Shown here piece after piece: positions 1 to 64,000 of a stretch of DNA of 64,000 bases (positions are counted from its first letter, which is position 1; the number at the start of each line of letters is the position of its first letter). This DNA comes from Halichondria panicea (lineage: Eukaryota; Porifera; Demospongiae; Suberitida; Halichondriidae): the NCBI RefSeq assembly GCF_963675165.1, contig NC_087390.1:3486001-3550000 (forward strand), written 5' to 3'. The translations under genes were made by a program, and so were the position numbers. A model generated the notes under the pieces. The model saw only the letters and a list, made by a program, of their open reading frames with translations, was not told the origin of the DNA and made no database searches.

Positions 1-2081
1 AAGTGGAATGGCATTGTGGGTTAAACCAGTACACCCACTTGTGGCCATTACAGAGCCTCAAGGTCCCCACACAGGAGATCTCACTGTTATCCATTGCACA
101 TATTAGTTGACAGCCACAACAACAACTCTCCAGAGGAAATTAATACACAGAGAATTGCATACTGTAGCGTAACTATTATGCATCTACCATATTCACACAT
201 ACGCAAATGCTAAAAAAATTATTGGCAACCTCTAAATGTTGAGGTACAGTACATGTACATGTACCTACAATTACACAAGCATGTACATGTACATACAGCA
301 CAAGTAATTGCACTACGCACTAGTATTTTGCACATGAGAATATACATTCAAAAACCTGGCTCAACGTGAAATATAAGGTGTATCAACAGCAACCTGCCCA
401 CTGCTTACAATTACATTCTGGTTAAAGGTATACAGACTTTTGGCAACAATGCAGGGAATTCTATCGCACATGTAAATTGGATCCTTGGGGGAGGTCAAGC
501 TACATGTACATGTCATTGTAGGTGTAGATCGAGTGATAATTATTACAACAGCACAAGTGGTCCTACACTGTACGTACGCAAAATATATCAGCACATTTTT
601 AAGTAGAGATGTAGAAATATAATGTAAAGAATATCCCCACTTACATATTAATGATTATATATGCATGGTGTTTACTAAGAATGAGAACTGTGTTTTGGCA
701 ACTGAAAATAAGACAACATGTTGAATTTCCGCCTCCACAGTCAGCTAGTATAGCCTGACATTTAATAAGGATATCACATTACAGTGAGGACCATATTGAG
801 CACAACCAAAGAACTAATACTACAAGCTGTTTGAAAGGGAACTTGTGACGTGTACAATGAACAGCCAAATACCACAACACATACCCTGTACAACACACTA
901 CAAGTAACTAATTGTATTGTACGTACATTATAATTACATACAAATTATACAGAAAAGAAAAAATTGTGTAAGTATTTTTAGGTAAAAATAGGGGAAAATA
1001 CACTAGACAGAATGTCTATAATTATAATAATCAATGCACATGTTCAGCCATTACTTAAGTTACTTACAGTATACAAATGTAGTAGGAAAGCACTCTGGCA
1101 ACCAACTGTAAGCGTGCTACATATATTATTGTATAGTGTACAGTGTACATGTATGTACAAAATGTAGCTCAACCTTAAGACTATGGCCGAGCCATTACTG
1201 GAACACTGGAACTGAAAGGCCAACAAAAATAACATTTTATTGTGACAGCTGGTAAAAGATAAATCAACAACATAAGTGGAAAGCGAACCTTGACGGAATC
1301 AGTAGAGTGAAACCTGCTACAGAATTATGACCACTTGCATACAAAAGACAACCTTTGTTTTGAGACCACTCACTACTTGCTTCAACAATCCTATTGATTT
1401 GACCTCCCTACAGAGACAAACTTTCTATTGAGACTACTATTTTGCTGTTGGCCCATACAGACAGGTTTAATACACATTTAATTGTCTTACATCCAACATA
1501 AAAAGCACTGTAGCTACAGATACACAATCTGTGTTCGCAGTACAAAACATGGTTCCTACAAAAGAATTGTGATTGAAAGTACAACCCAATCTAAATTGAC
1601 AATACACATACGTATACATATCTAGAGGCACAATGTGCTGCCCACCCAGACAATACTGCCCACTTGGTAAACTAGGCCCTTTATGGGCATTATTGTAACG
1701 TTACAACAGCTGCAGAAAACAATATACTGGTAATTAAGGTTTGTGTATTCTGCTCGGTGATGAGTGTACGCACTGTATAGGCATCCACGTACATAATCGC
1801 ACTAGCTAGCAATGCTATTATCATCTTGATGTAGAGCATACCTGGCAATATGCAGCTATTTGTATCAATTAATACCAGGAGTACGTCGGTTGAATTCTAT
1901 GCATGACTGGCTAAAAAATAAATTACCAAAGATATCTACATAATTGTACCATTTTCAGCACTAAAAACAAACTTCAGCATAAACAACAATACACAGTATA
2001 GGCTCAATAGCAATAACAGAAGCCATTAAGTTGAATACACAGACACTTGTAACTCACACCCATATAAACAAAAACACTCAC
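1..2081 (-). other. Intron 1 of the SH3/ARHGAP-like gene
   Basis: No convincing exon on either strand. The stretch is AT-rich with many short TACATGTACA-type palindromes, as in the rest of the window. Short open frames here, such as 361-594 minus, match nothing I know and lack good splice context. Confidence 0.5.
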
Positions 2082-3023
2082 CATGGAAGATAGATTGGAC
2101 ACCTCAGACTTTGGTGATGGCGTCTTGTGTAGATTGAGAGATTTAGCTGGGATGTCTGCCGGTTTGCTCGTCTCCGTATGCACAGGACGATGCCTGGGTC
2201 CTGAAGAACTACGCAATACACCATCCGACTCTTTGCTCAATTGTCGAGCAGCAAAGGCAGCTTCTAACGCAGAAGCAACAGCATTCACTCTCACTTGAGG
2301 CTCTGCTAGCTCAGGTGGCGATTCGTTTGTAGGACTTGTCACAACCATTGATTGAGGGCGTTCTCGGACGGGTTTTTGACCTTTCGGTTTTGTGGGAGGA
2401 GGGATTTTAAAGACAGGGCCGCTTTCTTGTGGTGAAGGCAAATCTTTAGGTGAATTTAGATCATTAGCTGTGCTTTTACTTCTCGGTTTAGAGCTAGTAG
2501 ATGGTGCTGGAGGTATTTCTGCTGCCTTTCTGTATGAGGATTGACGACTCAATCGTTCGAGAACAGACAAAGGTGCAGTTTTACTCAAATCTACGTGGTT
2601 AGGTCTTTCTTCCGAAAACTTATCGAATGATCTCTTAGCAACCAGAGGTGGTCTTTTATGCGAGGGGGATATAACAGGCTCAGATGGATTATTGGCAACA
2701 ACCTTGGGTAAAACTGTGGGAGCCGTACTTTTACTTCCCAGATCACCATTGGACTTTTCCTGAGTGGAAAGGTGCGTAATTTGTTTACGGACATCTGAAA
2801 TGTTTTGATAGAGATTCTCCCTCTTCTTAGGTTCACTCTTGACCTCTTTGACGTAAACGGCAGGCACGTAGATGTCTTGAGCACACCCCTCACCGCTCCA
2901 TCGTCTTACTTGCCACCAATCTTTATTGGATTTTGCCAACAGCTGGAACTCCTCGTCTTTCTTGAAGGATATTTTACAGCCCTCATACTCGTATGTGTAG
3001 TTGTACATGGCCCGGACTGCCAT
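2082..3023 (-). CDS. SH3-domain protein, ARHGAP12/27-like, first coding exon (partial)
   Basis: First coding exon of a larger minus-strand gene. It gives 314 residues and ends in phase 0 at a consensus donor (GTGAGT, read on the minus strand just below 2082). Residues 1-60 form an SH3 domain with the ALYDY-like AMYNYTYEYEG, the DWWQVRRW core and a terminal YVPAVYVKEV. That ending matches the N-terminal SH3 of the ARHGAP9/12/15/27 RhoGAPs from memory. The rest is a Ser/Pro/Lys-rich linker with PxxP stretches (PPAPSTSSKP, IPPPTKPKGQKP), probably disordered. The WW, PH and RhoGAP domains expected of that family would lie beyond the window edge, and I found no further exon in 1-2081. The start is the first ATG, directly ahead of the SH3 fold. 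If the family call is right, the product would act on Rho GTPases at membranes or actin. Another SH3 adaptor remains possible. Confidence 0.65.
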
Positions 3024-3631
3024 TCTTGAAGTTTAATACTGCACTACACCGGGTTTGAATGCACTCAATCTAGTACTCTAGCTCTGTAGAAGAATACACA
3101 TTTACATGATGTTTTAATATACACAGGTAATTGGTACCCTCAGCCAAATGTAGCTGGTAAAGAGAACTGGACTAAACTAATTACCTAGCTACAATGTAGC
3201 TAGAAAACTGAACAACATAATAAAATTAATTATAAATTTTAAAGTGAACAGTTTGAATAGCACCTTTACGTTGCTTACTGCTTTAATGACACAAGAGACA
3301 GCTCTGGAGACTGTAGAGATATACAAGCAGTTACGTTATACACCGCCTAGCAAACTAGGTGGCTAAACTTAATGCCAAGTGTTTGCTCTTGGTTTGCTCT
3401 TCCGATCCTGCTCTTGCAAAACGAATTTGGCAATTATGGGGGCGGAGTTTCTATTAATTGTTCTTAGGCCCCTACATGTAGATCTAATTGAACGAAAAGC
3501 ATGCTGCGTGTATAGAGAAATTTGCAACTGTACATTTTCAGCCACCAGTACATACAGTGCAGCCAGAGCAAGCATCTGAACAGGTTTTCAGCTCATTAGT
3601 GGCACATTTTGTAGCCTAAGAAAATTCCATA
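3024..3631. promoter_or_regulatory. Divergent promoter region between the SH3/ARHGAP-like gene and PSMB3
   Basis: The two start codons lie 608 bp apart and point away from each other, so this spacer must hold both promoters and 5' UTRs. No element was recognised beyond AT-rich tracts. Confidence 0.45.
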
Positions 3632-6600
3632 ATGGTAAGTGTGTAGAAGTATTTTTGGTATGCATAAAAAAGAGTTACCAGGAGTTACCAGTTCTTTGTT
3701 ATAGTGTCATTCATCCCTGCATGCATAGATTTATTAGAAAATTGAATGGAAGACATTAAAAGCATGCAACTCGAAGTACACAATAAATAGTTTTTCTCCG
3801 TCTAATAAGAAGAAAGGTCTACTGTCTTTATACAGTGCCGCCTGCACCCTGTTACAGAAGTGCTTCAGTCAACACCAAGTATTACCACGGCCTGAAATCA
3901 AGGCTAAACGTACATTTTGTATTCCTCGTGGAACAGCTTATCTATTACTTTACCCTCAACAAACAGGAATTATAGTTTTTTCAAGCTGTGTCACTGGAAA
4001 ATGAAAAATTATTTTTGGGGCTCTATACCATGATTATTATTGTACACCCCTTGCAGTCTATCATGGAGTACAATGGGGCGGCCATAGTGGCCATGATAGG
4101 AAAGGATTGCGTTGCCATAGCAGCGGACAAGAGGCTCGGTGTACAAGCTCAAACTGTGTCCTTCAACTTCAAGAAGATCTTTCAGATGAACGACAAACTA
4201 TTTGTTGGGCTGCCAGGCCTGGCTACTGATGTACAGACAGTGTAAGTGAGAATGCCACCACAGGCACTGTGTAATTATTTTGTATAAAGGCTCCAAAAAA
4301 AAAAAGTTCTTTGGTGAACAAATTATGAGCTTTATATGGCGCTTTATTTTAGAGTGGTGGCCACATTCAAATTACAAAGATCAACAGCTTCGAGACACAT
4401 TTTGACGAGTTAGAGCCTAGACTGTCAGTTCTGGGGCTATGTTTAGAGTGATGCCTTTATTAAATCAGTTACTACAAAATGTACATGTCCTTGTTTTTAC
4501 TGACCATAAACGTTGTTATCCAAAGCCCCCAGATACTGGGGTGAGGTTAGCGCATGCATCTCAAAAAGTGGTGCATGTGATCGTCGTGTCCAACGTCTTC
4601 TGGGTAATCTATTACCCACGATCCTTGCCAGAACGCGATCCCAAAGGGCCATTTTTCTGTTATCAGATAATGACGTGTTATGGCGAAGTACACGTATGCA
4701 TAACAGTAAGGAACTATTCCCTTATGATTATCGTTGTCAGTTCGATAATAGCAATGGAGACAGACAGAGGGTCAAGGAAATGTGTGTGGTTCCGTACAGT
4801 CCTTTGACTTTGTTACAAGCTTCTACCGGTTTTATTAACCGCAAACGTGATAGGATTCCTGAAGCTGAGTAGTGGTGTCCCACCTTGTGTCTTGATGGTT
4901 GGTCAGGTCTCCTGTCTCCAGAGTCGTGGTGTTTCTGCTGCTATTCTTAGTTGTAACTCAGGGGTTACCAAGAAGTACCTCGCCAATGAAGGAGACATCA
5001 AAACTAGCCTGTTCCGTTTGGTGTCCCTATTATGTTTGCCTCACTGCAACTGTTACCGATGTAGTTCGATCGAGTGTCATCAAGTCTCTGAACATGATTA
5101 ATTGTTGTGTCGTATGAGTCACCTAATAAGCCAAACATCATGTAGTGCGGCCTGGGATTGAGACTACTCACTCCATTGTACGTACAGTTGTTCTACCATA
5201 TAGCGGGTAAGTTTCGTGGGGTAAAAAATTCGTTCAACTCGAGAAAAGGTGGTTTTTGTGAGTAAAAAATTTCGTTTAGTCTCGTGGCTGCACGGCATTC
5301 CTACGTTCCGATAAGCCACGCCTACGTTAACATTTCGTGGAGGTCAGCTTGCTCACGAAAATAACGAATATTTTACCCCACGAAAATTACCCGCTATACG
5401 GTATTGAATGTTTCTAGCCCTATCTGATAGCATGTTGATAGCTGCCTGGCCTTAGCTATGCTAACAAAAGACTCATAGTGTGGAGGACCCATTATTTGAA
5501 CAGAGTGAAAGCTGACACTAGCAAGAAAGAAAAGCTGCAGAGTGAATTGCTGCTAGATTAGTGTCTCTAGCTAGCTACATGTAGCTGTATAGCTCTGTGT
5601 ACGTGCATGTACACTGATATCATGAATATTAAAAATTCTGTTTTATGGGAAATTTTACGGGAATAATTTGCGCATGCGCAAGCAGTCAGTAGCAGGCCTT
5701 CTCTTCAATCCAAGGAGAACTTGCAAGAGAGAGACAATCGAGAGAGAGACAATCGTTTGTGCAAGAGAGAGAGCATGATTATATGACTATACAATAGTAT
5801 AGTCATATAATCAAGCTCTCTCTCTTGCAAGTCTTTCGTTTGCGACTTACAGGTGTTTTCATAATTTGGCATCGAAAGAATCTCGCATTTGAAATCTGTA
5901 TATACTTTTCAGAACCAAAAACGATGGAACAGGGTCACTAAAGTAGAAAGCTGTATATACCAGGAACAATGGAACAGGGTCACTAAAGTAGAAGCTTGAA
6001 TTATAGCGCCTGCTGCTGACTGGGATCCTACTCCATGCAGAACCTGGAGCCATACTTCTCTGAGACTCCAGGCTTCTTTACTGTGATCCTAATCCACAGT
6101 GCATATATCTATAGTACCACTACCTGTTCTCAAATGTTTCAGCATGCCTCCAGTCTGGTTTAGTTTTATTGCTCCTGAGTTGCTGTGCAAGTCATACATG
6201 ATAACAACATCACTATATTCACTGCATTATATTTCTGGTTTCTTTTTAATCATGTCACCAGCCGAGGGTTTGCACTTTAGTGCTCTAGTTTGTTTAGTAA
6301 TACATGTACATGTACCTCAACTCCATCAGTTTTGACTAGTACCCATTATTATTTATGTGTTGTGCATGTACACAATTTGTACTTTCCCAACATTGATGTA
6401 TACTTTTGCTACCATGTTTTTCTCAGGGCAAACAAATTGAAGTTCAGCCTGAACATGTACCAGTTGAGGGAGAATCGTCAGATGAAACCAAGGACCTTCA
6501 TGCACATGGTCTCCAACACACTTTATACCAGACGGTTAGTTTTGTACAATGTAGGCTTTTATGTTCATGTTGTACTGGTGGATTTATTCCGAGCGTTCAT

Positions 6601-9600
6601 AGAGTTCTACATGTAATTGTCAGGCGAGACCAACTATACTCTGTGCACGCACCTAATAGTTATGCCTCGGTGCGCATGCGCAAGCGAGGTATACGGTAGT
6701 ATGTGTGTGTGTGTGTCTGTCTGTCTGTCTGTCTGTGTGTGTAGACTGCTACAGCTGCTCAAGGATGAATCAAGTGCAAGTAAGAGTTTCTATAAGCTTC
6801 TAGTCATGTTTTCTTGGATTTTAATTCGTGGATTTGCAAATAATGCTTCGTTCTCGAGTTATGCCTAGTTTTGCTTACTTGGAATGCCATTGCAGCCTTT
6901 TCAGAAGAGCACGTAGCCAAACTTGCTTACCGAGTGTTACTACTCTACTTAGTAGTTAGCTCTGCACTAGAACGCTAGCTATTGGTAGCTGCAAGAGTGA
7001 GAAAAGAGCTGCAAGGCTCTGCAGATGGCAGCCATTAATTTTAGACTTGAACTTTTGGCATCGATCGTTTTTAACAATAATCATGGTCGATCATTACCCA
7101 CTCTTTGCAGTTACTAATAGCTTTATGTTATGTAGCTTTGGCATCTCCACCGAGGCATCAGCACCTGCGGTGCTTTCATTTTTGGTTGGTTTTTAATACA
7201 GGATTTTTAGCCAGGGGGGAAATGACGACCGTTGAAAATTTGGGGGTCCGGGGGGGGCCCCGGATAAAATTTGGCAGAACGATTGTCTAAGGTGCAATTT
7301 GGAGGTTTTTGTGCTTAAAACTGTTAGTATAGTTCTTACTGCCTTCACCTCGCCTGAAAAAAAATTTAAGCAGCTACTAAAATTGACCTCTAGTGTGTGT
7401 ACAGAGCCTATGGTCCCACTATGTACATGCACTGCTTATGTTGTAAGGTAAAATTTTAAAGGATATCATAAAAATATATGCATTTTGTGTATCTGATATA
7501 TAATTATAATCTCCTAGCTGTCTGAACTTTTGAACTGTACCATTTGTACAATTTGGTATGACACCATTAATTTTTCATGTTTCCAGGGGGAAATCCCAGG
7601 GCTCCCACCCCTCTGTATGAATGAAACCCTGCATTGCATACATGTACAGCTAAACTATTATGAGCGCATTTAATAACTGTACATGTACTTTTGCACATTT
7701 TCTCTATACAGGTTTGGGCCTTACTTTGTGGAGCCAATAGTGGCTGGTCTGGACCCTCTCACAAACGAGCCGTACATAGCTACAATGGATCTGATTGGTT
7801 GTCCCATGGAGACCAAAGACTTTGTGGTGGGAGGGACGTGCACTGAGCAGCTGTATGGTATGTGTGAGTCACTGTGGAACCCAGACCTGGTGAGTACCCT
7901 GCCAGTTAGTTGCAATTAACGTTTTATCTCTTGCGACTCGCTTCAATACCAATAGCCTTTTGAGCTCTGAGATCTATGCAGTGCCAATATAATGGGACCT
8001 TTTGAGACCTGAGCCCACCCTCCATACAAAAATTCAAAATATTGCTTTTATTTACGAACCAATAAACTGCTTGTGGCACTCCTATCCATGTAATAGTTTT
8101 TTTTATCACAATAGATTTTGGCTATTATAATTATAGTCAGCATCCTTTGATTTAAGTATTATAACCTAATAGGTGCACATGTATATAATGCATCTTCTAG
8201 TTTTAAAATTGGTTGATTCAAACTAAAGATACTGGCAAGTCAAACATTGCTCCCGAAAGCCCTATACATGCATGTACTTCAAAAATTGAATTTTTGAGCA
8301 CCATTCTGTCTGTGTGGCATTGAAATACCACATGTACTGTGTACGCATTTTCCAATTGTATGCTGTACGTGTTATATATACACGTATGTATACATGTTTT
8401 TCGTACATGTTACGTATAAGCTTTCTCCATCTACCAGGAGCCTGATGACTTGTTTGAGACCATCTCCCAGTCTCTCCTCAATGCAGTAGACAGGGACGCA
8501 CTAAGTGGATGGGGGGCAGTTGTCCATATTATGTGAGTTGTACATGAAGTACGTGCAAGCAGTCTACATGTATGTATGTTTCTGAGCCTTCCAGCTCTTG
8601 TGGTCTGTGCCAAATGTTCAAATTTTTTCACCTATTATTTATTCTCACTTCATCAGTCTGTTATTCAAATTGATGACACCTAGTAATCATAAATTACTAT
8701 GTACACAGCAGCGAAGTAAAGCTTACATAAATAATATACAGTAGACTCTCGTTAATCCGGTCACCCTTGGGACCATGCAGCTTGGCCGAAATAGCAAGGT
8801 GGCTGTAGCTCAGGAATTAGCCGCGGCTTAAAAACGACCTTACCTTGAATCTAATGACTACTTTTGCGGTTCTTGTCTCGAGGATATGTAGGATAATGAA
8901 TCATTCTGTTCTCTATTTTTGCTAAACCACACCCAAAACGTCATATCCGGCCGTAATTACGTATAAAATTACATTGAAAACCTTGTTTGGGACAGCCAGC
9001 ACTGGCCGGTAAACGGAATAGCGAGTGGCCGTACTTCAGGGAGCCGGAATAGCGAGAGTCTACTGTAGCACCCAAAAAATTAAGTCAATTTCAGCAGCGA
9101 AATAACACACCTTAGCACAAAAGATAATTTTCAACATTGGATTTTCTGCCATGTGAACGTGGGCGTGTTCTGAGCTTACTACGTATGTGCAACTCATTAA
9201 ACTATAGCTATTTTCACAGTACCTATTCAAATTCTAAAAAAGATCGCGGAATATTTGGTACAGGCCTACCTGGAATCGAGACTAGCATTGTGTTGAAGCT
9301 GCAAAGTACTGTGCACATTTGTGACTAATAGTCAATGCTGGAATGTTACAAACATACCATATACCCCGAAATTTTCGAGGGCTTAATTTTCGCTGTTTTC
9401 GTAGGTTAGAAAATTGTTCTTTTGCTATAACGTGTAGAAATTAAAGGCATGGCCTCTGGTAAGCAGTCAATCCACAAACATTATGCAATTAGAGGCAATT
9501 CCACGCAATATAAGGTCTCGAAAATTTCACGCTATATGGTACAATCTGCATTTCAACGCATTGAGTATTCACAGGTCAATCGTACATGTAAATAAATATA

Positions 9601-9808
9601 CAAGACTGTAAAGTAAGATAAGTGTTTATAACTGTAATTGTGATACTCCTTTTTGACATTCCACTATATATAATTATTATGTGCGTATAATTATGTAACG
9701 TAAAAGCATGATTGTTAATATATAGCGTGCGTACACGTGCATTCTTGTTTGACACACAGAGAGAAAGACAAAGTAACAACAAGGGATCTGAAAGCTAGAA
9801 TGGACTGA
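3632..9808 (+). CDS. PSMB3: 20S proteasome subunit beta type-3
   Basis: Spliced from 3632-3634, 4057-4241, 6427-6534, 7712-7889, 8438-8532 and 9760-9808: 618 nt, 205 aa, the same length as human PSMB3. The first exon carries only the ATG, followed at once by a GTAAGT donor. The protein reads M-SIMEYNG, then [71 protein letters not shown] and ends LKARMD, all family hallmarks. Beta-3 is a non-catalytic subunit of the outer beta ring (no processed N-terminal Thr is expected) and sits in the 20S core in cytosol and nucleus. All junctions are GT-AG and keep the phase. Introns 2-5 are packed with transposon-derived repeats. It converges on PSME3, another proteasome gene. Confidence 0.96.
5197..5400. 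mobile_element. Palindromic TA-target MITE (TATAGCGGGTAA family)
   Basis: Terminal inverted repeats of about 40 bp: the left end contains TATAGCGGGTAAGTTTCGTG and the right end its near complement, ending CCCGCTATACGG. No coding capacity. Same termini as the elements at 51193-51416 and 58653-58829. Confidence 0.8.
5761..5829. repeat. Snapback hairpin
   Basis: A roughly 31 bp arm starting GCAAGAGAGAGAGCATGATT is followed after 6 bp by its almost exact reverse complement. It lies in PSMB3 intron 2. Confidence 0.8.
6020..6285 (+). repeat. Dispersed repeat ending in CCGAGGGTTTGCACTTTAGTGCTC
   Basis: The same unit occurs inverted at about 51540-51800, 54145-54420 and 63815-63990. It carries a terminal palindromic GCACTTTAGTGC box. 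Non-coding. Confidence 0.65.
6661..7180 (+). mobile_element. Family A element (about 520 bp, GCGCATGCGC ends)
   Basis: Begins TATGCCTCGGTGCGCATGCG, passes through a CA/GT-rich microsatellite and the shared blocks CTGCTCAAGGATGAATCAAG and GGCATCGATCGTTTTTAACA, and ends GCACCTGCGGTGCTTTCATT. Short inverted ends (TGCCTCGG / CCGAGGCAT). Non-autonomous, inside PSMB3 intron 3. Confidence 0.8.
8739..9065. mobile_element. Pogo/Tigger-like MITE with TA target duplication
   Basis: Termini CAGTAGACTCTCGTTAATCC and the inverted form ending GAGAGTCTACTG, flanked by TA on both sides. The ends resemble Tigger/pogo inverted repeats. No transposase frame. Lies in PSMB3 intron 5. Confidence 0.8.
9357..9542. 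mobile_element. MITE-1 (CGAAATTTTCGAGG...CTATATGG family)
   Basis: Imperfect palindromic element whose body contains AATTAAAGGCATGGCCTCTG. Copies at about 21000-21254 and 28768-28984, and a truncated one near 26960-27030. Confidence 0.7.
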
Positions 9809-9985
9809 AATCATCGTCTGTGCACTAACTTAGTATTCATACATGTACCATTCTGTTATTCTATAATATTATTATACCATTCCCTCTGTATAATTAGCTT
9901 TTCAATGATAGCTGATGCATTAAGCAATAATGATGTCATGCGAAAACTAAGACTTATAGTGCAATCTAAGGAACAGTTTCATGCC

Positions 9986-12900
9986 TCAGTAGAGAGAGTT
10001 GGCGTGGGAGCTGCGTGGCTGCTTGATCTTTTCAAAGTTCTTGATTATGACATCATAGAGAATAGCCTGTACCAATTTAAGGGCGGCTAGTATAATAATT
10101 ATATATAATAGCAACATAATTATATTTTATTTCCCTCATCTGCTCCTGATAGTATAAATGATTATTGCTGACCTTACACGTACATGTGTTCCCATGCCAG
10201 TACATATATATATACCTAAAATTATACACAGATCAGTGTATATGCATGAAGCTTTGTAGATAATTAATAGCATGCAGCTAAGATTGCCTGCATACAATTA
10301 AGTACGACGATCTTGTATGGTAATGCAGAGAGAATTATAACTTACATAAATGTTCCTCAATTCCATCAACATTATCTTGAAACTTAGGAACACTTTCTCG
10401 TCGTACTCATTGATCCCTCGACGATAGTCATCCTACAGTAGCAACCACATGCACGTACAAATTAGAAGTACACAAGAAAAATATGTGTACAGTAGAGATA
10501 ATACTTAAACATTAATTGAGGGCATGCAAATAATTACAGAGCTTATGTGTATATAATTTGGCCACTGTTTTAGGTTGAAAGCTGCTGGCTGCCAGCCACC
10601 TGTTGAGCCTGGTAGCTTGCTAATTCGTCTCTCCTGCTGGCTGGTGGCAAATAGCCATCGATTATATGCTACATGTACAGTAGACTCTCGTTAATCCGGC
10701 CACCCTTGGGACCATGCAGCTTGGCCGGAATAGCGAGGTGGCCGTACTTCAGATAATTAGCCGCGGCTTAAAAACGACCTTACCTCGAATCTAATCACTG
10801 ATTTGCAGTTCTTGTCTCGAGGATAATGAAAGATAATGAATCATTCTGCTCTCTATTTAAGTGTGCTCTCTATTTAAGTGTAATCCAATTTTATTTACTA
10901 AACCACACCCAAAACATCATATCCGGCCGTAATACACATATAAAATTACATTGAAAACGTTATTTGGGACAGCCAGCACTGGCCGGTAAACGGAATAGCG
11001 AGTGGCCGTACTTCAGGGTGAGTTTTGTGCAGTAAACATAGAGGTAGCATTCCGTGCCAAACCAAATGGCCGGTATATCGAGGTGGCCGTACTTCAGAGA
11101 GCCGGAATAGCGAGAGTCTACTGTATATCCATTAATTTTTCTCACATCTTACAGAATACGGTAAAAGCGTAAGTTTTGTTTTGTTTCATTTAATCGAGCA
11201 ATGTATGTTTGTCAACATTCAACAGAAAAACATAATATAATTATTATGCAGTACTCTTATTCCTCTCAATACAACAGCACTTTTAGTTTTTTTAGTGACT
11301 CACCAAATGTGGGTACTTGGCAGCTTTTGAGACAAGTTTTGCTCTAACACTGAAGTATCTGAAATGCATATACAATGAGCAAATGCATGCATGGGATTGC
11401 ATGTATCAATGTGCAGAGCGTACTGTTAACAGTAAATAAAAAATATGCTATAATGCTAGCTAGTGTATATACAAGTAAACATACTTTTCAAGACAATGTG
11501 GCTTTACCTAGAAATCTGTTCCATGAACTTGGCTGAATCTGCTTCTGCCTTACTAACTTCAGCAAGGATGTCCTCCTGCAAGAATAGTATAGATAATTAT
11601 GTATAATGCATAATTGTTTTATAGGGACGTATATAGCAGCGACATTTAGAAAAGCAAATACAGTGTATAGAGTACAAAGATGAGCCATCACTCCTCCTTC
11701 TTCACGATAGATGCTAACTTAGTTGTGTATTGGCTTTTAGTAGTCCCGTGCAGTCATCTCTTATAAGTTTAATCTACATGTAAATGGACTCAATTACCGG
11801 AGTTCAAACAATTGCTATTGAACACACGTTCTGGATTGTGGTGGTGCTGTGCTAACCTGAATACTAACACCAAAGTTGTTGCCATCCTCGATTTTAGGTA
11901 TTCTCAATTGAATCCATACTTTAATCTGAATGTGAAAATAAACAGCTACATGTACAGCAAGAATCTCAACAAAATTTAATGCATTTGCACATGCAGTCAT
12001 GCATCTAACATGTGCATGGGGATTCAACACTCACTGTGTTGCATCTGTTCATCGTATCAATAATTTTCGGCTTCAGGCAGTCGACAATCTCCACAAGTTT
12101 CTACATAAAAATTCTGACAATACTATTTCAAGTACGAAACGGTACTACTATGATAGAACAAAGTTGTGTATACACAAACTGGTGATGTGAAGCAGAAGGA
12201 TAATTATGCAGTTTTTAATCAGTTTCCAGAAAATGCAAATTTATGGGAAATCTATATTAGAACTCACTGGATTGGAAGGGACATACCCTTTGAATAGAGG
12301 TGCTTGCTTGGTTCCTGAGAATGAGACACAAAATAAACAAAAACATTGAATATGAAGGCGTGCAGTTTGATTACTATAAACATTTAACAAGAAATGCAAT
12401 ACATTTATATGTACCACCATGCATTAGACTACATAGTGACACGTGTATATATTATACTGTATAGCATAACTCAGGGTGTCATACAGGGGGAAAGGGGGAT
12501 ATCTTCCCTCTGGCTACAACCCCCCCCCCCCTAAAATTAGCATTCAGGTACTAGTCGTATGAGAGAATGCCTAGAAAACCTCAAAATTCACCAGAATACA
12601 CCCAAGACCACTTAATTAACACATTTTTACAGGAAATTCTCTGGGCCGGCAATAATTGTCAGGGTCTCTAAAAAAAAAACAGTTGACATTATTTTATGTA
12701 TGACTTTTAGACCCTCCCTTTCAAAATTTCTGGATCTAAACTTCTTTGTTTTCAACACTAGCCATTCTACCCCTGCGTGTGCCTTTACTTCCCCCCTCTA
12801 CTTCAAAATCCTGTGTGACACCCTGTTTAAACTTACCTACTGGTGTTGCAGTATCATTCAAGGTGTCTGAGACTGTTCGTTTTCTTTTCGCTGGCGGCTG

Positions 12901-15073
12901 CACAACATACACATGACCAAACTACATTAAGATTACTAGCAATGTATTTTGCAAAAGGATGAGTAGATAAATAATATCCTGTGAGAGAGAAAGCAACGAA
13001 ATAACAGATAGTACGTGCATGAATGATGATTGTTATTTATAATCTTTAGAGCGCAAGCAAGATATACGGTAGTGTGTTTGTATAGCCTGCTCTATCTGCG
13101 CGACAGGTAAACTAATGTAGGTGCAGGTGACAGCTTTTATAGGCTTCTAGCCACGTTTTCTTTTGGATTTTTGACTCGTAAATAATAAAGCTTCATCTTA
13201 AGTTATGGTTAGTTTTGCTCACTTTTAAGGCGATTGCAGTCTTTTAGATTTGAGCATAGCAAATTTTAGCTATTTTACTTAGAAGTTAGCTGCACTAGAA
13301 CGCTAGCTATAGGTAGCTGCAAGAATAAGGGAGGAGATCAAGCTGCACTGTTTCAGGAGATCCTGCGCAGCAGGCCAATAATTATGGACTTTAAACTTTT
13401 GGTAACGATCATGGTCGACCATTTCCCACTATTTTGCAACATTCTTGTATTGCATTATTATGTGCTTACATGTAGCTTTATGATTATGGGCAGCTTTCCA
13501 CCAAAGCACTAGCTTTCATTATTGTTAGGAAGAACTTCCTCGTACTATTCGTACATTATGCACAGGGTACTCACATTATCTGGTGGTGATCCGTTGATGT
13601 CAGCAGGTGAGGGTATTCTCAGATCAGAATGGAAGACTGACAGATCAGTCACATTGAACCTCTCAGTCTAATGGGAAATAGAGAACCAATTATAATGGTG
13701 CATGCATGTACATGATGACATCTATTTATAAGATCTCCCTAACATCTGCCTTGCATGTACATGCAGTGCACAGAGAAACAAATAATTCTAATGAGCAAAC
13801 CGAACCTCTAAGAGCTGGCCGAGTTCCACCATCTGTCTAGGAAAGACTTCAACTACAAGCTTCTCTACCTGAAAAATGAACGCAGCAGAACATTACGATG
13901 GCTTGATTTAAAACCAGTCCATGAGAGTTCAGAAATAACACAAAATCTACCTGTTTGGTAAGATCTTGCTTGTACTTTTTTATCTGTGTGTTCACATAGT
14001 ATAGTACAAGTCAGTGACACACGATAAAAATTTCCCGTAATTGATGTATAATTACAGCACCACCATAATTTTAAGCGCCACGTCAACATCAGTATTAATT
14101 GTTGAGGGTCTAAAAAAAGCGCTTACCGTTGCTGTAATTATTTTTTTCTGGCTATATCTTTGATTTCCTTCACACGTCTGAATAGTTGTCTAGCCCATAG
14201 TCACTGAATGTTGTTCACGAATCTTGTCTTTCTTCTAATTACAGCGCCACTAAAAATAAATTATGATTTTCCAGTGGCGCACAAATAAAACCAGTTTGGT
14301 GCTTAGCAATAGAATGTAGCAGAGGCGTAGAAAGCAATTTTGCATTGGTCAGGCAAAAAAGGGGGCGAAGACGCCCTTGTTATTACTATGAACTTTGAAC
14401 TCAATCATAGATTGTGATGTCATCAGATTCTAAATAGTGCCAGTTTTTGTAGTAGCTACTATAAAAGCAGAATCATAGAATTTAGCTAAACGTAGACAAG
14501 AGACTACTGGTAGACTACATCTATAAAGACAAGCTAGAAATATTGGTCAGGCATTTGCCTGGGCTGCCCCCCCCCCTGCTCCTACACCACTGTGTAGAGT
14601 ACTAGTAGCTGTTTCCACGACGCTATAATAGATAAGTTTTTATGTACATGTAGAGCCTCTATTAAAGGCCGCGTTATAACTATTACTTAAGCGCCAGTAA
14701 AAATAATTCAGCCTTGGCGCTCAATTGGAGTAAAATAATTATTTCGTGAACTTGGCACTTGGCGCTTCTATTTATAGAGTGGCACTGTAATTAGAAGAGA
14801 AAGACGGTAGCTCTCAACGATGCAGCTCAGCTAGCAAGAAACTGAGCTAGACCACGCTCATTTTCTCTAAAATGTCTATACTCTATATGCACCACTATAA
14901 TTTAGGCGCTAGCTGGGCTGTACACCATTTTGGGGGTTCTAAAAGATGCACCACTTAGAAGTGGAATTAATTTTTTCTGGCACTGTAATTATATCAGTAT
15001 AGGGTACACTACAAAAGACAAAAGTTACCTCTTCATTCTCCTCAATGTTGTGAAATACTTCATAATACTCCAT
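9986..15073 (-). CDS. PSME3: Proteasome activator complex subunit 3 (PA28-gamma / REG-gamma)
   Basis: Twelve minus-strand exons, in order: 15073-15029, 13983-13951, 13868-13806, 13667-13575, 12897-12837, 12314-12268, 12100-12035, 11925-11857, 11575-11508, 11358-11304, 10432-10346, 10066-9986. Total 768 nt, 255 aa (human PSME3 is 254). Landmarks: start MEYYEVFHNIEENEE; loop with basic PPAKRKR (79-85), a likely nuclear signal; IPKIEDGNNFGVSIQ; RAKLVSKAAKYPH; DEKVF; the C-terminal activation helix IKNFEKIKQPRSSHA, ending NSLY (human ends ETLY). The C-terminal Tyr docks into 20S alpha pockets in the family. The product should be a nuclear heptameric activator of ubiquitin-independent proteolysis. 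All phases agree. The donor after 13806 (GTTCGG) is weak but keeps the frame. Convergent with PSMB3, stops 178 bp apart. Confidence 0.95.
10678..11123. mobile_element. Pogo/Tigger-like MITE with internal duplication
   Basis: Same ends (CAGTAGACTCTCGTTAATCC) and TA target as the copy at 8739-9065, but 446 bp against 327 bp because the segment ending GTGGCCGTACTTCAG is repeated. In PSME3 intron 11, between the exons at 10346-10432 and 11304-11358. Confidence 0.8.
12474..12825. mobile_element. MITE with CAGGGTGTCATACAGGGGGA ends
   Basis: Left end CAGGGTGTCATACAGGGGGA; right end reads TTCAAAATCCTGTGTGACAC then CCTG. A shorter relative occupies about 50249-50391. In PSME3 intron 5, next to the exon at 12837-12897. 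Confidence 0.75.
13050..13520 (+). mobile_element. Degenerate Family A copy
   Basis: Retains the AAGATATACGGTAGTGTGTT entry, TTTTATAGGCTTCTAGCCAC, the GGTCGACCATTTCCCAC block and the final CTAGCTTTCATT, but is clearly more diverged than the copies at 6661 and 23069. Confidence 0.65.
13984..15028. repeat. PSME3 intron 1 with repeated TAATTACAGCGCCA blocks
   Basis: Several copies, in both orientations, of a block around TAATTACAGCGCCACTAAAA (about 14050, 14235, 14690-14790, 14890-14995), related to 25031-25230. Around 14330-14580 there is a C-rich repeat. No exon recognised. Confidence 0.5.
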
Positions 15074-15359
15074 GGTAGACACGGTGAAGTAACAATCTCT
15101 CAGCTCTGTTTACTACTCGGTAGAAGCATACACAGAGTTTATAGAATTTGTATTGTTATCATGCACACGTGGGTGACCAATTTCCCATTTGATGCGCATA
15201 TCTGGGTGTGAGCAGTCACATGCCCTATATCTATGATGTCATTGAAGTTTGTTTCTTTCCAACTTGATCCTGTGAAGTTAGTTCATAAGACAACCGTCAC
15301 CTTACCGCGGTGCCCTAGACGTAGACAGTGTGGACTAGACTAGACTCTCGGCTGACAAA

Positions 15360-18300
15360 ATGTGGTGTGTCAAGATCGCTGTACTCGCTTGCTTAGCTGT
15401 GGGAGCGTTTGCTCAGAGCAGTGAGTCACTATAATAAAACTAGCTACGAGTTCTCTTTAATTAAAATAATGATTTGTCTCTACTGTGGCGATGTGTATAC
15501 TGTCGAAGTACATACTCCCTACAATAATTATGCATTGTAAAGTGGATAGTAGTGTATATGTACATGTTCATGTTTCTGGTGGTAACTACAGTCATGTACG
15601 TACATGCCACTTTAGGCACAGTTTGATGTAGCTACACACCTATACGCCTATGCACTAAAATCATTTTGGTTGAAACAAACAAGTAGTTACGGTGTACGTT
15701 TAAAGGTATGAAGGGCGTGGTTAAGTATCATGGAGATAGCGTAATCACTGTAAATGTTAATGGAAACTCGATCCCTTTTGTTTATCTTTTTTGTTGGGTT
15801 AAGGCTCTTCGTAATAGGACTAGCTAAACCAATCATAGTCACTCTTATGGTACTTAAGTCCTTGTATGCCTCTTGTGCAATTTATGACCCAGAAATGATC
15901 CACTATTGTTATTCCATTGTCCACACACGTGATGTTGTCGTACTTCCTCTGGTGTGCAGTATAATATAATATAATTATTGTAATTACTAAGATCAAGGGA
16001 TAATATTTCCCACCCTCCCACACAAACCAGTCACACTCTATCCTGTTACCTTAATTGTCTACTTGTATGACCATTGAGCGTGCCCTTTTGAATAGGCAAT
16101 GAAGGTAGGGTGTCTATAGCTACCAACTGTCTTGTAAAGGAATTTGTGTATTTGGCTGACGTTATTGGTGTTAATTGCTTTGCTATTGACACATAAAGAA
16201 GCTGTTATTGTTGGCCATTATTTTGTGTGGGTCTCAACAATGTACTGTTTATTGACGTGACAGCTGTCACTGTTGAGCGACAAGCTTATCAGCGTCAACC
16301 CCACGCCCACTTCCTCTCAGAGATGGGCCTGGTTGCTCATGCGCTAATCATTAGCCAGATACTGGTTAACGCACGCAGGATAACAACGCATGATTATGTT
16401 CAGTAAAACAATGACGTCACAACAAACGAAAGTGGATCGTGGATGGAAGGAAGTACAGTAGAACCTCGATTATCCGGACACCTTCGTTCCAGAAGCAGGC
16501 CGGATAAGTGAATTTGCCGGATAATCGAATAGATAAACCACGCCTTGATCCACCCACTTTATTGATGAACAGCAGTGCCACATGTTGTCTGTGCATGCAC
16601 AAAAGAAAAGCAGGCATGTCTCCATGGTAACAGCTGCAACGCGCATGCGCATTTGAGGGACACGCCCATTTTCTGAATTATGTAATCTGATTAAAAAGAA
16701 AACTGCCAAGCCGGATAATCGAGGTTCCGGATAATCGAGGGCCGGATAATCGAGGTTCTACTGTAGATAGAAATTCGATTGAAATCTAGCTCATCTGATT
16801 GCATTCAGCCACTTAACAATGTAGATGACAATCATCTGGATGGAGTGAAACCAGAGGAGGTTGGACACGCATCATCATGATGCCTTCAGTCATGTGATAA
16901 TTATAAACCTTTATAGAATTCCTTTGAGGTCAAAGGTAAGAATGTAAAAGCTTATCAGTGCAAGTAGGAGCTAGAGAACGCTAAAGAGAAACAGATCAAT
17001 GGTGCTCTGACCTCCTCTGCTCATATAGATCATAATCCTGTTAAACAAAAATTGGAAAAGTGTCCAAAAAATCTAAATACTAGTCTAGATCCATCTTGGA
17101 ATCTTTTCAGCAGTGTAGGGAAGGTGAGAGGGCGGTGGGAATGCTCCTAGACCACTTCTGGCTACTTGCAGTGTCTCTGTACAGTCTACAAAACAGTGGA
17201 GCATCGAGGTGCCTAATGGTGCCTAATCCGCCATTTTAATTAGATTCTTATGAGCGCACGTGATAAAACCTGACGGTAAATGACGCGCGTCCAACCTCCT
17301 CTGGAGTGAAACTGGCCTATATGGACAGGCCACACCCACATAATACAAAACCTTGGGGAAAGTCTACAAAATGTACATGTATAGACTCTATCAAAAAGAA
17401 AATAGGGGTATAATTATGTCTGTATATTCATTCAGGATATTTTTCTGTAGTTTGTGAGGGAAAATATCCAATAATTTGCGCATACGCAAACAGTCAGTAG
17501 CAGGCCTCCTTTCCTTCATTCAAGGCCTGTGTACAAGCTTACATGTACAAGTTGTATGTGCATTTGGTGTGTTTGCATGCGTTACTGTACCGATGATTTA
17601 TCTTACAGCAACTGTTATGCCGTCTATTGATCCTGTCACCTTTTGTGGACGAAACAACGGTTCTGATTGCGAACGTTGTATCAGTGCTAGACAACCTGTG
17701 AGTTGCAAGTACATGTAATAATCCGGATAATCGAAGTTCTACTGTAGCACTGTTGTGTATGACGTGTGATATCAAACAGCTTCACTGTGTGTAGTTTATC
17801 TTCATCTACTATCATCATCCATAGAGTCCCACCAACCCGGCTCTCGAGACTGTCTGCTTTTACTGTGCAGCCAATCAGCAGTGTCAGCCCTTCACTGAGA
17901 ACACTGTGTTCCCCTTTAATGGCCTCCCCTGTCCCAATCTGGAGTACAATGTTGGCACTTGCGCATGTGAGTAGTAAATGAAACTTTTGGATTCTACATA
18001 CAGTCTGTCATGGTGCCTTCATAAACTAGTCTCATGCATGTAAAAATTCAATACCGTATATCTTCTAATTAATTTTATCGGACAGCAAAAAATAATTATT
18101 TTGGAAATTGTCCGGGTATAAATGGAACAGATTTTTATAGAGCATGCGAAGTGTCCGGAATAATTAGCAGCTGCATGCGAGCTAGCTAAGTTTAATAGAA
18201 AAGTGTGCGACTAAATAGTTGCACTAGCTATCTAAAACTAGCTACTCAAAGCTATCTAACTGTAGCACTCTAAGTCTTACTTGCCGTCTATGAATGTAAA

Positions 18301-20341
18301 TCAACTTTTCAAGGTAGTGTCCTGATATTTAGAACAAATGTAATATTAAAGCACTGGAGTGTCCGTTGTATTAGAACAACGAAAATTGCGCATAATAGTG
18401 TCCGGGGTAATTAAAAGTGTCTGATAAATTAGAAGATATACGGTCCATCGTACTGTATTTCCAATTTTGTGCTACTGAACCTCACAAGTTAAACATTACG
18501 TTTTCCCTTTTGTGTTGCAGTGACTGCCCTGATCATTGCAGTATTGATTGGTCTAATGCTTTTGCTGATTGTGGTCATGATCACTTGCGTCTGCTGTTGT
18601 TGCTGCATTTGGTGTGCTCAGAGGAGAAAGAGGTATGTACATGTACATGTACATGAAACCTGCGTGGGTACAGTGGTCATATCCAGTGAGCATGTAGAGT
18701 AGAGTACTTGTGTACACTAGACTGATCATAGTTACTAAATAATTTATTCTCTTATTTTTTGGAGCTTAGTAATGTACGTACGTGCATGTACATCTTCATA
18801 CAGCTTTGCAGCATGACAATGTGTTAGCCTCCTTCACAAGGCCTCAACAAGGAGGCCTGCTACTGACTGCTAGTGCATGTGCAAAATTATTGGACAATTT
18901 CCCCGTAAAGTTTCCCATTAAACAGAAATTTACCAGAAAAATGTCCTGAATAAGTATACAGACAAAGAATACAAATATTAAAGTCATACACAGAGCTATA
19001 TAGCTAGCTAGCTAGAGACAGAGCTGTACGTTTGGTTGCAGCAGCTATTTCTTTCTGATAGAGTCTACACAAGGTTAGTAGCAGATGGGCGTGGCCTGTC
19101 CATATAGGCTATTGTCATCCACACTGTTGCAGGCTGTGAGTCTTTTGTTAACGTAGCAGGCTAAGGCTAGCTATTAGAAATGCTATCAGATAGGCTAGAA
19201 ACCTTCACAATCGAACTTCTATCTACTTTCTTCAATCCACTTCCGTTTGTTGTGACGTCATTGTTTTACTGAGCATTATATGATGTTATCCAGTTTCTGG
19301 GGAATAGGTAGCGCATGCGCAAACAGTCGATACCAGGCCCATCTTCAGTGCGGCCTGGAATCAAGGCTAGACAATGTGTATGAAAAACATGTTTTACTAT
19401 AGGGCTAGGATGATTGAGGACCACCGTTACGTGGAAGAGAAGGAGGGAATCAGGAATAGAGCTACTGATAGGTACACAATGTAGCTACATGTACATGTAT
19501 AATTGTAACATGTAGTAGTTAATTCCTGATCTTGAAAGCTGAATAGCACCACAGGTGCTGATGCCTCAGTGGAGGTGTCAAAGCTATATAACATAGCTAC
19601 ATAACATAAAGCACATCATTATATCATGATGAACATTTTTGCATTAATTGTGCTGCAGAGAAACTCAAGGAGTGGGTAATCGTCAACTATGATTTTTGTT
19701 AGAAACAATCGATGCCAAAAGTTCAAGTCTAAAATTAATGGCTGCATCAGCCTTGCGGCTCTTTCTTCACTGTTGCAGCTACCAATGCTAGCGTTGTAGT
19801 GCAGAGCTAACTATAAGTATGGTAGCAACACTCTTAAGGACAAGTTTTCTACGTGCTCTTCTGAAAAGGCTGCAATGGCATAACTCGAGAACGAAGCATT
19901 ATTTTCGAGAAAACATGTCTAGAAGCCTATAGAAACTCTTAGTTGAACTCCATTGATCCTTGAGCAGCTGTAGCAGTCTACGCACACGGACGGACAGACT
20001 GTTTACACAGACACACACACAAACACACTACCGTATACCTCGCTTGCGCATGTGCACCGAGGCATACAAATCAATACATGTTTTTACATGGCTGGCTTAG
20101 TGTTTAAACCATGTACGTGTGTAGTGTTTTACATGTAGTCACAAGTGAATGCCTGAAATCAATCTGAACAATGCCACCATTCAAGCATGTAATGTTAAGT
20201 CCTATTTTATATCATGTAGCTGCTACCTGTACAGTAATATGTACATGTAAGAACCAACAAACTTGTGTTGAAATATTGTGTTTCTTGCTCTCAGGCGGCA
20301 AGAGAGAAAAGCCAAAACTGACGAGATTCGTCGTAAATATG
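15360..20341 (+). CDS. PTTG1IP: PTTG1IP-like single-pass membrane protein with PSI-type Cys domain (3' end unresolved)
   Basis: Exons 15360-15420, 17609-17697, 17825-17966, 18521-18632, 19403-19471, 20295-20341 join in phase. Order: a signal peptide (MWCVKIAVLACLAVGAFAQS), a Cys-rich PSI-like segment (FCGRNNGSDCERCISARQP, then ETVCFYCAANQQC), a transmembrane helix starting LTALIIAVLIGLMLLLIVVM, a juxtamembrane run of cysteines, and a charged tail with RQERKAKTDEIRRKYG. That tail matches the TKHDEIRKKYG end of PTTG1IP as I recall it. In vertebrates this protein binds securin and traffics between membrane and nucleus; whether that holds here is unknown. The family normally continues for about 15 residues (an NPYxRF-type end). 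I found no phase-1 exon for that between 20342 and 21388, so it is missed, diverged or lost. Introns are full of transposons. Confidence 0.85.
16456..16763. mobile_element. Tigger/pogo-type MITE (CAGTAGAACCTCGATTATCC)
   Basis: Near-perfect inverted ends CAGTAGAACCTCGATTATCC / GGATAATCGAGGTTCTACTG with TA on both sides, the classical Tigger end sequence. It interrupts an older TAGCCTC/GCGCATGCGC-type element. A broken right end of the same family sits at 17719-17745, just after PTTG1IP exon 2. Confidence 0.85.
16854..17302. mobile_element. Element with GAGGAGGTTGGACACGC ends, nested in PTTG1IP intron 1
   Basis: Opens GAGGAGGTTGGACACGC and closes with the inverted GCGCGTCCAACCTCCTC. One such end also occurs near 48411. 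No coding frame. Confidence 0.6.
18053..18443. mobile_element. MITE with ACCGTATATCTTCTAATTAA ends
   Basis: The left end ACCGTATATCTTCTAATTAA is mirrored by AAATTAGAAGATATACGGT at the right end. About 390 bp in PTTG1IP intron 3. No frame. Confidence 0.8.
18825..19369. mobile_element. MULE-like MITE with 10 bp target duplication
   Basis: Begins TAGCCTCCTTCACAAGGCCT and ends GGCCTGGAATCAAGGCTA. It is flanked by a perfect GACAATGTGT duplication (18815-18824 and 19370-19379). A 9-10 bp duplication is typical of Mutator-like elements. Contains the GCGCATGCGC block shared with 59500-59520. In PTTG1IP intron 4. Confidence 0.85.
19545..20066 (-). mobile_element. Family A copy (inverted)
   Basis: Starts AGCACCACAGGTGCTGATGC and ends in the TACCTCGCTTGCGCATGTGC / ACCGAGGCATA terminus. 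In PTTG1IP intron 5. Confidence 0.8.
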
Positions 20342-21388
20342 GTGAGTGTAGTATGGTGTTGTTATCTCACTGATAAGGTTTGGTATAATCTTAATTGGCA
20401 TGTTTTTTCCTGGGTGTATAATTATGTATATCCCTTATAATAATTATTTATGTGGCATGCTATATTTCTCACCACAATGCCTTGTTACTGGAATCGTCAC
20501 TTTCTCTCTCGTCCATGTTCCATTACTGATCTACCATGAGGCCTGGACACTGACAATTCTCAAGATGGCCATTACAAGCGACTTGATTCTTAAACTGCGT
20601 GTGTTTTTATATACAAGTACAGTAGCTTACTTCATTAGCTTGCTATACAAGCTTATTCCATACGTTCCATGTGTTTTCTAACTTTAGCATAATTTATTAT
20701 TATGACTGGCTAGCTTTGTCTCTAACCGTACCAGTACATGTAGTTGTTCAAGCTGTGTTAAAAAAAACCCATTCAATTATGTGAACTTGCATACTTCAAT
20801 GTACAATGTTGTTATGAATAATTTTCTGCTGACACACACACAATCGTCAATAGCTATTAAGCATCATAGGTCATCAAAGAAACACCTTGAGTTTTATAGC
20901 TGTTCTTAATGGTTTGACCTACTGTCACCAAGAACAACTGTTACTGTTAGAAAGTAACCTACACTTACATGTATACCGTAATACCCATAAAATAACGTAT
21001 ACCATAATTTTTATAGCACGAAATTTTCGAGGGGCTTAATTTTCGCTGATTTTGTGGGTTAAGAATTCTACACGAAAATTAAGTCTACGAAAATTGTTCT
21101 TTAATTAGAATTACCTGCTACCTGCTATTATGCAAATATTTAAAGGCGTGGCTTCCGGTAAGCAGTCATTCCGCGAACATTGTGCAACGAAATGGCTTTT
21201 AGAGGCCAATCCATGAAATATAAGTGTGCCTCGAAAAGTTCGCGCTATACGGTATATAAAATGTTGAAATAGTTGTGACACTCGTTTTATACTTCGATCA
21301 GTCAGTAATAATAATACAACAATAGCATGTATTCATGCACTCCTGATAACAATGACATAACTTATATAACAGTATCTAAATTGTCATG
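20342..21388. other. PTTG1IP 3' region and spacer
   Basis: Should hold the last PTTG1IP exon and UTR, but none was identified. A MITE-1 copy (GCACGAAATTTTCGAGGGGC ... CGCGCTATACGG) occupies about 21000-21254. Otherwise AT-rich and featureless. Confidence 0.4.
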
Positions 21389-22165
21389 CTAGATCAATTC
21401 GTATAGATCCAGACGTCGTGAAACACCGTGACCATCTTTATCAAACTCAACCATTACTTGCTGCATTTTTGTATCGTTCACCAACCAGTTAACAACCCAT
21501 TTAACAGGAGAATTGGTACCCAGTGTTTTTGGGCAACTGATGGAAATGCCATCAGGATAATAAAATGAAGTATTACCTTCCCAACCCCATTTGAATTGAG
21601 ATTGCTCAGGCGCGGAAGCCTTTTGATGCGAGCTCTCCGGCTCCGTTGTGGTGTATGTTTCTTTCCAGTTGCCTCTAAAATCTCGCTTAAGAACTTGCTT
21701 GGTTTCAGTAGACCACTGTTGACTCGGAAAGCCTGTCGAATCTTCTCGAATGATTGACATTCGCACTAAATCACTGCTATTGTAAACAATGATGGCAGCA
21801 AGTCGCAAATTTTCGTGAATAAAAAAAATTTCAGCACAAGGCATCTCTATATCGGGGAAAGCTTTGGTTGATTGGTACACAGCATGACCAGTTTCGAAGA
21901 CCTTGAAAACCCTATCCCTGCCTTGGATTCCATAAGGTGAACTAGCATCGTATCTTGAGGTCCATGTTTTCTCCACAATATTGTCTTCAGAATAGAAGTA
22001 CCGATTTGTTTGAAACATCTCAGTCTGCTCGGAATTTGTCGTCTTGAAATTCCTTTGGCTCCTGTAAGACTCTGTTACTTCTCCTTGAGGTGAATACTTT
22101 GTCCATAGCCCATGCCAATCTTTGCAGTGATAATAAACCAGTCTCTTCCAGTTCTGCTCTGCCAT
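21389..22165 (-). CDS. DUF3598-like protein, intronless, copy 1 (cyanobacterial type)
   Basis: Single-exon frame of 258 aa from MAEQNWKRLVYYHCKDWHGL to RRLDLYELI. Features in order: WHGLWTKYSPQGEVTESY near the start; a RNFKTTN..QTEM..TNRYFYSEDN segment; VEKTW; FETGHA; a central IREDSTGFPSQQWSTETK; WGWEGNTSFYYPDGISISCP; and a C-terminal NWLVNDTKMQQVMVEFDKDG. From memory this matches the DUF3598 family of cyanobacteria and some plastid-bearing eukaryotes, probably a lipocalin-like beta barrel. No biochemical role is established. There is no signal peptide or membrane helix, so it is probably cytosolic. It diverges from copy 2 at 24180 and is about 8 residues shorter. Absence of introns among intron-rich neighbours suggests horizontal origin or retrocopying. 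Family call moderately firm; function unknown. Confidence 0.72.
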   Translation of the reverse strand: MAEQNWKRLVYYHCKDWHGLWTKYSPQGEVTESYRSQRNFKTTNSEQTEMFQTNRYFYSEDNIVEKTWTSRYDASSPYGIQGRDRVFKVFETGHAVYQSTKAFPDIEMPCAEIFFIHENLRLAAIIVYNSSDLVRMSIIREDSTGFPSQQWSTETKQVLKRDFRGNWKETYTTTEPESSHQKASAPEQSQFKWGWEGNTSFYYPDGISISCPKTLGTNSPVKWVVNWLVNDTKMQQVMVEFDKDGHGVSRRLDLYELI

Positions 22166-23068
22166 TCCAGGTGTGCAAAAAAGTTCAGACTAAAGCTCCC
22201 TCCTCCAGATATATCTAGTCTCGCACCATGCAGCCCAATGTTATCGACCTAGCGTTCAAATAGAAAATATTCGGAGATGGATGGTGCGATTATAGAGTAT
22301 TAAGTGTTTTGTGGTAAGTCGATCTTTACTAATATGATTTGGGGTAAACGGAGGTAGCCGGAGTCGAGGGTGCTGCATAAAGCAGGCTGGAGAAACCCAA
22401 TGAGTAAACTAATTAAGGTCAATTGGTTCCAGCCTGCTCTGTGCAGCCCAACCCCTCCCTAGCCCTACAGGCTACACTCTCCAGTTTACCATTAATGAAA
22501 TTAAATCGTATTCGTATAAAAGGTCGACTCTTTTTATAACATTTACTCCGACTGCTGTTTATATAAAAGATCGACTGTTTTAAGATAGACTGTAAACATT
22601 AACCGATTTTTAGAACTGTATGAAACGAGTGTTGCAAGCGCACGCTTGCCAATGCCTCTCGCCATGTTTTTGTTTTCACTCAAAAGTATTTAGAGTGTTA
22701 TAGAAGAGGTAAATAATTTGCAATGTGCTTTGATTGTTTCACAAGAAAGGGGTATACTGATTGCCTTAAAAATGGCCTCTACTATCTATGGTTTAACTGG
22801 CGTTAAACAGCATGAATCAACTTCTTTTTCTTGGGGTCCTGGTATACGTACCTGCATGTAAGCCACAAAACAAATGAGACTAGATAACAATAGATACATG
22901 TACACAAGTCTTTTCTTCTCAGTATTAGATACACACTTTTTGCTTTTTTATATACTATACTGTCTGTGCTCAAATTACCAGTACTGCATGTCGGATGGAC
23001 TGTGCATGTGTATACCTGTGCTCAACACTGCATGTATTAGGAACATCAATTCATCACAAATCATACGA

Positions 23069-23666
23069 TTATGCCTCGGTGCGCATGCACAAGCGAGGTA
23101 TACGGTAGTATGTTTGTGTGTCTGTGTGACAGTGTGTGTGTGTGTAGACCGCTACAGCTGCTCAAGGATGAATCAAGTGCAAGTAAGAATTTCTATAGGC
23201 TTCTAGTCATGTTTACTTTTATTTTAAATCGTGGATTTGCAAATTAATGCTTCGTTCTCGAGTTATGCCTAGTTTTGCTTACTTGGAATGCCATTGCAGC
23301 CTTTTCAGAAAAGTCCGTAGCAAAACTTGTTCACTGAGTGTTACTACTCTACTTAGTTGTTAGCTCTGCACTAGAACGCTAGCTATTTGTAGCTGCAAGA
23401 GTGAGCAGAGAGCTGCAAGGCCGTGCGTCAGCAAGGCCTTGCAGCCATTAATTTTAGACTTGAATTTTTGCATCGATCGTTTTTAGACTTGACTTTTTGC
23501 ATCGATCGTTTTTACAATCATGGTTGATCATTACCTACTATTCGGTTGATTGCATGCAGCAAAATTCATCATAATCAATGTGTGTATAAAAGCTAGCTAT
23601 TAGTAGTTTTATGTTATGTAGCTTTGGCACCTCCACCGAGGCATCAGCACCCGCGGTGCTTTCATT
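23069..23666 (+). mobile_element. Family A copy with a local duplication
   Basis: Same ends as the copy at 6661. The block TAGACTTGAATTTTTGCATC is tandemly repeated once (about 23455-23515), lengthening the element to about 600 bp. Confidence 0.8.
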
Positions 23667-23956
23667 ATACTGGTTTTACTAATAATTATGCCCACACATT
23701 CCAAAATGGATAATTATATTATATATAAGTATATATATAGATCGGTCATAATGCACCCACCAGTAAAAATTGCATGGATTGGCCGGGAAAACATGGACAA
23801 CTACCGGTACATGCATATGAATGACGTTGTAACGGATTAGAGTTATGCTCTCGTCTGATTTCTTGTTTCCACGCTTTTTGGTGGCTCCACTGGCCAATCC
23901 TAGCAATTTTTCACATTGCAAATGTTTTTCTAGTCCGAGTTCTAGTCGGATTCAAT

Positions 23957-24004
23957 CTATGATCGTACCACAGATACTATAAATTTATAGTATCTATGAT
24001 CGTA
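23957..24004. repeat. Palindrome centred on ATAAATTTATAG
   Basis: TATGATCGTACCACAGATAC followed by the inverse of itself, almost no spacer. It lies about 175 bp upstream of DUF3598 copy 2. Confidence 0.7.
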
Positions 24005-24021
24005 TTAGGTATGTGTGTACT

Positions 24022-24135
24022 GTCCACTAGCGAAAGTCAACTCCCTACTAGCGAAGCGAAGGTCACAACTCTCTCTACTAGCGTGCGAAGGTCAATCGTA
24101 CTCTGTCCACTAGCGAAGGTCAATCGTGAACTCTC
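24022..24135. repeat. Degenerate tandem repeats CCACTAGCGAAGGTCAA
   Basis: Four to five imperfect units of about 25-35 bp built on ACTAGCGAAGGTCAATCG. They end 45 bp before the start of DUF3598 copy 2, so they fall in its 5' UTR or core promoter. Confidence 0.75.
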
Positions 24136-24179
24136 TGGGCGCGGCCACCGTAACTTTTTATAAGTACATGATGATGTCG

Positions 24180-24980
24180 ATGGCTGAGCAGAACTGGAAA
24201 CGAATGTTGTCCTATCACTGCAAAGATTGGCATGGGCTCTGGACAAAGTACTCACCTCAAGGAGAGGTAACAGAGTCGTACAGGAGCCATAGGAATTTCA
24301 AGACAAATCCCGAGCAGACCGAGATGCTTCAAACAAATCGGTACTTCTATTCTTCGGACAATATTGTGGAGAAAACGTGGCCCTCAAGATACGATGCTAA
24401 TGCACCTGATGGAATCCAAGGTAATTTTCACGATGGTAGTGTTTTCTGGGTGTTCGAAACTGGTCATGCTGTCAGTGTGTTCCAATCAGTCAAAGTCTCA
24501 CCTGATTTAGAGGTGACTTGCGCTGAGATATTATTTGTAAACGAACGTTTGCGACTCAGTGCAATCGTTGTTTACAATAATGGTGATCTAGTGCGAACAG
24601 CAACCATTCGAGAAGATTTGACAGGCTTTCCGAGTCAACAGTGGTCTACAGAAACCAAGCAAGTTCCTGAGCGAGATTTTAGAGGCAACTGGAAAGAAAC
24701 ATACACCACAACGGAGCCGGAGAGCTCACCTCAAAAGGTTTCCGATCCTGAGCAATCTCAATTCAAATGGGGTTGGGAAGGTAATACTTCATTTCATTAT
24801 CCAGATGGCATTTCCATCAGTTGCCCAAAGGCACTGGGTACCAATTCTCCTATGAAATGGGTTGCTAACTGGTTGGTCAACGACACAAAAATACAGCAAA
24901 TTATGATTGAGTTTGATGAAGATGGTCATTTTTTTTCGCAACGTTTGAATCTATACGAATTGGAATCAGATCTAGCATAA
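24180..24980 (+). CDS. DUF3598-like protein, intronless, copy 2
   Basis: Single exon, 266 aa from MAEQNWKRMLSYHCKDWHGL to LNLYELESDLA. I take the start at 24180, 18 codons inside the longest frame, because it aligns with the start of copy 1 and the upstream part overlaps the tandem-repeat stretch. Collinear with copy 1 over its whole length; it has a few extra residues around NFHDGSVFWVFETGHAVSVF where copy 1 has a short gap. The invariant blocks (IREDLTGFPSQQWSTETK, WGWEGNTSFHYPDG, SCPKALGTNSP) are kept, so both copies look functional. Same family argument as copy 1. The head-to-head arrangement suggests an inverted duplication after arrival in this genome. Function unknown. Confidence 0.72.
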   Translation: MAEQNWKRMLSYHCKDWHGLWTKYSPQGEVTESYRSHRNFKTNPEQTEMLQTNRYFYSSDNIVEKTWPSRYDANAPDGIQGNFHDGSVFWVFETGHAVSVFQSVKVSPDLEVTCAEILFVNERLRLSAIVVYNNGDLVRTATIREDLTGFPSQQWSTETKQVPERDFRGNWKETYTTTEPESSPQKVSDPEQSQFKWGWEGNTSFHYPDGISISCPKALGTNSPMKWVANWLVNDTKIQQIMIEFDEDGHFFSQRLNLYELESDLA

Positions 24981-25231
24981 CAATTTAAATGCTACATTAG
25001 TCATGTTACATGAAATTGTACACATGTATACCGTAATTGATGTAATTACAGCGCCAGAAAAATTAATTCCACTTCTGAGTGGTGCATCTTTTAGAACACA
25101 AAAAATTGCATTCAGCCCAGCTGGCGCTTATATTCTACAGCTAGTCTGATAGAGAAAATGGGCGTGGTCTAACTCAGTTTCACTTGCTAGATGCTTGTGA
25201 ACAACATTCATTGACTGTAGCTATCGGTTAT

Positions 25232-25539
25232 AAGCCCCATTTACACAAGGCCTTTAATCCGGGTTGAAATCCAGATTAAACCTAACCGTGTTCGTGTAAA
25301 CGGCCCTTATCCGGGTTCTAATCCGGATTAGCCAACCCACCTTTGGAGGTGGTTCAGATTGTGTCAGAAGCGGTTTAGCTTGAGTAAACACAAAGGGCTA
25401 ATTCTGAGGTGTTGTACATGTTCGGGGGGGGGGGTGTTTCTAGAGTAAGCCTGTAGCTTCCTATCAGCCAATGTTTGCGCAAATGCAGCCCACTACCAAA
25501 AATCTGACCCAGATTAGGTATCGTGTAAACGGGGCTTTT
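25232..25539. mobile_element. MITE with AAGCCCCATTTACAC ends
   Basis: AAGCCCCATTTACACAAGGC at the left, GTGTAAACGGGGCTT at the right, and AATCCGGATTA-type palindromes inside. Includes a 10 bp G run at about 25423-25434. Confidence 0.7.
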
Positions 25540-26261
25540 TTTAAGGGACTCGCCCCAATAAAAATAAATTGTTAATTACTTTGCGCAAGCCACGAATGGT
25601 TTACATGCCGTGGTTTATACTGGCATATCAGTAAGCCTTGCCCAATTATGCTCAAAATTTTGCCTAGTCTCATGCATTGTACCTAATTCTTAAACCTTAC
25701 TCAATAAAAATCACCAACGAGAATTATACTACAACATTACAGACGCTTCTAAATAATCTTCTAAGGAACTATACTGGCGAGTTAACTGATCTAGTAGTAC
25801 TACTAGCACCTTCCATACCTATATACTCAGTATTAGCATTATAGTGCGAAATCATACTTTCTACCAAAATTTGGTAAAAATTGCCTAATGTGCTAATATT
25901 TTTGCCCATTAGGCTGGCATAATGCTCAATGCTCCACCGCATCTATTAGTCTCAGGCCTACACAGAGGAAGAATGCCAGGGTCAAAAGGTCACTAATTAA
26001 AACACCATGTGGCCCTATGCTTTACATGTAAAACTGAGTTTACCCTCGCGCCCCTGAGTTTATACACCACCAATAGCTTGATCCTCTTTATAATATATGC
26101 AGCAAAGGTCAAGAACCCAGAACAAGAATGTTTATTCCTTCATTAAACGTGACCCTATTGACCCTGGCGTCCTCTGAGCCCTACATATCAGGCATAGAAC
26201 TAGCCTCGAATCCAGGCCGATTAAAATACCGGCCTGGTCTCGAGGCTAGCATAGAACTTAT

Positions 26262-26860
26262 AGTGAGCCTTTTGTTTCAAAATGGCGATACAATTACAAT
26301 ATACCATGTGTTGGTGCCCCAAACCGGAAGGATAAATCGACTTGATTTTATTTTATCGATTTCATCTGTTAGGGATCGACTCGATGTGTTTTATCAACTC
26401 GATTATCGACTTCATCTGATAGGGATCGACTCCAGAGGAGGGAGGACACAATTAACCTTTAGCTCTAATTAGCTGATTATCGTGACATGCCTTGAAACAT
26501 AGCAAGTAAGCTGCTGTGACCTCCTGCAGGCGTGCCTGGAAGGTCTCCACCTGAGCTACTGTAGGAGTGCCGAGTCTCTGTGTCTTGTCTGAGCCTTCGT
26601 TCTGCGTAGAAAATCCCAGGGGCCTGGAATCGAGGCTAATCCTGATCGATGGAGTCGATCCTGGCAGAAGAAGTCGAGTTGATAAAACACATCGAGTTGA
26701 TCCCTACCAAAACACATCTAGTCGATCCCTACCAGATGAAGTCACTAGATATTGAGTTGATAAAACACATCGAGTCGATTTATCCTTCCAGTTTGGGACA
26801 CCAACACATGGTATTTTGTATCGCCATTTTGAAACAAAAGGCTCACCATAATAACTAGCC
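26262..26860. repeat. Long imperfect inverted repeat (arms about 200 bp)
   Basis: The left arm contains GTGAGCCTTTTGTTTCAAAA, CCATGTGTTGGTG, GGAAGGATAAATCGACTTG and GATAGGGATCGACTC. The right arm contains the complements in reverse order down to CAAAAGGCTCAC. The centre has further GATCGACTC units. No protein signature. Confidence 0.75.
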
Positions 26861-27242
26861 TCGATCCTAGGAGAACCATGAGTACCTGATAGAGAACTCA
26901 ATCCGAAGGAGGCTATAAAGATTAAAGAACTGATGAACAATTGTAAACCATAGAGTATATTTCGTGGAATGGCCTCTATATAGGATTGCTAACCCAAATT
27001 AAGCCCCTCGAAAAGTTCGCGCTATATATATACGATACTCAACTATGCTTCTCGTGTAATCTGATAGCTTCACCACATGGGCTGTTGTGGCTTGATTCAT
27101 GTGCATGCCAAACGCATTACTCGTATTATTAAAATCAATGTATACCACTAAAGACAATATATAGTTTAACAATTATCGCGTATAGAAATAATGGTACGTC
27201 ATATAGACTAGACTAGACTACCATGTGAAACCAAATGTGTTG

Positions 27243-28130
27243 CTAATTAAATACATGTAAATTGTCCTCAATCCATTTTCTTAGTGTGGTCGGGTCGTCA
27301 CCAGTTATTTGTTTGAATTTGCCAAGATCACCTTCTGAATACACAGTTGTAGATTCCATCTTCATTGCGACCTCTGTTAGACCCTCGGCTATCCATTCTG
27401 GCACTCCAACCGATTTCATCTTCTTCAACTCATCCTCAAAAGGAATTCGTTCATACTTAATTTCTTTTTGAAGAACTTCTGATAGGATACTTATGAACTC
27501 ATTTGAGGTATTTCGATCGCCCAAAATAGCGATCGTTTTGTTCTGGTATAATTCAGGATTAGCCAGAATAGCAGCTGAAGCTTTTCCGATATCAGCAACA
27601 GTAGTGGCATGGCAGGGTGTATCCAGATCAATTACCCGGGTAAGGACTCCGTGTTTCACAGATTGTTTATAATGCGCGTATCCATCCATAAACATTGGGA
27701 GCCGAAGAACCGTATACACTAAACCCAGCTCTGAGATGTGGCGTTCAATTTTAGTATACTGGCTACCAAATGAAGTGTCTGGTAGCTTGGCTGTTAGGGT
27801 AGACACTACTGCGACATGTTTGACACCTGCTTCCTTTGCCGACAGAGCAGTTGAGGTAGTCAGTTCTACTCTATTTTTTGCAGTAGGTGTAACGATGTAA
27901 AGAGTGCTTACTCCTTGAAAAATGCTAACTAGGTTGCTTGCCCCCATGGTAGCCTGTACTACAGTCACATTTGAAAGAGACTTCAACTTTCCAGCTTTTT
28001 CTGAGTCAGGGTTCCGCACTCCAGCTCGAATTTCAACCTTGTGAGCATAATTTTCCGTTAAGTTCTTAATCGTAGCAGCACCCACAGATCCTGAAGCTCC
28101 AATCACAAAAACGACAGGCTTTATAGACAT
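27243..28130 (-). CDS. NmrA-like NAD(P)-binding oxidoreductase, intronless
   Basis: One 295 aa exon. The N-terminus has a Rossmann fold with the glycine motif VFVIGASGSVGAAT (residues 7-20), typical of atypical short-chain dehydrogenases of the NmrA / YtfG / azoreductase-like group. Other group features: an RAGVRNPDS loop, a central GVKHVAVVSTLTA strand, YTKIERHISELGLVYTVLRL and MFMDGY, with a C-terminal region that in relatives binds substrate. Relatives reduce quinones or act as NADP-sensing regulators; the substrate here is not predictable. No signal peptide or membrane segment. A complete single exon beside 13- and 23-exon genes suggests bacterial origin or retroposition; NmrA-like genes do exist in animals, so transfer is less certain than for TrpC. 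The start is the only good N-terminal Met ahead of the Rossmann motif. Confidence 0.85.
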   Translation of the reverse strand: MSIKPVVFVIGASGSVGAATIKNLTENYAHKVEIRAGVRNPDSEKAGKLKSLSNVTVVQATMGASNLVSIFQGVSTLYIVTPTAKNRVELTTSTALSAKEAGVKHVAVVSTLTAKLPDTSFGSQYTKIERHISELGLVYTVLRLPMFMDGYAHYKQSVKHGVLTRVIDLDTPCHATTVADIGKASAAILANPELYQNKTIAILGDRNTSNEFISILSEVLQKEIKYERIPFEDELKKMKSVGVPEWIAEGLTEVAMKMESTTVYSEGDLGKFKQITGDDPTTLRKWIEDNLHVFN

Positions 28131-29270
28131 TCTTTAGATATGCTGCGCTGGTAGCTAGTAAGAGCTAGATATAGATATATAGAGGACTCAACTGAAAAGC
28201 TAATGACTTAGCCTCCTTCACAAGGCCTGCCTGGGATCGAGGCTACTATGATTCCAGGACGTTTTTTAATCGGCCTGGATTCGAGGCTATGACTGCACTA
28301 GCTAATTTATACACGCACAAGCGCCACAAGACTTGTAGTCTTTACAACTGGAATAAATGCGAGAAGTTTACCTATTGCCTATTATTCCCACAGTGTAAAC
28401 CAAAGCACAGTGTAAACTACATCCCATCGTCACTAGCTCATGCAAGCTACATTAATTAATAATGGCCACATGACTCTCCGCTATCTGTTCACACAGGAGT
28501 GCATGCACTCTAGACTCGCTGGCCAGTCCCATCATCACTTCTTGAGGATTGGCCTCAAGAAGTGATGATGGGACTGGCCAGCGAGTCTACATGCACTCCT
28601 GGTTCACACTATAATTATAGCCCTAGAATGATGCCAATTATCCATGCACCATTTCGTGTATAACCTACAATAATTATATTATAATTATAATATTGCATGC
28701 ACTCGTATACTGACCAACCACTCGTATACTGACCAACCTGCCTGTAATAATTATGTAATATCGTATAACATTAGCGTGAAATTTTCGAGGGGCTTAATTT
28801 TCGCTGATTTCGTGGGTTACCAATCCTACACGAAAAATTAAGTCCACAAAAATTGTTATCCGCTATAATGTGCAAAAATTAAAGGCGTGGCTTCCGGTAG
28901 CAGTTATTCCACGAACATTATACAACGAAATGCTTTTAGAGGCCATTCCACGAAATATAAATGCCTCAAAAATTTAGCGCTATTTAAAGATGCCCATGCA
29001 TTGACACTTCAGAAGAATACCATGTGCATGTATGGGGTACTGGGGTATAATATAATTATTATGCATGTCAGTTACTACACGCATGATTAATGTTAATAAT
29101 TACAATCAATTTAAGACCATATAAATATTCCAAAATGAACCATACCATGTACTGTCAGTCCACATAGCCATCGTGTTACGTACAATATAAATATAATGTA
29201 TAAGCTCAAGCTCACACATGCAATAAAACCAAACAGCTAAACAGTTGTGGCATTACAATAAGTCCTTGTT
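28131..29270. other. Spacer between the NmrA-like gene and CYP51
   Basis: Includes paired TAGCCTCC / GAGGCTA blocks (28210-28290), the hairpin at 28494-28603 and a MITE-1 copy at about 28768-28984 (GTGAAATTTTCGAGGGGCTT). No exon recognised. Confidence 0.5.
28494..28603. repeat. Snapback hairpin with about 50 bp arms
   Basis: ACTCGCTGGCCAGTCCCATC and the following CACTTCTTGAGG are repeated in reverse complement after a spacer of a few bases, and the outer parts AGGAGTGCAT / ATGCACTCCT also pair. Between the NmrA-like gene and CYP51. Confidence 0.85.
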
Positions 29271-32200
29271 TCACATGCCCCTTCTCCTGTATCGAATGAG
29301 AGGCTTGGTGGGGGTGTGTATCATAGTGGTGTAGTTGACTGGTGGAAAGTGACCATCCACCAAATCAAACTCGTACTTGCGCAGGAGAACAGACCAGATG
29401 GTTTTGATCTGAATGAGCGCAAAACTCTCTCCCACACAGCGATGTCGACCTGTTAGGTGAGTGTAATATGAGCCATAGGATAAGCTACCTGTTATGTTTA
29501 CAGGGACGTACCTGCTCCAAATGGAACAAAGGAGAACTTTTCATCAGATGAAGTCTGTTCTAAAAATCTAAGAAAACATTTCCGTTATTTCTTTAGTATT
29601 ATTATATACAATCCATACAGTAATTTATCATGACTGGTAGAGGTACACATTTGCAATAGCGTACAAGGTACAACCTACCGGTCAGGATTAAAATCTTGCG
29701 GGTTGGTCCAGACCTCCATGAGGCTCTGGTTGACAGTTGGTGAGACACACACTTGGTGACCAGGAGGTATCGTAAACTTGCCAATAGTCTGTACAGTTAC
29801 GACAAGCAGCAATATCGTCATTGGTGATCAATCACCAACACTTGGCAACACAATAAGAGCCAGATTTGCATGGATTTTGTCATGGGCGTGCTACAAACTT
29901 AAAATTCCTGTACTATGTGGCTGTGGCTTCAGCAGTAACAGGTACATGAAATTAATGCAATATAATAGTACAGGAATTTCAACTAAAAAAAAAACGTACA
30001 ATCGATCTCATGTTACATATGTACCTGAGTGGACTTCACCATCCTCATCATGGTCATGATAGGTGGGCGAAGCCTCAGGGTCTCCTTCAAGCAACGCTCC
30101 AGGAAGGCAAGTTCCTCAACCTGTTAATAAAACATGATTAGTGTACAGGTCTATTAACTGGGAATGTTTGGGACATAAGAAGCTGGACGTCCGTATGTCA
30201 CATGCAAACATTGTGGCCTAACAGTTGGTATCTAACTAAAACTAGTGTATCTGCACACTAATATAATTATGCAAGATAGCTAAAAAAAATTTGTGAGTAG
30301 ATCTAACCTCGTCATAATTCAATGGAGGCAAATCCTCACCACAGACCTTCAACTGCTCCTGGTAGGCAGCATTCTGTGTGAAAGTAAAACACTCAAAATA
30401 CGTACGTAACAATATTCAAGAGCACGAAATAGGGCAGAATAATTATTACAAGGAGAACAACTTAAAAGAGAGAAGCGTATAATTATACCATTTTGATACC
30501 GTTGAATGCATGCCAAAACGTAAGTTAGCTACGGGACACAATAAATTGAAATCCCTAGACAAATCGTACGTAGAGAACTGTTCACCTGCAGCTGCTTGTG
30601 TCTGGCAAGATAGAAGCCTACCCATGCACTGGTGGTGGAGGAGGTGTGTTGTCCTGCCAACAGAAACCCTATCAACATGCCTATTATCTCATGATCCTTA
30701 AGAGTGCGGCCATCTCTGTGTGTGGGGAAATAAGCTAGTGCATCAACAGCGTTTACCAATCTATAAATTATAATGACAGTGGCAGGTTTATATGTCAAAT
30801 TGGTGACCATACCGACATTTGTTACAAGACCAGTAGGAAACTACAAAAATCAACAGCTTCATAGGCTACGTAGTAAAGCGTGAGTACGTCATAGCATGTG
30901 CTCTCATTGACAGGTAATTAGTATATAGACAGCTTACTTGTAAGTAGTGTGCAGAAGAGTATCGAGCACGTCATCCTCATGGTCCCCCTGTGAGCTCTCA
31001 CGACGCCTTTGGATTACATCACCAAATATCTTATACATCTCCAGCCGAGCATGGTCTCGTTTCCTGCAAACAGTATCAAGCGTATAGCAATCGCACACTA
31101 CTATTTCTGTTGTTACGCTTCATTTATCATTTAATGATCTAATAGTGAGTTTATTTAATTTGTTGTGGGCTTGAAAATTTAAACGAGTATAGAATTGGAC
31201 ACTAAAGGTAAAGCATGATCTAAATCCCGTACTAATATTTGCGTCAAACTGATATTCAAACTGATAATACTTTTGCTAGGATCGATGCCTAGTCTCACCT
31301 GAATGACGGCAGTGGCAGCCATCCTGGGAGTAGCCAGGCCAGGTGACTAAACCCTCCGTCCAAATCAGAATACAGCTGGGCAACATGTTCATCCAAACAC
31401 TCCCTTATCTCACGGCCTGGAGAGAGAAATAAGTGGCGAACTCGAACACGAACACAAACACAAACACGAACCTAAAAATTATCAAAAGGAGGAACGATAG
31501 CTTTTAAAACTACAATGTAATGGGGGGGGGGGGGGGGGGGAGGACCAGAGTGATAGAGGAAAGATTATGTCATGATTTTGTGCTCACAGAAATAAACTGC
31601 ATGGCAACTCACCATGGAGACAGCGGCTGGCAGTCAGGATAATTAGCTCTGATAATGCTTGGAAGAGGTCTACAGTGGTGTGTAGTACAAAGTACATGTA
31701 ACTACATGTAGATCTATATAAGTATACGTACATGTACGGTTGTCATATTTACAATAGGGTATCCCAGCTATGTGGCAGGAACTACACAAGTCATGACTGT
31801 ACAATCGTGCACCTCAAGAAAGTTTTCTGTTCTCTATTCACCACTTAATTTACTGTGCAAATGTGTAATGTACAGAGGTACACAAGCACAATAATTATAG
31901 TGCCACTCACCTTTCACCCCGCTGTCACCCCATCTCTCGAAGTAGTCAATGGTCTCCTTCTCAATGAGTGGGACGTAGCGTCGGAAGTGAGCCACTGAGA
32001 GACCAGTCTTGAGCATCTTCTTTTGCTCTAGGAACACCTGTTCATCGATCGGTATGTGAGAAGGTGGTACCGATACTATAAGCAATAATAATGTTACTGA
32101 TAGCACTGGTCAGTAATTAATGCCAAGCTATGAGCAAAATACAAACCCACGTATAATTCAACTCACATCATTGGACACATCGTAAGCCACACCCTTGCCA

Positions 32201-32986
32201 AACACGGGTGTGACCAGCTTGCCATACACTTCAGCTGCATTGAGGTCCTGGTCTTTGGAGTTAAAGAGCAGGGCGGAGCTGTCGGAACCAATCAGGTAAG
32301 TGAATGTCTTTCCCACCATTGTAAAGCTGAACACATTGCCGTACTGTGTGTGTGTGTGTGAGTAGTTCAAAGGTGAGGGGCAAGAGAATTGGTACAAATC
32401 ACAACCAATGTTACCACTGGTAATTTGTGATTATTATAATTAAAGCTACGAAGTTTCCAATCCCCTTCCTGCTCTATCTATGAATTCTTGCATGCCTAAT
32501 TTTAATAAGCAGTATGTAGCTTTAGTTATTCAGTTATTAATTTTGGCACACACCTTCTCTCTTGCACTGAGCAGAAACTCGATGGGGTTCTTGCCGAACT
32601 CGACAGCGTGACCCAGGAATGGAAGGCACGAGGATATGTGGGGAGGGTACTTCTGCAGAGATGCAACATTGTTTTGGGGAGGGCTGACTTAAATCAGTTT
32701 TTTTTAGACTTATTTTTAGACTTTACTCCCTTGGATTGACATATAAAGTCTGAATACTGACTATTTTTAATGGTATAATGGGTATCAGCAGATTTGCTAA
32801 GGACACATACTTTTCCCAAAAATTGCACATTGAGCTCACCTCTCCCTGTTTAGGAGTGGGTATTCCCCCACCTACGAGTCGTCGGTAAAGGAAGAGCATG
32901 CTGACCACCACCATCACAGCAACTGTGGTGGAGTGCACCACTGCCACCGCCGACACCACTTCCAGCACACTGCTAAATACACTCAT
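29271..32986 (-). CDS. CYP51: Sterol 14-alpha demethylase (cytochrome P450 51)
   Basis: Thirteen exons: 32986-32840, 32652-32554, 32343-32167, 32037-31911, 31669-31614, 31416-31299, 31063-30938, 30715-30586, 30373-30308, 30120-30025, 29788-29679, 29567-29512, 29449-29271. About 495 aa (human 503-509). I place the fifth exon within one base; the frame needs 57 nt there. Features: N-terminal membrane anchor with [13 protein letters not shown]; the B'-helix region [21 protein letters not shown]-helix oxygen-activation motif AGQHTSS (about 304-310); K-helix ExxR (E362, R365); heme loop [14 protein letters not shown] with Cys441 as iron ligand; C-terminal TMIHTP. The enzyme sits on the ER membrane and removes the 14-alpha methyl of lanosterol-type sterols. 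It diverges from the lanosterol synthase gene, which makes its substrate. Confidence 0.96.
31523..31541. repeat. Poly-G run in a CYP51 intron
   Basis: An uninterrupted G tract of about 18 bases in the intron between exons 5 and 6. Length is likely to vary between alleles or assemblies. Confidence 0.8.
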
Positions 32987-34438
32987 CGCTACCTGGGAAT
33001 ATTAACATGGTATACCGCAGTGCTAGAAATTTTATGCGAGCAGTGATACTAGCTGTCACGGTATCGCACAATCGGCGTTTAGTCAAGGCCTGTACAATCT
33101 CATTGAAATCGCGGAAAAAAATTATCACATACATATCGCATGTTTTTGAAGCCTGGCCAAACGCATAATTTGATGCTCACGTATAATTATTTCTACAATG
33201 TAGCTACACAATGTATACGGTACAGGCTGTACATGTAGTAGGGACAAGCTACATTGTGTCGTAGACCTATATCTCAGCAATATTTTTTACTGATTCAGAG
33301 TGTGGCTGTCCGTTCTGATAGGTTATCTCAATTGCTAAAGTTGATTTGTGGACTAGCTAGAAAGCTGCTCGATGTACGTATAGTAGAGAGGTGGCCATTC
33401 CTGAGACGTTCCTTTACTTCGAATTCTATGTGTATAATCTGGGACCTGATTTCGTGGCCCGTTACGTTATACATAGCATATACATGGTCATTAAAGGAGG
33501 TTCCACTGTAATAATTTTATATTAAAACAATACTTAATTTTCAATGTGTGCCACGAATTAATAGTCATGAACCACAAATTATTCGGCCAAATTTCAATCT
33601 ATCGATCTCTGGTATTAAAACATTCAGTGTTAGAAGACGAAGTAATTTTGTCAATTAATTTTGATGCTGGGAATAAATACGCTTTGTTTTGTTTGATAGG
33701 CATTCAGCATTGAAAAAGGTCACAAATTTGCTGTAAAAAAGGTCATGAAAAAAAGAAAAAAAAGGTCAAAGTCGTAAATGCAAGTGGTTTTGTTTGACAA
33801 TTTTTACAGCCCATCGCAATAAAAAAAAGAGCAAGGGGTGTAAAACAGGCGGGCCGCGCCTAGTGCCTGAGAACCACGTAATTTGCTTTGTCAAGCTACC
33901 ATGTACCACATGCACACAACTTGCACAGCTAAGATGAGCACACACCCCCATCTTTAAAGATTGTGTGTACGCTAACTCACCATAAATGCACCTTGTACAG
34001 AAAAACAGCTCTTCTACTTCTGGCTGATCATAGATCTTTACTCTATAATTATATCTATGGGCTGACCAGTTTTTTCAGGCTTGCAATTAAACAAAAGGGG
34101 GGAGGGGCTAGGTCATTCTTGAGGTCATCCGACTTCCATCACCTGAGGGATGCCAGTTGCAGACCACCTTGGTCATGTTGGTGGCCCTATAGATGATCTG
34201 GTGGCCAGTGGTTCGTGTAATGCTCGTGCCTATGCGTGCCAGCAAGCAGGTACATTGATCTATACACAGTTAGAATAGCAGTTAGACACGTGTAGATCTA
34301 TTTTGGCTTTGTTGTGGTCAAGTGGTTTGCTTGCTAATTGTGAGTGTTTTTACTAGGAGTCTATGCTGACTTTATAGCAGATTCCTCTTGTGAAAATCAC
34401 TGTATATAATGACTACTGCCTGATTCTGCAGACGTCAG
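32987..34438. promoter_or_regulatory. Shared intergenic region of CYP51 and LSS
   Basis: The 1452 bp between the two start codons. A worn Tigger-like element lies around 33290-33512 (GTGGCCATTCCTGAG, GAGGTTCCACTGTA). From 34113 to 34248 the minus strand has an open frame of coding appearance (TGHQIIYRATNMTKVVCNWH) that I cannot place. I did not find a sterol-response element with confidence. Confidence 0.4.
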
Positions 34439-37400
34439 ATGTCTAGACATATGCCAACGGTGAATGGTCATGTGACCAGCCTCGTTCGCCCTGTGGGTCC
34501 GACCACAGACCTGACCAAGTGGAGATTGAGCAGTGTGAGAGGGAGACAAACATGGGTCTATGATGAAGAAGGCGTGTTCAAGAGGGAGGCGAACTTCATC
34601 GAGAAACATGCACTTGGACTAGACACTGTGAGTAGCTGTGTATAAATACTAGGATAAGATGCACTGGAGGGAACTGTTCCATTGGGAGAGGGAACAGGGG
34701 ATGTGCAGATGTGCAGATGTGTATTAAATGTGGAGTATTGAAGTAGAGGTTATCCTCTGATGATAATTATTGGCTTCATATTAAAACATCTTTCACTCAC
34801 AGGATAAAAAGTTATCAATTACTGTTTGACGCATTTGGACTCATAATAAAAATTTATCCACTCACCTCCCACATTAAGCAGCACTGCAGGTATTAATCAC
34901 GGCTGATAAAATCGTTACTTGGCTTTCAATTTTTCTACTACCCTAAGTCCAAGGTGTACTATTGGAATGCTGTGTGAAATCTTTGCTCATTATATGCATA
35001 TATATATCTACGTAGTCCATGCTGGCACCTATGCTGCCCAAAGCCTGTACACCCAAGGAGGCAGCAAAGAATGGGATGTTGTTTTACTCCAAGCTCCAAG
35101 CAGAGGATGGTCACTGGACGGGAGACTATGGTGGACCACTGTTTCTGATGGCAGGTGAGCCTGGCAAGAGAACTGTCAGTGTTACGTAAAGTACCGTATA
35201 ACGGGAAAATTTGGCACCGCCAATGCCAATACTAAAGCTAAGTGGCAGTGGAACGTCATTGACATAGTTATAGGCTCCGACGCCAAATTAAGAAACGCCT
35301 ATTAATTTTGTTTAAATACTTTATTCGCAAAGTATAACACTCCTTCAAGTTTTCCGATTATATGGGTATTGCGATACTGGAAAAGTTACTGACATATTGA
35401 GCTGTTAATTGACCTTTTTTTTTTAGTGTTGCTTGATATAATAATATTATAGTTTTGATGTCCACATGCGAATTGCTGTTTTTCCCTGTCTCACGACTAC
35501 AGGGTTGGTGATAGTATGTCACATGACTGACACACCTTTCAGTGAGGCCCAGCGATCAGAGATGGTCCGCTATCTAAGGAACGTGCAGAGGGAAGACGGA
35601 GGATGGGGGCTGTGAGTGTCTGCACTATTTACACATTAATTTTGATGCATCTTAATTACGTACATATAGACTTGTACATGTACATGTCATGACAGTGTGA
35701 TTTACTTTGCCAGAAAGAAGCCTGTTTTCTGTAATTACATGCATGGCCATCATGCTATTGTTCAGCTGTCTGCAGCACATGTATATTCCCAGGCAGATTT
35801 TAATAAGGAAAGGTACTGAACTAAAAAATAGTGTAATATCAGGAAAATGTCAGGGAAATGTGGCCGCTATTGTACGTACATGCTTTTGAGTAAGAATGGT
35901 GGAGATAGTGGTGAATAGTGAGCGATAGTGCACGAGGGAAAAGGGGGGATGGTGGGGGATGATGGGGGATGATGGGAGAGAGTGTGGGGGATTATATATG
36001 AGAGTGGTGGAGAGTATAGTAATGTCAAGTTCCAATTCTCAATGATAATTATTATAATTACGTTCGTCCACCAACAGACACATTTGTGGCAAATCTACTG
36101 TGTTTGGTACTGTTTTGAACTACGTCACTCTGCGACTTTTGGGAGTGAGTAGAGATGACCCGGATGTAGTCAGGGCTCGCTCCCTCCTCCACACACTGGG
36201 TGGTGCTGTGAGTATTCCCTCCTGGGGGAAATTCTGGCTCTCTGTTCTTAACGTCTACCACTGGGACGGTGTCAATTCTCTTCTACCAGAGCTCTGGTGA
36301 GTAGACTATAATTCTCTATAATTATTATGCTGTAGGTATACGTACGTACTTGCAAGTTAAATTATTCTTTGACAACCAACTTAATATTGTTCTCTAATAA
36401 TTACAGGTTACTGCCCACTTTTATTCCCATCCACCCTTCGAACTGGTGGTGTCACTGTCGCCAGGTAATGGTATTTGTTTGTATCCGACAGCGCGCTACA
36501 TACATAATGTATACATACATGTACTTATAATTATGCACACCACTATAATTGTACGTAACATCATGCATGCATGTATATACTGAACAATACCCTTCAAGAA
36601 GAAGGTGTATTTACCATACCCATATAAGGCTTACTTTACCTTATTTACTGGTGTGCTCTTGTAGTAGACATTAGGGGATTAAGACATTAATTATGCGACT
36701 GTATTCTTGGCTTTCCAGGTGTACCTGCCCATGGGCTACTGCTATGCTCACAGGATAAGAGCTGAGCCCACCAGATTAATACAGGAGCTGAGAGAGGTGG
36801 GTATATCCATCTTCTGGAGCGTCCAGTCATTTATTGATAGGCGATCCTCGTGAATTCTAAACAAAATTGATTGTACCTGTACCAGTCCGTACGTACCTTT
36901 GTGTCAGTATAAGCTACTAACTTAACTTGCTGATCACTACATGCATGCAACTGATACTTGTTTTGCAGGAGCTGTACACTACTCCGTACGACAGCATTAA
37001 CTGGCCTGCCCAGAGGGGCAACATTGCCCCAGGCGACATCTTCTCTCCCCATAGCAAAACTCTAGACTTCACTCTGGGTGAGCATGGTTGAATCCGACAA
37101 CTGTGATGTTCTAGTTACATGGACCATTCACTTCACGAGTTTATAATTATATACACTGTATTCACTTTACAACCATAAAAACAAGTTTGTGCTCGATCAC
37201 GTATGCACTAGTTTTTAGATGCATGCACGTGGTATTGAAACATGTAGTAGCCTACCTAGTGTTTGGTAGTATGGTTTTTACTTCAGCTTCCTCTCCACAT
37301 GCTTTCTCTAGGTGTGGCCAACCTTTACGAACGGTTTTCCATTGGCTACCTACGGTCGTGGGCAACCAGTGAATGTCTGAAGCAGATCAAAGGAGACGAC

Positions 37401-40400
37401 CAGTTTACCAATTGCATCAGCATTGGGCCAGTGAGTTCATGCAACCTGTATATATAGAATAATACAAGAATCTATCCGTTCAGCTTATTATCTAAGGTCG
37501 GAAATGAATTCTGCCATCATTCGATTACTGTAACACTAAACTTTCAATATCATTTAGTGTGTGGCCACTTAAATTAATGCAGATCTCCAAAGTGATTCAG
37601 ATGCTAGTGCGATGGCATGCTGACGGTCCTGACTCGGCCAGGTTCAAGGAGCATGCCAGCAGAGTACCTGACTACCTATGGTGAGCCAATCGTAAAGAGA
37701 TACATGTACGTAATTATATACACCTGACCAGCATGTACAGTTATAGTGCCAGCGCTTATCATTGCTCTTTTCTGCAGGATTGGATTGGATGGCATGAAAA
37801 TGCAGGTACGTACTTGTGCAGTATCAGCTGTGTAGGTATATATAATTAACCCCACCCATAGGGAACAAATGGATCTCAACTATGGGACAGTGCGTTCGCA
37901 ACTCAAGCATTTATTGAAGTAAGTTTTTTCTATTATACACAACTCGTCCCCACGCCCACTTTGGATCCTTATTGGTTGAAGAAAAAGGCTGTGTAGGAGG
38001 CTAGCACAAGAAATAGACGCATTATTGTTTGTCTTAGGCAAATGTAATCTACATATCGGGTATATATTATACATGTACTTGTTGCATCAGCTTGAATAAC
38101 TGTGTTCCAGGCAAGTGCGTATGAGGATGATGACTTCTCTGAGAATATGAAGGCAGTGTTTCGGTTCCTTAAAGGCACTCAGGTATGGTACTACAGATTT
38201 CTGCCTACATATAACTTGGTGCTATTTCCATAACGTACATTCAATATAATTATTGGTATGCAGATTCCCGACAACCCTCCCGACTACAAGAAATACTACA
38301 GGCACATGAACAAAGTGAGTTTATGGGCATGCATAGATGGCGTTAAGAATCAAATCAGCGTACACCTGCAAGACATTATGTCTTTTCAATCCTATATTAA
38401 GTATGCATGTACGTATAACTTAATATGCATGCTAGGTGTTTACTAGCTGGCGCTACTGTAGGTATGCCTGACAAGATACACACACACGAGATCATGCATA
38501 CTTTGCTTGTATACAGGGGGCATTTCCATTCAGTACAGTTGAGTGTGGCTGGCATGTGTCCGACTGCACAGCCGAAGGTCTCAAGTCAGTCATGCTACTG
38601 CAGGAGAAGTGCAGGTTAGTCTTATTTAAGATTATCAGCAGCTAATTGTGATGAATCGAGTCACTATTTTGCATAGTCTTTACTGAAAATTTGATTTTGG
38701 CATAATTATAGTAGCGGAATAATTATCTTACAATAGTTGCAGACATTCCTTTCTTTTCTACTACCTCCCCCCCCCACTATCAAGCACTCTTTCACCTTTA
38801 TTCCCCACGATCCCCCACTCTCTCCCCCTTTCTATCCACTCATTACACGGAGGTTTGAAGATTGCATTTCTATTATTTAGGCAGTCAGCTCTTAAATATT
38901 GATGATGCTCAGGCAATGCCATGATTACTACCAAGGCACATGTAGCACATAGTACGTATTTTTGTACGCTATAATTTTTCTCTTCATTGACAAGCTTTTA
39001 ATTATTTACGCATACTCTGTGTGTCTTATACTGTACGACCTGTCATCTCATTCAGCTACCTGGGAGATTCTATAGAAGATGATAGACTCTTTGATTGTGT
39101 CAATGTGGTGAGTGCATTTGTCCCAACTGCTTCAAAGTACATGCACAGTCATATATACTCACATTTTTTCTTTACTGTTTTCAAATAATTATTATCTTTG
39201 CCTATAAAGATCACTTTTGGTACATGTACATTATGGCACATAACTGTACCGTTAATTGGACTCATTTTCAATATGTATATAGTTGCTGAGCATGCAGAAC
39301 AGCAATGGTGGCTACTCCTCATACGAGACTAAACGAGCAGGGGCAGTGGTGGAGTTACTCAACCCTGCAGAGGTGTTTGGGGACATCATGGTGGACTACA
39401 CATATGTGGAGTGCACGTCAGCTGTCGTGCAAGCTCTTAAACACTTCTCAGACCAGTTTCCAACTCACAGGACACAGGAGATTGAGTGGGTCTAATTTTA
39501 TTGTTCTCCAAAACTACTTCTTTTTTGCTGGGACTACTCAATACCGTTCTGTCCATAATACGTCAACTTGTTACTTAGGCCGCTTTTTCGTTCATATACT
39601 GCAGCAATTATTACAGATAATAAGTTTTGTACTATTTTTGATGCCTATAATTTGTACAAAATAATCGTAATTACATACATACTCTGTATTTGTGCCTTAC
39701 ATGCATTTCAATACAGTTTGTGCCTAAGGAGAGGGCTGCGCTATGTTCTCAGCATTCAGAAACCAGACGGCTCATGGGAGGGGTAAGTTTATTGCACAAA
39801 ATGCATACATGTGTACTACATGCACGCTCTGCAGATGCTGGGGGGTTTGCTTCACCTACGGTACATGGTTCGGACTGGAAGCACTTGCTTGCATGGGAAG
39901 GAGATATGATTTGGGGTGAGTGTGTCATCAGTTTGGTAGGAGATCTGGATGTGGTAGATCTGGCGTATGTGTGGGGGTATGTACATGCATGTATTACATA
40001 ATTATTGTTACCACATGTATTGACCATGCTACGCCCTGGGTATTTCGTACTCTATGCCGTCACATTTTTATAAAGTATGTACTATCATTTTGTAGGACTG
40101 CTGGAGATGAAGTGAAGAAAGCTTGTGACTTTCTTTTGTCCAAGCAGAAAAGTGATGGAGGCTGGGGAGAGGACTTCAGTGTGAGTTGATGGTTAAATGT
40201 CACTTTTAACTGAGTTAACTGTGAATCTGATCTAAAGAGTGATTTAATTAGCACTTTCCGTGCCGGGTCGCCTAAGAGAGATTAAGGCTCCATGCACACA
40301 GTAATATTTATAATTATCACACTTATTATAATGTACAGTTTACGTACATACGTATGTATAGGATTCCTGAAACGTTGTTACATACATGTCAATATAAATT

Positions 40401-41163
40401 ATCTTCCCTAAATTTAAAGTAATGGCCACCATTATTTGTGGGGATGGCCACCATTATTTGTGGGGATGGCCCCCAGATGAACAATCATGTAGCATTCTGA
40501 GTCTAATAGTGTAACTATAGAGAACTATCTGGGCGAAGAAACATCATTGCACTAATTTTCCCAGTCATGTGAGCAGCGGGTGTATGTGGAGACAGAGTCC
40601 TCTGAGGTAGTCAACACCTGCTGGGCTCTACTTGGACTCATGGCTGTCAGGTAAGTAGGCTCAACACTCATACAGTTTTTAAAAATTAGACTTCTGTGAG
40701 AGTGCTTGTTCACTATAACTATTATTATGACTCTGGTACATCTTTTCAGATATCCTGACCCCAGTGTCATAGCCAAAGGCATCAAGGTTAGTGGAATGGA
40801 ATAAAAGCTTGTACTGCTTTAGTATTAGTTCAGCTAAGATGTGTAACACGCATGATGGTACATACTTTTGTGTGTGTCAAACCCTCTCTATAATAATAGG
40901 TGGTAATGAGCCGACAGCTCTCTAATGGGGACTGGAAACAGGTACGTTTATACTCGGCACACAAATATATTGGATCTATCAACTATTATAATAATTTTGT
41001 TTGTATCTCTCATACTCTATGCCCCTTCTATCAGGAAGGAGTGAAAGGTGTGTTCAACAAGACATGTGCCATAACGTACACCAGCTACCGAAATGTGTTT
41101 CCCATCTGGACCCTGGGACGCTTTTCACGTCTCTATCCGGACATTGACTGCAGTGAAATATAA
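34439..41163 (+). CDS. LSS: Lanosterol synthase (oxidosqualene cyclase)
   Basis: Twenty-three exons: 34439-34627, 35016-35154, 35503-35611, 36078-36296, 36407-36464, 36719-36796, 36969-37077, 37312-37430, 37583-37680, 37778-37805, 37862-37918, 38111-38182, 38264-38314, 38517-38614, 39056-39107, 39283-39485, 39717-39782, 39835-39915, 40096-40180, 40565-40650, 40750-40786, 40900-40941, 41035-41163. 2205 nt, 734 aa (human 732). It cyclises (S)-2,3-oxidosqualene at the ER membrane. Seen: [19 protein letters not shown]-type repeats ([28 protein letters not shown]); catalytic VSDCTAE with the proton-donor Asp458; end [19 protein letters not shown]. Val456, two residues before that Asp, is the lanosterol-type residue (cycloartenol synthases have Ile), so lanosterol is the predicted product. 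A 5' untranslated exon may exist; the first ATG after the acceptor at 34431 is used. Confidence 0.96.
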
Positions 41164-41508
41164 CTCTTTCTATAGTGTGCCATTTATTGGTAACCTGTAT
41201 TTTCATCCAATGTTTTAACTGCATATTATTGTATATTATACTACACATGACTTTTATTACAGTATATACAGTAGTGAAAAAGCGCGCAGTGGGCACAAAA
41301 AAAGTTGTTGAAAAATTATGTTACTGTGCATGAATTCTCGGCTATGTGTAATAAATAGCTTATATATACACATGTACGTACAATTATTATGTCTGTACCA
41401 TAATTATATATTCATAGCATTATAATTGATAGACACAATAATTGAAGATGAAAAAGCTAGTGAAATAAGAATGTAAACTGCAACAGGTAGGTAGGTATAG
41501 AAAGAATA
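41164..41508. other. Convergent spacer LSS / TrpC
   Basis: 345 bp between two converging stop codons. AT-rich, with AATAAA-like words on both strands, as expected of facing polyadenylation regions. Confidence 0.4.
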
Positions 41509-42261
41509 TCAAGTATCACCGATCATTTCTCTGATCATAATCCTCGGGTCAGCACTTGTGACTAGAGCCTCTCCTACTAGCACTGCATCAAACCCCGCCT
41601 CATACATCCGTCGAGCATCTGCCACACTCCTCACACCTGACTCCGCCACTCGCACACACTCACGAGGGATGCTGTTAACTGATTGTTCCGAAGTTGCTAA
41701 ATCCACTTTAAAACTTTTTAAGTCACGATTGTTGATACCAATTATCTTTGCTCCAGCAGTCATGGCCAATTCAATTTCTTGTTGGTTATGCACCTCGACT
41801 AGTGCATCCATTCCTTGCTTGTAACACAATTCTATAAATTCCTTCAATCTGTCCCCGAGTACTCGTACAATAAGCAATACTGCATCTGCTCCAATGGCTA
41901 CAGCTTGTGAAATCTGTACTGGATCGATAATAAACTCTTTCTGAAGAACTGGAATTTCTACTCCTTTTTTAATAGTTACAAGGTCTTCAATAGTTCCTCC
42001 AAATCCTTCTTCATCAGTGAGAACAGAAATAGCTGCTGCACCTCCAGATTCATATTCCTTGGCAAGTGAGAGAGCATTCAGATTGACGTTGATATCTCCT
42101 TTAGAGGGTGACTTTCTCTTGATCTCACCGATCACAGATAGTCCTGGTTTTTGGAGAGCTTTCAAGAAAGAATTTGAGTTAGTTTTCTCTTGGTATGGCA
42201 CACATATCCCCTTTATTTCTTCTTTCTTTCTAGAAATGATCTTCTCAAGAAAATTGTCCAT
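41509..42261 (-). CDS. trpC: Indole-3-glycerol-phosphate synthase, bacterial type, intronless
   Basis: One 250 aa exon, the full length of a monofunctional bacterial TrpC. It closes the indole ring: carboxyphenylamino-deoxyribulose phosphate to indole-3-glycerol phosphate, the fourth step of tryptophan synthesis. Family motifs appear in order on the TIM barrel: GEIKRKSPSKGD (E46, K48), ISVLTDEEGFGG, PVLQKEFIIDP (K108), GADAVLLIVRVL, ALVEVH (E156), IIGINNRDLKSF (N177/N178), VAESGV (E207, S208) and AVLVGEALV. These are the catalytic and phosphate-binding residues of the family, so it looks active. No targeting sequence is visible. Animals generally lack tryptophan synthesis, and no other trp gene is in the window. 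It sits tightly between LSS and a MORN2-like gene (start to start 177 bp), both intron-rich, so contamination is unlikely and horizontal transfer is the simplest reading. Confidence 0.93.
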   Translation of the reverse strand: MDNFLEKIISRKKEEIKGICVPYQEKTNSNSFLKALQKPGLSVIGEIKRKSPSKGDINVNLNALSLAKEYESGGAAAISVLTDEEGFGGTIEDLVTIKKGVEIPVLQKEFIIDPVQISQAVAIGADAVLLIVRVLGDRLKEFIELCYKQGMDALVEVHNQQEIELAMTAGAKIIGINNRDLKSFKVDLATSEQSVNSIPRECVRVAESGVRSVADARRMYEAGFDAVLVGEALVTSADPRIMIREMIGDT

Positions 42262-42438
42262 TTTCCATCGAAAAATTATTGGTAAAGGTCACCTACTCTA
42301 AAAAAGAGGTAGGGCCTAGGGTGTGTTGTCATAGACACCGTACCGTACCACAGGCCAGCTTTCTTACGACACGTACCTACGTACTTTGGAACAGAGCAGT
42401 GTCAGTCACACAGTACAGTAGATCTACAGACAGCTATT
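42262..42438. promoter_or_regulatory. Short divergent promoter, TrpC / MORN2-like
   Basis: Only 177 bp separate the two ATGs, so the transferred gene very probably uses an existing bidirectional animal promoter. No TATA box was placed. Confidence 0.45.
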
Positions 42439-45400
42439 ATGCCAGGTACGTATGCTATGGAGTCGTAAATTAGTAGCGATATAGACTCGCAAGCCGTCAC
42501 TGTTGCGCGGCAAACAGTAGACTTGTCAAACTCCGTGTAGAGACTCGTGTTTGCACAGTAATCAGCATACCATAATTTATAGCAGGAAATTTTTGCGTTT
42601 TCAAGGGCAGAGCAGTAACGCGAAAATTAAAACCGGGATAAACTCCCGCGCACTGGTATTTTCACATGCAAAGCTATTAGTTGGTGTGGTTTCCTGGCAT
42701 TGAACCACAAATATTAGAACCCACGAAAATGTTTGCTGAGGGCTCTGGATCCAAATAGCGAAAATGTTCACCCCCTTTTCTTGCTAGAATACCAGTGATC
42801 ATTGTAGATTAGATCTGTGTAGTCTAGCTCATCTTAATACTCAGCTTGCAACTTCCAAGGAAGTATGGTTTAAAGCGGCACACATCACAGGATATATAAA
42901 AATTATGCTTACAATCAATTTACATAGCATGCGGAATAGCAGACCATCTAGTTGTTGACTTTTTTGAAGCTGAAGAGCAAGATGACTTCATGCATTCTAC
43001 TATGTACCATACTTTTTATAGCAGAAATGTTCGCATTTCAATGCCAGGAACCACACCCACCAGTAGGTTTCCATGTGAAATGCGAGTGCGTGGGAGTTTA
43101 ATTTTAATTTTCGCGCTAACTGTCTGCCCTCGAAAAACGCTAAATTTTGCACCTCACAAAAATTTCCCGTATGTCATTATAGTTATGCCTCGAGGCGTAG
43201 CCGCACGAGGGATACGGTAAAGCTGACTGTGTGTGTGTCTGTCTGTGTGTGTGTGTGTGTATTCCAGCTATAACTGCTCAACGGTTACAATGCGACGAAA
43301 ACTAACAGCTTCTATAGGCTTCTAGCCACGTTCTCTTGGATTTTGATTCGTGGATTAGCAAACTAAAGCTTCTTTCTCGAGTTATGGCTAGTTTGACTCA
43401 CATTGAAGGCTGTTGCAGTCTCTTCAGAATCTTTCATAGCATCATCTGTCCGCACAAACTTTCTATTCAACATATGAGTTAGCCTTGCACTAAAGCGCTA
43501 GCTTTTTGTTAGCTACAATACTCAGAAAATATCTGTTAAAACAGCTAGCTAGCAGTACAGTAGCCATTTGTAAAATTGATCTCTTTGGACACACCCTTTA
43601 ATTATTCCTGTGGATGTAATGCGCATGCGCGCTCATTCCCCATGTGTGAGAAAATAATATCCAAGATCCAGATCCAGATCCTCCTGGCAGAATCATCTTT
43701 GTCTTGAGGGCCTGGTAAGCCACAAAACACTACCATATAACAATATAGATAACAATATGCATGTACACAGGTCTTTTCTTCTTAGATATTATATACACTG
43801 AACTACAGATCCTGGAAGAATCAATTTTCTTCTTTCTTGATGTCCTGGTAAGCCACATAATACAAAAAATAATAACTTACAATAGATGCATGTAAATAAG
43901 TCTTTTCTTCTCAGTGACTTTATATAGATAAGCTAACTTTAATATAAAATTCATTATAGATAACACTCTAATACTTTTGAGCGAAAGCAAAAACATGGCG
44001 AGAGGCATTAGCACAGCGCCAGCTTGAACACTAGTTGATATAGCAACCATGACCAGAAAGCTACACTGATTGGGCTTTGTTGACCTTTTTTTAGTAAAAA
44101 TGTTTCTGTCCCTAACACTTCATAAATTAATCATATAATTATGGTATATACATACATAATTATTATAATTATACATTTTTACCGTATCTTGTTAACAGGA
44201 AAGTCTCAGGCCAAGCAGCATGAATCAAAAGCTGGAGGTGAGGTCATTTGTGTGCCGTCATTGTGTATGGTAACGCTAGTTGCTAACAATTACACAATTA
44301 CATGACTGTACGTGCAGGCACTAAGAAGCTGACGGACAGTTATATATTCCCTGATGGTGAAAAATACGGTAAGAGGATGATGTAATTGTTGTGGGATGTG
44401 TGTTGAAATGCAGAATCACATGCAATCACTTGGTGAATAGGAATCTAACTCTAAGAGCATACATGTATCAGTCATTCAATCGAAATAATATAGTCTCTAG
44501 TACTACGTAGGTTCATGCTGTTCCAACTGCATACTTATGTACGTTGGTATATAGCTTTTTCGAGTTTCTACAATCAATAGGTCAACCAGCACTATCTTTA
44601 GCATGAAACTACTCTGGCTTTTCCGTTGTTATACCTTGTGACTGCTACAAGTATATAGACTAGAGGATGAGTACCTCCTATACACTTCATTTCCCCAGTT
44701 GGAGAGTATGTTGACTACGGCAATGGTGTGATTGAGAGGAACGGTGAGGGTACACACAGCTTTTCCAGTGGACTAGTGTACAAGGGAACCTGGAGCAAAG
44801 ACAAAATGAATGGAACTGGTACAATACAATATTACTGATTGAAGTGCATGAAAGTGCAACGGTGTACATGTTATGTGTACTAACATGATGCTTATGATAC
44901 TTGCTCAAGATAATTTTATATGATTACTAACAAAGTATCAATTAATGCTGTCGTCTCTGTTTCAACTAGTCATTCTCTCTGTTTCTTCAGGTGAGCTGAT
45001 TCATCCCAATGACTGCACATACAAGGTGTACAATACTACTCACTGTAGCTACAAGGAAGATCTAGACACTGCACAGTGCAGGAAATTTGTAACGAAATGC
45101 ACTCCCGCATGATCAACCCATTAAATTAATAACAACATCTGTGGTTCCTATGAGATTCTGGCATACTGATACTGATTTGACTGTTAGTGTACGCTGATTT
45201 ATACAACTATATAGGGCACATTTGTTGAGAATGAGTACCATGGCAGTGGTGTATTTCAGTGGCCAGATGGATCTATGTTCACTGGACAATTCACCAGCAA
45301 CAGGTACAGTGGGACGATAATCTCTGCTGTGCACCTATGCAAGCTAATAACATTCCATGAAAAGTGTTGTATAACAAATCATCTGTACATGTTGCAACGA

Positions 45401-46169
45401 ACCCCCAGCATATAAAGTGCAAAGGCCATGCCCAAGAACAATTGGGGTGTGCACAAAATTAATAACCCGTCAACAAAATCTATCATACTTACATGTACGT
45501 ACGTCACCACCTAATTGGTTAACAGCTGTAGGATAACATACAGCCCCAGGGCATGCACAGATTTCAAGGTGTTTTCATCATTAATTGCCCAAGAAAAGTA
45601 AGTAAACAGAAATGAGCCATGCTTGACGGTACTAAGACTCTAAAGCGACGGCAGAACCACGGAAGCTGCTCTATAACAAGGTGGCTAAGGCCTCCATAGG
45701 CCAATGGGTGGTTTAGATACATTCTGACGAGAAGAGCTTGCAACTGCAGCAAGGGACGTCAAACACAATGCTTGGACCTAGAGCATCTGTAGAAGAAGTT
45801 GTGTTGCTTAATTAGCTTTTTGACGGCTACAAAATCCGGCTAGTCGTTTTTTTGCGGTATGCATCGTGCATTGAGTGTTGCTAGGAGAGGTCCTTTTATA
45901 GAGCTGCGGTCACATGGTATAAGTCAGATATACCACACCTACTCGGAGATAAGCACCCTGTATATCCTCCTCGTATAGGTGTGGTATATCCTAAAAGTTC
46001 GTTTTAAAGGCTTAAAATTTGGTGTGTTACTCTGTATTAATTCAGCCATAATGTGCTATCCTTTTGTAGGATTAGTGGCAATGGTGAATTTAAGGACAGT
46101 GCAGGGAGAACCTGGATTGGAGAGTGTTCTATGGACTCTAAGACTCTACTAAATCTAAAACTGTCATAA
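42439..46169 (+). CDS. MORN-repeat protein, MORN2-like
   Basis: Seven exons: 42439-42445, 44199-44237, 44318-44368, 44699-44818, 44991-45025, 45215-45303, 46070-46169; 441 nt, 146 aa. The first exon codes only MP plus one base. MORN units are visible: YIFPDGEKYGEYVDY, GTHSFSSGLVYKGTWSKDKMNGTG, FVENEYHGSGVFQWPDGSMFTGQF and ISGNGEFKDSAGRTWIGEC, ending LLNLKLS, similar to the LKLKLHM end of MORN2 from memory. MORN repeats are short beta hairpins that bind membranes or scaffold proteins; MORN2 is linked to LC3-associated phagocytosis and sperm biology in vertebrates. Orthology is tentative because of the extra N-terminal repeats. If the fifth exon is not spliced at 45025, the frame reads on about 30 codons to a TGA near 45112, a possible alternative end. 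Introns carry Family A and TA-target MITE copies. Confidence 0.83.
42446..44198. repeat. MORN2-like intron 1, filled with MITE and Family A copies
   Basis: Two related TATAGCAGGAAATTTTTGCG-type elements at about 42575-42790 and 43005-43175, a partial Family A copy at 43184-43600 (entry TATGCCTCGAGGCGTAGCCG) and a block at 43680-44010 shared with 22640-22930. Confidence 0.6.
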
Positions 46170-46654
46170 TTGATTTATGTACAATCATGTAAACCTTTAA
46201 CAGGTAATTAAAATTATTATTTTTGGTGTGTCACCTACTCCACTGATACCGTACATATTTTGTACCTGTCTATATAATTATATTTAAGTGGCCTGTATAT
46301 AACGAGGATATAGAGTAACCTCCAAATTAGATGCAACCCTCTAAATATGCGACACCAGGACTTCAACATAATTTTTAAAGTAACGACCGTTGGTTTCGTA
46401 ATTATTTTTAAGTGTCGCCTTAAATCATGCTTCGTTCAAATAAGTATGGTAGTCCGACTGGCTCAATAAGTACGGTAACCTCACCCCAGCTAGCATAATA
46501 TAATGTTATTGAAATACAAAAGTCATGATCATGTTGATCGATGAATACGCACCAGAGTCCATAAAATAAAATTAAACTAAACTATAATTATGCAAGGGTA
46601 TAATAATTATTATATAAACACAGATGACATTAAAACAAGTAGTGACATGTTAGG
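46170..46654. other. Convergent spacer, MORN2-like / SRCR copy A
   Basis: The two stop codons face each other. Partly similar to 56492-56922 because of the segmental duplication. No gene. Confidence 0.5.
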
Positions 46655-49600
46655 TCAGTTCTGACGTTCGTCAAGATTATTAGGGAGTAATCGCTGCTGT
46701 TCAGGATTTCCCCTTGGATGACGTCGACAACAACGTCGACAACAACAGTACACCAACACTACGAGTATCGCGATTACGATGATCAGTAATAGTACACTAC
46801 TGACACCAACCAAGGAAAATGTGATCGACTCATAAGGAGGGCCTGTGGTGCCTGGGGTATCTGCACAGACATGCGGAGAGTTATGGTTATAATTATAAGG
46901 ATTCCAATAATCACTGTATAAATATACACCGTACATGTAAAATAATTAATGATGCACGGTCATGATAAATATCACGTTACTCTATTGATTTCTAATCGTG
47001 TGATGAAGTTCTCTGCAGTTTTATCAGCCGCGGTGTTATTCAAAAACAATACGTCGTCATTGACAGCGTGCAATTACTTGACAGGTAATCGCACAATGTC
47101 CATGACTGGATGTGATACGGGATTAATTGCTGTACACTCCAGTCACTAATAGCACATCATACGATTATACACAAAAGAGTAGCTATATGTACTTAGATCA
47201 TGTTTGTCATAAATACTGCAATCTGATTGGTTAGAGGAAATGTTCTATCCAATTTAGAAAATCATGTACTTCAATAGAAGATCATGTACTTCAATAGAAA
47301 ATCATGTACTTCACTTAGAAAATCATGTAGCAAAGATTAGATAAGAACATTCAAATCTGATTGGCTAAATACTCATGGTTGCTATGATCTAAAATGCTTA
47401 GACACTGTTTAGGAAGTTTCCACATGATTTAGAAGTCCTCAGGGCTAGTAGAACCCTCACTGCGTTCGGGATACTACAACCAGCCCTTTCCCGCCCTTTG
47501 GGCTTCTAAATCATGTAGAAACTTCCTAAACAGTGTCTAACTATTATATTGTACACTGAAGAGTATCATAATTATACGTACAAAGTCATATTATATATGT
47601 ATGACCATTGTTGTACAAAATAAATAACTTCTGATTCAACATTCAATATTGATCTCTGTCAGTCCACTGTTGCTCACCTGTACAACTGTTAGGTTTCCTG
47701 TAATCCGAGATCTGACACGACTCTTCGGTTCCTTCTGAATTATTTTTGTGTAGATCAAACACTGTAGTATAAGAGCAATTCAAAATGAAGGGTTGTATAG
47801 AAATTACCAAATGGTAATAATCATACAAAATTACCGGGTAGCTTGGCTACCTTACCCTCCTGTAGCAGCCTTCGTACTATTTGTATTTTTTAATCATCGG
47901 AAGCTCTGTGGCAGTTCATAATTTAAAGAAGCATTCAAGTAATACTCATACATGTATGTCGTGATTGTACAGTATAGTACACACTTCTTACATAGTCAGC
48001 CTTAGCTCGGTAACATGCATGTACGTATTTGTTTGCTATGTACTATCCACGGTCAGCCATAGCTCGGTATACATGCATGTACACGTACTTGTTTGCTAAA
48101 GCCATTTGCAAAGAATTGTGGTAGAAATACAGCACAAAACAAATCCTGAACATAATGACTTTGATCGAGGTTACCTATTAACTTACAGCATTGCAAAACG
48201 AGACTGTCTTCATATTTACAAGTATCTCTGCTACACGGTTGAGTAGGCCTGGTGAAACAACAGCTGAAACAAGGCTCAGAAGAGTCTACACAATCTCTCG
48301 CATTGGTGCTGGTAAGCCAAGCAGTTTCTTGCACATTTGTGCTGTGTGTGCAAGGTGTGCATGTATGGAAAATCATGCTAGATTAGTTATATTTCTGAAG
48401 TAGAGGAGGTTGGACACAAATCAAAAAATTATAATGATTGTCTTCTTTATTTATAGCATACTGGAAATATTTGAACCTTGAACCTACTTTAACTAAACAC
48501 TTTTCTAGCTAGCAGGCCACCTTTTAATTCTGGGAACAAAACCGCACTTAGAATGTCCGTCTGAGCACTTTAGTGTAGAGGTCATTCCACAATGAAATGT
48601 TAATTGTCATTACGTCAGTGTCAAAACCAGAAGAATTTAACGCATACAAAGAGCATATACTTAGATGATGACATAGCTGATCTATACATTAATTTTGCTC
48701 TACAGTACGGTGCTCCTACTTTTTAATGGCCAGAGGTCAGTTGGACATGACCAAATAACGATTTGTATGAGGTCACCCCCTTTAGAGACTGTATGCACGA
48801 TTTTTCTGTGGGTGCGCAGTAGCTAAAAGTTGCAGCAGCGCATGAAGGGGTTATTTTATCACAAGATTAAGGGAATAACTCTTACAAATTATTTACTGAT
48901 TGTCAACACGTGATCATCAATTACAGTGTAACTTTTAATTTTACCAGTGAGTGTCCAGTCCAACCCAGGGGCGGATCCAGGAATTTTGAAAAGGGGGGGC
49001 AGTTCTAAAAAAAGTCAACAGTTTTTTTAAAGCCCAATCAGTGTAACTTTTCTGATCACGGATTGATTGATGACAGTATGACATACATATAGTAGCAAGA
49101 GATAGCAGAAATGGATGAAATCTTGCTCTTCAGCTTCAAAAGTCTAGAACTAGAGATCGTCCGCTATTCTGCATGCTGCAATAATTGATTGCTGCTAAGC
49201 CACACCCACTTCGTGAGCCAGAAAAGGGGGGCACATGACCCTTGTGGATCTGCCACTGCAACCTCCATTAATTTCGTTTCCTGTTATAACAGCGTTTGAA
49301 CTTGGCCAAATGCGAAAATGAATCCTAATTAATTGCATGCATAAAAAAGGTCAAAAAACGTGCATAAAAAAATGGCAAAGGTCGTTAAAAATTTATTTGG
49401 CAGCCAATCCTTTGCAAAAAGGAGAAAAGTGGGGTCAAAATCGAATCGGGCGGGCCTGATAGTTTGCGTTGCCTATAAGCACTGTAAAAAATGCTGCACA
49501 TGCATCTACAGTGACACAACAGTGCTAGTTCCTCCAAAACTTGCACTATATACACACATCAACAATTTAAACATAATTATACCACTTCACTTACTACACA

Positions 49601-52600
49601 CTCAAACAGACAACTTACAGACTATAATGAGTATTCGAATTCTTTACAGTGGTGATATTTTTAGGGTCAGCTTCAGTGTATCCCATCTGTCTGCATACTG
49701 AGTCAGCAGCATTGCGTGTGAATGGTTTTGTTTGGTCCTGAGTAATAACACCCCACGATTCATCACCATTAACTTGCATGTATATGAGCACCAGTCCAAA
49801 CGAAACTTGATAACCTGCAGTGAAAAAGACCGTTATATAAAGTCGTTCAATAACAAAAAAGGGTACAATGGATGAATATGCGATGAGGCATAAAATAGGC
49901 AAGTTGTTAACGGGAGGAGTCCTAGCTTGGATACCATACTTTTGAATGTGTTACATAACCTTTATACCTGGAGCAGTATTCTCTGGATGTAGGAGTAACA
50001 CTTGTCCAATATAACCTTCATTTGGCACCTTGTTCCAGCTGTCATCATTTTCTAGTTCTATGTATAATTATGTATACGTACAGTAAGCATGCAGGCACAG
50101 ATATATAACCTATCACCTGCTGATTTGTGAACATACAAGCCACATATATACACGTACATTGTACATCCAATCTTTGAAAATCAGTAAGTCGTACAAAAAC
50201 ATTCACATACATGTACAATACACATAGGAACCCCTCTTAATAGCCACCAGGGTGTCATCAGGGGGAAAGGGGGATTCTGAGTGTCCATAGCTGGCAATTT
50301 TACATACTAACAGGGTATTGAAATAACAATTGACCTTTAGTTACTTTTCTTATTCCCCCCTCAACTTCAAAATCCTGTATGACACGCTGCATGGCCACTC
50401 TTAAAGAAGTGATATTATATATATATATATTCGGTATCTAGGATTAATAATTATAGTGTTCCTCAGGATCTAACTACATACATGTAGATGTATGTACATA
50501 CATGTACATTAATTGTAACTGTCTCACTTGGTTTGTACCAGTTTGAGTACATGTACATGTTCATTGAAGAAAACTTACCACACTGTAAGTAGATTTTAGA
50601 ACAGTTGAGATCCTTAATTGGATCTGGTGAGATGAAGCCGCATCTCAGAATATTTTGAGTAGTTTTGTTATGACACATCACTTGGGTAAACCAGGGGTTG
50701 ATATCATTATAATGCTCTCCCCTAAAGTGCGAAGGAAATAATACGTATAATTTTTTACAAACCAGTGACAACTTCAACACTTTTCAACAGCCATACACCA
50801 CTATACACGCATACTGTCTATAGGATCCAGCTTCAAGATCAAGCTGTAGTATATAAACATTAGGAGCTGCAACATGATTACCTTACTTACATACTAGCCG
50901 GTGATGTATCGTATCCAAGTTGTTTGCACATGGTGTCAAGGGCTGATTGATCAACCAAATCATCACACATGGTTCCCCATCCAACTGAATTAAAGTTGTC
51001 TGCGTAGTACACCTGCACTATCCCTTTTGAACCCTGCTCTAGGCACAAGTCCCCTAATGATGGGTTCGCTTTATCTGCAAAAATAACACCAGTAGTACAG
51101 TGCTGAGATGTAATGTACGTACACCAAGGCCACACCAAAATGCAGGCCGTCTGGCCCACCAGTAGGGCACTATATATGCACGTTCTCAAATATCGTATAG
51201 CGGGAAATTTTCGCCATTTGGCTCCAGAGCTCTCAGCAGAATTTTTTGTGGGTTCTAATATTCCCGTTTCGATGTCAGGAAACCACACCTACTATAATAG
51301 CTTTGCATGTGAAATACCGGTGCGTGGGAGTTTATTCCAGTTTTAATTTTCGCGTCTTCTGTCCGCCCTCGAAAAACGCGAAATTTTGCACCTCACGAAA
51401 ATTTGCCGCTGTACGGTAGTTGCATCCAAAATTGCATGAGGTTAAAACGTAGTCACCCTGTACAGTAGGCTCGATTCCAGGCTGCTTGAAATACGTGCCT
51501 AAACGGCCTGGCCTCCTAATAGATGCAACTCTCCAAATAAGCGAGACCTGCACTTCAACTAGAGCACTAAAGTGCAAACCCTCGGCTGGTGACATGATTA
51601 TAAAGAAACCAGAGTGATAATTATAATGCAGTGTGTAATGATGTATGACTGAGCTGTCTAGCACAGCAACTCACAGGAGCAACAAAACTAAACGCATACT
51701 GAAACATTTGAGAATAGAGTTTTAGTGGTACATATATAGTACTGTGGACTGGAGTCTTAGAGAAGTATGGCTCCTGGAGTATAGACCCCAGAATCAGCTA
51801 ACAGCTCTGTTAGTTAGCTGACTCTAGACAACAAACCAGTCACAATTCTAGCTGTCTATTGTAGTGACCCAATTCCATTGTTCCTGGTACGAGATCACTT
51901 CAGCTGTAAATATGTATAGTACCTCGAATAAAGGCCGCATGTAGTTAGCTAGCTGCCAACTTGCAAATTCAAGCTTCTTAGCTTTTGCTCGTTTTGTTTG
52001 ACAGTTAAAGCTCTTTAACATCAACATTTCCATTGTTAAAACTAATAACTTGTTGTGTGAATTAAGGCTATCCCACGCAGTACGTGTTATATTATTATGG
52101 CATCCAGGTAAGCAGACTCACAAATTACAAACAGACAAACAAGTCCAAATGACTACTATACCTGCTGGCCACTGCATGGCATCGGGTATAATAACTACCT
52201 AAATCGAAGTTTTATGGCATGTAGACTCTTATGATGATTACAGGGCTAAACATTAAATAACTATGTATATAGATCAATCATGCAATGAGCTAGATGAACA
52301 TTCAATGTTGAACGTACTGTAATAAGGCTATAATAATGAAAGCACCGCAGGTACTGATGCCTCGGTGGAGATGCCAAAGCTACATAACATAAAACAGCTT
52401 TTATTCAGTCCCAATCGATCATGCATGCAAACTCAAAGAGTGGGTAATGATCGACTATGATTGTTGTTAAAAACGATAGATGCCAAAAGTTCCAGTCTAA
52501 AATTTATAATGGCTGCCGTCTGCAGAGCCTTGCAGCTCTCTTCTCACTCTTGCAGCTACCAATAGCTAGCGTTCTAGTGCAGAGCTAACTACTACATGTA

Positions 52601-55364
52601 AGTAGAGTAGGTAAACAAGTTTGGCTACGTGCTCTTCTGAAAAGGCTGCAATGGCATTCCAAGTAAGCAAAACTAGGCATAACTCGAGAACGAGGTATTA
52701 TTTTGCAAATCCACGAATTAAAATCCAAGTAAACATGACTAGAAGCCTATAGAAACTCTTACTTGCACTTGATTCATCCTTGAGCAGCTGTAGCAGTCTA
52801 CACAGACACACAACCGTATACCTCGCTTGCGCATGCGCACCGAGGCATAATTATTATTATGGCTAGAGGTTGCATTATTGTTTTATGACATGCATGGTCT
52901 ATACATTATTACATTGTTTGAAAGTACTACAGAGACAGTAATAATCTGTAAAGCTACGTTTCTCTTTTAGTGTGAACCTGCGGACCTCACACTAAAAGAG
53001 AAACGTAGCATTCCTCAGGAGTTACTGGTACTGCTGGTCTGTGTGGTACTTTCAAATAGTGTGTAGATGTGTACATGTATAACACGTAACAGTGCTGAAC
53101 ATGCTGAACACCTCTAGTGTAACATATAATTATTTTTTAGTGTGAGGTACGTTGGTAGATTCACAGTAAAGAAAAATGTAGCAGTACAGATTGGGTTACT
53201 GATGCTGTTGGTCTCTGTGGTACTACTGTAACAGTGTGATAGTGGTGTAGATGTATATATTACTGTGTCTGAATATGCAAAACACCTGTAGATTTCCGGT
53301 ATTTCTCTTTTAGTGTTTTTCTTTTAGTGGCCAACAGGCACATCCCAAAAAAGAAATTCAGTACGAGCTTGCAGCTTGCGCTTACAATGTATGTGCTACA
53401 GCTAACCTAGTGTAGAGTCCAAATCCTGAGGATCATATAATTGATAGTTCTCGGTTTTTGGCTTCTGTATTTCATAGCTGCACTCAACAGTCATAATTAT
53501 ATAGTACATGCAGCCATCAAATCTAAATACGAGTGATTAATAGCACTATTATTGATTATACTATTGTATTATGTACTATTAGTGCACTGGAACTCGAGCA
53601 GTGAAGGTGTGCTATTAATAGCGATCACATCTGGACAAGTACCGTATAGTGGGTTATTTTCGAGACACTAAATTTTCGCAGATTGCCCAAACAAAACATT
53701 TTCAAGGATAGCCGGTTCAAATGACCACACCTCTATAGTGATACCGATGTAAACCAATTTTTTGTGTTTCTGCGTCAACCTCGAAAATAACCAGCTATAC
53801 GGTAATTAATTGCAAGTGGCTTGTTTTCGAATAATGGCCGCAGAAAAACTGCAGCAAAACTGCAGTAAATTGCATGCATAATTAAATTGTTTCTGGGTCA
53901 ATCCTCGAAACCCTCGAAAATAACCAGCTACATGTATACGTTGCAAGTGGCTTGTTTTCGAATAACAGCCGCAGCAAAAACTGCATTAAATTGCATAACT
54001 AGGGGCGTTTCTAGAAAATGAAGCGAAGGATATTAACAAATAACAATTGTCTTGAATGTATTAGATGTCGATGCATAGCAGTGGCGTGTACAATGGGGGG
54101 CTTTGGGGGCTTGAGCACCCCCCTGTCCTCCCAGACAACCATGAAACCTAGAGCACTAAAGTGCAAACCCTCGGTTGATAATAAAGAAACCAGAAAAGTG
54201 ATAATGCAGTGCATGTAGCATGTATGAATAGCAGAGCACAGCAACTCAAGAGCAATAAAACTAAACTAACAACGTACATGCATGAGACATGCACTATGGA
54301 CTGGGATCACAGCAAAGAAGCCTGGAGTCTTCTAGACTAAGAGAAGTATGGCTCCTTCCAGGCTGGAGTACGTATAGGATCCAGAGTCAGTCAACAACCA
54401 GTCACAATTCTACTTTCTTGACAATTGTTCCTGGTACGGGATCACTTCAGCTGAAAATACATAATCAAGCCTTGACTACGTATTTTCAGCTGAAGTGATC
54501 CCGTACCTTGACTCAAGGCCACGTGGCAAGTTTAAGCTTCTTAGCTTTTGCTCGCTTTTACTCGACAAAGAAGCTTTAACATCAAAATCTGCCACTATTT
54601 AAACCAAGATATTGTTGTGTGAAGACTACCTATGCTGCAAACGCAGTGCTATGGCATCCAGGTGAGTAGATATACTCGTTACAAACAAACAAACAAACAA
54701 ACAGACAAACAGACAGACTACTATAACCCGTGGCCGCCCACGCGCCTCGGGTTAATAATCCTATCACTCAGTAGCTAGCTAGCTAACTGTGCAGCTCCAG
54801 AGGTACGTATGTGCGCAATCAGCATTGCCATTCCAATGTTGTTATGTAATGCATAATAGTTGATCAAGATACAAGATCCTCTGCACTCTCCCAGTCACCT
54901 CTTGCTCCACGTACTGAGAGATACTGAGAAGCAATGACTAACACTAGACTGACTGGACATCCCCATTGCAGTGATTGACCAGTTTGCTAGGGGTACGAGA
55001 ATAGTGCATGGAGATCCTACAAGATAACTGACTCATAATTATGTCTTGATACTCTTATTATCACGCTATGCATGTAAAAGACGCGCCGCAATAAATGTGG
55101 GGGTGTAAATAGCGCGCGGCCCCATTTTTTTTCTCTACTCTTGAGCACCCCCTGCTTCAATTTCTAGAAACGTCCCTGCATAGTACTATGCATCGACGCG
55201 ACATCGACATGTAATACATTAATTAATTAATATTAATTAATGGGATTAAAATTGCATTCTAAAAACTAGAAGTAAAGAAACAACTGACCTTTACATAGTG
55301 GATTGGAGTGGTTTATGAGAAGAAGAAGGATTGCAACGATCTCCAATATGTTCACACTTGTCAT
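46655..55364 (-). CDS. SRCR-domain type I membrane receptor, copy A
   Basis: Eight exons: 55364-55289, 51074-50891, 50721-50579, 50057-49968, 49814-49619, 48308-48187, 47761-47678, 46860-46655; 1101 nt, 366 aa, all phases consistent. Signal peptide MTSVNILEIVAILLLLINHS. SRCR domain 1 (about 27-134): GDLCLEQGSKGIVQVYYADN, GWGTMCDDLVDQSALDTMCK, QLGYD, then WFTQVMCHN and CSKIYLQC. SRCR-like domain 2 (about 140-230): GYIGQVLLLHPENTAP, SWGVITQD, AADSVCRQMGYTEADP. Next a Cys-rich stalk (SSEPCFSCCF, CSRDTC), a transmembrane helix (about 312-335, VLLLIIVIAILVVLV) and a short tail with CCCRRCCRRH and NNLDERQN. Likely a cell-surface recognition receptor; SRCR genes are strongly expanded in sponges. Intron 1 (4.2 kb) is full of repeats. 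Two-domain architecture, ligand unknown. Confidence 0.85.
47255..47332. repeat. Direct repeats of AGAAAATCATGTACTTCAAT
   Basis: Four consecutive, slightly varied 20-24 bp units in the last intron of SRCR copy A. Confidence 0.75.
47398..47541. repeat. Hairpin with 36 bp arms and a 70 bp loop
   Basis: TTAGACACTGTTTAGGAAGT and the following TTCCACATGATTTAGAAG are mirrored by CTTCTAAATCATGTAGAAAC and TTCCTAAACAGTGTCTAA. Next to short direct repeats AAAATCATGTACTTCA (47258-47330). Confidence 0.8.
48966..49259. mobile_element. hAT-like MITE (CAGGGGCGGATCCAGGAATT)
   Basis: Left end CAGGGGCGGATCCAGGAATT; right end CTTGTGGATCTGCCACTG. This end type is common in animal hAT-derived MITEs. In an SRCR copy A intron. 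No frame. Confidence 0.65.
50249..50391. mobile_element. Short MITE, CAGGGTGTCATCAGGGGGAA ends
   Basis: Shortened relative of the element at 12474-12825 with the same two termini (right end TTCAAAATCCTGTATGACAC). Confidence 0.7.
51193..51416. mobile_element. TA-target MITE present only in SRCR copy A
   Basis: Inverted ends (CGTATAGCGGGAAATTTTCG left, complement ending GCCGCTGTACGG right) with TA on both sides. The paralogous site in copy B reads CTCAAATAGTTGCATCC without the element (about 63455-63470), so ends and target are fixed directly. Confidence 0.88.
51540..51800 (-). repeat. Dispersed repeat with GAGCACTAAAGTGC box
   Basis: Inverted relative of 6020-6285, starting TAGAGCACTAAAGTGCAAAC. 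It has an ATGGCTCCTGGAG block. Confidence 0.6.
52336..52849 (-). mobile_element. Family A copy (inverted), in SRCR copy A intron 1
   Basis: Runs from AATGAAAGCACCGCAGGTAC to the TACCTCGCTTGCGCATGCGC terminus and GAGGCATA. Confidence 0.82.
52958..53010. repeat. Hairpin with 24 bp arms
   Basis: GCTACGTTTCTCTTTTAGTG is followed after a short loop by CACTAAAAGAGAAACGTAGC. Related TTTTAGTGTGA words follow at 53136 and 53315. Confidence 0.85.
53642..53803. mobile_element. TA-target MITE copy
   Basis: CCGTATAGTGGGTTATTTTC at the left and the inverse ending AACCAGCTATACGG at the right. A related, tandemly extended GCAAGTGGCTTGTTTTCGAA block follows to about 53995. Confidence 0.75.
53999..55185. mobile_element. 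Element with CTAGGGGCGTTTCTAGAAA ends, about 1.2 kb
   Basis: Left CTAGGGGCGTTTCTAGAAA, right TTTCTAGAAACGTCCCTGCA. Inside are the GAGCACTAAAGTGC repeat, a 72 bp hairpin at 54437-54508 (CGGGATCACTTCAGCTGAAA and its complement) and an AAAC/AGAC microsatellite (54685-54715). No transposase frame. Confidence 0.65.
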
Positions 55365-55776
55365 TTTGTTTTCACCAGCTTTTAATTTTGTTGATGTCCA
55401 CACCTTCTTCAAAATAAGGCCACGCCCCTTCATTGAATACAGAAGGCAATTATGGCAGTAATTCAATTAGCCTCGATTCCAGGCCGCACTTCCTCGAAGA
55501 GTAGCCTCGATACCAGGCCGCACTTCCTCGAAGAGTAGCCTCGATCCCAGGCCGCACTTCCTCGAAGAGTGGAGACGGATCAGCCTGGGAAGGAGGCTAG
55601 GCAGTGATTAGCCTCCTTCACAAGACCTAATTATTACTTCGAGCAAGAGCGGCCTGGAATCGAGGCTAGGCAGTGATGTGAACCGTGAATCTAGGAGTCA
55701 AGTACACTTATCAGTAATTTCCTTACTTTATCTCTGATCAGACTACCGTAACCGTGTACAAGTGGTTGGGTAATTC
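55365..55776. promoter_or_regulatory. Divergent spacer, SRCR copy A / chimeric gene
   Basis: The spacer between two outward-facing starts. It contains three tandem copies of a 34 bp unit (AGCCTCGATCCCAGGCCGCA plus CTTCCTCGAAGAGT) at about 55470-55575, and an inverted copy GCGGCCTGGAATCGAGGCTA near 55650. Confidence 0.6.
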
Positions 55777-56491
55777 ATGGATTGTTCAGGGGAATATGAT
55801 GTGCAAGCACTAAAATTAGACCACCACCGCTTGTGTGAAGAGTTGGCTCACTGCAAGGTTCACCAAAAGTGTTGTGTGCACGTCTGTCGTTTTTTTGAGG
55901 GTGTGTCAGCATTATATATCCCTCTAATCCCTCTAATCATGATGAGGATGTCCTCTTCGAATCTTAGCTTTGTCGGTTGATATCTTAAAATGAATCCATT
56001 TACGTCTCCCAACTTCTGGAAGTTTATATAGATATACTGCTCAGTGCTCCCGTTTTGATTCGATACATGCATGCACTTTATTTGAATTGTCTTGATTCAG
56101 GCTGACAAAGAATTCGTGTGGTCGCTATGGAAACAGTTGCAAAAGGAGTCTCCTGATATGACTGCAGCTGTTGATATGGTCACCACAAGGTACGTACACG
56201 TAATTCCTGATGAGATGACTCACAAGCATAATTATTATACTAGCTCTCACTGTAAACTATTTAACAACAGGTAGACCCTAGACCTAGACAATTTTCTGAT
56301 CTCTAAATGCAGTGACTATATACTGCGTTGCCACTTTTTTTTTTATGTCACATCGTAAATGGTGGTTAAAATATATGCTATCCTTTTGTAGGATTAGTGT
56401 CAATGGTGAATTTAAGGACAGTGTAGGGAGAACCTGGATTGGAGAGTGTTCTATGGACTCTAAGACTCTACTAAATCTAAAACTGTCATAA
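55777..56491 (+). CDS. Possible chimeric gene: centlein-like N-terminus joined to a duplicated MORN2-like last exon
   Basis: Exons 55777-55857, 56101-56189 and 56392-56491 are separated by GT-AG introns and join in frame to 270 nt, 89 aa. Exons 1-2 read MDCSGEYDVQALKLDHHRL..ELAHCK|ADKEFVWSLWKQLQKESPDM, which resembles the ADKEFVWSLWK segment of centlein (CNTLN), a centrosomal coiled-coil linker, as I remember it. Exon 3 is a near copy of the last exon of the MORN2-like gene (46070-46169): same length, same phase, intact frame to the same LLNLKLS stop with only a few substitutions. So either the centlein gene is truncated here with its own remaining exons lost, or splicing produces a new short fusion protein. 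Expression is not shown. The centlein identification is from memory and moderate. Confidence 0.5.
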
Positions 56492-56922
56492 TTGTCAATC
56501 ATATAAACTTTTGACATGTAGTTATGTGTTGGATTAATTTTATGATTTTAATGGTGTGTGCTTATTGCAGATCAAACCTGCAGTAAACCAAGCCACTAGT
56601 TGTTAGGGCAAATGGTATTTCAAGTTGGTGATCATAGCTATAATTATATTTCATGCCGAATGAGACGTAGGGTGCATGGACATTGGACACCGTATTAATT
56701 TATTATTATTATAGTGTATACTCCTGAGAGTATGCATGCATGTGAAAAACAGCACAAATCACTACCAATATTTATTTAGAGTCCGACTGCATGGCTATAC
56801 AGTTACTAATGGCAATGATTTTAGTTCAACACCAACTGTACAAAAGTCATAATCATGTTGTAAATACCACGTACGAGTCCATAAAAGTTCGTTTTAGGTT
56901 ACATTAAAACAAGTGGTATCAG

Positions 56923-59900
56923 TTAGTTCTGATGTTCGTCATGGTTATTAGCCTGGACTAATGGCTGCTGATCGGGATTTACCGCTACAGCAGGTATAAA
57001 TTTTTTACGGCAATAACAGCACACTCCTAGTATCACTATTATGATCAAAAGTAATACTGCACTGACACTAGCCAAGGAAATTATGGTCGCCTCATAATTA
57101 GGAGGGCCTGGAGTGCCTGGGGTGCCTGGGGTAGGGGTACCTGAACAGACAGAGTGTTATGGTTATAATAGGTATTCCAATAATCACAATTTGACCCTCG
57201 GTTTGCGCATGCGCAAGCGAGGTAATACGATAGTGTGTGTGTGATGCGTGTGTGTCTAGGCTGCTACAACTGCTCTGATCAATGAAGTGCAAGTAAGAGC
57301 TTCTATAGTAACGTTTTCTTGAATAACAATTGCTTTGTTCTCGAGTTATAGCTTACTGAATGAAAGCACCGCAGGTGCTGATGCCTCGGTGGAGGTGTCA
57401 AAGCTACATAACATAAAAGCTACTAGCTATAATTAGCTTACACATAATTATGACACACATTAATTTATAACTATCATGATAAACATTTTTGCATGGGAAA
57501 TGATAGCCTCGATTCCAGGCCGCGAAGAGAAAGGCGGCCTTGTATACCTTGTATGCGCATACGCGTATATTACCCCAAAAAAGGTTTGTGAATACTGTCA
57601 GTAAAATAAACAGTATACTATTTTGTATTCTGAAGTTGTAGTCCGCTACATAAAAGTATTGTGCAAAGATGACTGAGTTTTTACGCCCTTTATTGTATCA
57701 AGCCAAGTCTCTACTTAACGACACCCTACACTGTAAGGCTACAGATGTCATAGGAAAGGCATGATGTGTTCCTGTGGGTCCCCTGATGAGGCTGTGGTAA
57801 TATGGACCAGGCAAGTCTTCTGCTACCAAATCTTGCCTTTATATTCGACAAGAAGTCATTGCTGAAGATAAAGAAGCTAATGATCACTCCTGAAAGCTTT
57901 TAATAAGCTTTTACCACTAACCACATAGTCGTACGTATTCTTCAACTTTGTCTGTTTTTTACAATTTGTATGATGAAATTGCTGTCAATTTTTTCGCGCA
58001 TGCGCATACAAGGTATACCAGGCAACCTTTCTCTTCGAGGCTAGGGAAATGATCGACATGATTGTTGTTAAAAACGATTGATGCCAAAAGTTCAAGTCTA
58101 AAATAAATGGCTGCATCAGCAGAGCCTTGCAGTTCTCTTCTCACTCTTGCAGCTACCAATAGATAGCGTTCTAGTGCATAGCTAACTAATAAGTACATGT
58201 AGAGTAGCAACAACTCCATGGACACGTTTTTCTACACACTTTTCTGAAAAGGCTGCAATGGCATTCCTAGGCATATTAAACTCGAGAACCATGCAAGCAT
58301 TATTTTGTAAATTCCACAATATAAAATCCATGACTAAAAACTCTTACTTGTACTTTATTGATCCTTGAGCAGCTGTAGCAGTTTGCACAGACAGATGTAA
58401 ACACACACACACACACAACTGTATACCTCGCTTGCGCATGCGCACCAAGGCATATGTGATTTTGAAGAGGGCAAAATAACTTTCGATTCAATATGGATCT
58501 CTGTCAGTCCACTATTGCTCACCTGTACAACTGATAGGTTTCGTATAATCTGAGATCCGACACGACTCATTGTTTCCTTCAGGCAAGTCCTTTTTGTTTT
58601 TATCAAACACTGTAGTACATGTATCAGAGCAATGCAAAATTAGTAAATGGTACTGTATAGCGGGTAATTTTCGTAGGTGCAAATTTTCGTACAAACGACC
58701 CATCGTATTATTAATTTTTGTACAGCTCAGGATCACTGCGTTGAATCTATTGCGGTAGAAATAATTTCGTAGTTTAATTATTGTATTGATGCTCTTCAAC
58801 GAAATCTACGAAAATAACCCGCTATACGGTAACAATGATACAAAATTACCAACGGGTAGTATGAAAAAATACCCTTCATAATAATCACTTGAAGTACATG
58901 TACTGTAACAATCACGACATATACATGTACATGAGTAAAATAAACAAACACCAAATACACAAGTGATTATTATGAAGGATGCTTCATAGCGTATAGCCTC
59001 GATCCCAGGCCGCACTTCACTCAGGGAAGTGGGCCTGGTATCGACTGCTTGCGCATGCGCTAATATCCCCCCGATATCTGGGGGCTTTGGATAACATCGT
59101 ATATGCTCAGTAAAATAATGACATTACAACGAACGGAGGTGGATAGTTTGATTGAAGGTTTCTAGCCCATCGGATAGCATTCTCTGATAGCTACCCTTAG
59201 CCTGCTATGTTAACAAAAGACTCACAGCCTGCAACAGTGTGGATGACGATCGTCTGAACGGAGTGAAAGCTGACAAGAGCCTATATATGGACAGGCCACG
59301 CCCATTAACACTAACTTTGGTGAAAGTCTACTATACTACTGCTACTGTTCTATCAGAAGAAAATAGCTGTACAACAAATAACCTACACAGCTCTGTCTCT
59401 AGCTAGCTAGCTAGCTATATAGCTCTGTGTATGACTTTTAGGATATTTTCTCTGATGAATTCAGTATTATAGGAAATTTTACGGGGAAAAATATCCAACA
59501 GTTTTGCGCATGCGCAAAGCAGTCGATAGCAGGCCTTCTTTTCTATGAAGGCCGGTGAAGGAGGCTACACAGGGTATAGGAACATGTACATGTACTTGTG
59601 GTTTGCTAAATCCATTTTACAAAGTAATTTTGTGGCAAAAACACAGAAAAACAAATCCCGAACAATGACTTTGATTGAGGCTATTAAGATAACTAACTTA
59701 CAGCATTTCAAAACGATACCGTCCTCAAACAAACAAGTATCTACGCTACACAAGGGAGTAGTAGGCTTGGTGAAACAACAGCTGAAACAAGGCTCAGAAG
59801 AGTCCATACAATCTCTCGTGTTGATGCTGCTAAGCCAAGCGTTGTGTTGGAGACTTGTGCTGTGTGTGTGCAAGGTGTACGTGCATACATATATAAGTAG

Positions 59901-62900
59901 AGACGGGAGGGGAAATCACTAGTAACTAATGTTTCAGAAGTAGGAATTACAATTGGAGTTAAGCAACAACAGCTAGCTCCTCCAAAACTTGGGCTTACAC
60001 ATCGAAGATTTAAACATGCACTGTACAGGTGGATCATTGCTTACTCCAATGAAAGCACCGCGGGTGGAGGTGTCAAAGCTACAAGCTAATATAGCAATAG
60101 CTTTTATTATCATTGAACATTTTTATAAAGTGTGCTGCATGCAAAATCGTAGATTCTTAACGAGTGGGTAATAATCGACCATGATTTGTTAAAAACGATC
60201 GATGCCAAAACTTCAAGTCTAAAATGAATGGCTGCATCAGCAGAGCCTTGCAGCTCTAGCTCTTCTCACTCTCGCAGCTACCAATAGCTAGCGTTCTAGT
60301 GCAAAGCTAACTACTAAGTAGAGTAGCAACACTGCATAGACAAATTTGGCTATGCACTCTTCTGAAAAGGCTGAAATGGCATTCCAAGTAAGCAAAAATA
60401 GGCATAACTCGAGAACGGAGCATTATTTTGCAAATCCACGAATTAAAATCCAAGAAAACGTTACTAGAAGCCTATAGAAACTCTTACTTACTGTTCATTG
60501 ATCCTTGAGCAGCTGTAGCAGTCTACACAGACAGACAGACCGACAGACACACTACCGTATACCTCGCTTGCGCATGTACACCGAGGTATCACTATACTAG
60601 GGGATGCTGGAAGCATTGTGTGGAGCGAGCCTAGTCTTAGCGAAGACAAAGAAGTAGTAGTGAGTTGCTGTTTCCTTCGTTTCCTAAAGATATCTCTAAC
60701 TGCAATTCTCTTTTTCTCTACAATTCTAACCTTTTGACGACAGACGAGCTTCTGTCTCATAGCTCCTACTTGTTGTTAAACTTCCCTTAGCCTTGCCAGC
60801 AGATGGTGTCTTTGATATGGCGTAGGGAATGGCAGTTGTTGTCTTACTGTTTCGTAAAGGTCTCTCTAACTGTTCTCTCTTCCTCTTCAGACAGACGACA
60901 GACGAGCTGAGCTTTTGTCTCATTAGCTCCTTTTTGTTGTCAAACTTCCCTTAGTCTTGCCAGCAGATGGTGTGTTTGATATCCCAACGCCATTGCCTTA
61001 CTGCCTTAGTTGTTGAGCTAGCTAGCTGTATCAGTTTCATCCAGTGAGTTCGAGTAGAAATAAAATTAATGTCTTGCAGTGATCGTCACGCTAAAAAGCT
61101 TTGAACTACGAGACAAACAGATTGTCACGCTAAAAAGCGTGCAAATGGAGCGATCGTCATGCTAAAAAGCTTCAAGCGACAGGCGGATATCCAGTCGCTG
61201 AGCTTTTCTTTACAGTACTCGAAACTATGGGACTCGCTTCAGGGCTCGCCCCAACTATACCACTTCATACATGTAAACACAAACAGACAACTTACGGATC
61301 GTAGTGAGAGTTGGAATTCTTTGCAGTGGTGATATTTTTAGGGTCAGCTTCAGTGTACCCCATCTGCCTGCATACTGAGTCAGCAGCATTGCGTGTGAAT
61401 GGTTGTGTTTTGTCCTGAGTAATAACACCCCACGAATTATAGCCATTGAGGTGCATGTATATGAGCACTAGTCCAAACGAAACTTGATGACCTGCATTGA
61501 GAAAACTGTCCTGTAAAGTCGTTCAAACACATACGTCATTACTATTGCAGGCCTTTCAAGTTTGATACTGTTACTGTCATAACAGATCCCCAAAAAGAGT
61601 CTGGTTGAATATGCGATTGGGTTTTTGACAGACATAAAAGTGGAAATTAAGTTGTTAACGGGAGGAGTCCTAGCTTGGATACCATACTTTTGAATGTTTA
61701 CATAACCTTCATACCTGGAGCAGTATTCTCGGGATGTAAGAGTAACACTTGTCCAATGTAACCTTCATTTGGCACCTTGTTCCAGCTGTCATCAGGTCCT
61801 AACATGTACACATACAGTAAGCATGCAGGCACAGATATAAGTTTATCACCTGCACACAATAATTATTTGTGAATACGCAAGCTGTATAGATACACGTACA
61901 TTCCAATCTTTAAAGTTCACAAAGTCATACAGAAGAGATTAACATACAATATGCTACACGTTACACGTAGGAGCTAGGACTTGAATAGTGGCCTGTGTAG
62001 ATTATTATTACCAAGAGTTCATTAGGAGGAGTATGCAACTCCACTTAAAACCGTAGTAGGCATTCTGTCCAACCTACGTCACAACCACATGCTGTTGTAT
62101 AAACTGTGATTAGGAAATTTGCAATGACAATTAGTAATGATTATCATTGATGGTTTCTAGTCTGGCCCCAGACCACTCCCTTGCACATGTGCCAGGGAGA
62201 GGGTCGAGTCACTTTTCTTGGTTCAGATGTCAAAACTTAACATCTCCATGCAATCAGATTTGCAAGAATGCAATTAAACTGTCACATGATTCCACCTCAC
62301 AGATCTAGAGGAGGTCGGTAGTACTTGACCTTTGTCATTTTAAAACTATGCCAGTAGGCAATGGCTAACTTAAATTTCGATATACAAACGCCTTGTACCT
62401 GAAGTGGCTATGGTTACAATAGTGAGTATTTGTGACGTAGGTCAGACAGAATGCCTCCTGTGTCTATATAGTCATTGGAGTTGCGTACTCTTCCTAATAA
62501 ACTCTTGATATTACATATGGCGATCGAAATAATATTTATTCGTAAAGTTTGAGCGCGGATAGCTCAACTAAAGATTTTATTTTCGAGGATAGAAGTCTTT
62601 CAATACCGAAAAGTAAAAAGGAATTCCCAAATTTTCAAGGTACAAAATTTTCGCGATTTGAGGTGAATCCGCGAAAACCTCGAACATTTTGTGCTTCGAA
62701 AATAACCCGCTATACATGCAGTATACATGTAGGTTATATAGTACGTGTTCCTCAGCCCTAGCTTACATGATCTAACTAATGTTGACCTAGAGCTCTTTCA
62801 CAGTACAGCTAGTACACATGTGCAATGAAGAAACAATCATTACCACAGTCTAAGTAGATTTTAGAACAGTTGCGATTATTTGGTTGGACGAAGGGGCATC

Positions 62901-63349
62901 TCAGGTTATTTGGCTGCCACAAGTCACCTCGGAGAACCAGGGATCAACATCACTATACCCCCAGACTTCCCTAAAGTGCATAGGAAAATATGTATAATTT
63001 GCCACACAAACAAGTAACAACTTGAAAACACTTCACGTACATGAAATTAGATAGTGGGGGGGGGGGGGGGGGGGGGTATACACTGTACATATGGCTAATA
63101 ACATTATTATGAGAAAGTTTAAAAGTTTAATTCTCATTACAACATGATAATCTTACTGATATTTCCCATTATCATATCCAAGTTGTTGGCACATGGTGGT
63201 AAGAGTTGTTCGATCAACCTGATCATCACATATGGTCCCCCATTTAGCTCGCAGATCAGGGCCTCTGGAGTACACCAGCAATAGAGGCACCCCTTGCAAA
63301 CTTTTATCCCGGTCTAGGCATAAGTCCCCTAATGATGGGTTCACTTCTC
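56923..63349 (-). CDS. SRCR-domain membrane receptor, copy B (5' end outside the window; frame broken)
   Basis: Paralogue of copy A with the same exon plan: 63349-63157, 62970-62844, 61798-61715, 61491-61296, 59826-59702, 58609-58523, 57140-56923. The signal exon should lie beyond the right edge. SRCR 1: VNPSLGDLCLDRDKSLQGVP, KWGTICDDQVDRTTLTTMCQ, QLGYD. SRCR 2: HQVSFGLVLIYMHLNGYNSW, then AADSVCRQMGYTEADP. Cys stalk SSEPCFSCCF, transmembrane AVLLLIIVILGVCCYC, tail HDEHQN. The exon at 62970-62844 is 127 nt against 143 in copy A. The 16 nt deficit is not a multiple of three: after WFSEVTCGSQIT a TGA appears and the expected NNLRCPF follows in another frame. Copy B is therefore probably a pseudogene, or the site is a sequence error. 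Exons downstream of the break remain open. Confidence 0.75.
57194..57358 (+). mobile_element. Truncated Family A copy
   Basis: Begins GGTTTGCGCATGCGCAAGCG and stops after TTGTTCTCGAGTTATAGC, where a second, inverted Family A copy starts. Confidence 0.7.
57359..58455 (-). mobile_element. Family A copy split by a nested insertion
   Basis: The head (57359-57503, AATGAAAGCACCGCAGGTGC...) and the tail (58044-58455, ending CGCTTGCGCATGCGCACCAA) belong to one Family A element interrupted by the element at 57504-58043. Confidence 0.8.
57504..58043. mobile_element. MULE-like element nested in Family A, 9 bp target duplication
   Basis: 540 bp with ends TAGCCTCG...CGAGGCTA and inner paired GAAGAGAAAGG / CCTTTCTCTTC. 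Target duplication GGGAAATGA at 57495-57503 and 58044-58052. No transposase frame. Confidence 0.83.
58653..58829. mobile_element. TA-target MITE present only in SRCR copy B
   Basis: Ends GTATAGCGGGTAATTTTCG and complement ending ACCCGCTATACGG, TA on each side. The matching place in copy A (AATGGTAATAATCATAC, about 47810) is empty. Confidence 0.88.
58994..59567. mobile_element. MULE-like MITE, third copy
   Basis: TAGCCTCGATCCCAGGCCGC at the left, GGCCGGTGAAGGAGGCTA at the right, and flanks CATAGCGTA (58985-58993) / CACAGGGTA (59568-59576), a 9 bp duplication with two changes, so an older insertion. Internal blocks shared with 18825-19369. Confidence 0.78.
60049..60590 (-). mobile_element. Family A copy (inverted), SRCR copy B intron
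   Basis: Runs from AATGAAAGCACCGCGGGTGG to TACCTCGCTTGCGCATGTAC, with a CAGA-type microsatellite before the end. Confidence 0.82.
60640..60985. repeat. Two tandem copies of a unit of about 180 bp
   Basis: TTTCCTAAAGATATCTCTAA...GCCAGCAGATGGTGTCTTTG is followed by a second version TTTCGTAAAGGTCTCTCTAA...GCCAGCAGATGGTGTGTTTG. The open frames here are repeat-derived. Confidence 0.75.
61080..61185. repeat. Three repeats of GATCGTCACGCTAAAAAGC
   Basis: Units at about 61081, 61120 and 61152 with 20-25 bp between them. In the intron between SRCR copy B exons at 59702-59826 and 61296-61491. Confidence 0.75.
63056..63077. repeat. Poly-G run
   Basis: An uninterrupted G tract of about 20 bases in the intron upstream of the frameshifted SRCR exon. 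Confidence 0.85.
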
Positions 63350-63814
63350 CTGCAAAAATAACACCAGTAGTACAGTGCTGAGATGTAATATACCGGTACG
63401 TACACCACCAAAATGCAGCACCGTCTAGTCCACTAGGGGCACTATACACGGTCTCAAATAGTTGCATCCTAAACTGAGGTAAAAACGTAGCCACCCTGTA
63501 GAATAGAAGTTTGAAAATACATACCTTAAGCCTCCAACCCTCAAAATATATGAGACTTGGACCTAAAACGAACTCCTATATTTTTTAGATCTATTTTATG
63601 GCCATGAGGTATCTATGTGCTGGTAGTAGAATGACGTACATCACTACTGTCGTAGTAAGGTGATAACAGGGCTAAAAAATAACACTTCAGAGAGGCGCAT
63701 GTTAGGCCACCATTAAAAAGAGAAAGACACTAAAAAAGAAATACCGGAAATGAAGTTTAATAATGGGCATGGCATATTATAACAAGATCCAATTTGCTGG
63801 TGGGGGTACCACAC

Positions 63815-64000
63815 ATAACTAGAGCACTGATTAGTGCTATAACCCTCGGCTGTTGACAATCTACAATAAATGTAGGTATGAAAACTGGCTGAGCAGCAAG
63901 TAACAAGCAATAAAAGAGTTAGGACTTAGTGACCTTATTCCATCATTGTTCCTCTGATTATTCCTTGATCCTTGGTAGGGGATGACTTCAGCTGTAAATA
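63815..64000 (-). repeat. Dispersed repeat, fourth copy, cut by the window edge
   Basis: Starts TAGAGCACTGATTAGTGCTA and reaches GATGACTTCAGCTGTAAATA, like 51540-51910. Confidence 0.55.

Follow-up and report, generated by a model that had tools for sequence, protein, structure and literature searches.

A tryptophan-pathway gene of probable chlamydial origin in an animal chromosome, and a candidate two-step module with TrpF

Tryptophan synthesis is reported to have been lost in the animal stem lineage (PMC4339202). What, then, is a gene for one of its interior steps doing in an animal genome, from where did it come, and what might it be kept for? The gene lies in the window studied here, by which we mean the whole stretch of 64,000 nt that was analyzed (C14:3486001–3550000), part of a genome of 131.5 Mb in 39 contigs; the features discussed are collected in Table 1. 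It comprises one uninterrupted open reading frame of 250 codons plus stop, and the opposite strand of the same interval holds no open reading frame of more than 94 codons. Residues 11–246 of the translation match positions 7–254 of the 254-position Pfam IGPS profile (E 5.6e-76, 255.5 bits, cut-off 27), and NCBIfam model NF001377 (TrpC) is passed with 281.8 bits at a cut-off of 260, with the other 13 IGPS models listed for this frame matching below their own cut-offs. The nearest solved structures are IGPS chains, and E46, K48, K108, E156, N177, E207 and S208, which we take to correspond to the catalytic positions of solved IGPS enzymes, are all present. In an alignment with 108 other TrpC rows the protein keeps every one of the 24 columns with at least 98% conservation and 46 of the 48 with at least 90%, that is, 22 of the 24 columns in the 90–98% range, the exceptions being E109 in place of D and S194 in place of L. 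Its start resembles that of chlamydial TrpC, and there is neither an N-terminal extension nor a leader. The frame is a full-length indole-3-glycerol-phosphate synthase, far beyond what chance would give. An earlier note on this DNA, which described a complete IGPS of 250 residues with the catalytic residues of its family, is borne out in this respect, the coding strand being the minus strand, as it is in placing the single-exon gene between lanosterol synthase (LSS) and a MORN gene.

Table 1. Positions of the features discussed (window numbering unless a contig is named)
Feature	Position	Strand	Basis and remarks
LSS, last exon with stop	41035..41163	plus	E 1.9e-15 to LSS chain 1w6k; tail to tail with TrpC
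Possible polyadenylation signal AATAAA	41253..41258	minus	some 250 nt beyond the stop codon of TrpC; by consensus only
TrpC (indole-3-glycerol-phosphate synthase) CDS	41509..42261	minus	open reading frame plus Pfam and NCBIfam profile matches; single exon
Stretch duplicated in the partial copy (5' part of TrpC plus upstream flank)	41928..43184		recurs in blocks, 84–96% identity
Fold-back repeat upstream of TrpC	42587..43147		arm pairs 42587–42632/43102–43147 (76% complementary) and 42660–42691/43049–43080 (84% complementary)
MORN repeat exon, adjoining gene	45215..45277	plus	profile match
TrpF open reading frame, 220 codons	C17:2437845–2438507 (L003 1483–2145)	minus	PRAI profile match; single exon

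The LSS stop codon and TrpC are 345 nt apart, within a contig of 6,511,711 bases, and further cyclase matches are found at about 36.09–36.29, 39.28–39.46 and 40.11–40.18 kb, the last of these being under the family cut-off. Past TrpC a second AATAAA starts at 41188. Wnt genes are not known outside animals, and Wnt exons, which occur on three contigs of the genome that bears TrpC and in none of the 14 prokaryote controls, mark this genome as that of an animal, plausibly a sponge. The TpG/CpA excess of the TrpC gene (1.21) is host-like (1.25 in the host window), unlike that of the loci of its relatives (0.97–1.10). TrpC thus belongs to a chromosome of the animal itself and has animal genes on both sides, as is expected of a bacterium-to-animal transfer.

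About 55 kb from the intact gene, on the same contig, lies a partial second trpC (C14:3582807–3583100, locus L002) that consists of the 5' half and the upstream repeat. It ends after about 110 codons, carries a K108 to E replacement, and by its sequence reads as truncated and dead. A truncated copy that has kept its flank indicates that the gene is chromosomal, since a bacterial contaminant would not show such a copy. Blocks of the fold-back repeat are also present beside the dead copy; the repeat is probably a nonautonomous transposon and may have taken part in the duplication. The dead copy differs from the intact gene by 4 silent and 4 replacement codon changes in 100 codons, with flank mismatches, as counted from the alignment, of a similar order, and this divergence speaks neither for nor against selection.

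The closest relative of the animal TrpC in a contig collection, among the best 80 of at least 482 relatives, is that of Simkaniaceae bacterium M30B1 (locus L004; 55% identity, E 2e-86), the rest being 40–50% identical. The five best matches among 232 Chlamydiota genomes are at 58–63% identity (E 3e-82 or better), while the sixth is at 51% (E 4e-73) and none beyond the five exceeds 53%. TrpC matches occur in only 40 of these 232 genomes, so that tryptophan synthesis looks patchy in the phylum, and in some cases (for instance L091) the TrpC match is part of a long open frame that includes TrpF as well. A careful maximum-likelihood tree was built of 109 rows, comprising the animal gene, 30 chlamydial and 78 other rows and no eukaryotic ones, after dropping six loci (repeats, the window's or the host genome's own), exact duplicates and loci numbered above L115; 11 of the 41 Chlamydiota matches had no cut locus and are hence absent from it. 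In this tree the animal TrpC falls within a chlamydial clade of 31 rows (support 99/98) as sister to five Simkaniaceae-type rows, with support of 100/98 for this clade of six and 94/95 for the five by themselves, and a 56-row tree repeats the clade of six at 100/98. We took a column as a signature if the residue of the animal protein occurs in three or more of the five rows but in no more than 10% of the remaining 103. Of the 236 columns counted, 13 qualify. Without the column filter the number is 15; by the same unfiltered count four other named quintets have 1, 1, 0 and 2, and none of 500 random quintets has more than 2. AU tests did not reject rival trees that hold the animal TrpC outside the 30 chlamydial rows (p 0.177, 0.23 and, in the 56-row analysis, 0.443) or join it to Bacillaceae (p 0.096). 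Bootstrap support and signature columns thus favor Simkaniaceae-type Chlamydiota as the likely donor group, while the AU tests leave rival placements standing. With bacterial rows in the phylogeny, the earlier proposal that trpC was acquired from a bacterium and kept intact finds support in the chlamydial clade and in the conserved residues, though no rival placement is rejected.

As read by eye from the translations, trpC stands among trpG/D/F/B frames in all five nearest relatives, between trpD and trpF and with trpB following, and the order in M30B1 is trpE-G-D-C-F-B-A; Pfam profiles confirm this reading for TrpC and TrpF of L086 and for the TrpD-family and PALP (TrpB-type) neighbors in L088. 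The Simkaniaceae-type proteins (M30B1 L004 and L086–L089) are like the animal TrpC in length, start and catalytic motifs, at 55–63% identity, but their genes lie in a trp operon, whereas the animal gene is alone in a chromosome with animal neighbors. Plasmids hold only distant TrpC relatives (below 60% identity), and among viral contigs no relative of TrpC or TrpF was confirmed.

TrpC is not the lone enzyme that the earlier note had supposed. The same genome holds an intact single-exon frame for TrpF, the preceding step, on contig C17, which is the sole match to the PRAI profile (E 9.2e-41, 145.6 bits, cut-off 22.7). About 240 nt from it, on the same strand, is a Mito_fiss_reg-like exon (E 3.6e-5, 24.5 bits, under the cut-off of 26.3). 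None of the 19 columns with at least 90% conservation is changed in the protein, which has C14, R43 and D138, of which we take the Cys and the Asp to be catalytic; its score stays under every NCBIfam TrpF cut-off (best 197.8 vs 215), and it is the full-length match together with these two residues that places it in the family. In a tree with few Pseudomonadota rows and no eukaryotic TrpF, from which 36 of the 134 matched loci were left out (32 near-duplicates, 4 partial or oddly framed), the animal TrpF forms a long branch (1.57) and is placed, with support of 96/91, together with four rows from Pseudomonadota and one row each from Synergistales and Exiguobacterium. Its identity to Simkaniaceae-type TrpF is 29–33%, and a tree joining the two is 39 log units worse (p 0.085). 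A single transfer of trpF and trpC is disfavored by this identity and by the grouping elsewhere, although with p 0.085 it is not firmly rejected. The affinity of TrpF thus probably differs from that of TrpC and is nonchlamydial, and two consecutive steps, encoded by unlinked genes, apparently derive from two sources. Relatives of the animal TrpF on plasmids (below 60% identity) and in phages are distant only. Among 72,556 plasmid records, 1877 carry a trpF-like gene (1516 of these are typed as conjugative), mostly from enterobacteria.

Of trpA, trpB, trpD and trpF, which the earlier note proposed to look for elsewhere in the genome, trpF is accordingly the one that was found. TrpA, TrpB, TrpD and Chorismate_bind (TrpE) gave no match in the host genome at E 0.001, each having matched 14 of the 14 controls, and Glycos_transf_3 gave none even at E 0.05; matches come exon by exon, and the lack of a match in this assembly is no proof that a gene is absent. 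From the full pathway TrpE, D, F, C, A and B, only TrpC and TrpF were found. A kynureninase cluster on C9:6171148–6175992 (L153) consists of nine exon-sized pieces, none over the cut-off of a model that matches 9 of the 14 controls. An exon from either half aligns with one and the same region of solved kynureninases (E 9e-35 and 1e-36), and the cluster therefore represents two tandem, intron-split genes and shows that split genes are visible to the search. These kynureninases are a possible source of anthranilate.

The reading that we prefer, at a probability of roughly 55%, is that trpC came from an intracellular chlamydia of Simkaniaceae type and is kept, with a separately acquired trpF, as a two-step module whose ends are supplied by bacteria. 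The trpC gene would have entered the animal nuclear genome from such a chlamydia, relatives of which inhabit sponges and have trp operons, and the single-exon trpF, acquired separately and located on another chromosome, would have been retained together with it. In the animal cytosol TrpF would convert phosphoribosylanthranilate (PRA) to CdRP and TrpC would convert CdRP to indole-3-glycerol phosphate (IGP), the bacterial-like start of TrpC, which has no leader, being consistent with this location. Resident bacteria would supply the ends, with PRA or its precursors coming in and IGP going out to bacterial TrpAB, since the host searches turned up no gene for the earlier (TrpE/D) or the later (TrpA/B) steps; host kynureninase could be a further source of anthranilate. 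From the sequences we infer expression, enzymatic activity, metabolite exchange and selection for the pair as a unit. PRA is short-lived in water, and with no host TrpD found its import would be awkward, so that the missing TrpD is the weakest point both of a pathway shared with bacteria and of supply through kynureninase. The shared pathway gains from the presence of TrpF and from the trp operons of the donor group, and is limited by the missing matches to TrpD, TrpA and TrpB; trp operon genes are present in the five closest Chlamydiota, and bacteria of this kind could supply the missing steps if they live in this animal. We make it our first choice because tryptophan synthesis genes are reported to be commoner in sponge-associated Simkaniaceae, for which an exchange of aromatic amino acids, or their provision to the host, has been suggested (PMC9666466), and we place anthranilate from host kynureninase second. 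A more specific form, in which the middle of the pathway was rebuilt from the genes of two donors as a PRA-to-IGP bridge between host kynurenine catabolism and bacteria, is put forward tentatively, the odds being against it.

Among the alternatives, a route confined to the host fares best, although we consider it unlikely. Here anthranilate from kynureninase would be turned into PRA without a classical TrpD, either by a different phosphoribosyltransferase or by spontaneous formation from phosphoribosylamine; TrpF and TrpC would then carry it on to IGP for the animal's own indole compounds. The two tandem kynureninase genes and the intact state of TrpF and TrpC fit this route, but kynureninase is ordinary in animals, neither TrpD nor Glycos_transf_3 was matched as a source of PRA, and no TrpA or TrpB was found that would use the IGP. 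To our knowledge, TrpD-free formation of PRA comes from bacterial work only. The production of anthranilate from host kynurenine has been described for Chlamydiaceae (PMC4916741).

Somewhat less probable again is that both genes are expressed for a side activity or a nonenzymatic role, or are arrivals not yet lost that have no selected function. The ends of the pathway were not found in the host, and one trpC copy, truncated and bearing K108E, is already dead, as such an account would have it. Both proteins, however, have their catalytic residues intact and depart from hardly any of the strongly conserved columns despite their long branches, and two consecutive steps arriving from two sources would be an unlikely coincidence if they had no function.

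We likewise doubt, slightly more strongly, that trpC came to the animal through an alga or some other eukaryote which had itself acquired the chlamydial gene. Red algal TrpC, and TrpF and TrpD in Archaeplastida, are reported to be chlamydial by transfer (PMC4916741), but the animal trpC has neither introns nor an N-terminal targeting extension, it closely matches present-day Simkaniaceae-type genomes, and the TrpF of the same genome is not of chlamydial type in the best tree. There is little to recommend a pathway more complete than seen, with trpD, trpA or trpB concealed in gaps, withheld stretches or heavily split exons: exon-by-exon matching leaves room for it, but the like search did find the single-exon trpC and trpF and the intron-split kynureninases, and the profiles that recovered their targets in every control recovered none in the host. 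Bacterial contamination or misassembly, which might be suspected of a single-exon gene with bacterial kin, sponges and similar animals being full of bacteria, is rejected with near certainty in view of the cyclase exons beside trpC, the nearby LSS stop within a multimegabase contig, the second copy with the same flanking repeat on that contig, the host-like dinucleotide bias and the failure to find genes for TrpA, B, D and E anywhere in the assembly.

Our reading of trpC as a chlamydial gene kept beside a second bacterial enzyme has precedents on either side. Algae and plants are the same in that chlamydial tryptophan genes were taken up by a eukaryote, and a Simkania-type operon is reported to have been transferred to another intracellular bacterium (both PMC4916741); algae and plants, however, make their own tryptophan, whereas in the animal two interior steps only were found, and the best tree places its TrpF outside the chlamydial type. 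The whitefly genome holds bacterial argG, argH, dapB, dapF and lysA for consecutive amino-acid steps and is like the present case in that these are nuclear genes of bacterial origin, distinct in source from the present symbionts, which cover successive reactions in pathways to essential amino acids that host and bacteria share; as described there, the whitefly genes complement gaps of obligate symbionts and are found in the bacteriocyte transcriptome, whereas the genes here are known from genome sequence and serve interior tryptophan steps (PMC4607527). Genes of bacterial origin are likewise known from the sponge Amphimedon queenslandica (PMC4784904); in the main text of that study no word starts with tryptophan, indole or TrpC, and in a compendium of animal transfers from 2026 tryptophan and indole occur among the references only. 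A search of titles and abstract openings found no paper that names an animal trpC or trpF, sponges included, and supplementary tables may list such genes. Bacterial amino-acid genes in animals are thus known, and what is probably new here is the combination of interior steps, apparently two sources and a probable chlamydial donor. If so, the gifts of chlamydial genes described for algae and plants would extend to animals, in the form of two intact consecutive enzymes, and the locus would offer a definite case, open to testing, in which the host holds interior steps of a pathway. Should the PRA-to-IGP bridge prove true, part of the metabolism of tryptophan, the nutrient over which chlamydiae and their animal hosts contend, would in this animal be a circuit shared between host and bacteria.
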